Source of the DNA: Thermomicrobiales bacterium | GTDB lineage: Bacteria > Chloroflexota > Chloroflexia > Thermomicrobiales > CFX8 | Length of the DNA: 64,000 nucleotides | NCBI GenBank assembly: GCA_023954495.1 | Contig: JAMLIA010000008.1 | Location: 1-64,000 of the forward strand | Direction of reading: 5' to 3' | Position numbers and translations under genes: made by a program | Notes under the pieces: generated by a model | Seen by the model: only the letters and a program-made list of their open reading frames with translations | The model's database searches: none | Told to the model about the DNA's origin: nothing | Shown: positions 1-64,000 of the stretch, one piece after another | Position numbering within the stretch: position 1 is the stretch's first letter | Layout: each line of letters begins with the position of its first letter

Positions 1-387
1 CTTGTGCTCGTCCGATGAGTCTGGTGATCTTTGAAGGCGACATTGATGGGCGGAATCTGATCGTAGCGCCGGGAGTAGCGCGCGGGGCACAGCCCGCTCG
101 ATTCGTCGGGTTTGTCTTTGATCGTCGGCATGGCGATCCAGGAGACATTATGGCCACGATCCTGAGCCCGGATGGCGGCGCGTTTCGCACTGCGCTGGGC
201 GATGAGTCTCTCCCTGCGTCCGACATGACGGTTCCTGACGCTGTTCCGCCATTCGTGCCGTGTGAGGATGTGAACGCTCCTGGTCGCTCCGCACCGGACG
301 CTTCACCAACTTCCTGACGCGTTTCCCGCACTTGACCCACACTCTTCGAGCGCGCTACGCTGCGCGTTACGTCCTGAGGGGGGCAGA
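1..387. other. Left-edge region without a confident gene
   Basis: This stretch holds only short open frames with no recognisable motif. A plus-strand frame of about 100 codons (15-317) has no clear ribosome binding site and unusual composition, so I do not call it. It probably contains the promoter of the MFS gene that begins at 388. A GAGGGGGG ribosome binding site lies at about 375-382. Confidence 0.4.
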
Positions 388-1677
388 GTGTCGGGTGAGC
401 GTTTGCGACCGGGCTGGTTGAAGTTGCGTGGGCGGGCCGGGCGAAAGTCCACCGGCGTCAGCATGCCCCACTTCAGCCCCGAGATGTTCGCCTCGTTGCG
501 CCACCGCAACTACCGGCTCTACTGGATCGGCTCGCTGGTCGCCAACACCGGCGACTGGATGGACCAGATCGCTATTGGCTGGTTGATGTGGGAGTTGACC
601 GAGAGCGGCGGCTACCTCGGCATCATGTCGTTCTGCCGCGCCTTCCCGATCCTGATCTTCACCCTCTTTGGCGGAGCGATGGCCGATCGCATGGAGCGTC
701 GGCGGCTGATGCAGATCACACAGACGTTCGCGATGCTGCTGGCGCTGCTGCTGGCAGGGCTGGTCTGGTTCGGCGTCGTCGCTGTCTGGCACGTGCTGGC
801 AATCGCGGCGCTGCGGGGCGTAATGCTGAGTGTGAATCTGCCGACGCGACAGGCGCTGCTGTCCGACATCGTCGATCGCGAGCATCTGGCGAACGCGATC
901 GCGCTGAACTCGGCGACGCTGAACCTCACGCGCATCCTCGGCGGCTCGCTGGGCGGCGTGCTGATTACGCTGGTTGGCACCGCCGGAGTGTTCTTCCTGA
1001 ATGGGTTGTCGTTCATCATCCTGATCGTCACACTGGCGATGATGACGATCCCACCGTTCGTTTCGCGCATGCAGAAGAACATCCTGGCGTCGATTGCTGA
1101 GGGGTTGTCGTACCTGCGCGGTCACGAGGTGCTGCGGACGCTGGTCGTGCTGGCACTGGTGCCGATGCTGCTGGGTATGCCCTACATGACGCTGCTGCCG
1201 ATCTTCGCCGACAAGGTGCTGGGCATCGGGAACGAGGGCTACGGCATCCTCGTCGCGTTCACCGGCATTGGCGCGCTGTGTGGCGCACTGATCGTCGCGG
1301 CGCTGCGTGAGGGCGGCAGCCTCGGCAAGATCATGCTGCTGGTCATGATGCTCTTCGGCGTCATGCTGGTGCTGTTCAGCTGGTCGGCGATCCCACTGCT
1401 GTCGTTCGCGCTGCTCTTCGGCGTCGGCATGGGCCAGACCGGCTTTATGGCGCTGAACACGACGTTGCTGCAGACACATGCGTCAGACGAGATGCGCGGG
1501 CGGGTGATGAGCATCTTCTATCTGAACCGCGGCATGGTGCCGCTGGGCACGGTTGCGGCCGGATTCGCCAGCGAGTGGATCGGCGTGCAGACGACGGTCG
1601 CGATCATGGGCTCCGGTGTCGTGCTGCTGGCGCTGTATGCCTGGCTGCGGGTGCCGCGCATTCGGCAGTTGCACTAG
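388..1677 (+). CDS. MFS transporter, EntS/MFS_3-like exporter
   Basis: This is a 12-helix major facilitator protein of 429 residues, probably a proton-driven exporter of a small molecule in the cytoplasmic membrane. The N-terminal 'RHRNYRLYWIGS' motif followed by 'NTGDWMDQIAIGWLMWEL' is typical of the MFS_3 (enterobactin exporter EntS-like) subfamily. A loop with basic residues (DRMERRRLM) follows helices 2-3, as expected for the MFS signature. The GTG start at 388 has a GAGGGG ribosome binding site 6-8 bases upstream. An internal ATG at 463 would remove 25 non-conserved residues and is the alternative start. The substrate cannot be read from sequence. The gene is convergent with the next one, with stop codons only a few bases apart. 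Confidence 0.9.
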   Translation: MSGERLRPGWLKLRGRAGRKSTGVSMPHFSPEMFASLRHRNYRLYWIGSLVANTGDWMDQIAIGWLMWELTESGGYLGIMSFCRAFPILIFTLFGGAMADRMERRRLMQITQTFAMLLALLLAGLVWFGVVAVWHVLAIAALRGVMLSVNLPTRQALLSDIVDREHLANAIALNSATLNLTRILGGSLGGVLITLVGTAGVFFLNGLSFIILIVTLAMMTIPPFVSRMQKNILASIAEGLSYLRGHEVLRTLVVLALVPMLLGMPYMTLLPIFADKVLGIGNEGYGILVAFTGIGALCGALIVAALREGGSLGKIMLLVMMLFGVMLVLFSWSAIPLLSFALLFGVGMGQTGFMALNTTLLQTHASDEMRGRVMSIFYLNRGMVPLGTVAAGFASEWIGVQTTVAIMGSGVVLLALYAWLRVPRIRQLH

Positions 1678-1681
1678 CCGG

Positions 1682-2122
1682 TCAGGCGCGCGGGCGCTCC
1701 CAGAGGGTGCGGCTGCTTTCGCCGCGGATGATCGAGCGCATGAAGGCGTGCTCGATCTTGCGGAGCTCACGCAGCGCGGCGGTGCAGGCGCGAGCCATGC
1801 GCAGGTCGCCGGCTTCGTGGCAGCGGCGCAGCAGCGCCTTCGTCACGCCAGCGTCGTCGAGTGAGCCGATGAAGCCGAACCACGGCACCAGCCGCATTTC
1901 CTCGGGCAGCGGGAACTCCGGACGCAGGCGGCGCAGGCTATCGAGTCGTTCGCGGGCCGAGCGGACCATGCCCTCGACGAAGATCGCAGGCGGTACGTCG
2001 TCGGTGTGGCGCGGGTCGAGGATCAGCGTCTTGCCGAGGCGCGGGAAGAACAGGCAAACGACTTCGCCCTGCTCGATCGCCTCGATGATCCGGTCGTGAT
2101 ACAGCTCAAACGCGTTATCCAT
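1682..2122 (-). CDS. Conserved hypothetical protein
   Basis: I do not recognise this protein of about 146 residues. It has no signal peptide or membrane segment. The N-terminal half is mixed alpha/beta ('ELYHDRIIEAIEQGEVVCLF', then 'LGKTLILDPRHTDD'). The C-terminal half is basic and helical, rich in Arg and Ala, and ends in 'SSRTLWERPRA'. I chose the ATG at 2122 because the 11 residues upstream (MTPEHRRGAGV) look like untranslated leader. It lies downstream of the inositol monophosphatase gene on the same strand and may be the last gene of the tsa operon, but no function follows from that. Confidence 0.6.
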   Translation of the reverse strand: MDNAFELYHDRIIEAIEQGEVVCLFFPRLGKTLILDPRHTDDVPPAIFVEGMVRSARERLDSLRRLRPEFPLPEEMRLVPWFGFIGSLDDAGVTKALLRRCHEAGDLRMARACTAALRELRKIEHAFMRSIIRGESSRTLWERPRA

Positions 2123-2164
2123 GACTCCCGCTCCGCGTCGATGTTCTGGTGTCATCGTGTCGTG

Positions 2165-2968
2165 TCACTGTGTGTTCGCCTGACAGATGCCGTGCAGCAT
2201 GGCATCGTGGATCAACCTGTTCGACGCCAGCACCTCACCGGCCCAGATGTCGAACGGTGCGCCATCATACCGCGATAGCCTGCCTCCTGCCTCCTGGACG
2301 AGGAGCGCGGCAGCAGCGACATCCCACGCCTGCAGGTTGCCTTCCCAGTATGCGTCGAATCGGCCGCAGGCGACGTAGGCAAGGTCGAGCGCGGCGGATC
2401 CACCGCGCCGGGCGCCCTGCGTCTCCTGGACCATCCAGTTGAACAGCGGCATGACCTTGCGGCGGGCATCGAGATCGTAGGGGAAGCCGGACGCGACCAT
2501 GGCGGCGATGAGGGTCGAGGTGTTCGAGACATGGATCGGAGCGCCGTTCAGGTACGCGCCGTGGCCGTCGATGGCGTGGAACAGCTCGTCGCGAGACGGA
2601 TCGTAGAGCAGGCCCAGTTGGGATCGGCCCTCGGCGTAGAGCGCGATCGAGACGGCGAAGGTCGGGTAACCGTGCAGAAAGTTCACCGTGCCGTCCAGCG
2701 GGTCGATGATCCAGGCTCGGCGGGTGTCGGTTGGCCGCTCGTGCGATTCGCTCTCCTCGCCGAAGATGTCGTCGTCGGGGAACGCGTCGTGAAGCTGCTT
2801 CGTGACCAGGGCCTGACTATCGCGGTCGGCGCTCGTCACCGGATCGACGAGGCTGCTCTTGAATTCGACCTTGCCGACTTCACCGAGACGGCTGAGCAGC
2901 AGCGCCCCGGCCTCTCTGGCTGTCGCGGTTGCGATCTCAAGTTCGTGCTGGAGATAGTGGTCAGCCAT
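2165..2968 (-). CDS. suhB: Inositol monophosphatase family protein
   Basis: This is a lithium-sensitive Mg2+-dependent sugar phosphatase of the IMPase/FBPase superfamily, about 267 residues. The metal-binding motifs are all visible: 'GEES' near residue 70, 'WIIDPLDGTVNFLHG' near residue 85 (the D-x-D-G-T core) and 'WDVAAAALLVQEAGG' near residue 215. It probably removes phosphate from myo-inositol 1-phosphate or a related sugar phosphate; the exact substrate is not decidable from sequence. The ATG at 2968 overlaps the 3' end of tsaD by 8 bases, which implies translational coupling in the tsaE-tsaB-rimI-tsaD-IMPase operon. An upstream in-frame ATG at 3028 lies well inside tsaD and is less likely. 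Confidence 0.9.
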   Translation of the reverse strand: MADHYLQHELEIATATAREAGALLLSRLGEVGKVEFKSSLVDPVTSADRDSQALVTKQLHDAFPDDDIFGEESESHERPTDTRRAWIIDPLDGTVNFLHGYPTFAVSIALYAEGRSQLGLLYDPSRDELFHAIDGHGAYLNGAPIHVSNTSTLIAAMVASGFPYDLDARRKVMPLFNWMVQETQGARRGGSAALDLAYVACGRFDAYWEGNLQAWDVAAAALLVQEAGGRLSRYDGAPFDIWAGEVLASNRLIHDAMLHGICQANTQ

Positions 2969-4100
2969 GCGCGCGGTCGATGATCGTGACGCCGGGGATC
3001 GCGCCCCACGGGAGTTGCGCGCGGACATCCAGTTCCCAACCGGCCAGCGCGCCGCGTCGCAGCACCTGATATGCGGCGGCGGCGATCATCGCGGCGTTGT
3101 CGGTGCAGAACTGCATCTCGGGAACGTAGAGCGGGATGCCGGTCGTGCGGAGCCGCGATGCCATGCGGCGGCGCAGGAGCGCGTTGGCCGATACGCCACC
3201 GGAGAGCAGCACGCTCTGGACGTTTTCCTGCTGGGCGGCGGTGATCGTCTTTTCGACCAGCACATCGACGATGGCGTCCTGATAGGCGGCGGCGAGCTCG
3301 CCAACCGGCATATTCGGCGAATAGGTCGGCGGCTCATGGCGGACGAACGGCTCGTCCTGCGTGGGTGTCTTGCGTGCGCCTCGGCCGGGTGGCGGTTCCT
3401 GCTTGCGATATGGCTCTGCGGCTCGGAGCAACGCCGTCTTGACGCCGGAGAACGAGAAGTCGTAGCTGTCGCCGAGCCAGGCGCGCGGTAGCTGCTCCAG
3501 CGGACGACAGCCCTCGGCAGCATTCTGAATCGCCGGTCCGCCTGGATAGCCGAGGCCGAGGATACGCGCGCCCTTGTCGAACGCCTCACCAGCCGCGTCA
3601 TCGAGCGTGCGGCCGAGGATTTCGTAGACGCCGTGGCGATGGATGAGCAGCAGGTCGGTGTGCCCGCCGGAGACGATCAGGCAGATGGCCGGGAGCTGCG
3701 GCGCGGGATGGTCCTCGACTGCCTCACCGGGAGGGATCAGCCAGTTGGCGTAGAGATGTCCCTCCAGGTGGTTGACGGGTACGAGCGGCTTTTTCCAGAC
3801 GAACGCCAGCGTCTTGGCGACATTAATGCCGACTAGCAGCGATCCGGCCAGTCCGGGTCCCTCGGTGACGGCGATGGCGTCGATCTCGTCGCGGGTGACG
3901 CCGGCTGTTTCGAGCGCGTCTTTCAGCACCGGCACGATCGCGGTCACATGCTGACGGGACGCCAGCTCGGGGACGATGCCGCCGTATGCTTCGTGGAGCG
4001 CGATCTGGGATGCGACGACGTTCGCCAGCACGGTCCGGCCGCTCCGGACGACGGCGACGGCAGTCTCATCGCACGAGGTTTCAATTGCGAGGATGTTCAC
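2961..4100 (-). CDS. tsaD: tRNA t6A37 threonylcarbamoyltransferase TsaD
   Basis: TsaD (Gcp/Kae1, ASKHA fold) transfers the threonylcarbamoyl group to A37 of ANN-decoding tRNAs, acting with TsaB and TsaE. The N-terminus 'MNILAIETSCDETAVAVV' is diagnostic. The metal ligands H111 and H115 are seen in 'NHLEGH', and the C-terminal 'CTDNAAM' supplies the metal-binding Asp. At 379 residues it is longer than the usual 330-345. The excess is a Pro/Arg/Glu-rich insertion around residues 230-265 ('KQEPPPGRGARKTPTQDEP'), probably a surface loop. The start overlaps the stop of rimI in ATGA (4097-4100). TsaC/Sua5, needed for the first step, is not in this window. Confidence 0.96.
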   Translation of the reverse strand: MNILAIETSCDETAVAVVRSGRTVLANVVASQIALHEAYGGIVPELASRQHVTAIVPVLKDALETAGVTRDEIDAIAVTEGPGLAGSLLVGINVAKTLAFVWKKPLVPVNHLEGHLYANWLIPPGEAVEDHPAPQLPAICLIVSGGHTDLLLIHRHGVYEILGRTLDDAAGEAFDKGARILGLGYPGGPAIQNAAEGCRPLEQLPRAWLGDSYDFSFSGVKTALLRAAEPYRKQEPPPGRGARKTPTQDEPFVRHEPPTYSPNMPVGELAAAYQDAIVDVLVEKTITAAQQENVQSVLLSGGVSANALLRRRMASRLRTTGIPLYVPEMQFCTDNAAMIAAAAYQVLRRGALAGWELDVRAQLPWGAIPGVTIIDRAHG

Positions 4101-4759
4101 GACGACGACTCCATCCGGCCTTCGCCTGTTCCGTTCGCGTGCCGATCATCGCTGAGCTTGTCGCCGAGCCGGGCGAGCGCGCTGCTGCGCAACTCGGCGA
4201 ACCGCTGACGATATTCGGGCGTGCGAATCGCCGGTGACCACATGATGTAGGCATCTTCGCCGTTGTCGCTGTAATAGCGGCGGCGGAGACCCTGCTGGCT
4301 GAATCCATACTTGTGGTAGAGCGCCTGTGCACCGGCGTTTGAGACGCGCACCTCGAGCGTGACCCATTCGGAGTCTCGTTCGTAGGCGATCTCGAACAGG
4401 CGCAGCAGGAGGAGCTCGCCGAGACCCTGCCCGCGTAGCTCCGGTGTCACGCCGATAGTTGTGACATGGGCCTCGTCGTAGAGGATCCACATGCCGGCGA
4501 AGCCGACGATCTGATCCTCACCCCCGCGTTCGCCGCGGCGAAAGAACGGCAGGATCGAGCGACCGCCTCGGCCCTCTTCGGGTGTCGGCTCCGGCAGGTT
4601 GTCGTCGTGATGCCAGAGGACGATGTAGGCGTTGTTGCCCGGATTGCGCAGCTCGCGGCGGTAGGCGGACTGCGGCCAGGGGTTGGTGAAGCAGAGGTGC
4701 TCGACGCGCGATACCTCGGGGATATCGTCGATCTGCATCGGTGCGATGTAATAGCTCAT
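4097..4759 (-). CDS. rimI: GNAT N-acetyltransferase, RimI-like
   Basis: This is a GCN5-family acetyltransferase of 220 residues. RimI acetylates the N-terminal alanine of ribosomal protein S18, and related enzymes act on other protein N-termini. The acetyl-CoA pyrophosphate-binding loop is 'PELRGQGLGELLL' near residue 130. The following 'RVSNAGAQALYHKYGF' and 'RRYYSDNGEDAYIM' are the usual RimI C-terminal motifs. A charged insertion near residues 55-80 (PEPTPEEGRGGR...) and a 35-residue tail make it larger than the typical 150-residue RimI. It is coupled by ATGA overlaps to tsaB upstream and tsaD downstream, the common tsaB-rimI-tsaD arrangement, which supports the RimI assignment over a generic GNAT. 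Confidence 0.9.
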   Translation of the reverse strand: MSYYIAPMQIDDIPEVSRVEHLCFTNPWPQSAYRRELRNPGNNAYIVLWHHDDNLPEPTPEEGRGGRSILPFFRRGERGGEDQIVGFAGMWILYDEAHVTTIGVTPELRGQGLGELLLLRLFEIAYERDSEWVTLEVRVSNAGAQALYHKYGFSQQGLRRRYYSDNGEDAYIMWSPAIRTPEYRQRFAELRSSALARLGDKLSDDRHANGTGEGRMESSS

Positions 4760-5496
4760 TGCTGTGCTCTCGCGTTTGAGCGCTGCCGGGCTGCGGTGCC
4801 GGATTCGCTTGACTGCTGATGGACGTAAAGCGGCTCCAGCCGCGTGATGTCGTCCGGCTCGTTGGCGACGTAGCGCGGCTGGGCCAGATCAATCATGAAT
4901 GCTGCGCGCCGTTGCCTGAGTCCAGCAGATGGCAGGACGACGTTTGGTAGCTCTTGGAGCGCCTCCTGGTCGTCGATGGTGAGGTCGCCGGTCAGGACAG
5001 TCGGCGTCATCAGATCGGCGGCCAGCGACGCGATCGGGCGGTTGCCCATCTCGCCGCTGCGCTGGAGCGCCCCACCGAGATGGAGATAGTCGGCGAAGAC
5101 GGCGCGATTGCGACCCGCTGGAACGAAGGCGCGCACCGGCAAGCCCCACGACGCCACCGCCTGCGCGGCGATGTCGAGCGTCCCGACGCCGAAGATCGGC
5201 AGATCCAGCGCGAAGGCAAAGCCCTTGGCCACGCTCATCCCGACGCGGAGGGCGTTGAACCCGCCCGGCCCGGTTGCGATGACGACACCGCCCAGGTGCT
5301 CCGGTTCCAGATGGCAACTGCGCAGCAGATGGTCGATCTGCGATAGCAGCGTTGTTGTCTGGCTGCGTGGCGCGGGCCAGGTCACCTCAGCCAGGCTGCC
5401 GCCACCCTGGGTCGGCGCGAGCGCGATTGATGCGATATCGGATGATGTGTCGATGCCGAGCAGCCAGCCGGCCGGTCTATCCTCGGCCACCACCAA
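4756..5496 (-). CDS. tsaB: tRNA t6A37 complex dimerization subunit TsaB
   Basis: TsaB is the catalytically inactive TsaD paralogue that scaffolds the TsaD-TsaB-TsaE complex. The N-terminal 'LLGIDTSSDIASIAL' and the 'GPGGFNALRVGMSVAKGFA' segment near residue 93 are typical of the family, and the TsaD metal-binding HxxxH is absent, as expected. It is 246 residues long. The C-terminal Gln/Ser/Arg-rich tail is probably disordered. Its start overlaps the end of tsaE by 20 bases and its stop overlaps rimI in ATGA, so the genes are translationally coupled. Confidence 0.93.
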   Translation of the reverse strand: MVVAEDRPAGWLLGIDTSSDIASIALAPTQGGGSLAEVTWPAPRSQTTTLLSQIDHLLRSCHLEPEHLGGVVIATGPGGFNALRVGMSVAKGFAFALDLPIFGVGTLDIAAQAVASWGLPVRAFVPAGRNRAVFADYLHLGGALQRSGEMGNRPIASLAADLMTPTVLTGDLTIDDQEALQELPNVVLPSAGLRQRRAAFMIDLAQPRYVANEPDDITRLEPLYVHQQSSESGTAARQRSNARAQQ

Positions 5497-6007
5497 CCTC
5501 CTTCCGCATCAGCTCGATCGCCTGCCGCTCGCGCGTTACGCGCCGAGACGCCGACGGCGAGATGCTGATCGAGCGCTTTGTGTCGGCGATGTTGCCCATC
5601 TGCACCAGTATGTACTCGTCCGGCAGCCTGCTCACCGCGCGGTCGGGCCACTCGATGATGACGATGCCCTTCGGGTCGCTCAAATAGTCATCGAAGCTGA
5701 TCGAGTCGAGATCGTCCGGGCCGGACATACGGTACAGATCCATATGGTACAGGCGCACTGGTTGGCCGTCGGCCAACTGGCCATCGTGCTCGGCGACGAT
5801 GGTGAATGTCGGGCTCTGGACCTGCTCGCCAGCGCCGAGTGCGCGCGCCAAACCTTGCACGAACGTCGTCTTACCGGCACCGAGCGGGCCGCTGAGCAGA
5901 ACTGTCTGCCCATGCGAAAGACGCCGAGCCAGCTGGGCGGCGATTGCGCGGGTTTGCTCCGGGCTATGGGCGATCAGATCGACCTTTGGTGTGTGCGCGA
6001 CGGTCAC
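5477..6007 (-). CDS. tsaE: tRNA t6A37 ATPase TsaE
   Basis: TsaE is the P-loop ATPase that drives turnover of the TsaBD complex. The Walker A motif 'GPLGAGKTTFVQGLA' lies near residue 40, 'SPTFTIV' follows, and the family-specific 'HMDLYRM' and 'IIEWPDR' motifs are present. The protein has 176 residues. I chose the GTG at 6007 because an AAGGAGG ribosome binding site lies four bases upstream (6012-6018). The longer frame starting at 6097 reads through a hairpin and is unlikely. It is the first gene of the tsaE-tsaB-rimI-tsaD-IMPase operon. Confidence 0.94.
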   Translation of the reverse strand: MTVAHTPKVDLIAHSPEQTRAIAAQLARRLSHGQTVLLSGPLGAGKTTFVQGLARALGAGEQVQSPTFTIVAEHDGQLADGQPVRLYHMDLYRMSGPDDLDSISFDDYLSDPKGIVIIEWPDRAVSRLPDEYILVQMGNIADTKRSISISPSASRRVTRERQAIELMRKEVGGGRG

Positions 6008-6067
6008 GACGCCTCCTTGACGGAGATCATAGCGTAACCGATCGCGCGAAGGCTTGGCGGGAAGAGG

Positions 6068-6108
6068 ACGAAGCCGCAGCGGAGACGATCTCTCCACCGC
6101 GGCTTCGT
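6068..6108 (-). terminator. Hairpin after the S16 protease gene
   Basis: Ten-base arms ACGAAGCCGC (6068-6077) and GCGGCTTCGT (6099-6108) form a perfect inverted repeat 16 bases past the stop of the Lon-like gene. No T-tract follows on the minus strand, so this may be a factor-dependent terminator or an mRNA 3'-end hairpin. Confidence 0.6.
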
Positions 6109-6123
6109 TGGGTTGCGGGTGAA

Positions 6124-8145
6124 CTAGCTCTCCGGTTCTGCCGAGAACGCCGAGAGCGTGGATGACAAGATGGCTGACTGCCAGTAGTAGTTCAGTGCCG
6201 TCAGCTGATCCGTCGCGTCGCCGGTGCGATACAGGCGGGCGTTGTCGTAGTAATAGAGTGCCTGGATCGGGTCTTCGGTGGCGACGGCACCAAGCAGTGT
6301 CTTGGCTCGCTGGTCGGCCAGATCGAGCATGTTGGCGAGTGCCGTCTGTCGATCGTAACCAACGATGTAGCCGGAGTCGTCAACCTGCGCGCCGAGTGAG
6401 TAGTACTTGGCGATCAGGCCGGCAGACTGCGAGTACGCGGTCAACGCCGAGCCGAGGTGAACCCACGACTTCGCGTCTTCCTTGTTAACTGCGTCGGCTA
6501 ACGAGTCTGCACCTGCGATGGCTGCGACTGCTGTCAGGTAGCCATTGTCGGACTGCTGGAAGTAGACCTTGGCGATGTCAGACGAGACGCCGTACTGCTG
6601 GGCGAACGGCTCGACGATGAGGGTCTCGAAGTAGGTCACGTTCGCTTCCGCACCACGGCGCAGCGTCTCGGAGATCGCCTTCAGCACTTCCGGGTTCGGA
6701 GACGGAGCGTTGCCGTAGCCAAGCCCGATTGACTCCTGATCCTCGGCCAGGTTCAGATACTGGTTGGCGTAAACGTAGTAGTAGTTGGCCAGATAGATCG
6801 TGTCGAGGACGTCATCCTCGGTGGCGTCAGGGTTGTTCTGCAGCGTGGAGATGGCGCTCTGCGCCTGGAAGACCATCCCTTGAGCGATTGACAGGCTCGA
6901 GAAGGCATCCATCAGCGCAATGGTGTCAGAGGCAGTACGAGGAGTCTCCGCTTCCAGCTTCTGACGCAACGCGTCGAAGCGGGTGATGGTTGCTGCGCTG
7001 GAGTTCAGGCGGGCAAACATCGGGTCGAGTCCCTGCGACAGGTAGATGTTGTCCAGCTCCGCTGCTTCGCGGGCCAGCTTGGCCATTGCGGCGGCTGAGA
7101 AGGCGTGCTCGAAAGCGGCAGCGATCTGGCCCTCGCCGAGGAACTGGTTGGCCTTCTGGGCGTAGTAATCAGCCAGGTTGATCGTGTCGAGACGATACTC
7201 CTGAACGTCGGCGGGAAGTGCCGTGAAGCCGGTGCGCTCCTGATCGTAGGTCGCATACCAGTCCGTGGCTGCGGCGCGGTACTTGTCGTACGCCGCCGGC
7301 GGATACGCGGCCTGGCCGGTGCTGACTGGCGTCGGGAGCTCGCTGCCGGTCCGCTCGCGGTAGGCGGTGTAGATGTCGGGGACGAGCTTGACGGTGATGC
7401 CGTTCTGCTGGCCCACCTGGACCAGGTCGACCGACTGCCCTGCGGCGTAGTCGTAGTCATAGCGCTGTCCGCCCGGAACGAGGACAGTGGTCTTGCCGGA
7501 TGCGGCAGCGCCCTCGATCTTGTGCGGGATGCCGCCGACCGGGCCGATCGTGCCGTCCGGGTTGATTGTGCCGGTCATCGTGACGGTGGGATCAATCACG
7601 TCGCCCAGGTAGGCGGCCAGCACGGCCGAGGTCATCAGCGCACCGGCGGATGGTCCGTCGATGCGGCCGGCGACGTCGAACGAGAATTCGTGCTGTGACG
7701 GATCTTCAGACAGCAGGAGCGAGGCGGTGATGACGGCCATCCAGCCGGCAGCGCGCCACTGCGGGCCCGACCCGCCCACTTCAGACTCGAAGAAGCCGAC
7801 GCGCAGGTCTTCGCTCGTCTTCGGCTCGACTCGGACCTTCACATGGCTGGTGCCACCCATGACCGATTGGCCATCGCTGGCGAACCAGAGGGCATCGACC
7901 TCAACCGGGCCGCTGGCGACCGGCGCGGTCGTTGGCGTCGCGGGCTCCTCAGTCGGAGTGGCCACTTCCGCTTCTTCGGTGGGTTCCGTGGCCGGGCTTG
8001 CTTCTGCGGTTGCCTCGGCAGTTGTCGGTGAGGCCGCTGCCTCCTGAGTCGGGTCGTCACTGTCACTTCCGCCGCAGGCGGCGAGCGCGAGGAGAAGCAA
8101 CAGCGAAACCATGAACAGGCTCGCAAACCGAGCTGACCTCTGCAT
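6124..8145 (-). CDS. Lipoprotein with Lon-type (S16) protease domain
   Basis: This is a predicted exported lipoprotein of 673 residues. Residues 1-24 form a lipoprotein signal peptide ending in the lipobox 'LAAC' (C24). A low-complexity Thr/Pro/Glu/Ala linker runs to about residue 80. Residues 80-240 are a Lon-type proteolytic domain: the nucleophile is S166 in 'RIDGPSAGAL' and the general base is K209 in 'GPVGGIPHKIEG'. Their spacing of 43 residues equals that of Ser679/Lys722 in E. coli Lon. No AAA+ ATPase domain is present. The remaining 430 residues are helical, Ala/Tyr-rich and repetitive, with an unknown role. The ATG at 8145 has a GAGG site upstream; longer frames lack a signal peptide. 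I infer ATP-independent proteolysis at the cell surface. Confidence 0.85.
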   Translation of the reverse strand: MQRSARFASLFMVSLLLLLALAACGGSDSDDPTQEAAASPTTAEATAEASPATEPTEEAEVATPTEEPATPTTAPVASGPVEVDALWFASDGQSVMGGTSHVKVRVEPKTSEDLRVGFFESEVGGSGPQWRAAGWMAVITASLLLSEDPSQHEFSFDVAGRIDGPSAGALMTSAVLAAYLGDVIDPTVTMTGTINPDGTIGPVGGIPHKIEGAAASGKTTVLVPGGQRYDYDYAAGQSVDLVQVGQQNGITVKLVPDIYTAYRERTGSELPTPVSTGQAAYPPAAYDKYRAAATDWYATYDQERTGFTALPADVQEYRLDTINLADYYAQKANQFLGEGQIAAAFEHAFSAAAMAKLAREAAELDNIYLSQGLDPMFARLNSSAATITRFDALRQKLEAETPRTASDTIALMDAFSSLSIAQGMVFQAQSAISTLQNNPDATEDDVLDTIYLANYYYVYANQYLNLAEDQESIGLGYGNAPSPNPEVLKAISETLRRGAEANVTYFETLIVEPFAQQYGVSSDIAKVYFQQSDNGYLTAVAAIAGADSLADAVNKEDAKSWVHLGSALTAYSQSAGLIAKYYSLGAQVDDSGYIVGYDRQTALANMLDLADQRAKTLLGAVATEDPIQALYYYDNARLYRTGDATDQLTALNYYWQSAILSSTLSAFSAEPES

Positions 8146-8558
8146 CCAATCCTCTTTCAGGTGACCGTTGGACGGTCTGGACGGCTGCCCGGTGACAGCG
8201 TGGCCCGTTGAGTCTTCCAGAAAGACCCTCTGCCTACCCCAGACTCGTTCAGGCGCTACGGCGCTCCGGTCGCGATTTCCCACAACATCGTCGGCCCAAA
8301 CGCGTTACGTCGTGGCTCATGGCGGTTGACAGGATTCGCCATGAGCAGCGCACTTCGGCAATAACGCCGGGCTGATGACCTTAGCATAGGGAAGGTTCCC
8401 TAGCCTGCGTATGGTTTAAGGGACGATTCTATCCTGTCCTTTCGATCAGTCCAACCGATGAAAATCGATTCGACGGGTGGCGCGGCGCTTGCCACGGGCA
8501 TGGAGCAGTACCATCGGTGGCGGGCGACCTGCCGCCGGCAATATCACGAGGAGGTGCG
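8146..8558. promoter_or_regulatory. Divergent intergenic region with two dyads
   Basis: This 413-base gap separates the S16 lipoprotein gene from the GH15 gene. A perfect 10-base inverted repeat (GCTCATGGCG/CGCCATGAGC, 8315-8346) encloses a TTGACA hexamer at 8326-8331 that could be a -35 element. A second dyad, AGGGAAGGTTCCCT, lies at 8388-8401. Both could be operators. Nothing coding is visible. Confidence 0.45.
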
Positions 8559-10508
8559 ATGACGACGCAGAGCGCCGGGCAGCGGAATGAACAGGGCTAT
8601 CTGCCGATCGAGGCGTATGGTGCTATCGGGAACGGACATACGATGGCGCTGGTTGGCGCAGATGGGTCGATCGACTGGTGCCCGTTGCCACGCATCGACT
8701 CGCCGTCTGTGTTCGGGCGTATCCTCGATGCCAATATTGGCGGCTTCTGGCAAATCGCCCCGCGTGAGCCGTGGACAGTCACCCGCTCCTATCTGGACGA
8801 CACCAATGTGCTGGTGACGCGCTTCGAGACGGCGAGCGGAGCGGTGGAGCTGATCGACTTCATGCCCTCGATCGCGTTCGGCAGTGATTTCGGCGTTTCC
8901 CAGCGCCTGCGCGACGGCATGATTATTCGCGTAGTGCGCGGCGTCCGTGGCAGCGTGGCTATGCGGATGCAGCTTGCACCACGCTTCGACTATGGGCGTG
9001 AGGTACCCGCCGTGGAGATCGTTCCGAACAAGGGGGCACTCATCGGCGGCGACCGTGGCGCGTTGCGTGTCGCTTCCACAGCCTGGCTCGTGCAGAGAGA
9101 GGCGAGGATCACCGCGCGCTTCACGGTCAACGAGGGCGATCAGGAGATTGTTTCGGCGAACTACCACGACTCCGGAACTGCGGTCTGGTCCGATCTATCG
9201 CGGGAGTTGGCCGAAGAGCTCCTGGTTCGTGAGATCGAAGGCTGGACACGCTGGATCCAGCGCTGCAATTACACGGGTCCGTATGCAGAACACGTGCGGC
9301 GCAGCGCGCTCGTCCTGAAGCTGCTGGATAGCGTGTCCAGCGGTGGGATGGTCGCTGCCGCAACCACTTCTCTGCCGGAAGAGATTGGCGGCGAGCGGAA
9401 CTGGGACTATCGCTATGCGTGGATCCGTGACTCCAGCTACGCGCTGCATGCATTCCATTCGATTGGCTATCGCGACGAAGCCGAAGGGTTTCTGCAGTGG
9501 GTCATTGACACCACTCGCGACGATCCATCTTCGCTCCAGATCATGTACCGCGTTGACGGAACTGGCAATCTCGATGAACAAACGCTCGCCCATCTCGAAG
9601 GGTACATGCGCTCGAAGCCGGTTCGGATCGGGAATGGCGCGCACGCTCAGCGTCAGCTCGACCGCTTCGGCGAAGTGCTCGACGCCGCCTGGGTTCACCG
9701 GCGCTTTGGTGGCGCGATTAATAACGTTCTCTGGAACTATCTGGTCAATGTCACCAAAGTTGTCGAAGAACGCTGGCAGCAGCCGGACGCCAGCATCTGG
9801 GAAGTGCGCAGCGACGAGCGACGGATGACGTACTCCAACGTCATGTGCTGGGTGGCGATGGACCGCGCCATCCGGCTGGCGAAGAAGGACGAGCGCGATG
9901 TGCCGCTGGATGCGTGGCGCGATCTGCGCGATCGCATTCGCGAGGATGTGATGGAGCGTGGCGTCACACCGGAGGGCATCTTCAGCCAGGGGTTCGATGA
10001 CGATGTGCTCGACGCCTCGTCGCTGTCGTTTCCGCTGCGGGGCTTTATTGACGTCGATCATCCGGTGATGAAAGCAACCATCGAGCGGATCATCGACGAG
10101 CTGACCCGGGACGATCTGGTCTGGCGCTACGTCTCGCATCAGGAGCACACGAACGTCGATGGGCTCGAGGGGCACGAAGGTGCGTTCGTGCTGTGCAGCT
10201 GCTGGCTGATTGACTGTCTGGTTGGCCAGGGGGAGCTGGATCGTGCTGAGGAACTGCTCCAGAAACTACTGGCCCGCGCGAACGACCTGGGTCTGTTCTC
10301 AGAGGAGATCGAGAGCCACACGGGTCGATTCCTGGGCAACTTCCCGCAGGCGTTCTCGCACCTCGGCCTGATCAACGCGATCGTGAACCTTGGGCGCGCG
10401 CGTGGGAATGTCGCGCAGGCTCCGGATGGCGAGGGTGGTCATGTCACTGGTGCGATCCCGGGCGGACCAGAAAGCCGCCGGATACGGGATCTTCCGGGTC
10501 TAACATGA
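8559..10508 (+). CDS. Glycoside hydrolase family 15 (glucoamylase/trehalase-like)
   Basis: This is a cytoplasmic glucoamylase-like enzyme of 649 residues that would release glucose or a related unit from alpha-glucans or trehalose by inversion. The N-terminal beta-sandwich includes 'GNGHTMALVGADGSIDWCPL'. The (alpha/alpha)6 barrel follows, with 'GGERNWDYRYAWIRDSSYAL' (substrate-binding Trp, Arg and Asp), 'IWEVR' (candidate catalytic Glu) and 'FSEEIESHTGRFLGNFPQAF' (second catalytic Glu region). No signal peptide is present. The ATG at 8559 has an AGGAGG site seven bases upstream. The last 65 bases overlap the convergent epimerase gene. Bacterial enzymes of this architecture include trehalases as well as glucan 1,4-alpha-glucosidases, so the substrate is uncertain. 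Confidence 0.92.
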   Translation: MTTQSAGQRNEQGYLPIEAYGAIGNGHTMALVGADGSIDWCPLPRIDSPSVFGRILDANIGGFWQIAPREPWTVTRSYLDDTNVLVTRFETASGAVELIDFMPSIAFGSDFGVSQRLRDGMIIRVVRGVRGSVAMRMQLAPRFDYGREVPAVEIVPNKGALIGGDRGALRVASTAWLVQREARITARFTVNEGDQEIVSANYHDSGTAVWSDLSRELAEELLVREIEGWTRWIQRCNYTGPYAEHVRRSALVLKLLDSVSSGGMVAAATTSLPEEIGGERNWDYRYAWIRDSSYALHAFHSIGYRDEAEGFLQWVIDTTRDDPSSLQIMYRVDGTGNLDEQTLAHLEGYMRSKPVRIGNGAHAQRQLDRFGEVLDAAWVHRRFGGAINNVLWNYLVNVTKVVEERWQQPDASIWEVRSDERRMTYSNVMCWVAMDRAIRLAKKDERDVPLDAWRDLRDRIREDVMERGVTPEGIFSQGFDDDVLDASSLSFPLRGFIDVDHPVMKATIERIIDELTRDDLVWRYVSHQEHTNVDGLEGHEGAFVLCSCWLIDCLVGQGELDRAEELLQKLLARANDLGLFSEEIESHTGRFLGNFPQAFSHLGLINAIVNLGRARGNVAQAPDGEGGHVTGAIPGGPESRRIRDLPGLT

Positions 10509-11460
10509 ACGTGGATGTACCGGTCAGGTAACCGCGTCCGGAAATTTCGGGGACGATCGCCGGCGTCCCGGCCACCATCGTTTCGCGCAGCACGCGGCCA
10601 GTGAAGCGCGTGTCGATGATGCTCTCATGGACCCACGGGGTGTTGAGCCCAACCTCGCCGGTGGCATGCAGCCAGGCGAGTCGCGCGGCAGTGCCGGTGC
10701 CGCACGGCGAGCGATCCACCTCGCCGTCAGCGAAGATCGTGACGTTGCGACCGTCCGCGCCAACACTCGGCGTGCCGGTGATGATCGTACCGTAGATCCC
10801 GCGCAGATCCGGCTCGTCCGGGTGGACGACCTCGACTTGCGCTTCGATGGCGCGCTTGATCTCCATGCCGATGTCGATCAGGTCGCGAATATCGTCGCGG
10901 CGGACTTCAAGACCGAGCGCGGCTGCGTCGATCAGCGCGTAGAACGCGCCGCCGAACACGACCGGAACGCGGTGCATACCGCGGGTGGTTTCGACGTCGA
11001 TCCCATCGTTGAAGACGAACGATGGGACGTTCTCAAAGGCAACGGTCTCGACGCGGCCATCGGCGATGGACGCGGTCGCGCGGATGAAACCGGCCGGGGA
11101 GTCGTAGCCAATCGTCGCTGTGTCGCCGGAGACCGGGAACTGGCCGGTCTCGATCAGCACGGTGGTGAGCGCGATGATGCCGTGGCCGCACATCGTCGAG
11201 TAGCCCTCGTTGTGCATGAACAGGACGCCGTAGTCTGCATCGGCCGTCACAGGCGGCGTCAGCAGCGCGCCGTACATATCGGCGTGGCCGCGCGGCTCCC
11301 ACATCAGCGCGCGGCGGACATCGTCGTGCTGCTCTAGCATCTCGCGACGGCGTTCGAGGATTGTCTGGCCGCGCAGTGGCGGTACGCCGGAAGTGATGAT
11401 GCGCAGCGGTTCGCCACCCGCGTGCGCCTCGATTGTCGTCAACATCCGAACCGTTCGCAT
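10444..11460 (-). CDS. Proline racemase family: 4-hydroxyproline epimerase-like
   Basis: This 338-residue PLP-independent enzyme belongs to the proline racemase superfamily. Both catalytic cysteines of the two-base racemase/epimerase mechanism are present: C91 in 'MCGHGII' and C253 in 'DRSPCGTGTAAR'. A trans-3-hydroxyproline dehydratase would carry Thr at the second site, so epimerase or racemase activity is favoured. Active-site 'PRGHADMYG' near residue 56 also fits 4-hydroxyproline epimerases. The 3' end overlaps GH15 by 65 bases on the opposite strand. It faces the MarR gene across a short intergenic region and may share its control, but there is no direct evidence. Confidence 0.9.
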   Translation of the reverse strand: MRTVRMLTTIEAHAGGEPLRIITSGVPPLRGQTILERRREMLEQHDDVRRALMWEPRGHADMYGALLTPPVTADADYGVLFMHNEGYSTMCGHGIIALTTVLIETGQFPVSGDTATIGYDSPAGFIRATASIADGRVETVAFENVPSFVFNDGIDVETTRGMHRVPVVFGGAFYALIDAAALGLEVRRDDIRDLIDIGMEIKRAIEAQVEVVHPDEPDLRGIYGTIITGTPSVGADGRNVTIFADGEVDRSPCGTGTAARLAWLHATGEVGLNTPWVHESIIDTRFTGRVLRETMVAGTPAIVPEISGRGYLTGTSTFMLDPEDPVSGGFLVRPGSHQ

Positions 11461-11528
11461 CGCCGTCTCCCGCTCAATACCGTGTCACTGTGACGTGGGC
11501 CGAACTATACGCGGAGCAATCTCACATC

Positions 11529-11565
11529 GATAGTTGACATATGAACGGTTTAGATATAAACTATC
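11529..11565 (+). promoter_or_regulatory. marR promoter and probable operator
   Basis: A 7-base inverted repeat GATAGTT (11529-11535) / AACTATC (11559-11565) brackets a promoter with -35 TTGACA (11534-11539) and -10 TATAAA (11555-11560). The region is AT-rich in a GC-rich genome. An operator overlapping both promoter elements is what MarR autoregulation would look like. The divergent epimerase start is 69 bases to the left. Confidence 0.65.
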
Positions 11566-11588
11566 ATGAGTGAAGTGAGGAGATGCTG

Positions 11589-12047
11589 GTGAGTGACCAT
11601 GATGGCAGTGCAGTAGTGACGTGGCTCCGACTCATGCGGGTGCATCACCGTATTCAGCAGGCAGCGGCATCACAACTGCGGGACCATGGGCTGACCCTGT
11701 CGCAATTCGACGTTCTTGCGCAGGTCGGTGCTGATGAAGGGCTCACGCAGCAGGAACTCGCTGATCGCTTACTGGTGACGAAGAGCAACGTCTCGCAACT
11801 GCTCGATCGTATGGCCCGGGCAGGGCTGGTCGAGCGCGAGCCGGAGGGGCGGATCTGCCGCCTGCGCCTGACGGAGCAGGGTCGCGTGATACGCGAGGCA
11901 GTACTGCCGCTCCACGAGGCATTGATTACCGAACAATTCGCAGCGCTCGACGTCGACAAGCGCACGACACTGCAGCGCATTTTGCGCGAGTTGGACCAGG
12001 CGCTGGGACGCGCCGATGCCGAGCCGATGATGGCGGCGCGGCACTGA
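11589..12047 (+). CDS. MarR family transcriptional regulator
   Basis: This is a winged-helix dimer of 152 residues. The core reads 'LTLSQFDVLAQVG', then the recognition helix region 'LTQQELADRLLVTKSNVSQLLDRMARAGLV' (given here in family terms; residues 42-75), then the wing 'REPEGRICRLRLTEQG'. I chose the GTG at 11589 because GAGGAG (11577-11582) lies six bases upstream; the ATG at 11583 is too close to it. The gene sits immediately before a ring-cleaving dioxygenase gene. In Bacillus the MarR protein MhqR represses mhqO-type dioxygenases and responds to quinones, so a similar role is plausible here. It probably also binds the dyad in its own promoter. Confidence 0.92.
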   Translation: MSDHDGSAVVTWLRLMRVHHRIQQAAASQLRDHGLTLSQFDVLAQVGADEGLTQQELADRLLVTKSNVSQLLDRMARAGLVEREPEGRICRLRLTEQGRVIREAVLPLHEALITEQFAALDVDKRTTLQRILRELDQALGRADAEPMMAARH

Positions 12048-12064
12048 TGGAGAGGATAACGACG

Positions 12065-13063
12065 ATGCAGCTTGGTGGCATTCATCACGTGACGGCGGTG
12101 ACGACGACCGCTTCGGAGAACGTGGCGTTCTACACCCAGATTCTGGGAATGCGGTTGGTCAAGAAGACGGTGAATCAGGACGACGTGTCGGCCTACCACC
12201 TGTTCTACGCCGACAACGACGGCAATGCCGGGACCGACCTGACGTTCTTCGACTGGGAGTTCGCGGGGCAGCATCAGCCGGCGGTGGGCATGGTCTCGGC
12301 GACGGCGCTGCGTGTTCCGGGGCGCGTGGCTGTTGGGCTGTGGCGCGAGCGGCTGCTGTCGTTTGGCGTGCCGGTTGGTGAGATCGAGGAGCGCAATGGC
12401 AGAGCGTTCATCCGGTTCACCGATCCAGAGGGGCAGCCGCTGGAGATCGTCGACGATCTCGTCGATGGTGGCGATGCGCCGGTTGCGCCGGGCATCCCCT
12501 GGGCAGCCGGTCCGGTATCGGCCGACTGGGCCGTGCGTGGTCTGGAGGGCGTCTCGCTCTCGCTGAAGTCGCTGGCACCGACGGTGGCGATCCTGACGCA
12601 CGCACTCGGATTCCGGCAGGTGGACGAGTATGACGAGGACGGCCATCGGGCGCTAACCTTCGAGGTTGGACCGGGCGGACCGGGCGCTCAGATCCGAGTG
12701 ATCGAGCGGCCGGATCTGGCGCGGCGCGGGATGGTCGGCGGCGGCGGAGTGCATCACATCGCGCTGCGCGTCCCGACCGACGAGGAGCACGTGGCCTGGC
12801 GCGATCGTCTGGCCAGCATCGGCCTCGGCATCACGCCAGTGATCGACCGCTTCTACTTCAAGTCGGCCTACTTCCGCGAGCCGGGCGGTGTCCTGTTCGA
12901 GCTGGCGACCGATCTGCCGGGCTTCGCGGTTGACGAAGATCCCGAGCATCTCGGCGAGTCGCTGGCGCTGCCGCCGTTCCTGGAGCCGCGCCGCGCGATG
13001 ATTGAGGCGGGTCTCAAGCCGATCCGACCGATCGTTCTCGAGCCGGTTGTGCGCACGGCATAG
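12065..13063 (+). CDS. Ring-cleaving dioxygenase, MhqO-like (VOC superfamily)
   Basis: This protein of 332 residues has two glyoxalase/bleomycin-resistance (VOC) domains, like hydroquinone-specific MhqO and other putative ring-cleaving dioxygenases. The metal-site motifs are 'GIHHVTAVT' at the N-terminus, 'VHHIALRV' near residue 230 and 'GVLFELATD' near residue 275, which give the 2-His-1-Glu set. 'GNAGTDLTFFDW' is a family motif. The ATG at 12065 is preceded by GAGAGG; an ATG at 12047 overlaps the MarR stop codon and is possible. It is co-transcribed with marR. A role in quinone or electrophile detoxification is inferred from family and context. Confidence 0.88.
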   Translation: MQLGGIHHVTAVTTTASENVAFYTQILGMRLVKKTVNQDDVSAYHLFYADNDGNAGTDLTFFDWEFAGQHQPAVGMVSATALRVPGRVAVGLWRERLLSFGVPVGEIEERNGRAFIRFTDPEGQPLEIVDDLVDGGDAPVAPGIPWAAGPVSADWAVRGLEGVSLSLKSLAPTVAILTHALGFRQVDEYDEDGHRALTFEVGPGGPGAQIRVIERPDLARRGMVGGGGVHHIALRVPTDEEHVAWRDRLASIGLGITPVIDRFYFKSAYFREPGGVLFELATDLPGFAVDEDPEHLGESLALPPFLEPRRAMIEAGLKPIRPIVLEPVVRTA

Positions 13064-13072
13064 CGCAAGCAC

Positions 13073-13104
13073 AAAGCGGGGTGGCCACGTGGCCACCCCG
13101 CTTT
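13073..13104. terminator. Bidirectional intrinsic terminator
   Basis: A perfect 16-base palindromic stem, AAAGCGGGGTGGCCAC and its complement with no spacer, lies between two convergent genes. On the plus strand it ends in TTTT. On the minus strand it ends in TTTGTG. It can serve both the dioxygenase gene and the lamin-tail protein gene. Confidence 0.85.
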
Positions 13105-13126
13105 TGCGTGTCAACGAGTTGACGCT

Positions 13127-14407
13127 CTATGGGTAGGTGTCTGCGACACGGCCCTGTGCGTCACGCAGCGTGACGGTGTCGCCGTCAGCAACTGACTGGC
13201 AGAGTCCCCAGTACAGGATCGCGTAACGCGACTTGATGACATCCTCGCCGTTGCAGACGTTGACGGTGACGTAGAACCCGGCCTTCACCGTCACGTCCGG
13301 GAACGTGTAGACGTGTCCGTCCTCGTCAGACAGCGTCCAGCCCTGCATGTTGACCGAGCTCTCGAACGGCGTCTTGTTCCAGATCATGATCTGCTCGGTG
13401 GTTGGGCCGGGTGTCTGGACCGACTCGATGATGACAACGTAGCCATCGGTGATCGGGGCGGTCGGTGCTGGTGACGGAGTTGGGGTCGGCGCTGGCTCAG
13501 TCGGCGTCACGATAAGCTGCTGCTCGTCGTAGCGCCAGGCGTAGTAATGCAGGCCGACGTTGCCCGCCTCGACCTGCCAGCCAGCGGAGTTGCCCGGCGT
13601 GTAGGTCAGGCAGCGGCGCTCGAAGCATTGCAGCAGGACATCAGTTGAGACGCCGCCGACAGAGACGATCGTCCAGTACGCCTCGGTGATCGGGTAGCCG
13701 GTTGCGTAGTAGGGATTCTCGAACAGGTTGGCCTCGGTCAGGTTGCCGTTGTCGGAGACCAGGCCGGTCGAGTTCATGAACGACCAGAAGACAGAGGCGA
13801 CGGTGTGGTCGATGCCGGGCACCTGCACGCGCTCGGCAGCAGTGACGCCATATGCGGCGAAGTCACTGACGGTCCCGACGTTGCCGTCGGAATCGACGCG
13901 CTGGCTCAGTACTTCGCCAACCTCGGTCGCTGGCGCTGAGCGCAGGTCGGCGAGATCGGCGTAGGTCGGTCCGTTGTCCGGGCCGGGATCGCCGGCGACC
14001 TGAACTTCGGCTGGGTCGCGCTGGACGAATGTATCGTCGCCGACCTGCATTTCGCCGGTCATCAACTCGACAACCAGCAGGCCGTTGGTAACGTACCAGG
14101 GGCTATCTGCGGCGATCGACGCGTCGTTAGTGACTTCCATGCGTGACTTGTCGAAGTACTGGACAGTGCGCTCGTGGTCCGGCGCCTCGGCGTAGTCTTC
14201 AACGAGCGCAGCGGTGTTGGCTTGCGGTCCCCACATCCATGTTCGGCTGACCGCGCCATCGGCGACGGGCTTGTCCGTTCGTGCCCACGTGCGCTGGAAC
14301 GCCTCGTTGGCCGGTTGCTCGGCAGCGACCTGCGTCTGGACAACAGCTACCAGTAACAGCACGAACGTAAGCGCGAGCGCGATGGCTCGTCTGGGCCGTG
14401 ACAGCAT
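13127..14407 (-). CDS. Secreted protein: FERRCLTYTP module plus lamin-tail domain
   Basis: This exported protein has 426 residues. An N-terminal signal peptide ('RRAIALALTFVLLLVAVVQ') is followed almost at once by the ~257-residue module shared with the proteases at 28.5, 30.4 and 39.7 kb. Hallmarks are 'TWMWGP', 'YFDKSRMEVT', 'WYVTNGLLVVELMTGEMQVG', 'YATGYPITEAYW', 'QCFERRCLTYTP' and 'VEAGNVGLHYYAWRY'. A Pro/Thr/Ala linker then leads to a C-terminal lamin-tail-like (LTD) beta-sandwich ('GYVVIIESVQTPG', 'IWNKTPFESSVNMQGWTLSD', 'GDTVTLRDAQGRVADTY'). There is no catalytic domain. I chose the ATG at 14407 so that the signal peptide begins the protein. The function is unknown; surface binding or anchoring is a guess. 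Confidence 0.85.
   Translation of the reverse strand: MLSRPRRAIALALTFVLLLVAVVQTQVAAEQPANEAFQRTWARTDKPVADGAVSRTWMWGPQANTAALVEDYAEAPDHERTVQYFDKSRMEVTNDASIAADSPWYVTNGLLVVELMTGEMQVGDDTFVQRDPAEVQVAGDPGPDNGPTYADLADLRSAPATEVGEVLSQRVDSDGNVGTVSDFAAYGVTAAERVQVPGIDHTVASVFWSFMNSTGLVSDNGNLTEANLFENPYYATGYPITEAYWTIVSVGGVSTDVLLQCFERRCLTYTPGNSAGWQVEAGNVGLHYYAWRYDEQQLIVTPTEPAPTPTPSPAPTAPITDGYVVIIESVQTPGPTTEQIMIWNKTPFESSVNMQGWTLSDEDGHVYTFPDVTVKAGFYVTVNVCNGEDVIKSRYAILYWGLCQSVADGDTVTLRDAQGRVADTYP
13529..14299 (-). other. Module copy 1 (FERRCLTYTP domain)
   Basis: This encodes the ~257-residue module shared by four exported proteins in the window. Here it follows the signal peptide directly and precedes a lamin-tail domain. 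Both invariant cysteines of CFERRC are present. Confidence 0.85.
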
Positions 14408-14476
14408 ATGGTCGTCCCTTCCCATTCTACGTCAGGTACCGTGGCCGTCGAGAATCGTGGTCAGGGAGAACCGTGC

Positions 14477-14517
14477 CACACGACCAGCGCGACGGCCAAC
14501 GCCGCGCTGGTCGTGTG
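14477..14517 (-). terminator. Terminator of the SIS gene
   Basis: Perfect 15-base arms, CACACGACCAGCGCG (14477-14491) and its complement (14503-14517), enclose an 11-base loop. The hairpin lies 19 bases past the SIS stop codon and before the next gene on the same strand. The T-tract is weak. Confidence 0.7.
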
Positions 14518-14535
14518 ATGGTATTGGTACGCGAT

Positions 14536-15633
14536 CTAGAGTGGGGCGAGCGCGTAGGCGCGGGCGAAGCGCGGGTCGTCGCGGCGGAAGGTATCCGGGT
14601 TCGTGCCGCGGGTGATGGCATACCAGTAGGCCAGCATCTGCAGTGGCACGAGCGTTGTTAGCGCCGAGAACGGCTCGGCGATGGCCGGGACCGTGATCCA
14701 GCCGGCAGCACCCTCGCGGAGCTCGGTCGCCGTGCCGTCGCTGACGACGAACAGATCGAGGCCGAGGTCGCGCGCTGCCAGCCCGAGCTGGATCGTTCGC
14801 GGCTGACCGGCACCCTCCGGCGCGACCAGAATCATCAGATCTTCGGGCTCGACTGAGGTGAACGGGCCGTGCAGCATCTGCTCGACCGGCAGTGCCTCGG
14901 CGTTGATGTAGCTGGCCTCTTTAATCTTCAGCGCTGCCTCCAGCGCCGACACACCTGCGGCACCGGCTCCGGAGAGCCAGACTTTGCGATGACCGGCGTG
15001 GACCTCGGCGAGCGAGCGGATCTGCTGCTCGGCTTCCAGCGCGCCACGCATTGCCGCCGGCAGCTCGCTCGTCAGTGCATCAATGCCGGCCACCGGCGCG
15101 CCAGTTCGGCGTTCGCCGACGGCTCCGGCGATAGCGGTGAGAACGGCGAGCGCCGACGTGTAGGAGATCGTGTAGGTCGCAGAGCCTTCCGGCGCGGTTG
15201 TCGTCAGGACGTGCTGCAAGTCGGTGTGCCGCTGCGCGCCCTCCTCGCCGGTGATCAGCGCCAGCGCCGCCGACGACTCGCGGACACGGTTCAGCGCATC
15301 AACGCTGTAGCTCTTGCGGCCGGTGTGGCTGATGACGATGACGGCGTCGCGGTCGGTCAGCGGGGGGCCGTAGAGGCAGAAGTCGAATGAGTGGCAGGCG
15401 ATGGCGGTCAGTCCGCCGCCGAAAGCCCTGAAGAAGTATTCGCCCATGAGCGCAGCGTGGTAGGACGTGCCAATGCCAACGATCCAGAGGCGATCCAGTT
15501 CGGCGACCGTGGCTGCGAATCGGTCGACTCGCTCGCTGTTTGCGGGTACAACCTGCTCGATTGCATCAGGCTGATCGAACATGTGCTGGTGCATGTTGAA
15601 TGGGTGACTCGTCGGACGTTCCGGTGCGCTCAT
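14536..15633 (-). CDS. SIS-domain sugar isomerase/deglycase, GlmS C-terminal-like
   Basis: This cytoplasmic protein of about 365 residues has two SIS (sugar isomerase) domains like the isomerase half of GlmS but no N-terminal glutaminase domain. 'WIVGIGTSYHAALMGEYFF' and 'ISHTGRKSYSVDAL' belong to the first SIS domain. 'SGAGAAGVSALEAALKIKE' and 'LPVEQMLHGPFTSV' belong to the second, and the latter is the GlmS-type active-site segment. Candidates are an AgaS/FrlB-like aldose-ketose isomerase or amino-sugar deglycase/deaminase. It diverges from a MocR-type regulator, with a long palindrome between them, so it is probably that regulator's target. An in-frame ATG at 15672 is the alternative start. 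Confidence 0.85.
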   Translation of the reverse strand: MSAPERPTSHPFNMHQHMFDQPDAIEQVVPANSERVDRFAATVAELDRLWIVGIGTSYHAALMGEYFFRAFGGGLTAIACHSFDFCLYGPPLTDRDAVIVISHTGRKSYSVDALNRVRESSAALALITGEEGAQRHTDLQHVLTTTAPEGSATYTISYTSALAVLTAIAGAVGERRTGAPVAGIDALTSELPAAMRGALEAEQQIRSLAEVHAGHRKVWLSGAGAAGVSALEAALKIKEASYINAEALPVEQMLHGPFTSVEPEDLMILVAPEGAGQPRTIQLGLAARDLGLDLFVVSDGTATELREGAAGWITVPAIAEPFSALTTLVPLQMLAYWYAITRGTNPDTFRRDDPRFARAYALAPL

Positions 15634-15683
15634 TGAATTCTCATCCCTTTCGATAGTCGCGAAATCATCCATTTCAGCATATG

Positions 15684-15715
15684 CTCAAGTGGCACTAAGT
15701 AAAGGGCCACTTGAG
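15684..15715. promoter_or_regulatory. Palindromic operator between SIS and MocR genes
   Basis: Perfect 10-base arms CTCAAGTGGC (15684-15693) and GCCACTTGAG (15706-15715) are separated by 12 bases. The site lies 23 bases from the mocR start and about 50 bases from the SIS start. A possible -10 TATGCT for the SIS gene lies at its edge on the minus strand. It is the obvious binding site for the adjacent MocR protein. Confidence 0.75.
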
Positions 15716-15737
15716 GCGAAACGTTTGGAGCCACAGT

Positions 15738-17171
15738 ATGACTGTCGATCTCGCCATTCCGATTGAGGTCGATCGGGATTCCGGCGTGGCTCTGCACGCA
15801 CAGCTCGCAGAGCAGTTTCGACGTGCCATTCTGGACGGGCGGCTGGCGGCGGGTGACAGATTGCCGGCGACGCGACAGATGGCCGCCGAGGTGGGAGTGT
15901 CGCGCAACGTGGTGCTGGCTTGTTACGACGAGCTCTTCGCTCAGGGCTACGTCGAGGGTCGCCACGGCTCCGGCACCTATGTCGCTCACGATCTGCCGGC
16001 AGCATCGGCGCGCACCTTGCCCGCGCCGAGTGGCACTCCACGTTGGCTACGAGACCTCCCCGAGCTGATCAGCACCGATGCTGACCCGACCGCCAGGATC
16101 GACTTCCGACTGGGGCGTCCGTCGACCAGCTACCTGGCGTCCGACGCCTGGCGGCGCATCTGGCAGACGGTCGCGTCCGAGCCGGTGCCGTCGGGCTACG
16201 GCGATCCTGCCGGTGAGCCGCTGCTCTGCGAGGCGATTGCTGCCTATGTCCGGCGCTCGCGTGGTGTGATCTGCCAGGCGTCGGATGTCGTCGTGACGTC
16301 GGGCGCAGTGCAGGCGATCGATCTTGTCGCTCGCGCGACGATTCGCCCCGGCGATGCGGTGGCGATTGAGGATCCCGGCTATCCGGTCGCCCGTGCAGTT
16401 CTGACGGCACGCGGCGCGCAGATCGTGCCAGTCGGCGTCGACGAAGACGGATTGCTGGTCGACGAGCTTGCCGAACACAGCGACGCGCCGTTGCTCGCCT
16501 ACGTCACGCCTTCGCACCAGTACCCGCTCGGAGTGCGGATGTCTCTGGCGCGACGGATGGCGCTGCTGGAGTGGGCGCGGATGGCGGACGGGCTGATTGT
16601 TGAAGATGACTATGACAGCGAATATCGCTACGACCGCGCGCCACTTCCGGCGCTGGCTGGTCTCGACGATGAGGGTCGGGTCGCCTACATCGGCACGTTC
16701 TCGAAATTGCTGGCACCGTCGCTGCGAGTTGGGTATCTGATAGGTCCGGCACCGCTGCGAGAGCGCGTCGTTCAGGCGAAGCGGCTGGCGGATTACCACA
16801 CCGCCTGGCCGGTGCAGCGGGCGCTCGCCGCCTTCATCACCGACGGGCACCTGGAGCGCCACATTCGGAGGATGCGGCGGCACTACGCCGACAAACGCGC
16901 GGCACTTGCTCGGGCGCTTGAGCCTGTTGCAGACCGAGCGGTAATGCGCGGCCTCGAAGCCGGACTACATGTCTATCTGGAGCTGGAGCCGCCGCTGGAT
17001 GCTGAGGTCGTTCGGCAACGCGCGTTCGAGCGCGGCGTTGCGGTGACGACGCTGGCTGGCTACGTCGTTGATGGCCAGCCTGCCAACGGGCTGCTGCTTG
17101 GTTACGGTGGCCTCAGTCTTGAAGAGATCGAAGAGGGCGCGGCTGTGCTTTGCGAGTGCCTGACGCAGTGA
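15738..17171 (+). CDS. MocR/PdxR family regulator (GntR plus aminotransferase fold)
   Basis: This protein of 477 residues joins an N-terminal GntR winged helix (residues 10-80: 'LHAQLAEQFRRAI', 'LPATRQMAAEVGVSRNVVL', 'GRHGSGTYV') to a fold-type I PLP aminotransferase domain. PLP-binding elements are visible: 'VTSGAVQAIDLVAR', 'EDPGYPVAR', 'VTPSHQYPLG', 'VEDDYDSEYRY' and the lysine-bearing 'IGTFSKLLAPSLRVGYL'. Such proteins sense PLP or amino compounds and activate or repress a divergent gene. I chose the ATG at 15738, with TGGAG upstream, over the TTG at 15711, which lies inside the operator. The likely target is the SIS gene and itself. Confidence 0.92.
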   Translation: MTVDLAIPIEVDRDSGVALHAQLAEQFRRAILDGRLAAGDRLPATRQMAAEVGVSRNVVLACYDELFAQGYVEGRHGSGTYVAHDLPAASARTLPAPSGTPRWLRDLPELISTDADPTARIDFRLGRPSTSYLASDAWRRIWQTVASEPVPSGYGDPAGEPLLCEAIAAYVRRSRGVICQASDVVVTSGAVQAIDLVARATIRPGDAVAIEDPGYPVARAVLTARGAQIVPVGVDEDGLLVDELAEHSDAPLLAYVTPSHQYPLGVRMSLARRMALLEWARMADGLIVEDDYDSEYRYDRAPLPALAGLDDEGRVAYIGTFSKLLAPSLRVGYLIGPAPLRERVVQAKRLADYHTAWPVQRALAAFITDGHLERHIRRMRRHYADKRAALARALEPVADRAVMRGLEAGLHVYLELEPPLDAEVVRQRAFERGVAVTTLAGYVVDGQPANGLLLGYGGLSLEEIEEGAAVLCECLTQ

Positions 17172-17233
17172 GATTGTCGTGACAACTCCGATGGCTACGT
17201 CTGGTCATTTCAGCTGCGGGAATGGAGGGAAAC

Positions 17234-17872
17234 GTGTCACCTGGACCTGAGTTACCCCGCATTGGTCGCGAACCGGAGTTGGATCGCGTGCTCAGTCGCC
17301 GCGCTTTTCTCGCGCTCGTCAGCTCAGGCATCGCCGCCACCGTACTGGCTACCTGCGCGAACGGCGACGACAACGATACGACGCCTACGGCGGTCGCTGA
17401 GACGGTGGTGACCGGCTCCCCAGTGGCGACGGAACCGAGCGAAGCCTCGCCCGAAACGAATGGCTCGCCACAGCCTGATCGGTCTGTAGCGATGTTTCTG
17501 ACGCTCTCGTCGGCGCTGACCGGCTTCGACGATCTGAGTGACCAGCAGCTGGCCGAGACCTACCTCGGGAATCTCGGCGAAGAAGGTTCGGCGCTCGTCG
17601 ATCTGTTCAGCGCCGTCGGTCTGAGCTCGCCGGATGTCTCGCTCACATTTGACCAGGTCGAGTCAGCCGGAGTCTTCGACGACGATCGCCTTAGCGCTCT
17701 CGCCGACAAGATCACGGTTTACTGGTATAGCGGTAAGTACCAGCAACCGGATGGGCAGGATGCCGTTGCGACGTTCATCAACGCCCTGGCGTGGCCGGCG
17801 ACTGGCTATCGCGTTACTGGACCCAGCAGTTGCACCGGTCAGACCGGCGTCTGGACCTCGCCTCCCGCATAG
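17234..17872 (+). CDS. Gluconate/sorbitol dehydrogenase subunit 3-like, Tat lipoprotein
   Basis: This is a small exported subunit of about 212 residues. The N-terminus has a twin-arginine motif 'LSRRAFLALVSSG' and a possible lipobox ending at the Cys in 'LATC', followed by a Thr/Pro/Ser-rich linker. The C-terminal half ('LSSALTGFDDLSDQQLAETYL', 'YWYSGKYQQPDGQDAVATF') resembles the small subunit of membrane-bound FAD-dependent gluconate and sorbitol dehydrogenases. The GTG at 17234 has GGAGGG five bases upstream; the ATG at 17222 lacks a site. The gene lies 26 bases before the GMC flavoprotein gene. Export of the pair as a folded complex by the Tat system would fit, since the flavoprotein lacks its own signal. 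Confidence 0.75.
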   Translation: MSPGPELPRIGREPELDRVLSRRAFLALVSSGIAATVLATCANGDDNDTTPTAVAETVVTGSPVATEPSEASPETNGSPQPDRSVAMFLTLSSALTGFDDLSDQQLAETYLGNLGEEGSALVDLFSAVGLSSPDVSLTFDQVESAGVFDDDRLSALADKITVYWYSGKYQQPDGQDAVATFINALAWPATGYRVTGPSSCTGQTGVWTSPPA

Positions 17873-17898
17873 GCACCGCATCACAGCAAGGAGAACCG

Positions 17899-19521
17899 AT
17901 GGCAGACCGAGTTGAGGCTGATGTTGTCATAGTCGGTGCCGGTGTCGCGGGGTCGCTCATTGCCTGGCAACTGGCGACTGCGGGGATACAGGTCGTCGTC
18001 CTCGAATCCGGCACCTGGGTCGATCGACACAAGGGCGTCGAGCAGTATCGCGCTGCGGTCGCCAAGACGCCCGAAGCGCCCTACGAGGATCTCGAGTGGG
18101 CGCCGCGACCGCTCACGATCGCGCTCGATCAGTATTACGAGCAGGTCGGCGAAGTGTTCTTTAAGAGCACCTACGAGCGCCGCGTCGGTGGCACGACGTG
18201 GCACTGGCAGGGGACGGCGATGCGCTTCGTGCCGAACGACTTCACAATGCAGTCGCTCTACGGACACGGCAAGGATTGGCCGTTGACCTATGACGATCTG
18301 GAGTCGTGGTACGCCCAGGCCGAGCAGGCGCTCGGTGTGGCGGGGCAGCAATACGACAACGACCTGATGCCACGGAGCGGCCCGTTCCCGATGCCGCCGC
18401 TGCCGATGACGGTGCTGGATCAGCGCATCGCCGAGGCGGCGACGCCGCTGGGCCACAAGGTGTTCATCAACGCGCAGGCGAAGAACTCGCAAGCGTGGGA
18501 TGGTCGACCGCCGTGCTGCGGCAACAACATCTGCGTGCCGATCTGTCCGATCGGAGCGAAGTACGATGCCGCCGTGCATGCCACCAAGGCGCAGGACGCG
18601 GGCGCGCAGATCATCGACTCGGCTGTTGCTTACAAGATCGACGTTGGTGCTGAGGGCAAGGTCAGCCTGATCCACTATAAGACGCCGGACGGTGCCGAAC
18701 ACGAAGCGGTCGGCAAGCTCTACGTCGTCGCAGCCCATGCGATCGAGACGCCGAAGCTACTGCTGATGTCGAAGACAGATGCCATGCCGAACGGCGTAGC
18801 CAATTCGAGTGACCAGGTTGGGCGTAACTTGATGGACCATCCGACCCTGGTGAGTCTGGCACTGACCAACGATCCGGTCTGGCCGTATCGGAGTCCGCTG
18901 GAGACGTCAGGGATCGAGACGTATCGCGACGGCGATTTCCGCGCGACCCACGCCGCATTCCGTACGCCGATCGGCAACGATGGCTGGTCGTTCGGCGGGA
19001 AGATTCCGCCCGACCTCGCTGCGGGGCTGATCGCTAACGAAGGCTTGCGCGGACCGGCGTTGCGCGCGCGAATCGGCGAGATGGCGCAGCGCCAAATCCG
19101 GCTCGCCGCGCTCGTCGAGCAACTGCCAAACCCTGACAACCGCGTGACGCTCTCCGAGACGCGCACCGACGCGCTGGGCATACCGGCCCCGCGGATCGAG
19201 TACGCGCTGGACGACTACACGACGAGCGGCATCGAGCAGGCGAAGCAAATGGCCGACGAGATCTTCGATGCGCTGGGCGTTTCGTACCGCGAGCATCAAT
19301 CTGAGTTCTTCGGTGCCGGGCATATCATTGGCACTCACGTGATGGGGACCGACCCCGCCACGTCAGTGACCGACCCGGACGGCCGAACGCACGATCACCC
19401 GAATCTGTTTCTCTCGGGCTGCGGCCAGTTCCCGACCGCGGGCACGGCCAACCCGACGCTCACGCTCGCGGCGTTGGCGCTACGGACGGCAGACGTGCTG
19501 AAGAGCGATCTCGCTGGCTAA
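17899..19521 (+). CDS. GMC-type FAD dehydrogenase, gluconate 2-dehydrogenase large-subunit-like
   Basis: This 540-residue flavoprotein starts with the Rossmann motif 'ADVVIVGAGVAGSLIAWQLA'. The GMC-family active site is at the C-terminus: the His in 'HIIGTHVMGTD' and the Asn in 'GTANPTLTLAALALRTAD'. The Cys-rich stretch 'PPCCGNNICVPICPIGAKYD' near residue 210 is typical of gluconate-dehydrogenase-type large subunits. It probably oxidises a sugar or polyol and passes electrons to the respiratory chain. An AAGGAG site lies six bases before the ATG. No cytochrome c subunit follows, so the acceptor is unknown. The stop lies only eight bases from that of the convergent hydrolase gene. Confidence 0.88.
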   Translation: MADRVEADVVIVGAGVAGSLIAWQLATAGIQVVVLESGTWVDRHKGVEQYRAAVAKTPEAPYEDLEWAPRPLTIALDQYYEQVGEVFFKSTYERRVGGTTWHWQGTAMRFVPNDFTMQSLYGHGKDWPLTYDDLESWYAQAEQALGVAGQQYDNDLMPRSGPFPMPPLPMTVLDQRIAEAATPLGHKVFINAQAKNSQAWDGRPPCCGNNICVPICPIGAKYDAAVHATKAQDAGAQIIDSAVAYKIDVGAEGKVSLIHYKTPDGAEHEAVGKLYVVAAHAIETPKLLLMSKTDAMPNGVANSSDQVGRNLMDHPTLVSLALTNDPVWPYRSPLETSGIETYRDGDFRATHAAFRTPIGNDGWSFGGKIPPDLAAGLIANEGLRGPALRARIGEMAQRQIRLAALVEQLPNPDNRVTLSETRTDALGIPAPRIEYALDDYTTSGIEQAKQMADEIFDALGVSYREHQSEFFGAGHIIGTHVMGTDPATSVTDPDGRTHDHPNLFLSGCGQFPTAGTANPTLTLAALALRTADVLKSDLAG

Positions 19522-19528
19522 GTGGCGG

Positions 19529-20386
19529 CTATCTTCGGCTTGCCGCCAGGACTGCCGAGAAGAACGACTGAACGCCATCCAGCAGTTTGAAGCCCTCATG
19601 CCTGACGCCGGGCACGACATCAAGCTGGACGGCGATGTCGTGCTGCTCGAAGCTGTCACGCAGTGACGTGATGCGATCTATCCGCGTCGCACCGGCGGCG
19701 TTCACATTTGGCATCCAGTAGCGGCTGCCCTCGCTGATGGTGATCTCCCAGGTGTCGGTATCGTCCCCGCCGACGATCATCTGGACCGGTACCTCGCGCA
19801 TTGCCGGGACGTTGAGCGCGACACCGAATTGCTCCTCCAGATCGGCGACGCCGACCCACCAGAGTTGCTGGTCGTCCAGCAGCGTGACCATGCCGGGAGC
19901 GCCGATTGAGACGCCCAGCAGGCGCGACGGGTGCAGGTAGAAGAAGCGGTGCGCGAAGTGCCCGCCGCCGGAGAAACCGTGCAGCAGGAAGCGCTCGCGC
20001 TCGATCCGATAGGTCTCGGCAACCTCGTCGATCATGGCCAACAGCAGGGTGTCGAAGCGGATGTCGTGGAACTTGATGAACTTGTAGCTGCTCAGCTCGC
20101 CCGGTTCGATGATGCCGACCGGGAACAGCGGGCTGAGGACGATGCACTGCTCGCGTTCGGCGAACTCTGCGAACGCATCGCGATAGTGCTGCGCCGTGCG
20201 GTTGGTCCCATGTATCAGAACCACGAGCGGGTAGGCCGTCTCGCCGTCTTCGTCGTAGTCCTGCGGCACGTAGAGGCAGTAGGAAAAGCGCTGGTCATAC
20301 TGGCAGGCGAACATCGTTGTTCGGCCGAATCCGTAGTAGGAAATGCGATTGCCGTGGCCCGTTCGGCGCGGCGGTGCCTCTGTCAT
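19529..20386 (-). CDS. Alpha/beta hydrolase, PHB-depolymerase/LpqC-like esterase
   Basis: This is a cytoplasmic alpha/beta hydrolase of 285 residues. 'YPLVVLIHGTN' provides the oxyanion-hole HG. The nucleophile is the Ser of 'LHGFSGGGHFAHRF' (GxSxG). The Asp is probably in 'IVGGDDTDTW' and the His in 'VPGVRHEGFKLL'. It resembles the LpqC/polyhydroxybutyrate depolymerase group of esterases. No signal peptide is seen. The substrate is unknown. It is convergent with the GMC gene and lies downstream of a second hydrolase gene, with a terminator-like hairpin between the two. Confidence 0.82.
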   Translation of the reverse strand: MTEAPPRRTGHGNRISYYGFGRTTMFACQYDQRFSYCLYVPQDYDEDGETAYPLVVLIHGTNRTAQHYRDAFAEFAEREQCIVLSPLFPVGIIEPGELSSYKFIKFHDIRFDTLLLAMIDEVAETYRIERERFLLHGFSGGGHFAHRFFYLHPSRLLGVSIGAPGMVTLLDDQQLWWVGVADLEEQFGVALNVPAMREVPVQMIVGGDDTDTWEITISEGSRYWMPNVNAAGATRIDRITSLRDSFEQHDIAVQLDVVPGVRHEGFKLLDGVQSFFSAVLAASRR

Positions 20387-20408
20387 GTGTGGGTGTGCCC
20401 TTCATCGT

Positions 20409-20448
20409 GCGCGTGGTCGGCACCGGGCAACTGGTGCCCACCGCGCGC
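20409..20448 (-). terminator. Imperfect terminator hairpin
   Basis: Sixteen-base arms (20409-20424 and 20433-20448) match at 14 positions and enclose an 8-base loop. The hairpin lies 15 bases past the stop of the hydrolase gene at 20463. No strong T-tract follows. Confidence 0.55.
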
Positions 20449-20462
20449 TGGTCTGATCGTCG

Positions 20463-21266
20463 CTAGCTGTCGGACCGCAGGAACGTCAGCAGGTCATCGA
20501 TGAAGCGCTCCGGTTCCTCACGCATCGGGTGGTGGCCGACGCCGGGGTAGACGTGCATAGTCGCGTTCGGGATGCCGTCGAGCAGCAGCTTGCCGCCCTT
20601 AACCGAGACGCTCGGGTCGGTATCGCCGTGGATCACCAGCGTTGGCGCTGTGATCTCGCCGAGGCGCGGGCGAACGTCGTGAGTCTCGTTGATCGCGCGG
20701 GCCTGGCGGGCATAGCCGTCGCGGGTGATGCGGTTGCCGCGCGCCATCTCAGCGACTTCAGCGAGCTTCCCCGGATTGCGATCGAAGAATCCGGGAGCAT
20801 ATGACGCGGGCGATGCGGCCTTCGAGCGCTCGACCGGATCGACGATCCAGCTCTCGCGCGGCGGTGGTGGGAAGGGCTGCCCGATAGCAACACCGGCAGC
20901 CGGTGAGGTGCCGACGAGCACGAGTTTGGCGACGCGGTCCGCGTGCTCGGTGGCGAGATGGAGCGAGATGAACCCGCCCATTGAGTGCCCGACAATCGCC
21001 GCGCGCTCGATCCCGAGCGTATCCATCAGGGCTGCCACGTCGCTGGCCATGTCCGAGACAGAATAGTCGGCGGTCTCCTCGCCGTTCTCACCGGCGTCGC
21101 GGTTGTCGAGAGCGATGACGCGGAACTCCGGTGCGAGCTGTTCGGCAATCGGTCGCCAACTGGCGCGAAAGCCGCCGAGACCGCTGACCAGAATGACCGG
21201 GTCGCCGTCACCCGCCCACTCGTCATAATGAATCACTCGTCCCTGGCTGGTGGTTGCTACTGCCAT
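20463..21266 (-). CDS. Alpha/beta hydrolase
   Basis: This is a canonical alpha/beta hydrolase fold enzyme of 267 residues. 'PVILVSGLGGFRASW' gives the oxyanion region. The nucleophile Ser lies in 'IVGHSMGGFISLHLA' (residue ~95). The acid is in 'LVIHGDTDPSVSV' and the His in 'YPGVGHHPMREEPERF'. It resembles 3-oxoadipate enol-lactonases and other small-molecule esterases, but no aromatic pathway genes adjoin it. The start is the ATG at 21266. The substrate is not determinable. Confidence 0.85.
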   Translation of the reverse strand: MAVATTSQGRVIHYDEWAGDGDPVILVSGLGGFRASWRPIAEQLAPEFRVIALDNRDAGENGEETADYSVSDMASDVAALMDTLGIERAAIVGHSMGGFISLHLATEHADRVAKLVLVGTSPAAGVAIGQPFPPPPRESWIVDPVERSKAASPASYAPGFFDRNPGKLAEVAEMARGNRITRDGYARQARAINETHDVRPRLGEITAPTLVIHGDTDPSVSVKGGKLLLDGIPNATMHVYPGVGHHPMREEPERFIDDLLTFLRSDS

Positions 21267-21320
21267 TCGTACTCGCTCCGTTCACTGGTTGCTGCATTGT
21301 CGCGGATCGTAGCACGCTCC

Positions 21321-21710
21321 CTAGCTCTCGAATGGATCCTTGCGGCCAATGAGCTGGGCGCAGTTGCCGGCTGGATCGCGGAAGTAGGCGAGCAGATCGC
21401 CGGCGTCGGTCTGGAAGACGGGATCGAAGGCGATGCCGCGTTCGGCCAGGTCCGCGCGGGTCGTCTCGAACTCGTCCATCGACACCATGAAGGCGAGGTG
21501 TGAGGGCGCGGTCAACGGCTCGCCGGGGACATCGAGCATCTCGATCATTCCGCCCTTGCCGTCGGACAGAAATGCGAAGTGCTGGCGATCTCCGCGCACC
21601 TCGCGGACAACCTCCATGCCGAACATCTCCTTGTAGAAGGTGACTGTCTCGTCGAACAGTGCTCCTTCAGCCGGAATTGCGGTGTGCTCCAGGCGGAATG
21701 CGCTCGCCAT
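21321..21710 (-). CDS. VOC family protein
   Basis: This is a single-domain vicinal oxygen chelate protein of about 129 residues, similar to lactoylglutathione lyases and bleomycin-resistance proteins. Recognisable parts are 'EHTAIPAEG', 'TVTFYKEMFGMEVVREV', 'PSHLAFMVS' and 'LAYFRDPAGNCAQLIG'. The usual metal ligands are incomplete, so catalysis is uncertain. I chose the ATG at 21710 because upstream residues are low-complexity and overlap the promoter region of the divergent MFS gene. Confidence 0.8.
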   Translation of the reverse strand: MASAFRLEHTAIPAEGALFDETVTFYKEMFGMEVVREVRGDRQHFAFLSDGKGGMIEMLDVPGEPLTAPSHLAFMVSMDEFETTRADLAERGIAFDPVFQTDAGDLLAYFRDPAGNCAQLIGRKDPFES

Positions 21711-21829
21711 TGTCTGGCTCCCATCCATGCGTCGTACAGATACCAATGCGGCGATGTGCCACGAGCATGTTACGATCCCCGCCTGTCCGGTGGTGCGACT
21801 CACCGGCGTTTGGGGGGTATCGCGCTTCG

Positions 21830-23068
21830 ATGGATGTCGATCGTCGTTCACAGCAGCTGATGACCCGACGCGCGCTGCTGATGCCGGTCTATGTGCCGAC
21901 GATGTTGCTGGGGCTGGCAGAGGGCCTGCTCCTGCCGACTCTGCCTGCCTTTGCCCTGTCATTCGATGTCAGCTTTGCAGTCGCCAGTCTGGTGCTGGCC
22001 GCGTCCGGCATCGGGACGCTCGTCGCAGACCTGCCGGCCGGTATGCTGCTTGGTCGCATGGGCCTGAAGCCGACGATGGTACTCGGCGCGGCGCTGGTCG
22101 CTTTCGGCACGATGGCGCTGACGTTCGCGACCGGCGTGAATCAGCTCATCGCTCTGCGGCTTCTGGCCGGCGTCGGCACTGCGATGTGGGGCCTGTCGCG
22201 CCACGCATTCATCACCGAATCGATTGATCCGCGCCAGCGTGGGCAGGCGATCTCTGTGTTCGGCGGCATAAACCGGATCGGTGTGTTTGGCGGGCCGGCC
22301 ATCGGCGGGATTATCGGCAATCAATTCGGGCTATCGGCCTCGTTCTTTGTCGCCGGCGTGCTTGGGTTCATCGCGCTGGCTATCTCGTTCATTTTCGTGA
22401 AGGACACGCAAGTTGCCGTCCACTCCGAGCGCGGCGCGCGCTGGGGACTGGTGCGCGAGATGGTTCGGGCGAATTGGAGGGATTTGAGCGCTGCGAGCGT
22501 CGCTCAGACATTTGCCCAGATGATCCGGGCTGGGCGGCAGACGATTATCCCGTTTTATGGCCTGTCGGTTCTGGGTCTGGATGCCGGGCAGGTCGGGCTG
22601 ATCCAGTCCGCGTCGTCGAGTGTCGACATGATCCTGTTCATACCGGCCGGCTACCTGATGGACCACTTCGGGCGCAAGGTCGCAGCGGTCCCGTCGTTTG
22701 CCGTGATGGCGGTCGGGATGGTGCTGGTGCCGTTCACGACCGGATACCTGACGTTGATGGCGGCGGCGACGCTGATCGGTGTCGGCAATGGCCTCGGCAG
22801 CGGCACGATGATGACGCTGGGAGCGGACCTCGCGCCGCCGGGGGCAACCGGTGAGTTCCTGGGGCTCTGGCGGCTGATCGGCGATTCCGGCCGCGCAGGT
22901 GGTCCGTTGGCAGTCGGCAGCCTCACGGACGCACTTGGCTTCGAGTACACGTCGTTCATCCTGGCAGCAGTCGGCCTTAGCGCGTCGGGGATCCTGGCGC
23001 TGCTGGTGAAGGAGACCCGCGTCGCCGACGACCCGGTGCTTGACTCAGGCGCTCCGCCCGGCGGCTAG
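21830..23068 (+). CDS. MFS transporter
   Basis: This is a 12-helix major facilitator of 412 residues. The A-motif-like loop 'GMLLGRMGLKPTMVLGA' lies between helices 2 and 3, and the repeat 'YLMDHFGRKVAAVPSF' occurs in the second half, indicating the usual duplicated six-helix architecture of a drug/metabolite antiporter. The ATG at 21830 lacks a strong ribosome binding site; the ATG at 21860 is an alternative. The stop codon overlaps by four bases that of the convergent peroxiredoxin-like gene. The substrate is unknown. Confidence 0.85.
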   Translation: MDVDRRSQQLMTRRALLMPVYVPTMLLGLAEGLLLPTLPAFALSFDVSFAVASLVLAASGIGTLVADLPAGMLLGRMGLKPTMVLGAALVAFGTMALTFATGVNQLIALRLLAGVGTAMWGLSRHAFITESIDPRQRGQAISVFGGINRIGVFGGPAIGGIIGNQFGLSASFFVAGVLGFIALAISFIFVKDTQVAVHSERGARWGLVREMVRANWRDLSAASVAQTFAQMIRAGRQTIIPFYGLSVLGLDAGQVGLIQSASSSVDMILFIPAGYLMDHFGRKVAAVPSFAVMAVGMVLVPFTTGYLTLMAAATLIGVGNGLGSGTMMTLGADLAPPGATGEFLGLWRLIGDSGRAGGPLAVGSLTDALGFEYTSFILAAVGLSASGILALLVKETRVADDPVLDSGAPPGG

Positions 23069-23676
23069 GTCGCGATCATTGCCTCGATGCGCTTGGCCTG
23101 CTCCAGCAATTCGTCAAGAGCCAGATAGTCCGACGCGTCGCGTGCGATGTGGTGGTGGAGTAGCCTGCCGTCGGCGCTGACGATTGCAGTGCCCGGCAGC
23201 TGGCGCGGATCGCCACCCTTCGGCAGTGCTGGCAGGTTGCCACGCATCACTGCGCGAGCGCCGCGGACGATAATCCGGGGGTTGACGAGTTGGCCCGGCG
23301 AACCCTTGACGAAGCCATAGACGGCGTAAGTGGCCTGTTCTGGATCACAATAGATCGGATAGGGAATGTCGAGTGACTGCGCCCAGAATACAGTGTCTTC
23401 GACAGATGCGGGGGTGACGATGACCACGCGGAGACCGGCGGCCGCGATCGCCTCCACGGACCGGTTGTATTCACGGACCTGCTCTTTACAGAACAGGCAT
23501 GACAGGTACCTGACAAACGTAAATGCGGTGGTTCCGTGCCGCCAGATTTCCGACATCTGGACCGTCTCTCCGGTCACGGTATACAGGGGTAAATCAAACG
23601 CGGTGGTGGCCGGTGCTTGCATCGCGAATTTGCTCCAGTCAAGTTGAGTGAACAGGCTCATCTTACGGTCTTTCAT
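23065..23676 (-). CDS. Peroxiredoxin-like (AhpC/TSA) protein
   Basis: This thioredoxin-fold protein of about 204 residues belongs to the PRXL2/AhpC-TSA-like group. 'FDLPLYTVTGETVQMSEIW' precedes the redox motif 'FVRYLSCLFCKEQVREY', which has a CxxC-type pair (Cys-Leu-Phe-Cys). 'VVIVTPAS' and 'YPIYCDPEQATYAVYG' complete the fold. It probably acts in thiol-dependent peroxide or disulfide metabolism in the cytoplasm. The ATG at 23676 or 23661 is possible; neither has a strong ribosome binding site. A longer reading to 24021 overlaps the divergent nuclease gene and is rejected. Confidence 0.8.
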   Translation of the reverse strand: MKDRKMSLFTQLDWSKFAMQAPATTAFDLPLYTVTGETVQMSEIWRHGTTAFTFVRYLSCLFCKEQVREYNRSVEAIAAAGLRVVIVTPASVEDTVFWAQSLDIPYPIYCDPEQATYAVYGFVKGSPGQLVNPRIIVRGARAVMRGNLPALPKGGDPRQLPGTAIVSADGRLLHHHIARDASDYLALDELLEQAKRIEAMIAT

Positions 23677-23755
23677 GGTGTTGTGCGCGTCTCCGATACA
23701 CTCAACTGCGAGATTGTCATGCGAGAATCGTGCCGCAAGACAGGCTGAAGGAATC

Positions 23756-24400
23756 ATGGTGCGTCGAATTGTTCCGACCGTCTTACTCATTTGGCTGGTA
23801 TTGCTGACAGCAGGCTGCGATACCGAGGCATTCCTGGCCACTTCTACACCGTCGGGCGGAGTGCAAATCACTCCGTCACCATCGTCACAATCGTCGTCGT
23901 TGAGTGCACGCGCGACGCAGACAGCACTGTCTGGCGGCGCGTCAGCGTCATCCGGGACGGGCGATGCGCCGGATGGCATGCTCGCCCACGTCGATCGTGT
24001 CGTCGATGGCGACACCATCATCGTCGAGCTCGATGGTCGTGATGAGCGTTTGCGCTATATTGGCGTCGATGCCCCTGAATCGGTGAAACAGGACTATCCG
24101 GTGGAGTGTTTCGGGCCGGAGGCGAGTACTGAGAACAAGCGCCTGGTCGATGGTCGCTACGTCATGCTGGTCAAGGACGTGAGCGATCGGGATCAGTACG
24201 GTCGGCTGTTGCGCTATGTCTACGTGCAGGACGACAGCACCGGCGAGTGGGTGTTCGTCAACATGCGTTTGGTCGAAGAGGGCTACGCAACCTCGGTGAC
24301 ATTCCCGCCTGATGTCGCGCATCTCTCGGAGTTCCGCGCAGCTGAGCGTGAGGCGCGCGACGCAGGTCGTGGCCTTTGGGGTTCCTGTTCGACGCGCTAG
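23756..24400 (+). CDS. Secreted thermonuclease-like lipoprotein (SNase fold)
   Basis: This exported nuclease has 214 residues. A lipoprotein signal ('VLLIWLVLLTAGC') is followed by a Ser/Thr-rich linker (residues 20-75) and a staphylococcal nuclease domain. Catalytic elements are present: 'VVDGDTIIVELDG' (metal Asp), 'RLRYIGVDAPES' (catalytic Arg and Asp) and 'DQYGRLLRYVYV' (second Arg). 'FRAAEREARDAGRGLWG' is the usual C-terminal helix. The ATG at 23756 has AAGGA upstream. It probably degrades extracellular DNA or RNA at the cell surface. Confidence 0.9.
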   Translation: MVRRIVPTVLLIWLVLLTAGCDTEAFLATSTPSGGVQITPSPSSQSSSLSARATQTALSGGASASSGTGDAPDGMLAHVDRVVDGDTIIVELDGRDERLRYIGVDAPESVKQDYPVECFGPEASTENKRLVDGRYVMLVKDVSDRDQYGRLLRYVYVQDDSTGEWVFVNMRLVEEGYATSVTFPPDVAHLSEFRAAEREARDAGRGLWGSCSTR

Positions 24401-24407
24401 GCGCTCG

Positions 24408-25427
24408 CTAGCCAGCCATCACGGAGTCGAGGAGCCGCAGCAGGTTCCCGCCGAGTACTCCGCGGATCGTATTTTCGTCATAACCACGAGCCAGCAATCC
24501 GGCCGTCACATTCGGGAACTCGCTGATTGTTGAGAATCCAGTTGGTATGCCGTCTGGCGCATGGGAAAGTGGCTCACCGGGTCCAGACCGCATGTAGTCG
24601 ACAAAGTCCGGGCCGAGAGCGATATGCTCAACCCCGGCGATCGAAGCGACATGGTCGAGATGATCGAGCATACGCTCCAGGCTCGCGGCGTCGCGGTTGT
24701 CGTCGATGAACTGCGCGACAGCGTTGATGCCGATAATCCCGCCGCTCTGCGCGATCGCCCTGATCTGGTCGTCGTCCAGGTTGCGTGGGTGGCCGCAGAG
24801 CGCCAGCGCGTTGGAGTGCGAGGCGATGACGGGACGCTCGCTCGCCTCGATCAGATCCCAGAACGAGCGGACTGACAGGTGCGAGGCATCGAGGAGGATG
24901 CCGAGGCGATTGGCTTCCGCGACGATCTCGCGGCCCAGCTCGGTCAGCCCGCCGTTCGCGCGCGCTTCGCCAATCCCTTCGGCCAGCAGGTTGCGCTGAT
25001 TCCAGGTGAGGCCGAGGACACGGATTCCCAGCTCGTAGAACATGCGCAATGACGCAACGCCGTCCTGAATCGGCTCGCCGCCCTCCATCGCCAGGACAAA
25101 CGCGATCTGACCATCGGCGATCGTGGCGTCGATCTCGGCGCGGGTGCGGCAGAGCGATACGTCGGGCGTCTCGTCGATGTCGGCCAATGCCGAGCCAACC
25201 AGCGTCACAGCGCGGCGCAAGGCGCGGTCTGGCTTGTGTTCCTCTTCGGTGAACAGGGTTGTCACGACGAGGTTAACGCCACCGGATCTCCATGCTGGAA
25301 CGTGGAGGCGCGCCAGGACTTCAGTCTCACCAACGAGCCTGCGTCGAGCGACGTCGCAGAACACGTCCGAATGCGCGTCGGCGACAATTGCTGATTTGTG
25401 GAGTGCGTGGGCAGCCGGATCGTCCAT
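24408..25427 (-). CDS. Membrane dipeptidase family (M19) peptidase
   Basis: This 339-residue zinc dipeptidase resembles renal dipeptidase. Metal and catalytic motifs are in order: 'VADAHSDVF' (HxD) at residue ~16, 'LAMEGGEPI' (bridging Glu), 'LLDASHLS' (His), 'VIASHSNA' (His) and 'IALGPDFVDY' (Asp). There is no signal peptide, so it is probably cytoplasmic. It may hydrolyse dipeptides, possibly D-amino-acid-containing ones, or beta-lactam-like amides. The ATG at 25427 has an AAGGA site nine bases upstream. The stop is only eight bases from the end of the convergent nuclease gene. Confidence 0.9.
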   Translation of the reverse strand: MDDPAAHALHKSAIVADAHSDVFCDVARRRLVGETEVLARLHVPAWRSGGVNLVVTTLFTEEEHKPDRALRRAVTLVGSALADIDETPDVSLCRTRAEIDATIADGQIAFVLAMEGGEPIQDGVASLRMFYELGIRVLGLTWNQRNLLAEGIGEARANGGLTELGREIVAEANRLGILLDASHLSVRSFWDLIEASERPVIASHSNALALCGHPRNLDDDQIRAIAQSGGIIGINAVAQFIDDNRDAASLERMLDHLDHVASIAGVEHIALGPDFVDYMRSGPGEPLSHAPDGIPTGFSTISEFPNVTAGLLARGYDENTIRGVLGGNLLRLLDSVMAG

Positions 25428-25566
25428 CGACCAATCCTTCGCGTCGCGTGTCTGCTGGTCGGGATTCTTTGTCGCGACATCGTATCGTAAATCCCATATG
25501 TGCATTGAAGATCACCAGCAGATCGTGCACACATTGAAGAACGCTCTCCTGGGTTGGAATGAGCTG

Positions 25567-25604
25567 AACGGGTGGGAGACCTCTCACTGCGGGTCGAGAT
25601 AACA
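25567..25604 (-). repeat. Repeat family A, degenerate half-element
   Basis: On the minus strand this reads TGTTATCTCGACCCGCAGTG then AGAGGTCTCCCACCCGTT. It matches the conserved arm of the elements at 47.1-47.5 and 58.7-59.15 kb with a few substitutions. No partner arm is evident nearby. Confidence 0.7.
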
Positions 25605-25871
25605 TAACATAGAGATGGCTTCCGATCGAACAATCCGGCATTGACAACCGACTCACTATTCGACCGTAGTGATGATGTCGGGCGAGAGAGCCGCCGCCGA
25701 TGTTTCCACGGGGCAGAACTTGGCTTGTCCTCGCCGTCAGGCGACACCCTCATCAGCAATGGATCACTGCGACAAGCGATAGCGCGCATCCTGGCGGCCC
25801 ACTGAGCTTCAGGTTTCTGCGTGGCCGTTGTGTCTTCGTTGCTTGATGGCCGGCAAGCGCAGGGCATGGCA

Positions 25872-25921
25872 AGCGGCCTTCTCGGCGGCAGCGTCGCGCA
25901 ACGACGCCCGAGAAGGCCGCT
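25872..25921 (-). terminator. Terminator of the HAD-SerA gene
   Basis: Perfect 14-base arms AGCGGCCTTCTCGG (25872-25885) and CCGAGAAGGCCGCT (25908-25921) enclose a 22-base loop that itself contains an inner dyad (GCGTCG/CGACGC). It lies 26 bases past the SerA stop. Confidence 0.75.
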
Positions 25922-25947
25922 CAGCCCTGACTGATCTGTAGATTCGG

Positions 25948-28176
25948 TCAGCTGGTCTTGCCGACGAGGACGCTCGACGCGAGCTCCTCCTGGACCCACG
26001 GTGTTTCCGACTCGGGCAGCGACACGACCCAGGCGCTGTGGACATCGTCGATCGCGAGGATCTCCAGCAGGGCTTCCTGCGGGATGACGTTATCGACGTT
26101 CAGCACCATGATCGCTTCGCCGCCGCGGAAGTTCCGCCCGACCTGCATGCCGGCGATGTTGAAATCGTGCTTGCCCATGATCATCCCGATGTAACCGATC
26201 ATGCCGGGTCGGTCGCGATGGTGGGTAATCAGCATGTCGCCGGCGAGCGGGCGATCGAGTGAGAAGCGATCGACTTCGACGATGCCGGCCGAGTCGTCGA
26301 TCCAGCGCACACGGACGACGTGGGCGCTATCGCCGGTCGCCTCGAAGGTGAAGTCCACTTCGCCAACGCGTTGATTCGGCAAGCGCTCATCGACAGAGAC
26401 GATCCGTGCTGCAATGCGATGCTGCTCGGCGACGATGCGTGCGTTCACCGGTGTCACACGCGTTGTCGTCCAGTGCTGCAGACCTTCGGACAGCGCGGCC
26501 AGGAAGACGTGCTCGGCGACCGGCGCTGCGACATCGCCATGAATGCGCATGATCATCGCTTCCGGGATGGAGGATGACAGGACGCCGAGGAGGTGGCCGG
26601 CTGCCCCGGCAACGCGCGTCAGGCGTGCCAGCTCGGCGCTCTCCAGCGTCGCGGCCGGCAGGTTCACGGCGTTTGCGACCGCCTCGCCGCGCAGCGCAGC
26701 CAGTGTTGAGCGCGAGATGACCTCACCGACAGCTGCCAGTGCCGCGCCGCTGCTGCCGCCGATGTGTGGCGTTAGCACGACGTTCGGTCGGCCCCACAGC
26801 GGCGATGAAGTCACCGGCTCGTGGGGGTACACGTCGACACCGGCGGCGGCGACGATGCCGGCGTCGAGGGCATCGGCCAGCGCCTGATCGTCGACGACAT
26901 CGCCGCGTGCGGCGTTGATGACGATCGCGCCGCGTTGTAGCAGGGGGAACGTATCTCGACCCAGCATGTGGCGAGTCAACTCAGTCGATGGGACGTGGAA
27001 GGTGACGATATCGCTGGCGGCCAGCAGCTCCTTGTAGGAGGCGGGCCGAACGCCCAGCTCCTGGAAGCGCTCGGCGGGGATGAACGGGTCGTATCCCAGC
27101 AGGCGCGCATCGAACGCCGCCAGCCGCTTGGCGACTTTGCTGCCGACGCGGCCCAGACCGACGATCCCGATGGTCTTGCCTTCGAGATCAAATGGCCGGT
27201 AGCGCTTGCGCTCCCAGCGCCCAGCGTGGAGGGTGGCGTTGGCGTCGATGATCTGCCGTGAGATGGTGAGGATAAGCGATAGCGTGTGATCGGCCGCCGA
27301 CGTGCTATTTGCGCCGGGCGCATTGAGCACCAGCACACCCGCCTTCGTCGCGGCCTCAACGTCGATGTTGTCAACGCCAACACCCGCACGTGCAACAACG
27401 CGCAGGCGCGGCGCGGCGGCGAACACTGCCTCGTTGACCTGCGATTCGGAGCGCACGATCAACGCGTCGGCGTCGGCAACTGCGGCCAGCAGCGCCGGGA
27501 CGTCAGTGCCGTTCACGTCGACAATCTCAGCCGCGGCGGCAATACGCTTGCGCGCGTTCGCGTCGATCTGATCGCTGATGACGATGCGCGGCAAGGCGAC
27601 GGTTGCTTCGCGCTCGACATCGTTTACCAGCCGTTCGGCGATCTCGTTCAGGTCGACAGCCGGGTGGTCGATGCCACGCGGATGCACGCCGAGGCCATTC
27701 GGCAGAAAATAGCAAGTGATGCCTGCCGCTGAATACGAGCGTGCGTGGCGGATCGAGTCCTCGATGGCGTGGGTGATCCCCAGCTCGCGAGCGACCGCGA
27801 CCTTGTCATCGGCAAAGGTGACGCCGCACAGGTCGAGGTCATACCGCTTGAGCCAGTCTGCCGTCATTTCGTGCGACGAGGCCGGACGCGCGGTCACGAT
27901 CTGGACATTCTCATAGCCGAAATGCTCGACGACGCGCGTCAGGAAATCGCGCGCTTGCGGATTCGGCTTGAGCCTTTTCGCGGGACCATTGGGTCCATAG
28001 ACCCATTCACGAACAGCCAGCGAGACGGCGTGGCCGGTCGAATCGACAAACGCCGAATCGGGCAGCGAGAGATTGAAGTGCTGGTTCGCTGCTCGCGCGA
28101 GTGCTTCTGGATGCTCTGTCAGGACGCCATCAAGGTCAATTGCCAGCCTGGTTGTCTGGCGAGGTCGTTCAGTCAT
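25948..28176 (-). CDS. serA: HAD-like phosphatase fused to D-3-phosphoglycerate dehydrogenase
   Basis: This protein of 742 residues joins two enzymes. Residues 1-190 are a HAD-superfamily domain like small 5'-nucleotidases. Motif I is 'LAIDLDGVLTEHP' (nucleophile D14, D16), motif II is 'IVTARPASSHEMTADWL', motif III carries a Lys in 'VTFADDKVAVARE', and motif IV is 'AIEDSIRHA'. Residues ~195-742 are a long-form SerA: substrate-binding domain, NAD site 'IGIVGLGRVGSKVAKRL', catalytic Arg in 'INAARGDVVDD', 'VLTPHIGGSS' with the catalytic His, an intervening ASB-type domain, and a C-terminal ACT domain ('ITHHRDRPGMIGYIGMIM') for serine feedback. SerA makes 3-phosphohydroxypyruvate. Whether the HAD domain acts as a phosphoserine phosphatase or something unrelated is unknown. 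Confidence 0.9.
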   Translation of the reverse strand: MTERPRQTTRLAIDLDGVLTEHPEALARAANQHFNLSLPDSAFVDSTGHAVSLAVREWVYGPNGPAKRLKPNPQARDFLTRVVEHFGYENVQIVTARPASSHEMTADWLKRYDLDLCGVTFADDKVAVARELGITHAIEDSIRHARSYSAAGITCYFLPNGLGVHPRGIDHPAVDLNEIAERLVNDVEREATVALPRIVISDQIDANARKRIAAAAEIVDVNGTDVPALLAAVADADALIVRSESQVNEAVFAAAPRLRVVARAGVGVDNIDVEAATKAGVLVLNAPGANSTSAADHTLSLILTISRQIIDANATLHAGRWERKRYRPFDLEGKTIGIVGLGRVGSKVAKRLAAFDARLLGYDPFIPAERFQELGVRPASYKELLAASDIVTFHVPSTELTRHMLGRDTFPLLQRGAIVINAARGDVVDDQALADALDAGIVAAAGVDVYPHEPVTSSPLWGRPNVVLTPHIGGSSGAALAAVGEVISRSTLAALRGEAVANAVNLPAATLESAELARLTRVAGAAGHLLGVLSSSIPEAMIMRIHGDVAAPVAEHVFLAALSEGLQHWTTTRVTPVNARIVAEQHRIAARIVSVDERLPNQRVGEVDFTFEATGDSAHVVRVRWIDDSAGIVEVDRFSLDRPLAGDMLITHHRDRPGMIGYIGMIMGKHDFNIAGMQVGRNFRGGEAIMVLNVDNVIPQEALLEILAIDDVHSAWVVSLPESETPWVQEELASSVLVGKTS

Positions 28177-28494
28177 CAGGGGAGCCTGCCTTCCGGGTCG
28201 TCGTCGCTTGCAACAGACGCGGTGAAGTTCTCATTCCAGTTGGGCCGGAGGATCGACAAACGTCTGGTCCTCGGCCTAAAGACTGGAGGAGAAACCGGTC
28301 CACCACTCGATCGAGCAACGCTTCGACAAGGACGACAGGCAGATCACCATGGGATCAGATCACTTCCTGAGATCGCCAACCGGCCCCACGGCCGATTACG
28401 GTAAAGAGTGATGATACACGGTGGAAAACAAAAAGCCTCGGAGGCGTCGTGCATGACGCCTCTGATGAGTCGATCTCCTGCTTTCTGCTCGCGG
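28177..28494. other. Leader/intergenic region upstream of HAD-SerA
   Basis: These 318 bases hold the presumed promoter and leader of the SerA fusion and, at the far end, the terminator of the S1 protease gene (28424-28462). I searched by eye for a T-box or other riboswitch and saw none. Confidence 0.5.
28424..28462 (-). terminator. Intrinsic terminator of the S1 protease gene
   Basis: On the minus strand, GAGGCGTC-ATGCAC-GACGCCTC (28441-28462) is followed by CGAGGC and the T-rich run TTTTTGTTTT (28424-28434). This is a classical rho-independent terminator 33 bases past the stop codon. Confidence 0.9.
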
Positions 28495-30243
28495 TTACGG
28501 CATGCGCCCGTAACGCCAGATGTAGTAATGCTGCCCGACGTTGCCAGCCTCGACCTGCCAGCCTTCCGGATTGCTTGGGGTGTAGGTCAGGCAGCGGCGC
28601 TCGAAGCACTGCACGAGCACGCTGGTCTGGACACCGGCGAGCTTCACGTTCGCCCAATAAGCTTCAGTAACCGGTAAGCCGGTTGCGTAAAACGGGTTCT
28701 GGAAGAGCTGTGCCCAGGTTGTGCTGTTGCCATCGAAGATGACGCCGCTGGAGTTCATGAAATCCCAGAACGGTGCAGCGACGGTGTGGTTTGTCTCGGG
28801 GACGTACCATGCACCCGTCACGCCGAGAGCGCCCAGGTCGGGGCTATAGAGGTAGAGATTGCTGGCGGCACCTGGTGTAAGTATTTTGTCGATGACTGCG
28901 CCCTCTGGCGTTGGCGGTTGGTCATCCAGCAAACCCATGAACCAGTAGGTGACCCCATTTGGGTCGCCCTGATCACCGGCGACGTTCTCACGGGATGGCG
29001 TGCGTGGTTCAAATGTGGAGTCACCGTTCTGGACGACGCCGTTCATCATTTCCATCACGAGCAGGCCGTTAGTGACGTACCATGGTGAGGACTGGTCGCT
29101 GCCCGGGTAGGTCACCTCCATGCGGCTTTTGTCGAGGTAGGCAACCGCGCGCTCACCACCGGGTGCTTCCGTGTACGGTTCGTATCCCCAGTCGAGGTAC
29201 TCCGGCCCCCACATCCAGGTGCGACTGATAACGCCATCGGCAATCGGCCAGTCCGTGCGCGCCCAGGTGCGGTCGAACGCATCCCATGGGAATGATGGAT
29301 CGGGCGTTTCAGTCTCCGGCTCGATCCAGTACGAGAACTGGCATCCCCACTCAGCGCACGCATTCGAGTACATCTCGATCAACATCTGATGCACCCGCAC
29401 GGCATAGTTGGTGTTGGGCGTCTCGTTGCTAAGGATGCCGAAGACGAGGGCGTCGTGCGCGCGAATTAGCGCAGAGCCACTCTGCCCAACGTACGCATCG
29501 AGATCGGTGCCGACGTACCAGTCAGTGACAAACAGAAGAGATGCCCCAGAAGTCCACCATTGCGTACCGAACGGCTTGTCGCCCGGATAGCCGATGGTAT
29601 CGATACCGAGGTTCGGGTCGTTCAGCGACGCAGTGGTCAATGCGCCAAGCTCCAACCAGCCGGTGTCGTACCCGATGGCTTCTTCGAGAAGAATCAGTCC
29701 ATAGTCGAAGATGAAGTCGGCGGAGTCGATCCAGTCGCTGGAAACGACGAATCGCAGTGCGTACGAGGAGCCGAGCGGCGCGTAGTCCGAATCGGCACCG
29801 GGAACCACCAGGATGCTGCTCGCCCAACCAAAGTCGTGGCTATAGAGGCAGTGTGCAGCAGTCGCGACAGTGTCTGGACCGATCATCGTACCTGTGCAGG
29901 ACCAGAGCGGATCACCGACGTTGTCGAGCGCGATGAGGAACGCGAACTCGACATAGGCTGGTGAAACGCGCTGGCGTTCGTCTGGGAAGAATACTGTTTT
30001 CGTGCCGGGAGTCTGACGCAGATGCTGGGCGAGTTCGGTGGCTGATATATCGGGCGGAATCGTGGCCTCGGCGACGACTGTCGGTGGACCGCTGTCACTC
30101 GCAACTGGTACATCCAGCTCCGGGTAGGACATCGTGAGCCGGTTGACGGTATTGGTGGAATCGGCGGCGAACGTTGCCGCTGAGCCCACTGAAAGAGACA
30201 GGATCATCACCACTACGAGCAATGCCCGCGCGCGCATTCGCAT
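28495..30243 (-). CDS. Secreted trypsin-like (S1/V8-type) protease with FERRCLTYTP module
   Basis: This exported serine protease has 582 residues. Residues 1-26 form a signal peptide ending near 'SAATFAA'. A propeptide-like region runs to ~90. The catalytic domain (95-300) has the complete triad: H131 in 'VATAAHCLYS', D180 in 'FDYGLILLE' and S255 in 'YVGQSGSALI'. The GxSGS form matches the glutamyl endopeptidase/V8 subfamily. Residues 323-578 are the module shared with three other exported proteins here ('TWMWGP', 'YLDKSRMEVT', 'WYVTNGLLVMEMM', 'QCFERRCLTYTP', 'VEAGNVGQHYYIWRYG'). The protein ends four residues after the module, a position typical of sorting or anchoring domains. A strong intrinsic terminator follows the gene. 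Confidence 0.9.
   Translation of the reverse strand: MRMRARALLVVVMILSLSVGSAATFAADSTNTVNRLTMSYPELDVPVASDSGPPTVVAEATIPPDISATELAQHLRQTPGTKTVFFPDERQRVSPAYVEFAFLIALDNVGDPLWSCTGTMIGPDTVATAAHCLYSHDFGWASSILVVPGADSDYAPLGSSYALRFVVSSDWIDSADFIFDYGLILLEEAIGYDTGWLELGALTTASLNDPNLGIDTIGYPGDKPFGTQWWTSGASLLFVTDWYVGTDLDAYVGQSGSALIRAHDALVFGILSNETPNTNYAVRVHQMLIEMYSNACAEWGCQFSYWIEPETETPDPSFPWDAFDRTWARTDWPIADGVISRTWMWGPEYLDWGYEPYTEAPGGERAVAYLDKSRMEVTYPGSDQSSPWYVTNGLLVMEMMNGVVQNGDSTFEPRTPSRENVAGDQGDPNGVTYWFMGLLDDQPPTPEGAVIDKILTPGAASNLYLYSPDLGALGVTGAWYVPETNHTVAAPFWDFMNSSGVIFDGNSTTWAQLFQNPFYATGLPVTEAYWANVKLAGVQTSVLVQCFERRCLTYTPSNPEGWQVEAGNVGQHYYIWRYGRMP
28510..29277 (-). other. Module copy 2 (FERRCLTYTP domain)
   Basis: Residues 323-578 of the S1 protease. 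Conserved blocks are in the same order as in copies 1, 3 and 4, with both CFERRC cysteines present. Confidence 0.85.
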
Positions 30244-30431
30244 CTGCCTTTCAAATAGTGATTTATCTCAGATTGTCAGTATCGCATAGTTGTCGCCGGG
30301 AATGAGGCATTTGACGCGGGTAGCCACTCCTGAAGCCTGGCAGTTCAGGCCGGATAGTTAGCGCTTTCGGGGCATCATGGGCTGGCAACTAGCACGCGTG
30401 AGTGACTGCCGACCTCAAATGATCCTGCTAC

Positions 30432-33164
30432 TCACTCCGGCGGCTTCACCCCGTAGCGCCACTGATAGTAGTGGCGGCCGACGTTGCCGGCTTCGACCTG
30501 CCAGCCGTCCGGATTGCTGGGTGTGTAGGTCAGACAGCGGCGTTCGAAGCACTGGATGAGGACGTTCTGCTCAACGCCGCCGACGCGCACCCATGTCCAG
30601 TAGGCCTCGGTGATCGGGAAGCCGGTTGCGTAGAACGGGTTCTCGAACAGGCGGTCGGTGAGGTAGTCGCCGTCGCTGTAGATCAGTCCCTCTGAGTTCA
30701 TGAAATCCCAGAAGACGGACGCGACCTGGTGATTCAGTCCCGGCTCCTGCACGCGATAGGCGGCGGTGACGCCGTAGCTCGCGAGGTCCATGTCGACCGT
30801 TATGTTGCCGGCACGGTCGATTTGCTGGACGATCGTTGCGCCGTCCGGCACTGCCGGGTCGTCGAGCGTCGGGCCGAACGTCGCGTAGGTCGGGCCGCTC
30901 GTGCCGTCAGGGTCGCCGGCGGCGTTGACGTCGGCCGGCGAGCGCGTCTGGAACGCGTCGTCGCCCACCTGCATCTCGCCGGTGATCAGCTCGCGGACAA
31001 GCAGGCCGTTCGTGACGTACCACAGCTCGATGGGATCGTCGGATGGGTTGGTGATCTCCATCCGGCTCTTGTCATAGTACTGGACGGTGCGCTGGCCGCC
31101 TGGCGAATCGGCGTACTCCTCGGTGAGCGGATCGGTAAATGGTTCGCCGCCCCACATCCAGGTGCGAGTGACCATCAGCTCGCGCACCGGCTCATCGGTG
31201 CGTTCCCAGGTGCGACCGAAGGCAGTTGTGTCGACATCCGGCTGGCCGGTGATTGGGACATTGATGATGTTCGACACACCGCCGCCGGGGCTCGGGTTGA
31301 AGACGGTGAGCGATAGTGGCGCGAGGTCGGCGGTGTCGCGTTCCAGCAGCGCCACAGTGAGCTCGGTTGGCGAGACGAACGTCGTGACGCGATCATCGCC
31401 ATTCACGCGTACGACTGCGTCTGCTGCGAAACCTGCGCCAGAGATGGTCAGGTTCATCGGAAATGCGCCGAACGATAGCGACGTGGGCGATGCGCTGACG
31501 AGCGCCGGGATCGGGTTCTCGCCGTCAACAATCTCCGGGAGGCGGACCAGGCCTGCCCCCCAGGTGTTATCCGGCGCGGCGCTGTGATCACCGTGCGCCT
31601 TCAGGAATGCCGCGATCTCGGCTGGACCGTAGTCGGGGAAGCGCTGCTTGACCAGCGCAGCGAGTCCTGCAATGTGTGGCGAGGCCTGGCTGGTGCCGGA
31701 GAATCCCGACGATCCGTAAGAGGCGGTGTTGGCGAAGTCGACGCCGACCACGTCCGGCTTGATGCGATTGTCTCGGGTTGGACCACGGCTGCTGTATGGC
31801 TCGATCAGTGTCGGCTGGCTCCAGGCGGTCGCCCCGACAGCGAGCAGGCCGGCATTGGCGCTCTCGGCCGGGTTGGCGATCGAGCCGGTCGCGGTGCTGG
31901 AACTAAGCTGCCAGCCGTTGAATTCCTGGATCTGAATCCAGCTAGGCACAGCGCCGCCATACAGGTGGACGACGGCGTAGTACGGGCCGGGCGTGCTTGG
32001 CGTGAAGCGGATGAACTCGAACGGGTTCTGCCCGGCGAGGCCGTTCTGGGGCTTTTCGGAGCCGCGCAGGATTTCGCCAGATGCCGAGACGATGTACAGG
32101 TCGATGTCGGTCGTGGCGTTGGCCCAACTGTCGTCCCAGCGCAATTGAAGAATGATTTCCTGGCCGGCAAGCGAGGAGATCGCGTTGCGCTCGCTGCCAT
32201 TCGAGAACTCGAGATAACCGTTCGCGTCGACATCTGCCCACGGACCGGTCCAGGTCGAGAGTCCCTCGTTCCCGGCTGCGTTGATCCAGGTGATGCCGGC
32301 TGCGACGGCCTGATCGACTGCGGCAAGCGCGCCGTCCGCATAGGGTGACGTGCCGTCGCCGGGTCCTTCCCACGTCCAACCGACCGAGTGATTGATGATC
32401 GTGACACCCTGCGAGATCATCCAGTCGACTGCGTTATGCAGGTCGAGCAGCGACTGCGGGTTGGAGATGTAGAGCGTCACGTCCGGCGAGATGTCGATCA
32501 GCGTTTCTGCGACTGCCGTGCCATGCACGCCGCCGCGTTCACAGGCACTGAGCTCGTCAGACGCCTGACCAAGCGATGCGAAGCAGTAGACGACGGGGTT
32601 GGGCAGTTCAGTGCCGATCAGAGAACTGTAGCCGGAGAAGCCGAGGTCGATGACGCCGACCTTGATGCCGGTTCCGGTGAGCCCGTGAGCATTCCACTCG
32701 GGTGAGCCGTGAATCTCGGCACCCTGGCTGACGACGGCTAGCGGAACCGGACGCTCTAGCACCCGCGCTTGCTGCACACCAGCGATGTCCGCCAGACTAC
32801 TGAGATCGGCTGGATCTATGAGCGCCTCGACGGTCTCCTGGCCAACGTTGGCGACGTGTATGCCGCGCGCGGTCAGCACCTGCGCTGTCTGGGTTGCGCT
32901 GCCGTCGATGGTGATAGAAACGGCGATGCGCCCGGATTCGTCAGACGTGCCGAATCCTTCAGCATTCGGACGGCCAGCATCTGCGGCGCGCGCGAGCCGA
33001 ACCAGCTCAGAATCGAGCACCGGATCTTTCAGTGACTCCGCGCTGAAATTGCTGGACTCCGAACCGTTCGCTGAAGTGGCTGCGTAAACGGGAAGCCCAC
33101 TCACCAGCAACAGGACGCAGAGCACAATGAATGTGAATGGACTACGGGTGGCGAGTCTCTGCAC
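30432..33164 (-). CDS. Secreted subtilisin-like (S8) protease with IPT and FERRCLTYTP modules
   Basis: This exported subtilase has 910 residues counted from the GTG at 33164, which has GAGGGG eight bases upstream. A signal peptide ('FTFIVLCVLLLVSGLPVYA') and a propeptide with 'VSITIDGSATQTAQVLTARG' precede the catalytic domain. The triad is D173 ('VGVIDLGFSG'), H214 ('GGVHGTAVAE') and S492 ('SGTSQASPHIAGLAAL'), with oxyanion N299 ('NAAGNEG'). Between N299 and S492 lies a ~110-residue beta-rich insertion resembling a PPC jelly roll ('TTDIDLYIVSASGEIL'). An IPT/TIG-like Ig domain follows ('SFGAFPMNLTISGAGF'), then the shared module (residues ~649-904), ending six residues before the C-terminus. 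It is probably a surface or secreted endopeptidase. Confidence 0.9.
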   Translation of the reverse strand: MQRLATRSPFTFIVLCVLLLVSGLPVYAATSANGSESSNFSAESLKDPVLDSELVRLARAADAGRPNAEGFGTSDESGRIAVSITIDGSATQTAQVLTARGIHVANVGQETVEALIDPADLSSLADIAGVQQARVLERPVPLAVVSQGAEIHGSPEWNAHGLTGTGIKVGVIDLGFSGYSSLIGTELPNPVVYCFASLGQASDELSACERGGVHGTAVAETLIDISPDVTLYISNPQSLLDLHNAVDWMISQGVTIINHSVGWTWEGPGDGTSPYADGALAAVDQAVAAGITWINAAGNEGLSTWTGPWADVDANGYLEFSNGSERNAISSLAGQEIILQLRWDDSWANATTDIDLYIVSASGEILRGSEKPQNGLAGQNPFEFIRFTPSTPGPYYAVVHLYGGAVPSWIQIQEFNGWQLSSSTATGSIANPAESANAGLLAVGATAWSQPTLIEPYSSRGPTRDNRIKPDVVGVDFANTASYGSSGFSGTSQASPHIAGLAALVKQRFPDYGPAEIAAFLKAHGDHSAAPDNTWGAGLVRLPEIVDGENPIPALVSASPTSLSFGAFPMNLTISGAGFAADAVVRVNGDDRVTTFVSPTELTVALLERDTADLAPLSLTVFNPSPGGGVSNIINVPITGQPDVDTTAFGRTWERTDEPVRELMVTRTWMWGGEPFTDPLTEEYADSPGGQRTVQYYDKSRMEITNPSDDPIELWYVTNGLLVRELITGEMQVGDDAFQTRSPADVNAAGDPDGTSGPTYATFGPTLDDPAVPDGATIVQQIDRAGNITVDMDLASYGVTAAYRVQEPGLNHQVASVFWDFMNSEGLIYSDGDYLTDRLFENPFYATGFPITEAYWTWVRVGGVEQNVLIQCFERRCLTYTPSNPDGWQVEAGNVGRHYYQWRYGVKPPE
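30453..31220 (-). other. Module copy 3 (FERRCLTYTP domain)
   Basis: This encodes the 256-residue shared module at the C-terminus of the subtilase. It is closest in block layout to copy 1 ('TWMWGG', 'YYDKSRMEIT', 'ELITGEMQVGDDAF', 'YATGFPITEAYW'). Confidence 0.85.
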
Positions 33165-33261
33165 CAGAATTCCCCTCGATTGCGGATGGTGGCTCACTGC
33201 CCCACGGTGCGGACGCAGGCGCAAGCATAACGGCTGCGGCGAGACTGTTCCACCGGGTCAC

Positions 33262-33275
33262 ACTCGAATTCGAGT
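33262..33275. promoter_or_regulatory. Perfect 14-base palindrome
   Basis: ACTCGAATTCGAGT is a perfect palindrome in the 162-base divergent region between the subtilase and DUF6941-like genes, 51 bases before the latter's start. It could be a dimeric repressor site; the regulator is unknown. Confidence 0.45.
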
Positions 33276-33326
33276 ATGGTGTCGACCGGAAAGATGATCG
33301 GGCATGGTGGTTGTGAGGGAGCGCGC

Positions 33327-33782
33327 ATGGACGATTTGGCGGGGCGGATGCAGATCGACTGGGTAATGCTGGCCGATTCAGCACAGATCGTGAACGGCAA
33401 GCTGTACGTGCTCGGCGGCGGCTGGGACACGCTGATCGTGAATGGCCCATTCCCGGTGAACCGACCGTGCGGGCTGGCGATTGCGTTCCGAATGCCGGGC
33501 GCAGGGACGATGCAGCGCAAGATGGCCCGCATCCAGATATTTGACCAGGAGGGGACATCCACGATCGCGACGGCTGAAATCCAGTTTCAGGCGGGGCGTG
33601 TCGCCAATGCTGACCCGGAACTCCCGCAGCGTGTCCAGTTGGCGGCCGGACTGAATCTGTCGTTTCCGAAGGCCGGTGGCTATGTCGTGTCGGTCAGCGT
33701 CGATGGCAACGAGATAGGCCGCACGCGCTTCCGCGTCATCCAGCCGTCGCAGGCGACGAGCACCGAGCGATTGCAGGCGTAG
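33327..33782 (+). CDS. DUF6941-like protein
   Basis: This is a soluble protein of about 151 residues. 'IDWVMLADSAQIVNGKLYVLGGGWDTL' (a family hallmark spanning residues 10-36) identifies it with a widespread uncharacterised family that I associate with DUF6941. The rest is predicted all-beta: 'GLAIAFRMPG', 'ATAEIQF' and 'GGYVVSVSVDGNEIGRTRFRV'. There is no signal peptide. The ATG at 33327 has a GAGGGAG site; an upstream ATG at 33276 is less likely. It is convergent with glnA, with six bases between stop codons. The function is unknown. Confidence 0.8.
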   Translation: MDDLAGRMQIDWVMLADSAQIVNGKLYVLGGGWDTLIVNGPFPVNRPCGLAIAFRMPGAGTMQRKMARIQIFDQEGTSTIATAEIQFQAGRVANADPELPQRVQLAAGLNLSFPKAGGYVVSVSVDGNEIGRTRFRVIQPSQATSTERLQA

Positions 33783-33788
33783 CGCGGA

Positions 33789-35177
33789 TCAGTAGATCTC
33801 CAGATAGCGATCGCGCTCCCAGTTGGTTACGTGGTGGCAGAAGGCGCGCCACTCGCGCGTTTGCGCTTCCGTCAGTCGCTCGTAGATATGCTCGCCGAGG
33901 GCGGATTTAATGACCTCGTCATTGGCCAGTTCCGCGATGGCCTCACCGAGGGTAGTCGGGAGCGTGCCGACATTCCGGCGCGCCAGGTCCTCGTCGCCGA
34001 ACAGGTACAGATTCTCTTCGACCGGCTCGGGCAGCTCCATGCCTTGCTCGATACCGTCGAGTCCGGCTGCCAGCATCACAGCGTACGCGAGGTACGGATT
34101 GCAGGATGGATCGGGACAGCGCAGCTCGATGCGCGTCGCGGCGTGCCGACCGGTGCGCGTAGTTGGCACGCGGATGAGCGCCGAGCGATTCTGTCGCGCC
34201 CAGGAGACGTAGATCGGCGCTTCGAACCCTGCGACGAGGCGGCGGTACGAGTTCACCAGCGGGTTGAGCACCGCGGTCATGGCGCGTATATGCGCTAACT
34301 GCCCGGCGAGAAACTGGCGCGCGATCTGCGACAGTCCGTACGGATCACCGAGGTCAACGAAGACGTTCTCCCCGACGGAGTTGTCGGCGTCGAGGCGCGC
34401 CAGCGACTGATGCGTGTGCATGCCCGATCCAGCCATGCCCTCGAACGGCTTGGGCATGAATGTCGCGTGGAGCCCGTGCCGCTGGGCGACGGCCTTAAGG
34501 GTGAACTTGAAGGTGATGGCCTGATCGGCGGTCGTCATCGCGTCGGCATACTCGAAGTCGATCTCGTGCTGGCCGACGGCGGTCTCGTGGTGGGTCGCCT
34601 CAACGGCGATGCCCATGGATTGCAGCGCGCGGACCATGTCCTTGCGGACTTCGGCGGCAATGTCGGTTGAGAGATCGAAGTAGCCGCCGCGGTCGGATGG
34701 CAGGACGGCGAGGGCGTCTCCGTTCTTGCGCAGCAAGAAGAATTCGACCTCCGGGCCGGTGTGGTAGACGAAGCCAAGCTCGGCGAGTCGCAGCAGCTGG
34801 CGCAACAGGACGGCGCGTGGGTCACCGGGAAAGAGCTCGCCATCCGGGCGATGCACCCAGCAGATGACCCGGGCGGTCGTGTTCTCGCCGCGCTCCCAGG
34901 GGATCACGCGGAAGGTCGAGAGGTCCGGCATCAGGAACATGTCGCTCTCGGCGATGCGCGCGAATCCGGCGATGGACGAGCCATCGAACCATTGGCCGTT
35001 GACGATCACGTCCGGAAAGACTTCGATCGGGATGGTCACCATCTTCACGACACCCATGATGTCGGTGAATTGCAGGTTGACGAAGCGGACATCTTGATCA
35101 TGGCAGATCGCCAGCACTTCATCGGCGCTGGGGTCGGGTGTCTGCTGGCCGGGGTATTCGAGTACGGGCGCGGACAT
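33789..35177 (-). CDS. glnA: Glutamine synthetase, type I
   Basis: This 462-residue enzyme ligates ammonia to glutamate with ATP and forms a dodecamer in the cytoplasm. Family signatures are 'FDGSSIAGFARIAESDMFL' (N-terminal), 'GPEVEFFLL' (metal Glu), 'HHETAVGQHEIDFEY', 'FMPKPFEGMAGSGMHTHQSL' (ATP-binding region with metal His and Glu) and 'RTGRHAATRIELRCPDPSCN' (glutamate-binding Arg). The C-terminus 'WERDRYLEIY' is typical of GSI-alpha. I see no adenylylation motif (NLYDLP), so feedback inhibition or GlnR-type control is more likely. The ATG at 35177 has GGGAGG four bases upstream. Confidence 0.95.
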   Translation of the reverse strand: MSAPVLEYPGQQTPDPSADEVLAICHDQDVRFVNLQFTDIMGVVKMVTIPIEVFPDVIVNGQWFDGSSIAGFARIAESDMFLMPDLSTFRVIPWERGENTTARVICWVHRPDGELFPGDPRAVLLRQLLRLAELGFVYHTGPEVEFFLLRKNGDALAVLPSDRGGYFDLSTDIAAEVRKDMVRALQSMGIAVEATHHETAVGQHEIDFEYADAMTTADQAITFKFTLKAVAQRHGLHATFMPKPFEGMAGSGMHTHQSLARLDADNSVGENVFVDLGDPYGLSQIARQFLAGQLAHIRAMTAVLNPLVNSYRRLVAGFEAPIYVSWARQNRSALIRVPTTRTGRHAATRIELRCPDPSCNPYLAYAVMLAAGLDGIEQGMELPEPVEENLYLFGDEDLARRNVGTLPTTLGEAIAELANDEVIKSALGEHIYERLTEAQTREWRAFCHHVTNWERDRYLEIY

Positions 35178-35236
35178 CTGACCTCCCTGATCGCTTCGGA
35201 TCTTCGTCATCTGGACTGTATCAACGTTTGTGTTGC

Positions 35237-36592
35237 TTATTGTGTCGCGCAATCCGCAGATTGGCTACGACGAAGGCGTTGAAGCGTCGCGAACACCAGC
35301 ACGACCAGTCCGACGATCAGTAGATTACGAGTAGTCAGGATGAGTGCGCCCCATGCTGTCTGGTTGCGAAGCGAGCCATAGAAGAGCGGGAAGATGAGTT
35401 GCGACGCGACCAGTGCTGCCAGGAAGACGCCGATGGTGCGACGCGCCAGATGCCCGGGCAGCAGCACGATAAACGGCATCAGCCAGATCAGGTACTGCGG
35501 GGAGAACACCTTGCCGGTGGCGATGAATGCGAGCTGGGTGAGGGTGGTGGCGGTCAGCAGGACAGCAGGGACGCGGGATTCGTCGGCGCGTGTGTGTAAC
35601 CGCACGAGCGCATAGACGACGTACGATGCAGCGAGTGCCGCGAGCTGAATGACCGACGAGAGTGAGCGCAGCGGCGCTGTCCAGCGCGAGACGTACTCGA
35701 ACGATCCCCAGGCGTGGGCGGTGACGATATCGACCAGCCCGGCCTTGCTGAGCAGCAACAGGACGTTGGCGTAAATCGACTCGACCTGAATGCCGCGATC
35801 TGCTTGATATGTGTACGCTGCGATGTAGCCCGAAGGATCGATCAATAGCGGCGGCAGGAGCAGGATCGCCAACACTCCGCCGAAGAGTGCGCCCTGCATG
35901 ACTGTCGTTCGCAGGCCGCGACGCGCCAGCAGATCGAGCAGCAGGATTGGTGCAATGATCGCCGGCACGAGCTTGACGCCAACCGCCAGCGCCAGTACCA
36001 GCCAGGCACTGACTTCGGCTCGCGGTGTCCGACGGAGCCAGAGGGCGACGGCGGCGAGAGTCAGGAACGTCGGCATGAGGTCGAAGCGGGCGATCGTGAT
36101 CTGGCCCAGCAGCAGGAACCCGAGGACGTAGACGGCCAGACGGAGGATGTGTGTGTCCTCGTCCTCATCCGGCAGAACCTGCGGCATGAGCGACCAGACG
36201 ATCAGTCCGCAGCCGAGCGCCAGCAGATAGTTCTGCAGTGCAAACAGGAAGGCGAAGCCGGAGAAGAAGCCGCCGACGATGTGGCTGGGGACGAACGCGA
36301 TCAGGATCGGGACGAGCGCCAGCGGCGGGTACTCTATCTGGAAATCGCGGTAGGGAACGTGGCCGTCCTTGATGTGGTTGGCGTAATCAAAATAGAGGAC
36401 CAGATCGCCGGGCGATGACTGCGGGACGAGTCCCCACCAGAGCGCGAGGAAGACAACCCCTAAGGCGAGAGCCAGGACGAGCCGGACGCGATGCGGGGCG
36501 ATGCGACTACTCCGGGCCGGGGAGTCCGACGCCGATTGAGCAGGACTTGTCTCGTTCTGGTGCCCACTCGCGGTTCTTGTAGACATAGACAA
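35237..36592 (-). CDS. GT87-like polyprenol-phosphate mannosyltransferase (DUF2029)
   Basis: This is an integral membrane protein of 451 residues with about ten helices and a hydrophilic N-terminal 35 residues. 'YFDYANHIKDGHVPYRDFQIEYPPLAL' (spanning residues ~68-94) carries the acidic and aromatic loop expected of GT-C glycosyltransferases. 'FSPQYLIWLMPF' near residue 365 is a hallmark of the GT87/DUF2029 group, which transfers mannose or related sugars from polyprenyl phosphate outside the membrane. The first 86 bases overlap the DUF3105 gene in another frame; no other start candidate precedes the first helix. That overlap implies tight coupling. Confidence 0.85.
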   Translation of the reverse strand: MSMSTRTASGHQNETSPAQSASDSPARSSRIAPHRVRLVLALALGVVFLALWWGLVPQSSPGDLVLYFDYANHIKDGHVPYRDFQIEYPPLALVPILIAFVPSHIVGGFFSGFAFLFALQNYLLALGCGLIVWSLMPQVLPDEDEDTHILRLAVYVLGFLLLGQITIARFDLMPTFLTLAAVALWLRRTPRAEVSAWLVLALAVGVKLVPAIIAPILLLDLLARRGLRTTVMQGALFGGVLAILLLPPLLIDPSGYIAAYTYQADRGIQVESIYANVLLLLSKAGLVDIVTAHAWGSFEYVSRWTAPLRSLSSVIQLAALAASYVVYALVRLHTRADESRVPAVLLTATTLTQLAFIATGKVFSPQYLIWLMPFIVLLPGHLARRTIGVFLAALVASQLIFPLFYGSLRNQTAWGALILTTRNLLIVGLVVLVFATLQRLRRSQSADCATQ

Positions 36593-37112
36593 ACAGCTTC
36601 ACCCGTTCGTCGCTGGGGTCCTGAATCTCCAGTTGGCGGCCCCAGGCGGTGAGGACGACTGGCGCTTGCAGGCCCGGATACGGCGTGAGCAACACGTCGA
36701 GCACGCCATCCGACTCGCTGCGCAGAGTCTGGAAGTCATGCTCTGAGAGGTCCGGCCGATAGGCAATCCAGACCGCGCCGGTGGCGAGCGATGCGACGAT
36801 ATTGCGATCTTCGACCGGCACACGGTAATAGCCGCAGAGCTGCGCGTACTGGTCGTGCATGCCACCGACGGGCGGCGTGTGATCGTACTCGATCGGTCCG
36901 GCAACGATCCCATTCGGCAGATTGTTGTAATGCGTCACGCCCTCGATCTCATCCGGGATGCTCGGGCGCCGGTTGATGAGATAGACGTTGACTGCTGAAA
37001 CGATCAGAATCGTGATCATGCTGATGGCGATGATGAATTTCCAGCGGCGGACGATGCGTGGATCGCGTTGCTCCTGCGGGAGTGCAAGCCGGATCTGGCT
37101 GTCTGTGCTCAT
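36507..37112 (-). CDS. DUF3105-like membrane-anchored protein
   Basis: This protein of 201 residues has a short basic cytoplasmic N-terminus, one transmembrane helix ('FIIAISMITILIVSAVNVYLI', residues ~25-45) and an extracytoplasmic domain. 'THYNNLPNG', 'HTPPVGGMHDQYAQLCGYY' and 'GAVWIAYRPD' follow the DUF3105 pattern, but the usual His-containing 'VHxLEHG' segment reads 'IVASLATGAV', so its conserved histidines are lost. The ATG at 37112 has an AGGA site. It overlaps the mannosyltransferase gene by 86 bases. The function is unknown; envelope association is inferred. Confidence 0.78.
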   Translation of the reverse strand: MSTDSQIRLALPQEQRDPRIVRRWKFIIAISMITILIVSAVNVYLINRRPSIPDEIEGVTHYNNLPNGIVAGPIEYDHTPPVGGMHDQYAQLCGYYRVPVEDRNIVASLATGAVWIAYRPDLSEHDFQTLRSESDGVLDVLLTPYPGLQAPVVLTAWGRQLEIQDPSDERVKLFVYVYKNREWAPERDKSCSIGVGLPGPE

Positions 37113-37216
37113 TGTCCTGCCCAATAGTGAACTTGCCGCCAGTTCGGTCAAAGGACGACCGATTCCGACGGCAAGCGTACCACTGAGGCACATGAGCTTC
37201 TGGAGTGCGATACCTG

Positions 37217-38428
37217 CTAGCGGACTCCCTGGACGCCGAAGAGGCCGGCCAGTTCGCGCAGCATCGTCTGCGCTCCACGGACGTTGTCGCCCTCGGCTGC
37301 GTGGTTGATGATCTCGCCGGCCAGCTCAGTCAGGCACTTGAGTGCCGTCGGCGTATCGAGGTCGTCATCGAGCGCGGCCAGGAAGCGAGACTTGAAGCCG
37401 GAGGCGTCGAAATCGTCGCCGTGGCGGGAGTCGAGCCGGGCGGCCTCGCGCAGCAGGCTGGCGACGCCCTCATACTCGGCCGGGCCGGTGTCGCGGTAGT
37501 TCCAGGCGTCGCGATAGTGGTTCGAGTGCAGATAGAGGCGCAGGGCGTCGGCGCTATGGACGCGCAGAACATCGCGGGCGAGGACGAGGTTGCCGAGCGA
37601 CTTGCTCATCTTTTCGCCCTGGTAGCGCACCATGCCGATGTGCATCCAGACCTGGCTGAACGGTGCCGCGCCGCAGGCGTGCTGCGACTGCGCGATCTCG
37701 CTCTCGTGATGTGGGTAGATCAGGTCAGAGCCGCCGCCGTGGATGTCGATTTGCGGTCCGAGGTAGCGCGTCGCCATCGCCGAGCACTCGATGTGCCAGC
37801 CCGGTCGTCCCGGTCCCCACGGGCTGTCCCACGCCGGCTCGCCCGGCTGTTGACCCTGCCAGAGGATGAAGTCGAGCGGGTCTTCCTTGTTGGGGTCGTC
37901 CGGGTTCGCGCCGCGTTCGGCCGAGAGCTCGACCATTTCGCTGTGGCTGTACTTGCCGAGTGCGCCGTAGTCCTCGTCGGCCCTGGTGCGGAAGTAGACG
38001 TTGTTGCCGGCCTTGTAGGCGAAGCCGCCCTGCTCCAGCGAGCTGACGAGCTCGATGATCTGCTCGACCTCCTCGCTGGCCTTCGGATAATGATTTGGCC
38101 AGAGGACGCTGAGCGCCGAAAGGTCCTCGACGAGGCGGCGGGTGTGGCGATCGCCGAGGGTGTCCCAGCGGTCGTGGTCGCGGGCGGCGCGCTTGAGGAT
38201 GTCATCGTCGATGTCGGTCACGTTCTGGACGTACTTAACTCGCCAGCCAAGGTATTGACAGTAGCGATTCAGGACATCGAACGTCAGGTAGGTCATCGCA
38301 TGACCGACGTGCGTTGTGTCATATGGCGTAACGCCGCAGACATACATTCGCACGGTATGTCCGTCAAGCGGCTCGAAGTCCACCTTCGTGCCGGACAGCG
38401 TGTCGTAAAGCTTCACCAGCGCGCCCAT
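37217..38428 (-). CDS. Short cysteinyl-tRNA synthetase-like / MshC-like ligase
   Basis: This class I synthetase-fold enzyme has 403 residues. Zinc ligands C31 ('MYVCGVTPYD'), C215 ('GWHIECSAMA') and H240 ('IYPHHESE'), the HIGH-type motif 'THVGH' (40-43) and 'KMSKS' (273-277) are intact, so it should activate cysteine as Cys-AMP. The C-terminal anticodon-binding part of CysRS is missing. Length and N-terminal motifs ('CGVTPYDTTHVGHAMTYLTFD') resemble MshC, which joins cysteine to GlcN-inositol in mycothiol synthesis. 'PLDFILW' and 'GEPAWDSPWGPGRPGW' are shared by both families. An adjacent inositol pathway is not evident. The frame extends upstream to 39160, but that part overlaps the LOG gene and is noncoding. 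Confidence 0.75.
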   Translation of the reverse strand: MGALVKLYDTLSGTKVDFEPLDGHTVRMYVCGVTPYDTTHVGHAMTYLTFDVLNRYCQYLGWRVKYVQNVTDIDDDILKRAARDHDRWDTLGDRHTRRLVEDLSALSVLWPNHYPKASEEVEQIIELVSSLEQGGFAYKAGNNVYFRTRADEDYGALGKYSHSEMVELSAERGANPDDPNKEDPLDFILWQGQQPGEPAWDSPWGPGRPGWHIECSAMATRYLGPQIDIHGGGSDLIYPHHESEIAQSQHACGAAPFSQVWMHIGMVRYQGEKMSKSLGNLVLARDVLRVHSADALRLYLHSNHYRDAWNYRDTGPAEYEGVASLLREAARLDSRHGDDFDASGFKSRFLAALDDDLDTPTALKCLTELAGEIINHAAEGDNVRGAQTMLRELAGLFGVQGVR

Positions 38429-38678
38429 CCTCACTTGCGTCACAATGTTAGTCGAGGTGACCGGCCGCACACCCCCTGGCGCAGCATACCGGCCGCAGTC
38501 TCGAACGCCGCGCAGACACCTCGTATTCCGTCGAAGGCCGGCAGAGTAGGAGTATCCCATGACTCGGGCGCGCTGAGTAGTCACGACAGCGGAGCAGCGA
38601 GTGTTGTTCCATAGTTCTGACATGATTGTGACCACAGTTGAAGCGGAGCAACAGCGCGACAAACGATTGGACGGCTGA

Positions 38679-39539
38679 ATGGCAGATGGACAGCGACCGC
38701 GACCCGGACACGCCGAACCATCGCCCGAGTGGGCGCAAATGGCGCGTATGACCGACAACCCATCGCTGAACCGTGGGAAGCGAATGGGGCGAGCGACCGA
38801 AGACGAATTGCTGCTGGCCAGCCAGACCGGTCGGCCGGACGCTTCGGCGTTCGTGCATACCGATCCGTGGCGGGTGCTGCGGATCATGGGTGAGTTCGTC
38901 CACGGCTTTGACACGATGGCGGATGTCGGCAAGTCGGTCACGATCTTCGGTTCGGCGCGCGTCGATGAGGACGATCCGATGTACCAGGCTGCGCGATCGC
39001 TCTCGTCGGCGCTGGCCGAGAGGGGCTTTGCAATCGTCACTGGTGGCGGACCGGGGATCATGGAAGCGGCCAATCGTGGCGCGGTCGATGTTGGCGGGCA
39101 GTCGATCGGCTGCAACATCGAGCTGCCCTTCGAGCAGGGCATGAACGAGTTCGTCGACATCGCGATTAACTTTCGCTACTTCTTCGTGCGCAAGGTCATG
39201 TTCGTGAAGTACGCCGAGGCGTTCGTCATCTTCCCCGGCGGCTTCGGCACGATGGACGAGCTGTTTGAAGCGCTGACTCTGATTCAGACCGGCAAGATCC
39301 ACAATTTCCCGGTTGTCCTGTTCGGCACGGATTACTGGTCTGGTTTGCTGGACTGGATCGGCAAGACGATGCTGGCAGAGGGAAAGATCGCCGCGGAAGA
39401 CCTTGAGCGCCTGATCGTAACGGACTCGGTTGACGAGGCTTGTGCAGTCATTGCTGATTGCTATGACAATCAGTGCTGGATCAGCGAAGAGAAGTCCGTC
39501 GCGCGCCGATTTGACGCTGGCGAGCAACGGGCCGGCTAG
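38679..39539 (+). CDS. LOG family protein (TIGR00730-type)
   Basis: This 286-residue Rossmann-fold protein belongs to the 'lysine decarboxylase-like' LOG family, whose characterised members are nucleoside 5'-monophosphate phosphoribohydrolases. The nucleotide-binding 'VTGGGPGIMEAANRGA' lies near residue 117 and the diagnostic 'PGGFGTMDELFE' near residue 190. A 70-residue N-terminal extension ('DDPSLNRG...', basic) precedes the fold. It is divergent from the MshC/CysRS-like gene across 250 bases. Its role in this organism is probably nucleotide salvage or house-cleaning. Confidence 0.88.
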   Translation: MADGQRPRPGHAEPSPEWAQMARMTDNPSLNRGKRMGRATEDELLLASQTGRPDASAFVHTDPWRVLRIMGEFVHGFDTMADVGKSVTIFGSARVDEDDPMYQAARSLSSALAERGFAIVTGGGPGIMEAANRGAVDVGGQSIGCNIELPFEQGMNEFVDIAINFRYFFVRKVMFVKYAEAFVIFPGGFGTMDELFEALTLIQTGKIHNFPVVLFGTDYWSGLLDWIGKTMLAEGKIAAEDLERLIVTDSVDEACAVIADCYDNQCWISEEKSVARRFDAGEQRAG

Positions 39540-39650
39540 CATCGACCGCCGATATTTGGTACATCATCCGCGTCCACTGCCAGCGTCTCCCAGCAGGGGG
39601 AGGAGTGCTGTGCGGGGTGGAAACGGACACGGGGCAGGGAGCAATTGATC

Positions 39651-41768
39651 GTGCGACGCTACGCGCCGGGATTGATCCGGCGATCGCAGCTGGCACTAGT
39701 GGCCGTCCTTGTCGCTGGTGTATTCCTTTCGCTTGTTTCGCCGTCATCGGCGTCTGCCGCGGATTTGTCATTCCCATCTTCCGATCTCGTCATCCAGCTT
39801 CGCTCGCCACAGGATGCGGCGGCGCTCGACGGTGCGCGTTCGGTGCGTGCGCTCGATGCGAGCGGCACAGTTGTCGTTGCTGACTACGCCAGTGCGGCGG
39901 ACGCGGCGGCTGCGACGCGCCGACTGCGAGCGAATTCGGGCGTGCTGAACACCGCGCCGAACGTCAAGCGCTATCTATCGTGGGAGCCGAGCGACCCCGA
40001 TTACGCGCAGCAGAGCGAGTGGCTGCAGCAGATTCGCGCGCCGCAGGCGTGGGACATCACCACCGGTGATGCGAACGACCCGGATCGCACCGATCCCGTC
40101 ATCGTCGCTGTGATCGATAGCGGCGTCAGTCCGACACAACCCGATCTCGTCAACCGGCTGGTCGAGGGCTACAACGCTATCGATGGCTCCAGCAACACGG
40201 CTGATATGGATGGCCACGGGACACATGTGGCCGGTCTGATTGCTGCTCAGGGTGGCAACGACTACGGCACGGCCGGCGTCGCGATGGACGTGCGGATCAT
40301 GCCGATCCGCGTCGTATCCGACGACGGGTCGATTGATGTTGCCCTGGAAATCGCCGGGATCTACTGGGCGGTCGACAATGGTGCCGACGTGATCAACCTG
40401 AGCCTCGGCTCGGATGAGTACGTCCAGGCCGAGCGCGACGCCGTGCGCTACGCGCGCGACAACGGCGTTGTCGTCGTTGCGGCGGGTGGCAACAGCGTCA
40501 GCGTCATCAGCTATCCGGCCAACTACAGTGAAGCGATCGCGGTTGGTGTCGTTGCTCCGGATGGCAACCCGGCCAACTTCACCTCGCGCGTCTCGCGGAT
40601 CGACATCGCCGCTCCGGGCGTCTCGCTCTTCTCACCGGGGTGGGATGCGCTGTATGGTGACTACTGGGCCGATGTGTTCTATTCGAACAACAAGCCGGTC
40701 TCTGGCACGTCGTTCTCGTCGGCGATCGTCTCGGGCGCTGCTGCGTTGATCAAGGCGGTCCAGCCGGGGATCGGTGCTGAAGACGTGCGCACGATCCTGA
40801 CGAGCACGGCCAGCGACAGTGGCGATCCGGGGCCGCAGGCAGGTACTGGCGCTGGTCTGCTGGACCTGGAAGCTGCCCTGCGCGCCGCGGTCTACGGCGA
40901 GATTCAGTCGACCTGGGATCGTACCGACAGCGTCGTCGCCAACGGCGAAGCGACCCGTACCTGGCTGTGGGGAGATCAGCCGCAGACGTCCGAGTACGAG
41001 GCGTACAGTGACACACAGCACGGCAGCCGCCTCGTCTATTACTTCGACAAGAGCCGCATGGAGATCACCGATCCGCTGTCCGACCGCTCGAACCCCTGGT
41101 ACGTCACCAACGGTCTGCTGGTGAAGGAGCTCATCTCCGGCCAGATGCAGATCGGTGACGCGGCGTTCCAGCCGTATTCACCGGCGCAGGTTGGCGTGGC
41201 CGGTGACCCGGACGACGACCTCGGCCCAACCTACGCGTCATTCGCGAACCTGCTCAATGGTGCGGCTGCCGAAACCGGCACGGTCGTTGACGCCACGCTG
41301 GCGCGCGACGGCACGACTGGAATCGATGAGCGCTATGCGGAATACGGCGTCGTCGCCGGCCCGTGGATCGACACGACGTCGCACTCCGTCGCTGGTGTTT
41401 TCTGGGACTACCTCAACAGCAGCGGGCTGATTGCAACGCCGGATGGCACGCAGGAGGGCTTGCTGTTCGATCCGTGGTTCTACGCGACCGGCTATCCGAT
41501 CACCGAGGCCTTCTGGTCGCAGGTGAAGCTCAAGGGCGTCTACACCGACGTTCTCGTTCAGTGCTTTGAGCGTCGCTGCCTGACTTATACGCCGTCGAAC
41601 GATGCCGAATGGCGGGTGGAGATGGGCAATGTCGGCCAGCACTACTATCAGTGGCGCTACGGCACACCGCTGGTTGAGGCCGGGGACGCGTCGCGACACA
41701 CCGCCTCGACCGGCGAGAGCACATTCGACACCGCGTTGATCCGCCGACTGCTGCGTGTCTTCGACTAG
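39651..41768 (+). CDS. Secreted subtilisin-like (S8) protease with FERRCLTYTP module
   Basis: This exported subtilase has 705 residues. The GTG at 39651 with AGGGAG nine bases upstream is preferred over the TTG at 39645. A signal peptide ('LALVAVLVAGVFLSLVS...SASA') and an inhibitor-I9-like propeptide (residues 40-110) precede the catalytic domain. The triad is D156 ('VAVIDSGVSP'), H189 ('DGHGTHVAGLIAAQG') and S354 ('SGTSFSSAIVSGAAAL'). The shared module spans about residues 418-670 ('TWLWGDQ', 'YFDKSRMEIT', 'WYVTNGLLVKELISGQMQIG', 'QCFERRCLTYTP', 'VEMGNVGQHYYQWRYG'). A 35-residue tail follows. The catalytic domain is a different subtilase subtype from the one at 30.4 kb and has no PPC insertion or IPT domain. 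Confidence 0.9.
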   Translation: MRRYAPGLIRRSQLALVAVLVAGVFLSLVSPSSASAADLSFPSSDLVIQLRSPQDAAALDGARSVRALDASGTVVVADYASAADAAAATRRLRANSGVLNTAPNVKRYLSWEPSDPDYAQQSEWLQQIRAPQAWDITTGDANDPDRTDPVIVAVIDSGVSPTQPDLVNRLVEGYNAIDGSSNTADMDGHGTHVAGLIAAQGGNDYGTAGVAMDVRIMPIRVVSDDGSIDVALEIAGIYWAVDNGADVINLSLGSDEYVQAERDAVRYARDNGVVVVAAGGNSVSVISYPANYSEAIAVGVVAPDGNPANFTSRVSRIDIAAPGVSLFSPGWDALYGDYWADVFYSNNKPVSGTSFSSAIVSGAAALIKAVQPGIGAEDVRTILTSTASDSGDPGPQAGTGAGLLDLEAALRAAVYGEIQSTWDRTDSVVANGEATRTWLWGDQPQTSEYEAYSDTQHGSRLVYYFDKSRMEITDPLSDRSNPWYVTNGLLVKELISGQMQIGDAAFQPYSPAQVGVAGDPDDDLGPTYASFANLLNGAAAETGTVVDATLARDGTTGIDERYAEYGVVAGPWIDTTSHSVAGVFWDYLNSSGLIATPDGTQEGLLFDPWFYATGYPITEAFWSQVKLKGVYTDVLVQCFERRCLTYTPSNDAEWRVEMGNVGQHYYQWRYGTPLVEAGDASRHTASTGESTFDTALIRRLLRVFD
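40902..41660 (+). other. Module copy 4 (FERRCLTYTP domain)
   Basis: This 253-residue copy is the most divergent of the four (for example 'VEMGNVG' in place of 'VEAGNVG'), but it keeps every conserved block and both CFERRC cysteines. It is the only copy followed by a longer tail. Confidence 0.85.
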
Positions 41769-41849
41769 CCGTCGATGAACTTGCGCTACACTTTCTCCGC
41801 CCGTCTACGGCAACGTGCTGTGCACCTGCGGGCGGAGGAATGACAACAA

Positions 41850-42335
41850 GTGCCGGCGGCACGACCGCGATTTGACCCCACGGTCAATTACTATCAGATC
41901 CTCGATGTCGCCTATGGCGCGACTTCGGATGAGATCGTGCGCGCCTATCGGCAGCTCATGCGCATGACCCACCCCGATCGGTTTCAGGATCCCCGCCAGC
42001 GGGCCAAGGCCGAAGAGCGCACCAAGCTCATCAACGTGGCGTACGGTGTCCTGTCGAAGCCGGAGATCCGCCGCGAATACGATGAGCAGATGCGATCGAC
42101 CGTCGTGGCCGACACGATCATGCAGCGCTACACGTCGATGCGACCGGGGCAGAGCGGCCTGGCGCATGCCTCGCCGAAGCCACCGGCCCCGCACGTCGTG
42201 CGCGAGCGTCGCCGCGCCTACAACTCTGCCGTGCGCCAGATCCTTTCGGCGGCTGCGGCGTTTGCCCTGCTGGTCCTCGCGTTCGTGCTGGTCATCTTTG
42301 TGCTGCCAATGCTTATCGGCGGCTTCATCGCCTGA
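41850..42335 (+). CDS. Membrane-anchored J-domain protein
   Basis: This protein of 161 residues has an N-terminal J-domain (residues 12-80) with the essential HPD in 'MRMTHPDRFQDP'. A Pro/Arg-rich linker follows, then one C-terminal transmembrane helix ('AAAFALLVLAFVLVIFVLPML', ending at the C-terminus). It lacks the Gly/Phe, zinc-finger and C-terminal substrate domains of DnaJ. It probably recruits DnaK to the inner face of the membrane. The GTG start at 41850 is preceded by a rather distant GGAGGA. It may be co-transcribed with the CNNM/CorC gene 30 bases downstream. Confidence 0.85.
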   Translation: MPAARPRFDPTVNYYQILDVAYGATSDEIVRAYRQLMRMTHPDRFQDPRQRAKAEERTKLINVAYGVLSKPEIRREYDEQMRSTVVADTIMQRYTSMRPGQSGLAHASPKPPAPHVVRERRRAYNSAVRQILSAAAAFALLVLAFVLVIFVLPMLIGGFIA

Positions 42336-42365
42336 ACCCGCAATCGACTTCGTGAAGGGCATTGA

Positions 42366-43676
42366 ATGAGCTCGATCTGGCTCGAAATCTTGCTGGTGCT
42401 GGTGCTAGTGCTGATCAATGGCGCGTTGTCCATGTCAGAGCTGGCGGTCGTTTCGGCGCGGCCATTCCGCCTGCGCCAGCGCGCCGAGGCTGGCAATAGC
42501 GGTGCCGAGGCTGCGATCGAGCTCGCCGAGCACCCCAACCGCTTCCTCTCGACGGTGCAGGTCGGCATCACGCTCGTCGGCATTCTGGCCGGTGCATTCG
42601 GCGGCGCTCGCATCGCGAAGCTGATTTCGCCGCATCTGACTGACTTGCCGCTGGTCGGCGGGCATAGCGACGCGGCGGCGATGACGCTGGTGGTCGCATC
42701 GATTACCTACATGACGCTTGTCGTCGGCGAACTGGTACCGAAGCGGCTGGCGTTGCACTTTCCGGAAGCAATCGCTTCGGCGGTTGCGCGACCGATGCGA
42801 GGTCTCTCGATGGTCGGGCGTCCGGTGATCTGGCTGCTGAGTGCCTCGACCGAAGGGCTGCTGAAGATCCTGCGGGTGACGCCGTCCACCGAATCTGAAG
42901 TGACAGAGGAAGAGGTCGAGCACCTGATTGATCAGGCGACCGAGGCTGGCGTGCTGGACGCGGACGAACACGAGCTATTGGATCGCGTGCTGGATCTCGG
43001 CGACCTGACAGCCGGGCAGGTGATGACGCCGCGGCACGAGGTCGTTGGGATCGACATCAACGCCGATCCGGAGGAGATTCGCGCAATCATCGGTGCGGCG
43101 CATTTCGACTCGTTCCCAGTCTACGATGGTGAGTTCGACAAAATGGTCGGGCTGGTGACGATCCGCACGCTGGCGGCCAGCCTGGCGAGCGGCTTGCCGC
43201 CGGATCTGAAGCAGGTCGAGCCGCCGAACTACGTCCCGGAAACGACGACGCTGCTGCGTGTGCTGACGCAGATGACGGAGACGGGGGCGCACCGGCTGTT
43301 CGTCATCGATGAGTTTGGCTCGGTGCAGGGGCTGATCACGCTCACCGATGTCTTCGAGACGATCGTTGGAGACCTCGACGTCCTGGCAGGTATCGCCGAC
43401 CCAGAGGTTGTCGCGCGTGGCGCTGGGTCGTGGCTCGTCGACGGGAGCCTCGACATCGTTGAGCTTCGCGACCTGCTGGACGTTCCCGTTGTGCCGGGCG
43501 AAACTGAGGGGCAATATCACACCGTCGGTGGCCTGATGATGGCGCAACTTGGTCGGGTGCCAACGGCTGGCGATATCTGGAGATGGGGCGTCTTCCAGTT
43601 CGAGGTTGTCGACATGGATGGCCTCCGGGTCGATAAGGTGCTCGTCACGACTCAGGACCCTGAAACCGACGATTGA
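42366..43676 (+). CDS. CNNM/CorC (HlyC) family transporter-associated protein
   Basis: This membrane protein of 436 residues has the usual order of domains. Residues 1-195 are a DUF21/CNNM transmembrane domain with 3-4 helices ('LINGALSMSELAVVSARPFRL', 'VQVGITLVGILAGAFGG', 'VGELVPKRLAL'). Residues 215-335 are two CBS domains ('VMTPRHEVVGIDI', 'LFVIDEFGSVQGLITLTDV'). Residues 350-436 are a CorC_HlyC domain ('WLVDGSLDIVELRDLL', 'YHTVGGLMMAQLGRVP', 'FEVVDMDGLRVDKVLV'). Family members act in magnesium or cobalt efflux or membrane homeostasis, regulated by nucleotide binding to the CBS pair. Confidence 0.92.
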   Translation: MSSIWLEILLVLVLVLINGALSMSELAVVSARPFRLRQRAEAGNSGAEAAIELAEHPNRFLSTVQVGITLVGILAGAFGGARIAKLISPHLTDLPLVGGHSDAAAMTLVVASITYMTLVVGELVPKRLALHFPEAIASAVARPMRGLSMVGRPVIWLLSASTEGLLKILRVTPSTESEVTEEEVEHLIDQATEAGVLDADEHELLDRVLDLGDLTAGQVMTPRHEVVGIDINADPEEIRAIIGAAHFDSFPVYDGEFDKMVGLVTIRTLAASLASGLPPDLKQVEPPNYVPETTTLLRVLTQMTETGAHRLFVIDEFGSVQGLITLTDVFETIVGDLDVLAGIADPEVVARGAGSWLVDGSLDIVELRDLLDVPVVPGETEGQYHTVGGLMMAQLGRVPTAGDIWRWGVFQFEVVDMDGLRVDKVLVTTQDPETDD

Positions 43677-43698
43677 TCCTGTCGCGGAGGGAGGGCGC

Positions 43699-44985
43699 GT
43701 GAATCTGCAAGCCAACCGGCGTCGCGAGGGAGCGTTGTATGACGCAGGGAGCGCGTTGCCAGGCGCCGCAGATGTCGTCGTGATCGGCGGGGGCGTTGCA
43801 GGATGTGCGACTGCCTACCAACTGGCGAAACGCGGGCTCTCGGTGGTGCTCTTCGAGATGCGCGGCATCTGCTCGGGTGCGTCGGGCCGCAACGGCGGGT
43901 TGACCGGCGGCCAGACGCTCGTGCCGACCGACACCGGGCGGGCGGTGCACGCGTTGTCGCAGGCCAACCTCCGTCTGCTGCGCGACGAGCTGCCGTCCGA
44001 GCTGGGCGAAGATTTCGATCTGCGCGTCGATGGCCTGCTCGACATCGCGACGACCGACGACCAGTGGGCGCACATTCAGCACGCGCAGGCTGTGGCGGCG
44101 AGTGATGAAGTCGTGCTGCTACATCGCGACGACCTGCGCGAGCTGATGCCGGTCATCGGCCCCGAGGTACGCGGTGCGTCGCTGAACCGCATGGGCGGTC
44201 ACCTCTGGCCGTTCGCGCTGGTGCACGGGCTGGCTCGCGGAGCGCGCCAGCACGGCGCTCGGGTGATGCCGTGGACGCCAGTTGAGCAGGTGGAGATCAT
44301 TGGGGGTCGCGTGCGCGGCGTACAGACGGCGGCAGGGTCGGTCGCGACCGACTGTGTCGTTGTTGCGACGAACGCCTGGACGCCGAAAGTTGTGCCGGAC
44401 CTGCCGCAGGGCGCGATCGTTCCGGCACGTGGGCAGATTTTGGTGACGCAACCGGTCGGGCCGGTGCTGCCGCTGCCGTTCGGCCTGAACTACGAGAAGG
44501 AGTACGGCCGCCAGACTGTCACCGGCCAGCTACTCTGCGGCGGCTATCGCCGACTCGATCTCGACGAGGGGCTCGGGCACTACGAAGAGCGAGTGACGCC
44601 CGACGTGATCAACGGCATTGCAGGTTGCCTGGCCGGGTTGGCTCCAACGGTCAGTCAGGTGCGGATTGTGCGCACCTGGGCCGGCATCATGGGCTTCACC
44701 GCCGATGGCCTGCCGCTGATTGGTCGACATGCTGCCGCCGATGGGCTGCACATCATCGCAGGATTCAACGGCGGTGGATTCTCGTTTGCCGTGGCCGGCG
44801 GCGCAGCGCTTGCGCAAATGATTGCCGGGGAAGCCGTGCCATTTGGCCTGCAGCCGTTCGATCCGAATCGCTTCAGCGGACCGACCGTAAGCTGGAACAA
44901 TCCATTTACCGCAGGTGAGAAGAGCAACCCCCGCAGCTTTGATGAATCGGGCGCGATTCGTCGAGAGGCGGCTGCCGATTGCTGA
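43699..44985 (+). CDS. FAD-dependent oxidoreductase (DAO family)
   Basis: This flavoprotein of 428 residues belongs to the glycine/sarcosine/D-amino acid oxidase family. The FAD-binding motif 'DVVVIGGGVAGCATAYQLAK' lies at residues ~24-43. 'GICSGASGRNGGL' is the conserved His/Arg-loop equivalent, and 'GIMGFTADGLPLIGR' with 'IIAGFNGGGFSFAVAGG' forms the C-terminal FAD-binding part. It probably oxidises an amine or amino acid. The GTG at 43699 follows a GGAGGGAGGG site. The gene precedes an Lrp-type regulator gene, which could respond to its substrate. Confidence 0.88.
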   Translation: MNLQANRRREGALYDAGSALPGAADVVVIGGGVAGCATAYQLAKRGLSVVLFEMRGICSGASGRNGGLTGGQTLVPTDTGRAVHALSQANLRLLRDELPSELGEDFDLRVDGLLDIATTDDQWAHIQHAQAVAASDEVVLLHRDDLRELMPVIGPEVRGASLNRMGGHLWPFALVHGLARGARQHGARVMPWTPVEQVEIIGGRVRGVQTAAGSVATDCVVVATNAWTPKVVPDLPQGAIVPARGQILVTQPVGPVLPLPFGLNYEKEYGRQTVTGQLLCGGYRRLDLDEGLGHYEERVTPDVINGIAGCLAGLAPTVSQVRIVRTWAGIMGFTADGLPLIGRHAAADGLHIIAGFNGGGFSFAVAGGAALAQMIAGEAVPFGLQPFDPNRFSGPTVSWNNPFTAGEKSNPRSFDESGAIRREAAADC

Positions 44986-45105
44986 TTGGCACGGTAGACT
45001 TGCGGCAGAAGAGGATCCGTCCGTGAGGGGTCGGGCGTGTTCTCGCGTGCGGCATTCGGTGGCGCACGCAATCATGAAAATGCAGAAACGCGGGTTGCGA
45101 AAAAC

Positions 45106-45753
45106 ATGAGTGAGGCCAGAACGGGTCGCGCGTCGTCGCGCACGAAGCAGGGGACATTGGATCGACGGCGCGCGCCGAAGCGCCGCGCAAACGAAGCAGC
45201 CGAAGCGCCGACGCGCACGCGCTCAATCGTGCAACTTGATGACCTTGATCGCCAGATCATATCCCTGTTGCGCGAGGATGGTCGCCGATCGAACCGTGAG
45301 GTAGCCAGACGGCTCGGCGTCCCCGAAGCGACGGTGCGGTATCGAGTGCGTCGCCTGACTGATAGCGGCGTGCTGAAGATCGCCGCGTCGGTTGATCCTG
45401 AGCATCTGGGCTACGCACTGACGTCGGTCATCTCCGTGTCAGTCGAGCCGCGCCGCTTCGTTGAAGCCTCGAACACCATCGCCGCGATGCCGCAGGTGAT
45501 GTGGCTGGCGATCACCACCGGGGCGAGCGACCTCGTCCTGACCGCCTCGTTCCACAATCAGGAGGAGATGTTCACGTTCGTCGCCGACGAGCTGGCGCAC
45601 GTACCGGGCATCTCGCGGATCGAGACGTCCGTGTGCATGCGCGTGGTGAAAAAATCACATGAATGGGCCACGGACCTCACGTCCAATGTTGCCGACAGCG
45701 ACGGTGACGCAGGTCTGGCTGGCGTGGAACCGCGAGAGGCGGCGTCCGCCTGA
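45106..45753 (+). CDS. Lrp/AsnC family transcriptional regulator
   Basis: This protein of 215 residues has a basic, probably disordered 40-residue N-terminus. An AsnC-type helix-turn-helix follows ('LDDLDRQIISLLREDGRRSN' and 'VARRLGVPEATVRYRVRRL', residues ~44-92). A RAM/ligand-binding domain comes next ('VISVSVEPRRFVEASNTIAA', 'WLAITTGASDLVLTASF', 'HVPGISRIETSVCMRVVK'), then a tail. Such regulators form octamers that bind amino acids. Its stop codon overlaps the probable start of the kinase gene, so the two are coupled. The ATG at 45106 is the only good start near the domain; there is no strong ribosome binding site. Confidence 0.88.
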   Translation: MSEARTGRASSRTKQGTLDRRRAPKRRANEAAEAPTRTRSIVQLDDLDRQIISLLREDGRRSNREVARRLGVPEATVRYRVRRLTDSGVLKIAASVDPEHLGYALTSVISVSVEPRRFVEASNTIAAMPQVMWLAITTGASDLVLTASFHNQEEMFTFVADELAHVPGISRIETSVCMRVVKKSHEWATDLTSNVADSDGDAGLAGVEPREAASA

Positions 45754-46760
45754 GCGACCGCGAGCACGCACCGAACCGGCCGGTTTGGGATCTGTTGACG
45801 TTTGGCGAGTCGATGATGCGGCTGTCGACGCCGGTCGGTATCCGGCTGGAGTCGGCGGTCTCGCTCGCTGTGACGATCGGCGGGGCGGAGTCGAACGTCG
45901 CCGTCGCGCTGGCGCGCCTCGGTCGCCCGGTCGCCTGGGCATCTGCACTGCCACGCAACGCACTCGGGCTGCGGATCGCGCATGACATCGCGATGCACGG
46001 CGTCGATGTGACGCCGGTGCTGTGGTCCGACGATACGCGGGCCGGTGTCTATTTCGTGGATACCGGTAGCACGCCTCGTCCAACGCGCGTCGTCTACGAC
46101 CGCACCGACTCAGCCATCGCACGCATCAATCCCGATTTGATCGACGCGGCGCTCGTGCGCTCAGCGCGAGCGCTGCACCTGACTGGCATCACACCGGCGC
46201 TGTCGGATGCTGCCGCGGCCTGCTGCTACAAGCTGGCAAACGCTGCCCGTGCGGCGCAGGTGCCGATCACGCTCGACGTGAACTATCGGAGTCGGCTCTG
46301 GACCCCCGAAGCGGCTCGCGCCGGGCTGGAGCCGTTGCTGGCCAGCGCGACTGTGCTGTTCTGCGGCATGGAGGACGCTGCCACCATTTGGAGGATCACT
46401 GGCGAACCAGCCGATGTCGCGCGCACGTTCCTGGACCGCTCAGCGGCGCAGGTAGTTGTCGTCACCGCTGGGTCGCGCGGCGCGGTGGCCGTGAGCCGGG
46501 ATGCGCCGGATGCGGTCGTGTATCAGGACGCCTCTGCGGTCGAGCCAGTCGATCCGGTCGGGGCGGGCGATGCGTTCGCTGCCGGCTTCCTGCACCGCTG
46601 GCTGGACGACCGCGACGACCTTGCGGCGGCATTGCGCAGTGGCGTGGCACTGGCGTCGCTCAAGATGACCATCGCCGGCGACTTCGCGATCGTCACCGCC
46701 GAGGAGCTGGACGAGGCGATCGCCCTGCTCGATGGCGCAGCGCGCGAGATCGATCGCTAA
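45750..46760 (+). CDS. PfkB family carbohydrate kinase, KDG kinase-like
   Basis: This ribokinase-fold enzyme of about 336 residues resembles 2-keto-3-deoxygluconate kinases. 'DLLTFGESMMRLSTP' is the N-terminal strand, 'VTIGGAESNVAVALARLGR' the sugar-binding signature, 'LDVNYRSRLW' a KDG-kinase-type motif, and 'DPVGAGDAFAAGFLH' the catalytic Asp and anion hole. The family's first strand is complete only if translation begins upstream of the TTG at 45795. The only candidate between the preceding in-frame stop and that TTG with a good site (GAGAGGCGG, seven bases away) is a CTG at 45750, which overlaps the regulator's TGA. The TTG is the conservative alternative. It probably phosphorylates KDG or a similar sugar acid. 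Confidence 0.85.
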   Translation: MSDREHAPNRPVWDLLTFGESMMRLSTPVGIRLESAVSLAVTIGGAESNVAVALARLGRPVAWASALPRNALGLRIAHDIAMHGVDVTPVLWSDDTRAGVYFVDTGSTPRPTRVVYDRTDSAIARINPDLIDAALVRSARALHLTGITPALSDAAAACCYKLANAARAAQVPITLDVNYRSRLWTPEAARAGLEPLLASATVLFCGMEDAATIWRITGEPADVARTFLDRSAAQVVVVTAGSRGAVAVSRDAPDAVVYQDASAVEPVDPVGAGDAFAAGFLHRWLDDRDDLAAALRSGVALASLKMTIAGDFAIVTAEELDEAIALLDGAAREIDR

Positions 46761-46835
46761 ACGGCGACGAACCGCATCGCGCTTCGGCGTGCGGGGTGAG
46801 CTTTCAGACGAACAGATTGATGTTGGGGTGTTTCG

Positions 46836-47011
46836 CACATACGCGGCCATCCAGTAGGTTCGCCGGGGCATTGTGGCTGCCGGTTGAGCGGGTCGCGGAG
46901 CCAAACGGGCGTATGCGATACGCCACATACGCGGCCATCCAGTAGGTTCGCCGGGGCATTGTGGCTGCCGGTTGTGCGGGTCGGGGAGCCAAACGGGCGT
47001 ATGCGATACGC
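46836..47011 (+). repeat. Tandem duplication, 88-bp unit
   Basis: Two units (46836-46923 and 46924-47011) begin CACATACGCGGCCATCCAGT and end in the repeat B palindrome. They differ at only a few positions, for example TTGAGCGGG versus TTGTGCGGG. Confidence 0.9.
46907..46924. repeat. Repeat family B palindrome, copy 1
   Basis: GGGCGTATGCGATACGCC ends the first 88-bp unit. It lacks the CCTACA extension of most copies because the second unit begins there. Confidence 0.8.
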
Positions 47012-47018
47012 CCCTACA
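46995..47018. repeat. Repeat family B palindrome, copy 2
   Basis: GGGCGTATGCGATACGCCC followed by CTACA, at the end of the second 88-bp unit, downstream of the sugar kinase gene. Confidence 0.85.
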
Positions 47019-47140
47019 TTCGGATCGTGGGTACCGGTCTGCGAGCGCGATGGTTGGACGTTGGAATGTGTGACTGCTCGATCGGTCGCATCCCTCTTGT
47101 TCTATGTTTCCGAGCACGTTGTCAATGTCAAGTCGTCAGA

Positions 47141-47313
47141 TCGGCAGCCTGCCCCTTGTCCTGTCATCTCGAACCGCAGTGAGAGATCTCCCACCCGTTG
47201 GCTGAGTCAAACGCAGGAGAGATTTCTCGGCTGCGCGGGTGCCCTCTGGGCGTGAAATGACAGAGGACGGGGTAGGCTGTCGGCCCAGACTACTCGTCAT
47301 TGCTGGCAATGGC
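47141..47313 (+). repeat. Repeat family A, full non-coding element, copy 1
   Basis: The left arm TGTCATCTCGAACCGCAGTG continues AGAGATCTCCCACCCGTTGG (47162-47201). The partly complementary right arm (GGAGAGATTTCTCGGCTGCG ... GAAATGACA) ends near 47252. The flank runs to the small dyad CATTGCTGGCAATG (47299-47312). No open frame is inside. Confidence 0.85.
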
Positions 47314-47324
47314 GGCCCGCTGAA

Positions 47325-47499
47325 TTGGCAGCCTCCCTCTTGTCCTGTCATCTCGAACCGCAGTGAGAGATCTCCCACCCGTTGGACTGAGTCCAACGCA
47401 GGAGAGATTTCTCGGCTGCGCGGGTGCCCTCTGGGCGTGAAATGACAGAGGACGGGGTAGGCTGTCGGCCCAGACTACTCGTCATTGCTGGCAATGGCG
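47325..47499 (+). repeat. Repeat family A, full non-coding element, copy 2
   Basis: This copy is nearly identical to copy 1 at an offset of about 185 bases, with a few substitutions and a one-base indel. Its right flank again ends in TTGCTGGCAATGGCG. The two copies form a head-to-tail array. Confidence 0.85.
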
Positions 47500-47538
47500 C
47501 GTGGCTGCCTTTCTGAGAAGCTGACGTTGACGATCTAC

Positions 47539-48405
47539 TCATGTTGGCCGATGCAGATCGTGGCGTACGCCGAGGGGGTGCATGCCTGCGGATTTGTAGG
47601 TTGCCACGGCCGGGACGTTGGCGCTCTGGGTGGCGACGGTGATGCTGGATGCACCGAGCTGCTGAAGCGCTATTGCGCCGGCGAGCGTGATCGCCCGGCC
47701 ATACCCGTGGCCGCGATGGTCGGGGTGGACGCCTAGCGGCTCGATAAGGCCGCGTCTGCCGGGACCTGCTGACCAGACGGTGACCGTTCCAACCATGTCA
47801 TCATCGCTGTTGTAGACGGCGAGGCAGCGAGCGTCGTCAAACGCTGGGCTCGCCGCCATGGTGCGCCACTTCTCGAATGAGAAAGTCGAGCGCGCGAATG
47901 CGGAGCGCACGATCGCGACATGCTCCTCGGCGGTCGCGGCGTCGATGACCGCGATGCGGACCTCGGGGATCTCGACCGGCTCACTGAGATCGCAGCCGAG
48001 CGGCGTCCACGATTCACCAGTCGTCCAGCCGGCGTCGATCAAGACATCCCGGATGAGCGTGCCATTTGCAGCTTCGACGTTCGCTTCGCTTTGGGTCAGC
48101 ACGCCGCGCTCGGGGTCCGACACGTCGCCAGCGATGGTCAACGCCAGCTCGCGATCGTGCGTTGCACCGGGCATGATCGCGAGCCGCAGCACCTCCGGAC
48201 CATCGAGGAGACCGATGGCGACGAGCTCACCGTCGCGCCGCCAGGTGCGGAGCGCTGTCGCCGTCTGATCGGCACCGGCGCGCCAGAACCAGCCGATGTC
48301 GCCGGGGTGCAGCTGGAACGGTGTGTCGTCCAGCTGCCACGCCCGCAGCGCGTGGATGACGTTGGGGAGATCGTTTACGGTCGTCGTTGTCATCGAAATC
48401 GTCAT
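47539..48405 (-). CDS. GNAT family N-acetyltransferase
   Basis: This protein of 288 residues has a C-terminal GCN5-type acetyltransferase domain (residues ~140-285). The acetyl-CoA motif is 'GVHPDHRGHGYGRAITLAGA' near residue 238, followed by 'QSANVPAVATYKSAGMHPLG'. The N-terminal half ('FQLHPGDIGWFWRAG', 'LAIMPGATHDRELALTI') may be a degenerate second GNAT domain, as in tandem GNAT proteins such as MshD. The substrate is unknown. The ATG at 48405 is chosen over 48426; the ATG at 48393 is also possible. Confidence 0.82.
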   Translation of the reverse strand: MTISMTTTTVNDLPNVIHALRAWQLDDTPFQLHPGDIGWFWRAGADQTATALRTWRRDGELVAIGLLDGPEVLRLAIMPGATHDRELALTIAGDVSDPERGVLTQSEANVEAANGTLIRDVLIDAGWTTGESWTPLGCDLSEPVEIPEVRIAVIDAATAEEHVAIVRSAFARSTFSFEKWRTMAASPAFDDARCLAVYNSDDDMVGTVTVWSAGPGRRGLIEPLGVHPDHRGHGYGRAITLAGAIALQQLGASSITVATQSANVPAVATYKSAGMHPLGVRHDLHRPT

Positions 48406-48474
48406 CAGGATGTCCACTCTCCGCAATCGCCGACCCGGCCCGGAGACGCGCGCCGAAATGATGTCAATCTGGCT

Positions 48475-48498
48475 GGGCGTATGCGATACGCCCCTACA
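48475..48498. repeat. Repeat family B palindrome, copy 3
   Basis: GGGCGTATGCGATACGCCC followed by CTACA lies 28 bases past the stop of the ABC substrate-binding protein gene and could act as its 3'-end hairpin. Confidence 0.85.
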
Positions 48499-48525
48499 TA
48501 CAGGAGACAGGCGCGGTTCGGAGCG

Positions 48526-49605
48526 CTAGTGACCGGCGTGAGCGTGCTCGATGAACTCGTTGGTCATCGCTTCGGTCGCGTCGATGTCGGTCGTCAGGAT
48601 ATCGTGATCGCGCATCCAGGCGGCGAAATCGACCCAGCGCTCTTCGGTCTGCGTGCCGAATGCGACGGAGCCATCGGCAGTCCAGAGCGGGATGATCAGC
48701 TCGATGCCCTTGCGCTCGACCTCAGCGTCCGTCTCGGGATAGGCCTTGACCAGCTCGTCGACGGCGCGCTCTGGATCATCGGTTGCGGCCTGATAGCCAG
48801 CGACGATTGCCGTGATGGTGCGCTGGACGACGTCGGCATGGTCGCGGATCATCTCGCCGCTGGTGACCAGCACCAGCTCGTAGTAGTCCGGCACGCCGTA
48901 ATCCACCACGTCGATCGTGTTGACCGGCTGGCCTTGCTGCTCAGCGAGGATCGCTTCGTGGACGTAGTAGGCACCGATGATGGCATCGACGCGCTTGCCG
49001 AGCAGGGCAGGCATCAGGTCGAAGCCGACCGTCACCGTCTCAACGTCGTCGATGGTCAGGCCGGCGGAGTCGAGCACGGTGGCCAGCAGCGCGTCATCGC
49101 TGGGCACGCCGGTCATGCCGATCGTCTTGCCCTTCAGCTGCGACGGTTCGGTGATGCCGGAGGATTGCAGCGTCATGATCGAGTTGAGCGGGTGCTGGAC
49201 GAGCGCGGCGACGGAGACGACGTCCAGCCCCTGTTCACGGGCCAGCAGCACGTCGGTCTGGTAGGAGACGGTGAAGTCGTCCTGCCCGGCAGCGACGAGC
49301 TGGAGCGCGGTGGTTGGGTCAGCCGGGACGTAGATGTTCGCTTCGATGCCCTGATCGGCGAACGCGCCGGTGGCCTGCGCCATGTAGAGGCCGGTGTGGT
49401 TCGACCACGGGTACCAGTCGAGTGCGATGCTGACCTTGTCGGTCGTCGTCGGGGTGGCGGATTGGCCGGCGTCGGTCGTCGCTTCCGGTGACGACGCTGC
49501 GGCAGTCGTAGAGGTTGGCGTTTCGTCGTCGCTACCGCAGGCAGCGGCCAGCGCGCCGACCAGCGCGAGCACCAACAGGATCGAAACCCACCGAGTTCGT
49601 TGCAT
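48526..49605 (-). CDS. ABC transporter substrate-binding lipoprotein, NMT1/THI5 (ThiY)-like
   Basis: This exported lipoprotein of 359 residues has a signal peptide with lipobox 'LAAACGS' (Cys at ~23) and a Thr/Ser/Ala linker. The NMT1/THI5 domain begins 'KVSIALDWYPWSNHTGLYMA', and 'TDVLLAREQGLDVVSVAALV', 'GKTIGMTGVPSDDALL' and 'GAYYVHEAI' follow the pattern of pyrimidine-precursor binding proteins. With the permease, ATPase and the TPP riboswitch upstream, it is very likely the receptor for HMP or formylaminopyrimidine (ThiXYZ-type). I chose the third of three consecutive ATGs (49605), nine bases from GAGG. Confidence 0.9.
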   Translation of the reverse strand: MQRTRWVSILLVLALVGALAAACGSDDETPTSTTAAASSPEATTDAGQSATPTTTDKVSIALDWYPWSNHTGLYMAQATGAFADQGIEANIYVPADPTTALQLVAAGQDDFTVSYQTDVLLAREQGLDVVSVAALVQHPLNSIMTLQSSGITEPSQLKGKTIGMTGVPSDDALLATVLDSAGLTIDDVETVTVGFDLMPALLGKRVDAIIGAYYVHEAILAEQQGQPVNTIDVVDYGVPDYYELVLVTSGEMIRDHADVVQRTITAIVAGYQAATDDPERAVDELVKAYPETDAEVERKGIELIIPLWTADGSVAFGTQTEERWVDFAAWMRDHDILTTDIDATEAMTNEFIEHAHAGH

Positions 49606-49650
49606 CATCATCTTCCTCACTCTTCCAATCCGATCAAAAACGTTCACTCG

Positions 49651-50487
49651 TTAGCGGTTGCGTTGCGCAGCGGCGTGCCACGGCATCGCGAAGCGCTCGA
49701 TCAGCGACACGAGGCAGAACAGGCCGATGCCGAGACAGGCTGCGATGACGACGGCGGCGTAGAGCCGTGGCGTCTGGAACTGCGACGCCGAGCGGGTCAT
49801 CAGGTAGCCGAGGCCCGACGACGCGCCGACCCACTCGCCAACGATCGCTCCAATGACTGACCATGCCGCCGCGATGCGCGTGCCGGCCAGCAGCGACGGC
49901 AGGGCCGACGGAATGCGGACGATGCGCATGACCTGCCAGCGGTTCGCACCCATAGAACGCAGCAGCGCGATAGCGTCGCCATCGACCGCGCGCAGGCCGC
50001 CGACGGTGGCGACGACGATCGGGAAGAAGCAGGTCAGCACGACGACAATGACCTTGGGCGTCAGTCCGTAGCCGAACCAGACCAGCAGGATCGGGGCGAG
50101 CGCGATGATCGGGATCGCCTGGCTGGCGATGACGAGCGGGTAGATGGCGCGCTCGACGACCTGCGAGGCGACAATGGCGACGGCCAGCACGATGCCCAGC
50201 ACGAACGCGATCGCCAGCCCGACCAGCATCTCCTGTAGCGTCGTCCAGGTGTGCCCCCAGAGCAGCTGGCGGGAGTGGAAAAGCTCACGGGCGACGTCAC
50301 TGGGTTTCGGTAGGAACCAGCGCGGCGTGTTGTCGATCCGCACGCCGATCTCCCAGGCGGCGATCAGCGCGCAGACGACCAGCACTGGCAGCAGGTAGCT
50401 CAGAAGGGAGCGCCACGAGAACGACCAGCTGCGGTGCTCAGCAGATGACGACTCGGCCAGCGTCCGTCGACGCGGGATGCCGGTCAT
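49651..50487 (-). CDS. ABC transporter permease, ThiX-like
   Basis: This integral membrane protein of 278 residues has six helices and the BPD_transp_1 'EAA' loop ('LRSMGANRWQVMRIVRIPSALPSLLAG', residues ~190-216). 'RWFLPKPSDV' and 'YPLVIASQAIPIIALAPILLVWFGYG' are typical of the SsuC/TauC/ThiX permease family. The N-terminal ~30 residues are hydrophilic and basic. The ATG at 50487 overlaps the ATPase stop codon in ATGA, so the longer frame starting at 50742 is rejected. It forms a thiamine-precursor importer with its neighbours. Confidence 0.92.
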   Translation of the reverse strand: MTGIPRRRTLAESSSAEHRSWSFSWRSLLSYLLPVLVVCALIAAWEIGVRIDNTPRWFLPKPSDVARELFHSRQLLWGHTWTTLQEMLVGLAIAFVLGIVLAVAIVASQVVERAIYPLVIASQAIPIIALAPILLVWFGYGLTPKVIVVVLTCFFPIVVATVGGLRAVDGDAIALLRSMGANRWQVMRIVRIPSALPSLLAGTRIAAAWSVIGAIVGEWVGASSGLGYLMTRSASQFQTPRLYAAVVIAACLGIGLFCLVSLIERFAMPWHAAAQRNR

Positions 50488-51272
50488 GACAGCACTCCCA
50501 TCGATAGCGCGACCTCGTTGTGCAGCGCGTCGAGCAGGCGGGCTTTCTGGGCGATGGCGACCGGCAGATCGACCATGCCCGGCTCGCGTGGGCGCGGCAG
50601 ATCGACGCGCTCGATGAGCTTGATCGTGCCGGGCCGGGCGGTCATGACGGCGACGCGGTCGGCCAGCAGCAGTGCCTCCTCGACGTCGTGCGTGACCAGC
50701 ACGATCGTGCCGCGAATCTCCTCCCACAGGTCGAGCAGCCACTCCTGCATCGAGCGGCGGGTGAGGGCATCGAGCGCTCCGAACGGCTCGTCGAGTAGCA
50801 GCATCGAGCGCTCCGATAAGATCGTGCGCAGGAAGGCGGCGCGCTGGCGCATGCCGCCCGAGAGCGCCGACGGGTAGTGATTGCCGAAGCCCTCCAGGCC
50901 GAAGCGCGGCAGGAGTGCGCGCGCTCGTTGGCGGGCGTCCTTGCTGCTTGTACCGGCCAGCTGGGGTCCGAGGATGGCGTTCTCGATGACCGTCCGCCAG
51001 GGCAGCAGAGCGTCGCGCTGCGGCATGAGCGCGGCGGTGCCGAGGCGATTCGGTGCTGGCAGACCGCCGATCAGCACCTCGCCGCTGTCCGGCTCGACGA
51101 GTCCGGCGATGATGTTGAGGACGGTGCTCTTGCCGCAGCCGGACGGGCCGACGAGCGCGAGGATCTCGCCATCGTCGACTGACAGGCTGACCTGTGCGAT
51201 CGCCTGCGTCTCGCCAAATTGTTTGCTGACAGCGCGGAGAGTCACCGCCGCGCGCGACATGTCATCGACCAT
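50484..51272 (-). CDS. ABC transporter ATPase, ThiZ-like
   Basis: This is a nucleotide-binding subunit of 262 residues. Walker A 'GPSGCGKSTVLNI' lies near residue 43, the signature 'LSGGMRQRAAFLRT' near residue 140, Walker B 'MLLLDEPFGALDALTRR' near residue 160, and the H-loop is 'VTHDVEEALLLADR'. It is of the SsuB/TauB/ThiZ type. It is the first gene of the ATPase-permease-receptor operon and is preceded by the TPP riboswitch and its terminator. The ATG at 51272 or 51260 may be used; neither has a strong ribosome binding site. Confidence 0.92.
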   Translation of the reverse strand: MVDDMSRAAVTLRAVSKQFGETQAIAQVSLSVDDGEILALVGPSGCGKSTVLNIIAGLVEPDSGEVLIGGLPAPNRLGTAALMPQRDALLPWRTVIENAILGPQLAGTSSKDARQRARALLPRFGLEGFGNHYPSALSGGMRQRAAFLRTILSERSMLLLDEPFGALDALTRRSMQEWLLDLWEEIRGTIVLVTHDVEEALLLADRVAVMTARPGTIKLIERVDLPRPREPGMVDLPVAIAQKARLLDALHNEVALSMGVLS

Positions 51273-51342
51273 GTGTATTCCGGTTCGAATGCCGTGGGGG
51301 CGACGCGGATTGTGGACCGGGGCGGTCGCAGCGGCGGAGATG

Positions 51343-51371
51343 AAAAAACGCCGGTGCGGCTGCCCAGCGTT
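51343..51371 (-). terminator. Expression-platform terminator of the TPP riboswitch
   Basis: On the minus strand, AACGCTGG-GCAGCCGCA-CCGGCGTT is followed by a six-T run. The 5' arm ACGCTGG is exactly complementary to CCAGCGT at the 3' side of the aptamer, which gives mutually exclusive structures and ligand-dependent termination. Confidence 0.75.
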
Positions 51372-51412
51372 AGTGGTGCCCGAAGCATGCACCCGCGAGA
51401 GATCGCGGATGG

Positions 51413-51500
51413 TGACATTCCTACGCTGGCATTACCCAGGTCAGGTCCTACGGTCGGTGACGGAATGGTCACCCTCTCAGCCTGGCTCCCCAAGCCCCCG
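51413..51500 (-). ncRNA. TPP riboswitch (THI element)
   Basis: Read on the minus strand, the conserved THI-box parts occur in order: GGGGAGCC, GGCTGAGAGG (with CUGAGA), a P3-type hairpin GGTGAC-CATTCC-GTCACC, then ACCTGACCTGGGTAATGCCA followed by GCGTAGGA. These match the thiamine pyrophosphate aptamer closely. It lies about 140 bases upstream of the ThiZ-like ATPase gene and predicts repression of the transporter by TPP. Confidence 0.93.
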
Positions 51501-51630
51501 TCGCTCCCCCGGAGCGTCTCAGTTGTTGTTCGCATTCAATCAGGGATGGGCGGGAAGGTCAAGGTTTGGGGGCGTGTGGGCGGGTGAATGCAGTGTCTGG
51601 TTGCCGTTTGGGCAGGTCGGGGTGCTGAAC

Positions 51631-51736
51631 GGGCGTATGCGATACGCCCCTGCATTTGCGTGGTTGTCTGCCGTCCTGCGGAACGTGACGACACGTGCGG
51701 TGCCTTGTCCAGTGTAGGGGCGTATCGCATACGCCC
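51631..51736. repeat. Repeat family B, inverted pair (copies 4 and 5)
   Basis: GGGCGTATGCGATACGCCC + CTGCA (51631-51654) faces TGTAGGGGCGTATCGCATAC + GCCC (51713-51736), separated by 58 bases. Each copy can form its own hairpin, or the two can pair as one long stem, as in bacterial interspersed mosaic elements. Confidence 0.85.
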
Positions 51737-51808
51737 GGCTGGCCACCACGGCCATGGCAATGGCAAACCGCCCCGACATTGCAGTCCCGATCGAAGAATT
51801 AACGCGCT

Positions 51809-52861
51809 CTACCGGAAGACGAACTTGCCCAGTTGCAATGCTCCCTGTTGCCAGGGGACGCGGTGGGTGACGCCGGATTGGCCGCTGAATTTGGCGGAGT
51901 TGGCGGCGTACCAGTCGTACATGCGGATGAGCGCGTCCTTGTTGGAGTACTGCGCCTGGAAGCCGAGCTTGTCACGGGCCTTGTCGGTCGAGACGAAGCT
52001 CTCTTCGGCCATCGTGCGATAGATCCACTCGTAGAGGGGGGAGAGGTGCAGCTTCTCCAGCGTCCAGAGCGCGCCGATGACGGCGCTGGTGGGTCGCAGG
52101 CCGACGATCTTCTTGCCGTGTCCCGCCCGATCCAGCACGGCCTGGAAGTCCTCGCGCAGGGTCGTGAACGACGCCGAGCCGATGTTGAAGGTGTCGTTGG
52201 CCTGCTCGGCCGGCAGCGTGGCGGCGAGGTACGCGGCTTCGCAAAGGTCGGCGACGTCGAGCAGCTGGTAGGGGTTGTTGCCGGCACCGATGATCGGGAA
52301 GCGATAGCCCTCCTGGGCCCACTCGCAGAGCATGGCGAAGACGCCGAGGCGATCCGGGCCAACGAAGGTCTTGGGCCGCAGGATCGGCACAACCATGCCC
52401 TTGTCGCGGAATTCCTGGCAGATGCTCTCGGCCTCGACCTTGGCCTTGCCGTAGGGCCCTACGCCCTTCAAGGGGTCGGTTTCGAGCAGAGGGTGGTGAT
52501 CCGGCACGCCATAGACGGCTGTCGACGAGATGTGGACGACGCGGTTGATGCCGTGCTGCATGGCGGTCTGGAGGACGGTGCGCGCGCCGCCGATGCCGGT
52601 CGAGAGGATCTCGGAGGGCGGAGCAAGCGGCAGCGCCATGGCGGCGTGGATGACGACGTCGACGCCTTCGAGTGCCGCATCCAGGTCCTTTGGGCGACGG
52701 ACATCGCCGGTGATGACGCGGACAGCGTCCTTCTCGGGATAGTCGAACGGCTCCAGGTCGAGCGAGACGGCGCGCTGGCCGTGCTCGAGCAGGTAGCGGA
52801 TCATGTTGATGCCGAAGAAGCCGGCACCGCCGGTGACCAGGAACGTTTGTGGCGTGCTCAT
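51809..52861 (-). CDS. NAD-dependent epimerase/dehydratase (extended SDR)
   Basis: This extended short-chain dehydrogenase has 350 residues. The nucleotide motif 'FLVTGGAGFFGINMIRYLLE' opens the protein. The catalytic set is the Thr/Ser of 'HISSTAVYG' and the Tyr-x3-Lys of 'PYGKAKVEAE'. 'VPILRPKTFVGPDRLG' and 'NPYQLLDVADLCEAAYLA' belong to the sugar-nucleotide-binding half. It probably acts on a nucleoside-diphosphate sugar in envelope glycan synthesis. The ATG at 52861 is chosen over an upstream ATG at 52927 that overlaps the preceding terminator. Confidence 0.86.
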   Translation of the reverse strand: MSTPQTFLVTGGAGFFGINMIRYLLEHGQRAVSLDLEPFDYPEKDAVRVITGDVRRPKDLDAALEGVDVVIHAAMALPLAPPSEILSTGIGGARTVLQTAMQHGINRVVHISSTAVYGVPDHHPLLETDPLKGVGPYGKAKVEAESICQEFRDKGMVVPILRPKTFVGPDRLGVFAMLCEWAQEGYRFPIIGAGNNPYQLLDVADLCEAAYLAATLPAEQANDTFNIGSASFTTLREDFQAVLDRAGHGKKIVGLRPTSAVIGALWTLEKLHLSPLYEWIYRTMAEESFVSTDKARDKLGFQAQYSNKDALIRMYDWYAANSAKFSGQSGVTHRVPWQQGALQLGKFVFR

Positions 52862-52897
52862 CGTGATTTCAGCCCCTTGATCTCGGTTCGCGTTCTG

Positions 52898-52934
52898 GCG
52901 TGGGTTGCCGACGCCATGGCCCGACAACCCACGC
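52898..52934 (-). terminator. Terminator of the RNase J gene
   Basis: Ten-base arms GCGTGGGTTG (52898-52907) and CAACCCACGC (52925-52934) enclose a 17-base loop. The right arm lies six bases past the RNase J stop codon. No T-tract is seen. Confidence 0.6.
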
Positions 52935-52939
52935 GCTGG

Positions 52940-54616
52940 TTATAGCTCAGTGACGACCGGCAGGATCATCGGTCGCAGCTTCGCCTTCTGGTAGATGTAG
53001 CGAGCGACAATGTCCTTTACCTTGGTGACCATGTAGCCGTAGGACATGCCGCCGCGCCGGAGCTGACGCTCCAGGTAGCTGCGCAGCTCGGCTTCCGCAC
53101 CGGCGATCAGCTTGCGGCTGTCTTCGTCATCAAAGCGGATGCCGGTCAGTTCGGGTCCGGCGATGATTGAGCCGTTGACAAGATCGACGACGACGGTCGC
53201 GATGATGACCTGCACGGTCGGCAACTCCTCGCGCCGACGCAGGACGACGTTGCGGTAGCGGTCGTTGCCGAGCGCATCAACCAGTACCGAGCCACCGGCG
53301 ACCGCCGAATCCTTGCGGGCATCGCCGCGTGAGAACGAGATCGGCACGCCGGACTCAGGAATGATGATGTTCTGCTCGGGGATGCCATTGCGGATCGCCA
53401 TCTGCTTGTACAGGTGCATGTGGCGATATTCGCCGTGGATCGGCACGCAGAACTTCGGCCTCAGCAGCTCGATCATGTGGCGCAGCTCGTCGCGACCAGC
53501 GTGGCCGGAGACGTGGACATCCGGCTCGATCGCCGAGTAGCACACGTTCGCGCCGCGGCGGAACAGGTTGTCGATCGTCTGCGAGACCGTCTCCTCGTTG
53601 CCCGGGACGGGTGTGGCCGAGAGGATGACGGTGTCACCTTCGGCGATGCGCAGCTGCGGATGATCGCCGCTGGCCATGCGTGCCAGTGCCGCCGACGCTT
53701 CGCCCTGCGAGCCGGTGGTGAGAATCATGACCTGGTTCTTCGGCAGCTTGGTGACTTCCTCGACCGGGCGCATAACGCCGGGAGGCGGGTTGATATAGCC
53801 GAGGTCGCGCGCCACGTCGACCGACTGCACCATGCTGCGGCCAACGACTGCGACCTTGCGCCCGTGGTGGGCGGCCTTCTCGATCGCCTGCTCCAGCCGC
53901 AGGATGTTCGAGGCGAACGAGGTCAGGATGACGCGGCCCCTGGCCTCGCCGATGATGCGATCGAGCGTTTCGGAGACGATCGCCTCGCTCGGCGTGCTGC
54001 CTTCGCGCTCGACGCGGACGGTGTCCGAGAACAGCGCCAGCACGCCCTCGTCGCCCATCTCGCGCAACCGATCTTCATCGGTGTGCGGGCCGAGCGGCGG
54101 TGTGGGATCGAACTTGAAGTCGCCGGTGTGGACCATGCGACCGACCGGCGTCTTGACCGAGATGGCCATCGAGCCGGGGATCGAGTGAGTGACCGGGATG
54201 AACTCGACTTCCATATGGTGGCCGATGCGGTACTCGATGCCCGCTTCGATCGGCATGAAGTCGACGAGGTGAGCGGCTTTGGCCTCTTCGAGCTTGTTGC
54301 GTGCAAACGCCAGCGCCAGGCGTGAGCCATAGAGGGGTACCGGCGCAATCTCCTCCAACTGTGGAATAAGGTAAGGGAGCGACCCGATGTGGTCCTCGTG
54401 ACCGTGGGTCAGCAAAATTGCCCGGAAGCGAGAGAGATTGTCGGTGATGTATTTGGCATCGGGGATGACCAGATCAATCCCGCGTTGCTCTTCTTCGGGA
54501 AACTTTGCGCCAGCGTCAATCAGGACCAGGTCGCCGCGATATTCGACGGCCATCATGTTCTTCCCTACCTCGCCGATTCCGCCGAGGGGGATTGCGCGCA
54601 TTCGCGGTCGAGCCAT
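52940..54616 (-). CDS. rnj: Ribonuclease J
   Basis: This metallo-beta-lactamase/beta-CASP ribonuclease has 558 residues and combines 5'-3' exonuclease and endonuclease activity in mRNA decay and rRNA maturation. Motif 2 is 'LLTHGHEDHIGSLPYL', motif 3 is 'VTHSIPGSMA', motif 4 is 'HTGDFKFDPTP', and the beta-CASP motifs include 'LTTGSQGEASAALARMA', 'VHVSGHAGRDELRHMI' and 'PIHGEYRHMHLYKQMA'. The C-terminal domain ends 'LRPMILPVVTEL'. The ATG at 54616 follows an AAGGAGGA site 12 bases upstream. Presence of RNase J agrees with a non-enterobacterial lineage. Confidence 0.95.
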   Translation of the reverse strand: MARPRMRAIPLGGIGEVGKNMMAVEYRGDLVLIDAGAKFPEEEQRGIDLVIPDAKYITDNLSRFRAILLTHGHEDHIGSLPYLIPQLEEIAPVPLYGSRLALAFARNKLEEAKAAHLVDFMPIEAGIEYRIGHHMEVEFIPVTHSIPGSMAISVKTPVGRMVHTGDFKFDPTPPLGPHTDEDRLREMGDEGVLALFSDTVRVEREGSTPSEAIVSETLDRIIGEARGRVILTSFASNILRLEQAIEKAAHHGRKVAVVGRSMVQSVDVARDLGYINPPPGVMRPVEEVTKLPKNQVMILTTGSQGEASAALARMASGDHPQLRIAEGDTVILSATPVPGNEETVSQTIDNLFRRGANVCYSAIEPDVHVSGHAGRDELRHMIELLRPKFCVPIHGEYRHMHLYKQMAIRNGIPEQNIIIPESGVPISFSRGDARKDSAVAGGSVLVDALGNDRYRNVVLRRREELPTVQVIIATVVVDLVNGSIIAGPELTGIRFDDEDSRKLIAGAEAELRSYLERQLRRGGMSYGYMVTKVKDIVARYIYQKAKLRPMILPVVTEL

Positions 54617-54834
54617 GTGTCGAGCTTCCTCCTTGCCGAGCCGTGCCGGCCGGCTAACGTCAATGTCGATCAAAGCATACCGCGCTCTGGCACGTCGCTT
54701 GCCGCTATCGACCCGGAGAGGCATCGGCTCGACGCGTGCCTCGCGTTGACGCCCGGCGGTCTATCTCCGTAAGATCGGGTTGTCCCCGGTGTGGCGGACG
54801 ATTGCGCGGCGCTTGCTGTCGTGAAAGTACTGGT

Positions 54835-55350
54835 ATGAGTAACAAGGCAACAAACGGCAATGACGCCGCCGGTGTGCGGGACGTTACCTGGAAGCAGCCG
54901 GGCGGTCGCGAGCAGGCACCAGCAACGCAGGCGAGCAAGACGGACGTCGGTGATATTGCGGCGTCCAACGTTATGCTGGATCGCTCGGGGGCCGAGAGCG
55001 TGAAAGCCGAGCGGGTTACGATGGACCGCTCCGGCACGAAGTCGCTGGAGACAAAGTCGGCACAACTCGACCAGTCCGGCGCAGTTACGATCAGCGCCGA
55101 GAACGTGGTCCTGCTGAAGTCGTCCGCCGTGCAGGTGGTGGCCGACGAGGCCCGGGTGAAGGACAGCGCCGTCGTGCTGCTGACCGCCGACCACGCGACT
55201 GTCGAGGACTCGCGCATCTTCCTGTTCGCCGGCACTGCCGAGGGGCCGGTCAACGCGGCGCTGACGCCGGTGACGGCTGCCGCGCTGGGCGGTGCGTTCG
55301 GTGCCGTGCTGGCGGTGTTGCTGCTGATCTTCAAGTCCCGTTCGCGGTAG
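54835..55350 (+). CDS. Repeat protein with C-terminal membrane anchor
   Basis: I do not recognise this protein of 171 residues. Residues ~45-130 consist of imperfect repeats of about ten residues with the theme V-x-L-D-x-S-G-A ('VMLDRSGAESVKAERV', 'VTMDRSGTKSLETKSA', 'AQLDQSGAVTISAENV', 'VVLLKSSAVQVVADEA', 'VKDSAVVLLTADHA'). This pattern resembles a small right-handed beta-solenoid, as in bactofilin-like proteins. A transmembrane helix at residues ~143-165 ('AALGGAFGAVLAVLLLIF') and 'KSRSR' end the protein. The start at 54835 follows a weak site. It may form a polymer on the membrane's inner face, but this is conjecture. Confidence 0.7.
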   Translation: MSNKATNGNDAAGVRDVTWKQPGGREQAPATQASKTDVGDIAASNVMLDRSGAESVKAERVTMDRSGTKSLETKSAQLDQSGAVTISAENVVLLKSSAVQVVADEARVKDSAVVLLTADHATVEDSRIFLFAGTAEGPVNAALTPVTAAALGGAFGAVLAVLLLIFKSRSR

Positions 55351-55383
55351 AGTTCGACACATCCCAAACCGAAGGAGCGACTC

Positions 55384-55698
55384 ATGCACAACCTGTTCAA
55401 AGTCCTGATCGGTACCGCGCTCGGTGCGGGTGTCGGCGTGGCGATCTCGCGCGTTCTTGAGCAGCAGACGGGCGTCGAGCTGGAGATCAATCGCGCAGAC
55501 GGCGTTGCGACGGTCGTCGGCCAGTCGGAGCCGCAGCCCGGGTTCGCCGACCGGATCAAGGGTCGGCTCGAAGCTGCGCGCCTGGCCGGTGAGGATGCCA
55601 AGGCGGCCAAGGAGGCCGAGCTGCGCGGCTATTTCCGCGAGAAGGTCAACGATCCGGCCGCCATGACGGTGAACCCTCTGGCACCGCAATCGCGCTAG
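55384..55698 (+). CDS. Small protein with N-terminal glycine-zipper helix
   Basis: This protein of 104 residues begins with a hydrophobic helix with regularly spaced glycines ('LIGTALGAGVGVAISRVL'), like YtxH-type or gas-vesicle-associated small proteins. A charged helical segment follows ('ADRIKGRLEAARLAGEDAKA', 'AKEAELRGYFREKVND'). No catalytic motif is visible. AAGGAG precedes the ATG. It is 33 bases after the repeat protein gene and before a strong terminator, so the two are probably co-transcribed. Confidence 0.75.
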   Translation: MHNLFKVLIGTALGAGVGVAISRVLEQQTGVELEINRADGVATVVGQSEPQPGFADRIKGRLEAARLAGEDAKAAKEAELRGYFREKVNDPAAMTVNPLAPQSR

Positions 55699-55729
55699 TT
55701 CAGCGCGGAATTCGCCACGATCTGCCAGG

Positions 55730-55754
55730 CCCGGCTCTATCGAGCCGGGTTTTT
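55730..55754 (+). terminator. Intrinsic terminator
   Basis: CCCGGCTC-TATC-GAGCCGGG followed by TTTTT is a textbook rho-independent terminator. It closes the unit of two small envelope protein genes. Confidence 0.92.
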
Positions 55755-55871
55755 CTGTGCCCGGCGGAGTGGCACGACCCTTGCGTCATACCGGCCAACT
55801 GTCGTGCCGCGGCAGGTTCCTGAATCGGCAAGATCGGGGAACCGCCGCCGACATGGAAGGAAAACTTGAAC

Positions 55872-56558
55872 ATGGAAAGCATGTCTGGCTCAATGATTCG
55901 TGACCTCGTCAACCCGACGGCTGAGACGATCTCACCCGACGAAACGGTGATGACAGCTCGACGCCGCATGGAATCGCAAGCGATCCGCTCGCTGCTGGTG
56001 GTCGAAGGCGATCGACCGATCGGTCTGGTCAGCTGGCGCGGCCTGGGTCAGGAAGATGGCTCGGCGCAGATCCGTCAGGTTATGCAGGCCGGCATTCCGG
56101 CGCTGACGGACAGCATGTCGATCGACGACGCTGCCACAATGTTGGCTGGCTCGGATGTTGATTTCGATCAGCTGCCGGTCGTGGATGACTCGGGCGTGCT
56201 GATCGGCGAAGTGCCGCGTACCGCGATCATGAAGCGCGGCGTGGAGGCTGACGCCGCGACCCGACCGCTGCAGTCGATGTCCGCGGCCGACGAGGCGACT
56301 TCCGCTCCTGCGATCCACATTGAGCAGGGTATGAATGTTGTTGGCGCTGATGACGACAAGCTCGGCAGTGTTGACCAGGTCGAAGTCTCGGCAGAGGGCA
56401 CCATCGCGGCGTTCACCGTGAAGCACGGCCTGCTCGGGCGCCACGCGAAGCGCCTGCCGGTTGACGTCATCGTCGGGACGCGTGGGGATGACCTGCTCGT
56501 GACGATCGGACAGACCGAATTCAAGATGCTCGCCGATGTCGGCGACGAGGTTGTCTAG
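55872..56558 (+). CDS. CBS-domain pair plus PRC-barrel protein
   Basis: This cytoplasmic protein of 228 residues has two CBS motifs (residues ~5-65 'MIRDLVNPTAETISPDETVM' and 'IRSLLVVEGDRPIGLVSW'; residues ~68-125 'VMQAGIPALTDSMSIDDAA' and 'FDQLPVVDDSGVLIGEVP'). These would bind adenosine nucleotides. A C-terminal PRC-barrel-like domain (residues ~150-228: 'MNVVGADDDKLGSVDQVEVS', 'LPVDVIVGTRGDDLLVTI') follows. The likely role is sensing energy charge or RNA/protein binding; no partner is evident. The ATG at 55872 or the TTG at 55866 may be used, with GGAAGG upstream. Confidence 0.85.
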   Translation: MESMSGSMIRDLVNPTAETISPDETVMTARRRMESQAIRSLLVVEGDRPIGLVSWRGLGQEDGSAQIRQVMQAGIPALTDSMSIDDAATMLAGSDVDFDQLPVVDDSGVLIGEVPRTAIMKRGVEADAATRPLQSMSAADEATSAPAIHIEQGMNVVGADDDKLGSVDQVEVSAEGTIAAFTVKHGLLGRHAKRLPVDVIVGTRGDDLLVTIGQTEFKMLADVGDEVV

Positions 56559-56583
56559 CATCCAACCGGAGCGAGTGTGGCTG

Positions 56584-56613
56584 GCGAGGGCGGGGACTGT
56601 TCCCCGCCCTCGC
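56584..56613. terminator. Bidirectional terminator hairpin
   Basis: Perfect 12-base arms GCGAGGGCGGGG (56584-56595) and CCCCGCCCTCGC (56602-56613) enclose a 6-base loop between the stops of two convergent genes. T-tracts are weak. Confidence 0.75.
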
Positions 56614-56618
56614 TGTGT

Positions 56619-57140
56619 CTATGGCTCGGGCAGCTCGTAGCGCTCCTGCTCCAGGAAGACGACGTTCAGCGGGAAGTCAGGAATCAGCCGGACCAGCTCG
56701 CCGGGGATGCTGCCCAGCCGATCGGTTACGATCGAACGCAGTTCATCACCGAGCGTGACGCTGGCGTGATACGTCGCGACGAGGCGGACGGCGACATCGC
56801 CACTCGGCGGAGCGCCGCGCTGCGTCAGCACCGACATCGAGCCGGTGTCGTCGCGGAACGTGTAGAGTGCGTACTGCTCGAGGATCGGGAGCGAGCGGAC
56901 GCCCTCGACGCGGCCAACGATCGTGACGATGGCGTTGTCGAAGCGCGTCGGGTCGGCGCGCAGGTCGGCGATGGTGACGGTCGCGTTCGTCGGGGTTGAT
57001 TCGCGGCCATTCAGCCAGATGCCGATGGCGACGACGACGATCAGCAGGACGGCAAGAAACGCAACCACGACGCCCGGTCCGACCGGCAACGGCCCGTGAT
57101 TGTCCTCAATTCCTGATCGTGACACTTCAGGTGTTGTCAT
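56619..57140 (-). CDS. Membrane-anchored OB-fold-like protein
   Basis: This protein of 173 residues has a short cytoplasmic N-terminus, one transmembrane helix ('GVVVAFLAVLLIVVVAIGIW', residues ~22-42) and an extracytoplasmic domain. 'TVTIADLRADPTRFDNAIVT', 'VGRVEGV' and 'YTFRDDTGSMSVLTQRGAPP' suggest an OB fold of the tRNA_anti-like/CcmE-like type. The heme-binding His motif of CcmE is not present. I cannot assign a function. It is convergent with the CBS gene and divergent from the MBL-rhodanese gene. Confidence 0.7.
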   Translation of the reverse strand: MTTPEVSRSGIEDNHGPLPVGPGVVVAFLAVLLIVVVAIGIWLNGRESTPTNATVTIADLRADPTRFDNAIVTIVGRVEGVRSLPILEQYALYTFRDDTGSMSVLTQRGAPPSGDVAVRLVATYHASVTLGDELRSIVTDRLGSIPGELVRLIPDFPLNVVFLEQERYELPEP

Positions 57141-57222
57141 CTTCCTGCAAGCCTATCATCGCGCAAGTGCCTGTATCATGGCGGCAGCACGGACGAAATT
57201 TGAATTGAAGGCGAGGTGGCAG

Positions 57223-58602
57223 TTGCTGTTTCAGCGCATCTATACCGATGGTCTCGCACAAGCGTCCTTCCTGCTGGGGTCGGAATCCACGGATGAGGCT
57301 GTCGTCATTGACCCGCGTCGCGACGTCGATGTCTATCTGTCATATGCCAAATCTCACCAGTTGACCATTCGATATGTTCTGGAGACGCACATCCATGCCG
57401 ACTTCGCCTCCGGCGCACGCGAGCTGGCTGCGCGCAGCGGCGCGACCGCCTGCCTGAGCGCGGTTGGCGAGACCGAGTTCGCGCATCAGCCGCTCAACGA
57501 TGGCGATGTCCTGACGGTCGGCGAATTGCAGATCGAGGCGCTGCTCACGCCCGGCCACACGCCCGAGCACCTGTGCTTCCTCGTGCGCGATACGTCCGAT
57601 ACGGCTGCGCCCGCGATGCTGTTCTCCGGTGACGCGCTGTTCGTCGGAGCGGTCGGGCGGCCCGATCTGCTGGGCGAGGAGCATACCCGCAAGCTGGCCG
57701 ACGCGCTCTATGACACGATCCACGAGCGGCTGATGGCGCTGAATGACGACGTGATTGTCTATCCGGGGCACGGCGCAGGCTCGGCCTGCGGCAAGGCCAT
57801 CGGTGACGCCGAAAGCACGACGATGGGGCAGGAGAAGCGCTTCAACTATGCATTCCAGCCCATGGACCGCGAGGCGTTCGTGCGGCTGATGCTCGATGAC
57901 CTGCCGCTGACACCGGTCTACTTTCCGGTAATGAAGCAGCTGAACAAGGCTGGGCCAGCGATCCTCAATGGCGTGCCGCAGCCGCCGCGAGTCAGCGACG
58001 CTGCGCTCGCTGAGCTGGTCGAGCAGGCCGGCCAGACGGTCACGCTGGTCGATGTGCGCACGGCCGACGAATTCGGCGCTGGCTACTTGCGCGGGTCGCT
58101 GAATATCGGCGTGGGTGACAGCATGGCGAACTGGGCCGGTTGGTCGGTGCCGTACGATCGCCCGATTGTGCTGGTCGTGGCGGACGAGAGTCAGGTTGAG
58201 CCCGCAGTCACGCAGTTGATCCGCATCGGGCTGGACGATGTCAGCGGCTACGTCGTGGCGGACGTTGACGGCTGGGAGTCCACAGGCCTGCCGGTCGATC
58301 GAGTCGAGCAGCTCGTGCCGGCAGCTGTCGAAGCGCGGTTGGCGTCGGATGACGTGCAGCTCGTTGATGTGCGGAACAAGGCGGAGTTCGCATTGGGTCA
58401 CATTGACGGCGCGGTCCACCTGCCGGTCGAAGAGATCGCACGTGGCACGGTCGAGGGTGTCTCGCGCTCAACGCCGATTATCGTCACCTGCGCCGCTGGG
58501 TACCGCAGCAGCCTGGCGGCGAGCTTGCTGAAGCAGCGCGGGTTTGAGGACGTGGCCAATCTGAGTGGTGGGATGGGGGCGTGGGCGCTGCGGGGGAAGT
58601 GA
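57223..58602 (+). CDS. MBL-fold hydrolase with two rhodanese domains (persulfide dioxygenase-like)
   Basis: This cytoplasmic protein of 459 residues combines an ETHE1/glyoxalase II-like metallo-beta-lactamase domain with two rhodanese domains. Metal motifs are 'ETHIHADFASGARELA', 'TPGHTPEHLCFL', 'FSGDALFVGAVGRPDLLG' and 'YPGHGAGSACG'. The first rhodanese domain (~265-365) has no Cys at the active-site position ('IVLVVADES'). The second (~375-459) has the active Cys in 'IIVTCAAGYRSS'. It probably oxidises or transfers sulfane sulfur. I chose the TTG at 57223 with GAGG six bases upstream, since homologues start at this point ('LLFQRIYTDGLAQASF'); the longer frame starts at 57100. Confidence 0.88.
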   Translation: MLFQRIYTDGLAQASFLLGSESTDEAVVIDPRRDVDVYLSYAKSHQLTIRYVLETHIHADFASGARELAARSGATACLSAVGETEFAHQPLNDGDVLTVGELQIEALLTPGHTPEHLCFLVRDTSDTAAPAMLFSGDALFVGAVGRPDLLGEEHTRKLADALYDTIHERLMALNDDVIVYPGHGAGSACGKAIGDAESTTMGQEKRFNYAFQPMDREAFVRLMLDDLPLTPVYFPVMKQLNKAGPAILNGVPQPPRVSDAALAELVEQAGQTVTLVDVRTADEFGAGYLRGSLNIGVGDSMANWAGWSVPYDRPIVLVVADESQVEPAVTQLIRIGLDDVSGYVVADVDGWESTGLPVDRVEQLVPAAVEARLASDDVQLVDVRNKAEFALGHIDGAVHLPVEEIARGTVEGVSRSTPIIVTCAAGYRSSLAASLLKQRGFEDVANLSGGMGAWALRGK

Positions 58603-58668
58603 GCGCTGCGGATGGTTGAGTGGATTGCCAGCAATGGCGAGCAGTTCGATCCGGCAGCCGCCCCCGCA

Positions 58669-58707
58669 TCCTGTCATTTCGAACCGCAGTGAGAAATCTC
58701 CCACCCG
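58669..58707 (+). repeat. Left inverted repeat of the GIY-YIG element (family A arm)
   Basis: This 39-base arm begins TCCTGTCATTTCGAACCGCA and ends in CTCCCACCCG. It is an exact inverse match to 59117-59155 and is closely related to the arms at 47162 and 47346. Confidence 0.95.
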
Positions 58708-58774
58708 TTGGCACCTGTCAAACTCTGCCGGGCACCTGGCCGATTCTGGCCGTAGCGTCTGGATACGCACCGCA

Positions 58775-59089
58775 ATGTCACCGCGACGGCAGCACTCGTA
58801 TTGGCTCTACATCCTGTCAAACGTCCTCGGTCGGTCAGGGACGCTCTACGTTGGCGTAACGAACAACCTCCAGCGTCGTGTCCGGGAGCACACACAATTG
58901 CGACCCGACACGTTCACGGGTCGCTATGGAGTCACCCACCTCGTTCACTGCGAGGAGTTTCGGTATATCAGTGACGCGATCGGCCGCGAGAAGCAGATAA
59001 AGGGCTGGGGGCGATCGCGCAAGCTCGATCTGATCGAAGCGGAGAACCCTGGCTGGGTGGACTTGAGCGCAGAGTGGTTTACGGAGTGA
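58775..59089 (+). CDS. GIY-YIG nuclease, single-domain (UPF0213/YhbQ-like)
   Basis: This protein of 104 residues is essentially one GIY-YIG endonuclease domain. The strands carrying the name motif are 'YWLYILSN' and 'GTLYVGVTNNLQRRVREH' (with the catalytic Arg). The metal-binding Glu is in 'AIGREKQIKGWGR'. 'RKLDLIEAENPGW' and 'DLSAEWF' are typical of the short bacterial GTLYVGVTN-type subfamily. It has no DNA-binding module of its own. It is flanked by perfect inverted repeats. Short GIY-YIG proteins are often annotated as excinuclease-like repair proteins; here the setting suggests a role in the spread of the element. Confidence 0.88.
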   Translation: MSPRRQHSYWLYILSNVLGRSGTLYVGVTNNLQRRVREHTQLRPDTFTGRYGVTHLVHCEEFRYISDAIGREKQIKGWGRSRKLDLIEAENPGWVDLSAEWFTE

Positions 59090-59116
59090 CGCCGTACTGC
59101 GTGTGACTGGTGCGAG

Positions 59117-59155
59117 CGGGTGGGAGATTTCTCACTGCGGTTCGAAATGACAGGA
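59117..59155 (-). repeat. Right inverted repeat of the GIY-YIG element (family A arm)
   Basis: This arm is the exact reverse complement of 58669-58707. It lies 27 bases after the nuclease stop codon. Confidence 0.95.
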
Positions 59156-59224
59156 CAAAAGGTTGCCTGTCGGCTCGGGATGCTCGCCATTGATGACGCA
59201 CCAACCCTCGCTCGCCCTCCCTCC

Positions 59225-60343
59225 TTACCGCCCATACTTCCGCATGATCTCCTGCAACGTGTCGTGGGGGAGGGCGTGGGCGGTGATGTTGTCGCGGCCG
59301 GTCATGGTTTCGGCAGCGATCATCGCGTTCAGCACGGCTTCGGCGGTGGCGTCGACGGTCGCGGCGAAGGCGGGGCCGATCCATTCGTCGGCCAGGCGCG
59401 TGGATGTGAGCAGCGGGCCGCTCGGCCAGCGAGGCACGCGGTTCTCGCGGGCGTTCGAAAAGGCCAGCAGGATGTCGCCCGAGCCATGACCGGCGGTGGA
59501 GCCGACCCGCCCGAGACCCAGCATTGCACGACGGCAGAGGCGGCCGAGCTGGCGCTCGGATAGCGGCGCGTCAGTGCCGATGATCACGATGATCGAGCCG
59601 TCGCGCGATGGCGGCTGCCCCTGCCACAGACCCGGCTGCTCGACCGTCGCGGCGAACTCGCGGCCAACCGGCACGCCATCGACCAGCAACTGCGGCAGCG
59701 AGCCGAAGTTTCCCTGCACGAGGACGCCGACGGTGTAGCTCGTGCCCTCAACCTCGACAGTGCGCGAGGATGTGCCGGTGCCGCCCTTGAATCCGAACAG
59801 CAGCATGCCGGTGCCGCCGCCGGTGTTGCCCTCTGGGACGGGGCCGCCCGTGGCGCTATCCAGCGCGGCGCGGACGTGCTCGGCTTTCACATGCTGCCCG
59901 GCGATGTCGTTGAGCACGCCGTCGTAGGTCTCGGCGATTACCGGGGCGACCCACTCGCGCGGGCCGATCTCGGGGTGCTGCTCGGTCATCCACTCGACCG
60001 TTGCCTGATGCACTGCGCCGACGGAGAGCGTGTTGGTGATCAGGATCGGTGAGGAGAGGATGCCGAACTCCTCGACGATCGTGCGTCCGGTCATCTCACC
60101 TGCGCCGTTCAGCACGTCGATCGCCGCCGGTACCTGCTCCAGAAAGGTCGAGCCCTCGTGCGGGTGGATCGCGGTGACGCCGGTGCGCACCGGGCCCTTG
60201 CCGACCTCCAGCGCGCCATCGCCGTCGATGATCGTCGTCAGCCCGACCCGGACGCCCGCGACGTCGGTGATGGCGTTGAGCGGCCCGGTCGGCAGCGTGC
60301 CGATCGTGATGCCAAGGTCGCGAAGGCGTGGCTTCTGTGTCAT
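59225..60343 (-). CDS. P1 family peptidase (S58, DmpA-like aminopeptidase)
   Basis: This N-terminal-nucleophile-like aminopeptidase of 372 residues belongs to the DmpA/BapA family, which self-cleaves and releases N-terminal amino acids, including D- or beta-amino acids. 'LGITIGTLPTGPLNAITDVAGVRVG' (spanning residues ~9-33), 'HPHEGSTFLEQVPAAIDVLN', 'GNTGGGTGMLLFGFKGGTGT' and 'TDAPLSERQLGRLCRRAMLG' follow the family closely. It starts at the ATG at 60343 with an AGGGGAGAG site. No signal peptide is present. The longer frame upstream (to 60700) overlaps the next, divergent gene. Confidence 0.9.
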   Translation of the reverse strand: MTQKPRLRDLGITIGTLPTGPLNAITDVAGVRVGLTTIIDGDGALEVGKGPVRTGVTAIHPHEGSTFLEQVPAAIDVLNGAGEMTGRTIVEEFGILSSPILITNTLSVGAVHQATVEWMTEQHPEIGPREWVAPVIAETYDGVLNDIAGQHVKAEHVRAALDSATGGPVPEGNTGGGTGMLLFGFKGGTGTSSRTVEVEGTSYTVGVLVQGNFGSLPQLLVDGVPVGREFAATVEQPGLWQGQPPSRDGSIIVIIGTDAPLSERQLGRLCRRAMLGLGRVGSTAGHGSGDILLAFSNARENRVPRWPSGPLLTSTRLADEWIGPAFAATVDATAEAVLNAMIAAETMTGRDNITAHALPHDTLQEIMRKYGR

Positions 60344-60592
60344 TGTGCTCTCCCCTGTGTCTCTGTCCGGCTGGCCTCTTCCCCAGCGGACAGTGGATGC
60401 GAAGAGCGGGCGGGTGTCAAGGGTGGGTGCGCCCGGCCCTGAAGGCCGGCAGCCATCAATTTCCACCAAAATGTCGCACTTTTTCCTCCAGATCTTGTTC
60501 GTATAAGTAGAGGGGGTTGAAACCACCCTCCGTCGGACGCCGTGCGGCGGGCCAGACTTGTTGTATGCGCGCACGCGCGGACGGAGGTTTCC

Positions 60593-61036
60593 GTGACATT
60601 GCGATGGGGACATTGGCAGCCCCGCGACAACAACCCGGAGGTGGATCGGCACCATGCGATGCTGCTGGATCGGCTCTGCCCGAAGCCGCTGATGGTGCAA
60701 CTGCCCGATGGCCGGGTGATGCTGGATGAGTTCTTTCTGGACGAGCTGCCGCTCGACGATCTGGCGAGCGGGCTGCGCCGCGCCGAGGAGCGCCAGCTGC
60801 TCGAAGAGCGACCGCGCTACTGGCTGACGACGCTGATCGAGTTGCTGAACACGCAGATCGGGATCGCGAGCGCCGCCGAGGCGAAGCGCAAGCGGGATGA
60901 GGGCAAGATCCAGTGGGGGCCGGAGGAGAAGCTGGAGGTCGCGCCGCCGTTGCCGGCGTCTGCGTCAGGCTCGAAGGCCGCGAACGCGAAGCCGGCGATT
61001 CCGAAGTTCCGTGGGCCGAAGGGAGGTCGACGATGA
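60593..61036 (+). CDS. Hypothetical protein upstream of RepA-like helicase
   Basis: I do not recognise this protein of 147 residues. 'LRWGHWQPRDNNPEVDRHHA' opens it. A helical middle follows ('SGLRRAEERQLLEERPRYWL', 'TTLIELLNTQIGIASAAEAK'), and the C-terminus is basic and Pro/Ala-rich ('KPAIPKFRGPKGGRR'). The GTG start has GGAGG six bases upstream. The stop codon overlaps the helicase start in ATGA, so it is a partner gene, perhaps a DNA-binding or loading factor of the replication module. Confidence 0.65.
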   Translation: MTLRWGHWQPRDNNPEVDRHHAMLLDRLCPKPLMVQLPDGRVMLDEFFLDELPLDDLASGLRRAEERQLLEERPRYWLTTLIELLNTQIGIASAAEAKRKRDEGKIQWGPEEKLEVAPPLPASASGSKAANAKPAIPKFRGPKGGRR

Positions 61037-62208
61037 GTCAGGCAAAGCTGGAGGAACGGCCACAGAAGCCGTGGGAATCCGAGAAGGCGAACGGCTTCGC
61101 ACGGCTCGGTATCGTCGATCTGTCGCGCTTCACCGAGCCTGCGCCACGGCGCTACCGTGTGGCCGACCTCGTGCCGGCCGACGCGACGACCAGCCTGTAT
61201 GCCGACGGCGGCTCGGGCAAGAGCCTGCTGGCGGTGCATCTGGCCTGCCACGTCGCGCTGGGCGTGCCCTGGCTGGGGCTCAACGTGGACGCCGCGCCGG
61301 TGCTGTACGTTGACGCCGAGCTGGATGTCGACGAGTTCGGGCGCCGTGCCTTCCGGGTGGCGCGCGGGCTGGGTCTGAAGCGTCCGCCGAGCGGGCTGCA
61401 CTACCTGCGGGTTGAGGGCTCGCTGATAGACGAGGGCCAGATTGAGCGGGTGGACGAGGCGCTGGCGCTGACCGGCGCTGGACTGATGGTGATCGACTCG
61501 CTGATGGCGGCGACGTCCGGCGCAGACCTGGAACGCTCGCACGACACCGTCTCGCTCTTCACGCTGCTGCGTCGCTGGGGCACTGTGCTGGCGATCGACC
61601 ATGTGCCGAAGCTGCAATCCGGCGGCAACCTCGGTCACTCGACGCAGTTCGGCTCGGTGTTCAAGCGCAACCTCTCGCGCTCGGCGCTGCAGCTGATTCA
61701 GGCCGACGCAGGCGGTGTGTGGCTGCGCCAGACGAAGCACAACTTCGGCCCGAAAGCCGCGCCGCTCGGCATCGGCCTTGACTTCGCCAGCGACGCCGTC
61801 ACGATCGAGCGCATGGAAGTCTCCGACGAACGCCTCTCCGGCATCAGCGATCACCTGCCCACGCTGGAACGTGTGGCGCGCGAGCTGGGCATGCACCCGG
61901 ATGGAGCGACGCCGGATGAGCTGGCGGAAAGCCTGATTCTGTCGGCTGGAACTGTGCGCAATCATCTGACCACGTTGAAGCAGCAGGGGCGCGCCGTCTC
62001 GGATCGCAGCCGGTGGAAATCCACCCAGCACGCGAAGTTGCCAGCGGTCAGTGCTCGGCAACCGCAGGCTGAGTCGAGCTCCGAGCAAGCGTTTTGCTCG
62101 AAGTGCGACGGGCTGCTCCCGTTGCCGGAAGATCGGAAGCGCGGCCACCACCTGAACTGCGTACCGAAGGAGCCGGAGTGGGTGCGCGCCGGATTCCCAA
62201 ATTCATGA
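61033..62208 (+). CDS. RepA/AAA_25-like hexameric ATPase with HTH and zinc motif
   Basis: This RecA-fold ATPase of 391 residues resembles plasmid RSF1010-type RepA helicases and phage AAA_25 proteins. Walker A is 'LYADGGSGKSLLAVHLA' (residue ~60), Walker B-like strands are 'VLYVDAELDVDE' and 'LMVIDSLMAAT', and 'VLAIDHVPK' is the usual sensor region. Residues ~290-335 form a winged helix-turn-helix ('TPDELAESLILSAGTVRNHL', 'TTLKQQGRAVSDR'). A C-terminal Cys/His cluster (CxxC ... HxxxxC) may bind zinc. The last 12 bases lie within a large dyad. No integrase or rep initiator is seen nearby, so the module may be a domesticated or partial mobile element. Confidence 0.82.
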   Translation: MSQAKLEERPQKPWESEKANGFARLGIVDLSRFTEPAPRRYRVADLVPADATTSLYADGGSGKSLLAVHLACHVALGVPWLGLNVDAAPVLYVDAELDVDEFGRRAFRVARGLGLKRPPSGLHYLRVEGSLIDEGQIERVDEALALTGAGLMVIDSLMAATSGADLERSHDTVSLFTLLRRWGTVLAIDHVPKLQSGGNLGHSTQFGSVFKRNLSRSALQLIQADAGGVWLRQTKHNFGPKAAPLGIGLDFASDAVTIERMEVSDERLSGISDHLPTLERVARELGMHPDGATPDELAESLILSAGTVRNHLTTLKQQGRAVSDRSRWKSTQHAKLPAVSARQPQAESSSEQAFCSKCDGLLPLPEDRKRGHHLNCVPKEPEWVRAGFPNS

Positions 62209-62254
62209 TTTCACGATCCCTTAGGGGCATGAAATCGTGAAATCATGAATTTGG
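62197..62254. repeat. Dyad 1 at the end of the RepA-like gene
   Basis: Perfect 21-base arms (62197-62217 and 62234-62254; core AATTCATGATTTCACG) enclose a 16-base centre with CCCTTAGGGG. The left arm contains the stop codon. The whole is an inverted copy of dyad 2 with a few changes. Terminator, iteron or recombination site are all possible. Confidence 0.85.
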
Positions 62255-62323
62255 ACTGCCCACCCCTATCGATCACCGCCGAACCGTACAGATCACCGCG
62301 CACTCCGTAACGTGAATCGCTCA

Positions 62324-62376
62324 AATTCACGATTTCACGGTTTTCATTACCCTAAGGGATCGTGAAATCGTGAATT
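62324..62376. repeat. Dyad 2, inverted copy of dyad 1
   Basis: Perfect 16-base arms AATTCACGATTTCACG (62324-62339) and CGTGAAATCGTGAATT (62361-62376) enclose a centre with CCCTAAGGG. Its reverse complement matches dyad 1 across arms and centre. The half-site ATTCAYGATTTCACG therefore occurs four times within 180 bases. Confidence 0.85.
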
Positions 62377-62524
62377 GTCTGGAACGCGAGAATGCAACCC
62401 TCGGAAGCGCGAGACGCGATTCATTGTGTCGGAGGGAATGATGGCAACGTGTCGTCTCGGGGTGCCCATGCTCAAGACGGACCCGGACCGTCTGGCACGT
62501 GGCTCAAGCGTGATGGACCTGACC

Positions 62525-62548
62525 GGGCGTATGCAATACGCCCCTACA
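62525..62548. repeat. Repeat family B palindrome, copy 6
   Basis: GGGCGTATGCAATACGCCC followed by CTACA. The centre carries GCA where other copies have GCG. Confidence 0.85.
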
Positions 62549-62593
62549 GAGATCCCTGTCAGATACACCGTCTTTGCAAATCCCGCAGACTGT

Positions 62594-62632
62594 GTACATA
62601 AATGGGCGTATTGCATACGCCCATTTATGTAC
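62594..62632. repeat. Extended palindrome containing repeat B, copy 7
   Basis: Perfect 18-base arms flank TGC. The inner part GGGCGTATTGCATACGCCC (62604-62622) is repeat B, and the palindrome extends outward by GTACATAAAT/ATTTATGTAC, which no other copy has. Confidence 0.85.
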
Positions 62633-62775
62633 GTGGAGCCAAAGACGCAGGGGAGGGTCGTCTCACGACGAGGACAGGCCGCATCCTCTCCTCGCGGAGC
62701 GGCAGCCAACACGCCAGCATCAGGACACCCTCCCTCTCCCCACGGGAGAGGGAGGGCCGGGGAGGGTGAGGTCCC

Positions 62776-64000
62776 CTACCGCTCCTCCAGCAATGTCCCG
62801 ATCTTCGTGATTCCAATCGTCACCTTCTCGCTGCCGACCTTGACCTCGGCCTCGTAGTCGGCGGCTTCGACCCAGCCGGGCGCGGCTTCGCGGGCCAGCG
62901 TTTCGGCGGCGATGTCTTCCAGATGGACGTCGATCGCCTGCGCCACCTCGGTGCCGGATTCGGTCTGCCAGGCCAGGCGGATCGTGTCCTCGACCCGCAG
63001 GCCGGCTTCCTTGCGGGCGTCCTGCACGCCACGGATGAAGTCGCGGGCCAGCCCCTCGTGGATCAGCGCCGGTGTCAGCGTCGTGTCCAGCGCCACCAGC
63101 AGGTCGCCCTCTTCGGCGACGTTGAAACCCTCGCGCTCCTTCACGTCCACCAGAATCTCGTCCGGCGTCAGCGCCCAGGTCTGCTCCCCGGCGGCCAGCT
63201 CCAGCGAGCCACCGTCGCGTACCGTCGCTGCGACCGTCGCCGGGTCGGCCTCGGCCAGCGCCGCGCGGATGCCACCCAGCGCCTTGCCGTACTTCGGCCC
63301 CAGCAGAGCCAGGTTCGGGCGGATGACGTAGGTCGCGTACGTCGATGGATCGTCGATCTGGCCCAGCGCCTTGACGTTCAGCTCATCAAGCAGCTGATCC
63401 TGCATGCGCTCGATCGCGGCGTACGTCTCCGGCTCACGCGCCCAGACCAGCACCGTCGGCAGCGGCTGGCGCACCTTGACGCTGGCCTTGTTGCGCGCCG
63501 AGCGGCCCAGATTGACCGCCGCCAGCAACGCCGCCATGTCGCGGTCGAGCTGCGCGTCCACCTTGCTCGTGTCGGCCACCGGGTAGTCGCACAGATGCAC
63601 CGACACCGGCGCGGCCGGGTCGATCGAGCGCACGAGGTTGTCGTACATCTCTTCGGCGGTGAACGGCAGGAACGGCGCGAGCAGCGTCGTCAGCGTCACC
63701 AGCACCTCGTGCAGCGTCAGGTAGGCAGCCGCCTTGTCGCGGTCGGCCTCCGTCTTCCAGAAGCGCCGCCGGTTGCGCCGGATGTACCAGTTCGACAGCT
63801 CCTCCACGACGAAGCGCTCGATCGCGCGGGTGGCGCTCTGCGCGTCGTAGTCGTTCAGCGCCGCGCGCACCTCGTCGATTACCCCTTGCAGCCGCGAGAG
63901 AATCCAGCGGTCCAGCAGCGTTCGCTCGCTGAGCGGTACGGCGTTGGCCGGGTCGGACGGATCGAAGCCATCCAGCGCCGCGTAGTTGGCGAAGAACGCG
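62776..64000 (-). CDS. ileS: Isoleucyl-tRNA synthetase, C-terminal part (runs off window)
   Basis: Only the last ~408 residues are in the window; the 5' part, with the HIGH and KMSKS motifs, lies beyond 64000. 'SERTLLDRWILSRLQGVIDE' and 'FVVEELSNWYIRRNRRRFWK' are the anticodon-binding helical domain of the eukaryote-like (type 2) IleRS. 'LLAPFLPFTAEEMYDNL', 'RSARNKASVKVRQPL' and 'LALLGPKYGKAL' follow, and the C-terminal domain includes 'VALDTTLTPALIHEGLARDF' before the stop at 62776. The type-2 form is the one associated with mupirocin insensitivity. The frame is open to the window edge. Confidence 0.95.
   Translation of the reverse strand, partial: AFFANYAALDGFDPSDPANAVPLSERTLLDRWILSRLQGVIDEVRAALNDYDAQSATRAIERFVVEELSNWYIRRNRRRFWKTEADRDKAAAYLTLHEVLVTLTTLLAPFLPFTAEEMYDNLVRSIDPAAPVSVHLCDYPVADTSKVDAQLDRDMAALLAAVNLGRSARNKASVKVRQPLPTVLVWAREPETYAAIERMQDQLLDELNVKALGQIDDPSTYATYVIRPNLALLGPKYGKALGGIRAALAEADPATVAATVRDGGSLELAAGEQTWALTPDEILVDVKEREGFNVAEEGDLLVALDTTLTPALIHEGLARDFIRGVQDARKEAGLRVEDTIRLAWQTESGTEVAQAIDVHLEDIAAETLAREAAPGWVEAADYEAEVKVGSEKVTIGITKIGTLLEER

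Follow-up and report, generated by a model that had tools for sequence, protein, structure and literature searches.

A GIY-YIG nuclease gene nested in matched CGTC-type REPs of a Thermomicrobiales genome: a probable REPtron-like cassette

The window analysed here is a stretch of 64,000 nucleotides at the start of a contig (here C8) from a Thermomicrobiales bacterium. It contains a small gene for a GIY-YIG nuclease enclosed by two inverted repeats (Table 1), with a metallo-beta-lactamase/rhodanese gene upstream of the element and a gene on the opposite strand downstream. As predicted originally from the DNA alone, this reading frame of 104 residues encodes a GIY-YIG nuclease (PF01541 domain, E 3e-13, 50.2 bits against a cut-off of 22.6) and is the sole gene between the arms. 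Its ATG start is backed by a paralogue on another contig (C20), which begins with MSPRQ. Residues Y12, Y25, G27, T29, R35, H39, E72 and N91 are conserved in alignments A1 and A2, and the AlphaFold model of the protein is confident (pLDDT 89.8), with UPF0213 BH0048 and Slx1 as the closest PDB structures. In the tree, proteins with a C-terminal NPxWxDL motif form one clade (support 99/94), inside which both the window protein and a Neisseria gonorrhoeae protein are found. The UPF0213/YhbQ proteins (PDB 1zg2, 1ywl) have the same domain and size and are the best solved relatives, but they belong to a separate clade and lack both the NPxWxDL motif and the flanking repeats described below. A group I intron homing endonuclease (TIGR01453) was ruled out for the window protein (13.5 bits against a cut-off of 56.05), and a search of phage records returned remote relatives only (35-36% identity).

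Table 1. Features of the nuclease element and its repeat family in the window
Feature	Position	Strand	Basis
GIY-YIG nuclease gene, 104 aa, NPxWxDL clade (Ssn-type)	58775..59089	+	PF01541, alignments A1/A2, AlphaFold, tree
Left 39-bp arm, CGTC-type REP	58669..58707	+	Exact reverse complement of right arm
Right 39-bp arm, same REP, head-to-head to left	59117..59155	-	Exact reverse complement of left arm
22-nt hairpin core of left REP, tandem G.A mismatch in stem	58676..58697	+	Covariation
22-nt hairpin core of right REP	59127..59148	-	Covariation
Full left arm, 95 nt, with GGCAGCC box, REP and one half of 48-nt linker	58629..58723	+	Inverted match to right arm
Full right arm, 95 nt	59101..59195	-	Inverted match to left arm
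Unit common to window (C8) and C32 10552-11107	58652..59195		Flanks unrelated
Gene-less cluster, four arms of the same REP family in two head-to-head pairs	47144..47464		Similarity and profile

The 39-bp repeats are perfect reverse complements at the positions first proposed, and the suggestion that inverted similarity continues outside them is correct, since the full 95-nt arms share 81% inverted identity. Half of the 48-nt linker that separates tail-to-tail copies of the repeat elsewhere in the genome is kept at each end of the element. The repeat core consists of TGTC, a hairpin (ATTTC GA AC CGCA GT GA GAAAT) and the tail CTCCCACCCG, and in nearly all cores of the family TGTC precedes the stem as an unpaired CGTC/TGTC tag. 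Several stem variants changed on both sides were identified in the same genome (ATTTC/GAAAT, ATCTC/GAGAT, ATTCC/GGAAT and ATCTT/AAGAT). In 12 distinct cores, 96% of the cells are paired in the structure ....(((((..((....))..)))))., with 13 two-sided changes; none of 500 shuffles reached its covariation score, nor did any slid structure. By predicted folding energy as DNA, the window arms did no better than shuffles, and the window copy did not stand out; covariation was used instead as support for the hairpin.

These features resemble the CGTC-type REPs surveyed previously (Di Nocera et al. 2013, PMC3733652) in the YGTC tag, a stem starting with AT, a loop of 4, paired units and genome-wide spread. 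The stem of that class has 8-9 bp starting with A-T and T-A and a loop of 4-5; the window REP has nine stem positions from AT, two of them G.A/A.G mismatched, and the loop CGCA. Its tail (CTCCCACCCG, containing CTCCCA) differs from the usual CCA, which is present in the REPs of other members of the NPxWxDL clade. Moreover, the usual predominance of head-to-head pairs is not seen in the window genome, where tail-to-tail pairs are as common (30 vs 25). Chloroflexota is absent from the phyla listed for CGTC REPs in that survey (PMC3733652).

With the element as query, 138 blastn pieces of the same arm were detected genome-wide (3.36 Mb, 152 contigs), and the arms are thus not a product of chance. 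A profile made from the arms recovered approximately 101 arms in 39 clusters, the REP counts being based on searches and on selected stretches of the genome. The head-to-head pairs are mostly 10-19 nt apart, and the tail-to-tail pairs are separated by about 48 or 73 nt with a conserved linker between them. Together with the cluster at the other locus in the window, they bear out the earlier claim that gene-less copies of these arms exist elsewhere. The 48-nt linker bears a small hairpin of its own (GCCATTGNTGGCAATGGC), for example at 699-746 of locus L176 in this genome. Head-to-head pairs with much longer spacers were also observed, of 104 nt (L182 on contig C32, 1291-1516) and 96 nt (L213, 630-831). 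An origin of these pairs by internal deletion of a gene copy was rejected because they share no sequence with it, and they are possibly a longer gene-less type of element.

Five PF01541 loci could be found in this genome, two in long reading frames of UvrC size (688 and 611 codons) and three in small genes on C8, C32 and C20. All three small genes lie within head-to-head REP pairs, and the C20 copy has a different stem variant (ATCTTGAGCCGCAGCGAAAGAT), which is identical on its left and right. The C8 and C32 copies are homologous exactly from arm to arm and not beyond, in unrelated flanks, indicating that the gene and its arms were duplicated to an unrelated site. The two genes share 96.8% identity; that on C32 is interrupted by a single internal TGA.

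Comparable units were found to be present or absent as blocks at orthologous sites on plasmids of two other genera. In the Sphingobium strains TomMM7A, TomTYG46 and TomMM15, a REP-gene-REP cassette of 383 nt separates fnrL from a response-regulator gene. The same site holds a single REP in TomTYG74 and TomTYG64, and no REP of that type in TomTYG72 and TomTYG65. In Shinella strains WSC3-e and HZN7 the gene lies between two REP pairs, and the whole block is absent from H4-D48 and S. sumterensis. Such patterns can be explained by gain or loss of the whole cassette, in either direction, with loss by deletion between the arms. A genus search around genome G157 yielded no clean empty site, as other genes there differ too. 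Along with the C32 duplicate, these cases support movement as a unit, in line with the original prediction of a mobile element. No target duplication was seen at the Sphingobium and Shinella empty sites or at C8/C32. An insertion sequence or MITE with a DDE transposase was ruled out, as the element contains no transposase and shows no target-site duplication.

The earlier statement that no transposase is present is true of the element itself; elsewhere in the genome, the C-terminal part of a RAYT-like Y1 transposase (containing LWQRSFYDHVIRTDADLDRIREYIANNPARW) lies on the minus strand at a contig end (L036, contig C36, 29264-29431). It is the only PF01797 match in the genome and falls below the Pfam cut-off only through truncation by the contig end. 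A second REP superfamily, of the GTAG type (GTAGGGGCGTAT-NGC-ATACGCCC), coexists with the CGTC REPs and occurs in the window at 46907-47014, 48475-48493, 51631-51737 and 62525-62623. The RAYT-like protein is a likely partner of these GTAG REPs, and the genome appears to host two parallel systems, one of RAYT and GTAG REPs and the other of GIY-YIG nuclease and CGTC REPs. In REPtrons and REPINs, RAYT genes are flanked by GTAG REPs (PMC2817692, PMC3116915). On the other hand, CGTC REPs were surveyed in 2013 as a class without a dedicated transposase; no RAYT flanked by CGTC units was found, and no enzyme was associated with these repeats (PMC3733652). In the literature collection searched, no paper links GIY-YIG genes to REPs.

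The association extends far beyond this genome. A scan of alignment A1 of the NPxWxDL clade against 84,980 species genomes yielded 575 relatives, and 80 loci were retained from over a dozen phyla, including Bacteroidota, Alphaproteobacteria, Acidobacteriota, Chloroflexota, Planctomycetota, Verrucomicrobiota, Patescibacteria and Bacillota. Inward-facing REPs within 100 nt of these genes have a density of 4.0 per kb on the upstream side and 5.5 per kb on the downstream side, tens of times the background in the same loci (0.06-0.16 per kb at distances over 800 nt). These densities were obtained with a deliberately simple detector of CGTC-type palindromes, which overlooks REPs whose stems are longer or interrupted. 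In a sample of 151 Chloroflexota genomes, a REP was detected within 250 nt of 28 of 32 NPxWxDL genes vs 2 of 36 small YhbQ-like GIY-YIG genes (Fisher p 1e-12; counts de-duplicated), and REPs on both sides in 21/32 vs 0/36 (Fisher p 7e-10). Only 2 of 17 UvrC genes, identified by the length of the reading frame, had one. Genomes rich in two REP types made up 12/23 of the Chloroflexota genomes with an NPxWxDL gene and 10/128 of those without (p 2e-6), and several of these ten gene-less genomes are congeners of carriers.

REP type also follows the individual locus and the protein. Left and right REPs are more similar within a locus than between loci (0.60 vs 0.28; the maximum of 10,000 permutations was 0.37), and protein similarity correlates with REP similarity (Mantel rho 0.31, uncorrected for shared ancestry, with none of 2000 permutations as high). 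Arms of this kind thus flank GIY-YIG genes elsewhere, not only in the three small genes of this genome and in the Chloroflexota genes above but also in most of the 80 loci, and a check for relatives with the same gene at the same locus without the repeats left the proposal standing. The original interpretation was supported; it had missed the identity of the arms as CGTC-type REPs, the clade that includes Neisseria and the wide spread of the pairing.

The N. gonorrhoeae gene of the clade, which we take to be ssn, provides the closest known comparison. Ssn proteins are reportedly site-specific single-stranded nucleases of the GIY-YIG superfamily in Neisseria, whose target sequence is said to be present in hundreds of Neisseria copies and whose homologues are said to be specific for their own sequences. 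They have also been reported to modulate DNA uptake or recombination, and the reported Ssn biochemistry limits the novelty of the present findings. The gonococcal and window proteins share 46% identity, and in both systems the cognate repeat is found in many genomic copies as well as around the gene. The window gene differs in that a single matched head-to-head pair encloses it and that the unit is duplicated from arm to arm, whereas the gonococcal gene lies among at least 11 CGTCATTCCCGCGCAGGCGGGAAT-type (dRS3-type) repeats within about 0.75 kb and not in a tight single pair. The window repeat is a hairpin with G.A mismatches, whereas the stem of dRS3 is perfect. Neisseria CGTC-1 has been equated with dRS3 (Di Nocera et al. 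2013, PMC3733652).

Taken as a whole, the pattern is that of RAYT REPtrons: a single enzyme clade lies within a single type of repeat, the ends co-vary, and pairs lacking the gene also exist. The element shares with REPtrons an enzyme gene between inverted REPs, gene-less pairs as presumed passengers and one gene type per REP type; it differs in having a GIY-YIG nuclease and CGTC REPs, whereas RAYT is a Y1 HUH tyrosine transposase and its REPs are of the GTAG type. The window element is probably a REPtron-like mobile cassette, in which an Ssn-type nuclease recognises its own REP hairpins and gene-less REP pairs are passengers. The nuclease would recognise its own CGTC-type REP by the hairpin, most likely as exposed single-stranded DNA, and would cut there; repair or recombination might then use the REPs as ends and as homology. 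The REP-gene-REP cassette would thereby be copied or inserted at new places, and gene-less pairs could be moved in trans. Recognition of the REP by its nuclease is strongly supported and, if Ssn homologues are indeed specific for their own sequences, as reported, very likely for the window protein. Mobility of the cassette is also well supported and is considered likely, and the nuclease is somewhat favoured as the cause of the movement. We infer REP cleavage by the window protein, and cutting of a single strand is suggested by analogy with the reported activity of Ssn. The missing target-site duplication, the unremarkable folding energy of the window REP, possible loss by deletion between the arms, ten REP-rich genomes without the gene, and a RAYT-like gene in the window genome speak against this reading. 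Moreover, several other genomes have tandem copies only, for which ordinary recombination between repeats could be enough.

The same observations may be read in other ways. The gene could be a free-standing homing endonuclease that cuts a gene-less REP, with double-strand repair then copying the gene in via REP homology. The single REP of TomTYG74 and TomTYG64, exactly where other Sphingobium strains have REP-gene-REP, fits this possibility, as does the position of the gene in the window genome, where it replaces the 10-19 nt spacer of head-to-head pairs. A single REP is equally left by deletion between the arms, however, and no REP of the type exists at the site in TomTYG72 and TomTYG65 or at the Shinella empty sites. 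Homing into a REP would also not need the linker and the GGCAGCC box outside the REPs, which the C8/C32 duplicate includes, and this explanation is considered doubtful.

It is less probable still, and in our view unlikely, that the nuclease serves the host, with REPs as genomic cut sites that modulate DNA uptake or recombination, those at its own gene being regulatory and REPs spreading by other means. The Neisseria member of the clade, with its loose array of dRS3-type repeats, and the persistence of REPs in gene-less genomes would suit such a role. Yet a purely host-serving gene needs neither duplication from arm to arm nor gain and loss as a block, and the gene is repeatedly nested exactly in matched head-to-head REPs whose variant changes together on both sides. 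A last possibility, that RAYT or another transposase moves the REPs and the nuclease gene merely tends toward REP-rich intergenic DNA, could draw on the RAYT-like gene at the contig end. It appears highly improbable, as YhbQ-like genes of the same size in the same genomes rarely have REPs, REP type tracks the protein, the expected partners of RAYT are the separate GTAG-type REPs present in the window, and the 2013 survey found no RAYT flanked by CGTC units (PMC3733652).

Among these readings, the REPtron-like cassette has the widest implications. CGTC-type REPs are known from numerous bacterial phyla, with examples in Neisseria, Rickettsia and most alphaproteobacterial orders, and the NPxWxDL nuclease is the best candidate for the spread of this class, which has no known mover. 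A clade-specific nuclease partner, co-varying repeats, a duplicate and empty sites give one named enzyme to test for CGTC REPs. It may even be, although this is tentative and slightly less probable than the opposite, that throughout the bacteria CGTC-type REPs have their long-missing dedicated mobilisers in the NPxWxDL GIY-YIG nucleases. This would be a second and independent kind of REPtron, with a site-specific nuclease in place of a transposase to spread the palindromic repeat and its gene-less pairs. If true, the REP/REPIN and Ssn nuclease literatures would be joined, and Ssn targets would be abundant because they are the mobile ends of the enzyme itself.

Several further arrangements were observed in this survey. 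In three genomes (L080/L251 in G146, L095/L264 in G100 and L092/L276 in G073), NPxW GIY-YIG genes stand in tandem and REPs lie between them. In PLSDB, NZ_CP119142, NZ_CP119140 and NZ_AP026896 (N. gonorrhoeae and Aeromonas caviae 'plasmids' of 2.2 to 4.9 Mb) look like mislabelled chromosomes. In addition, on Planktothrix agardhii plasmid p1 (L311, 3001-3285), TGTCATTCTGAG-type REPs surround an NPxW GIY-YIG gene that lies between genes for an MmeI-type restriction enzyme and a DISARM helicase.
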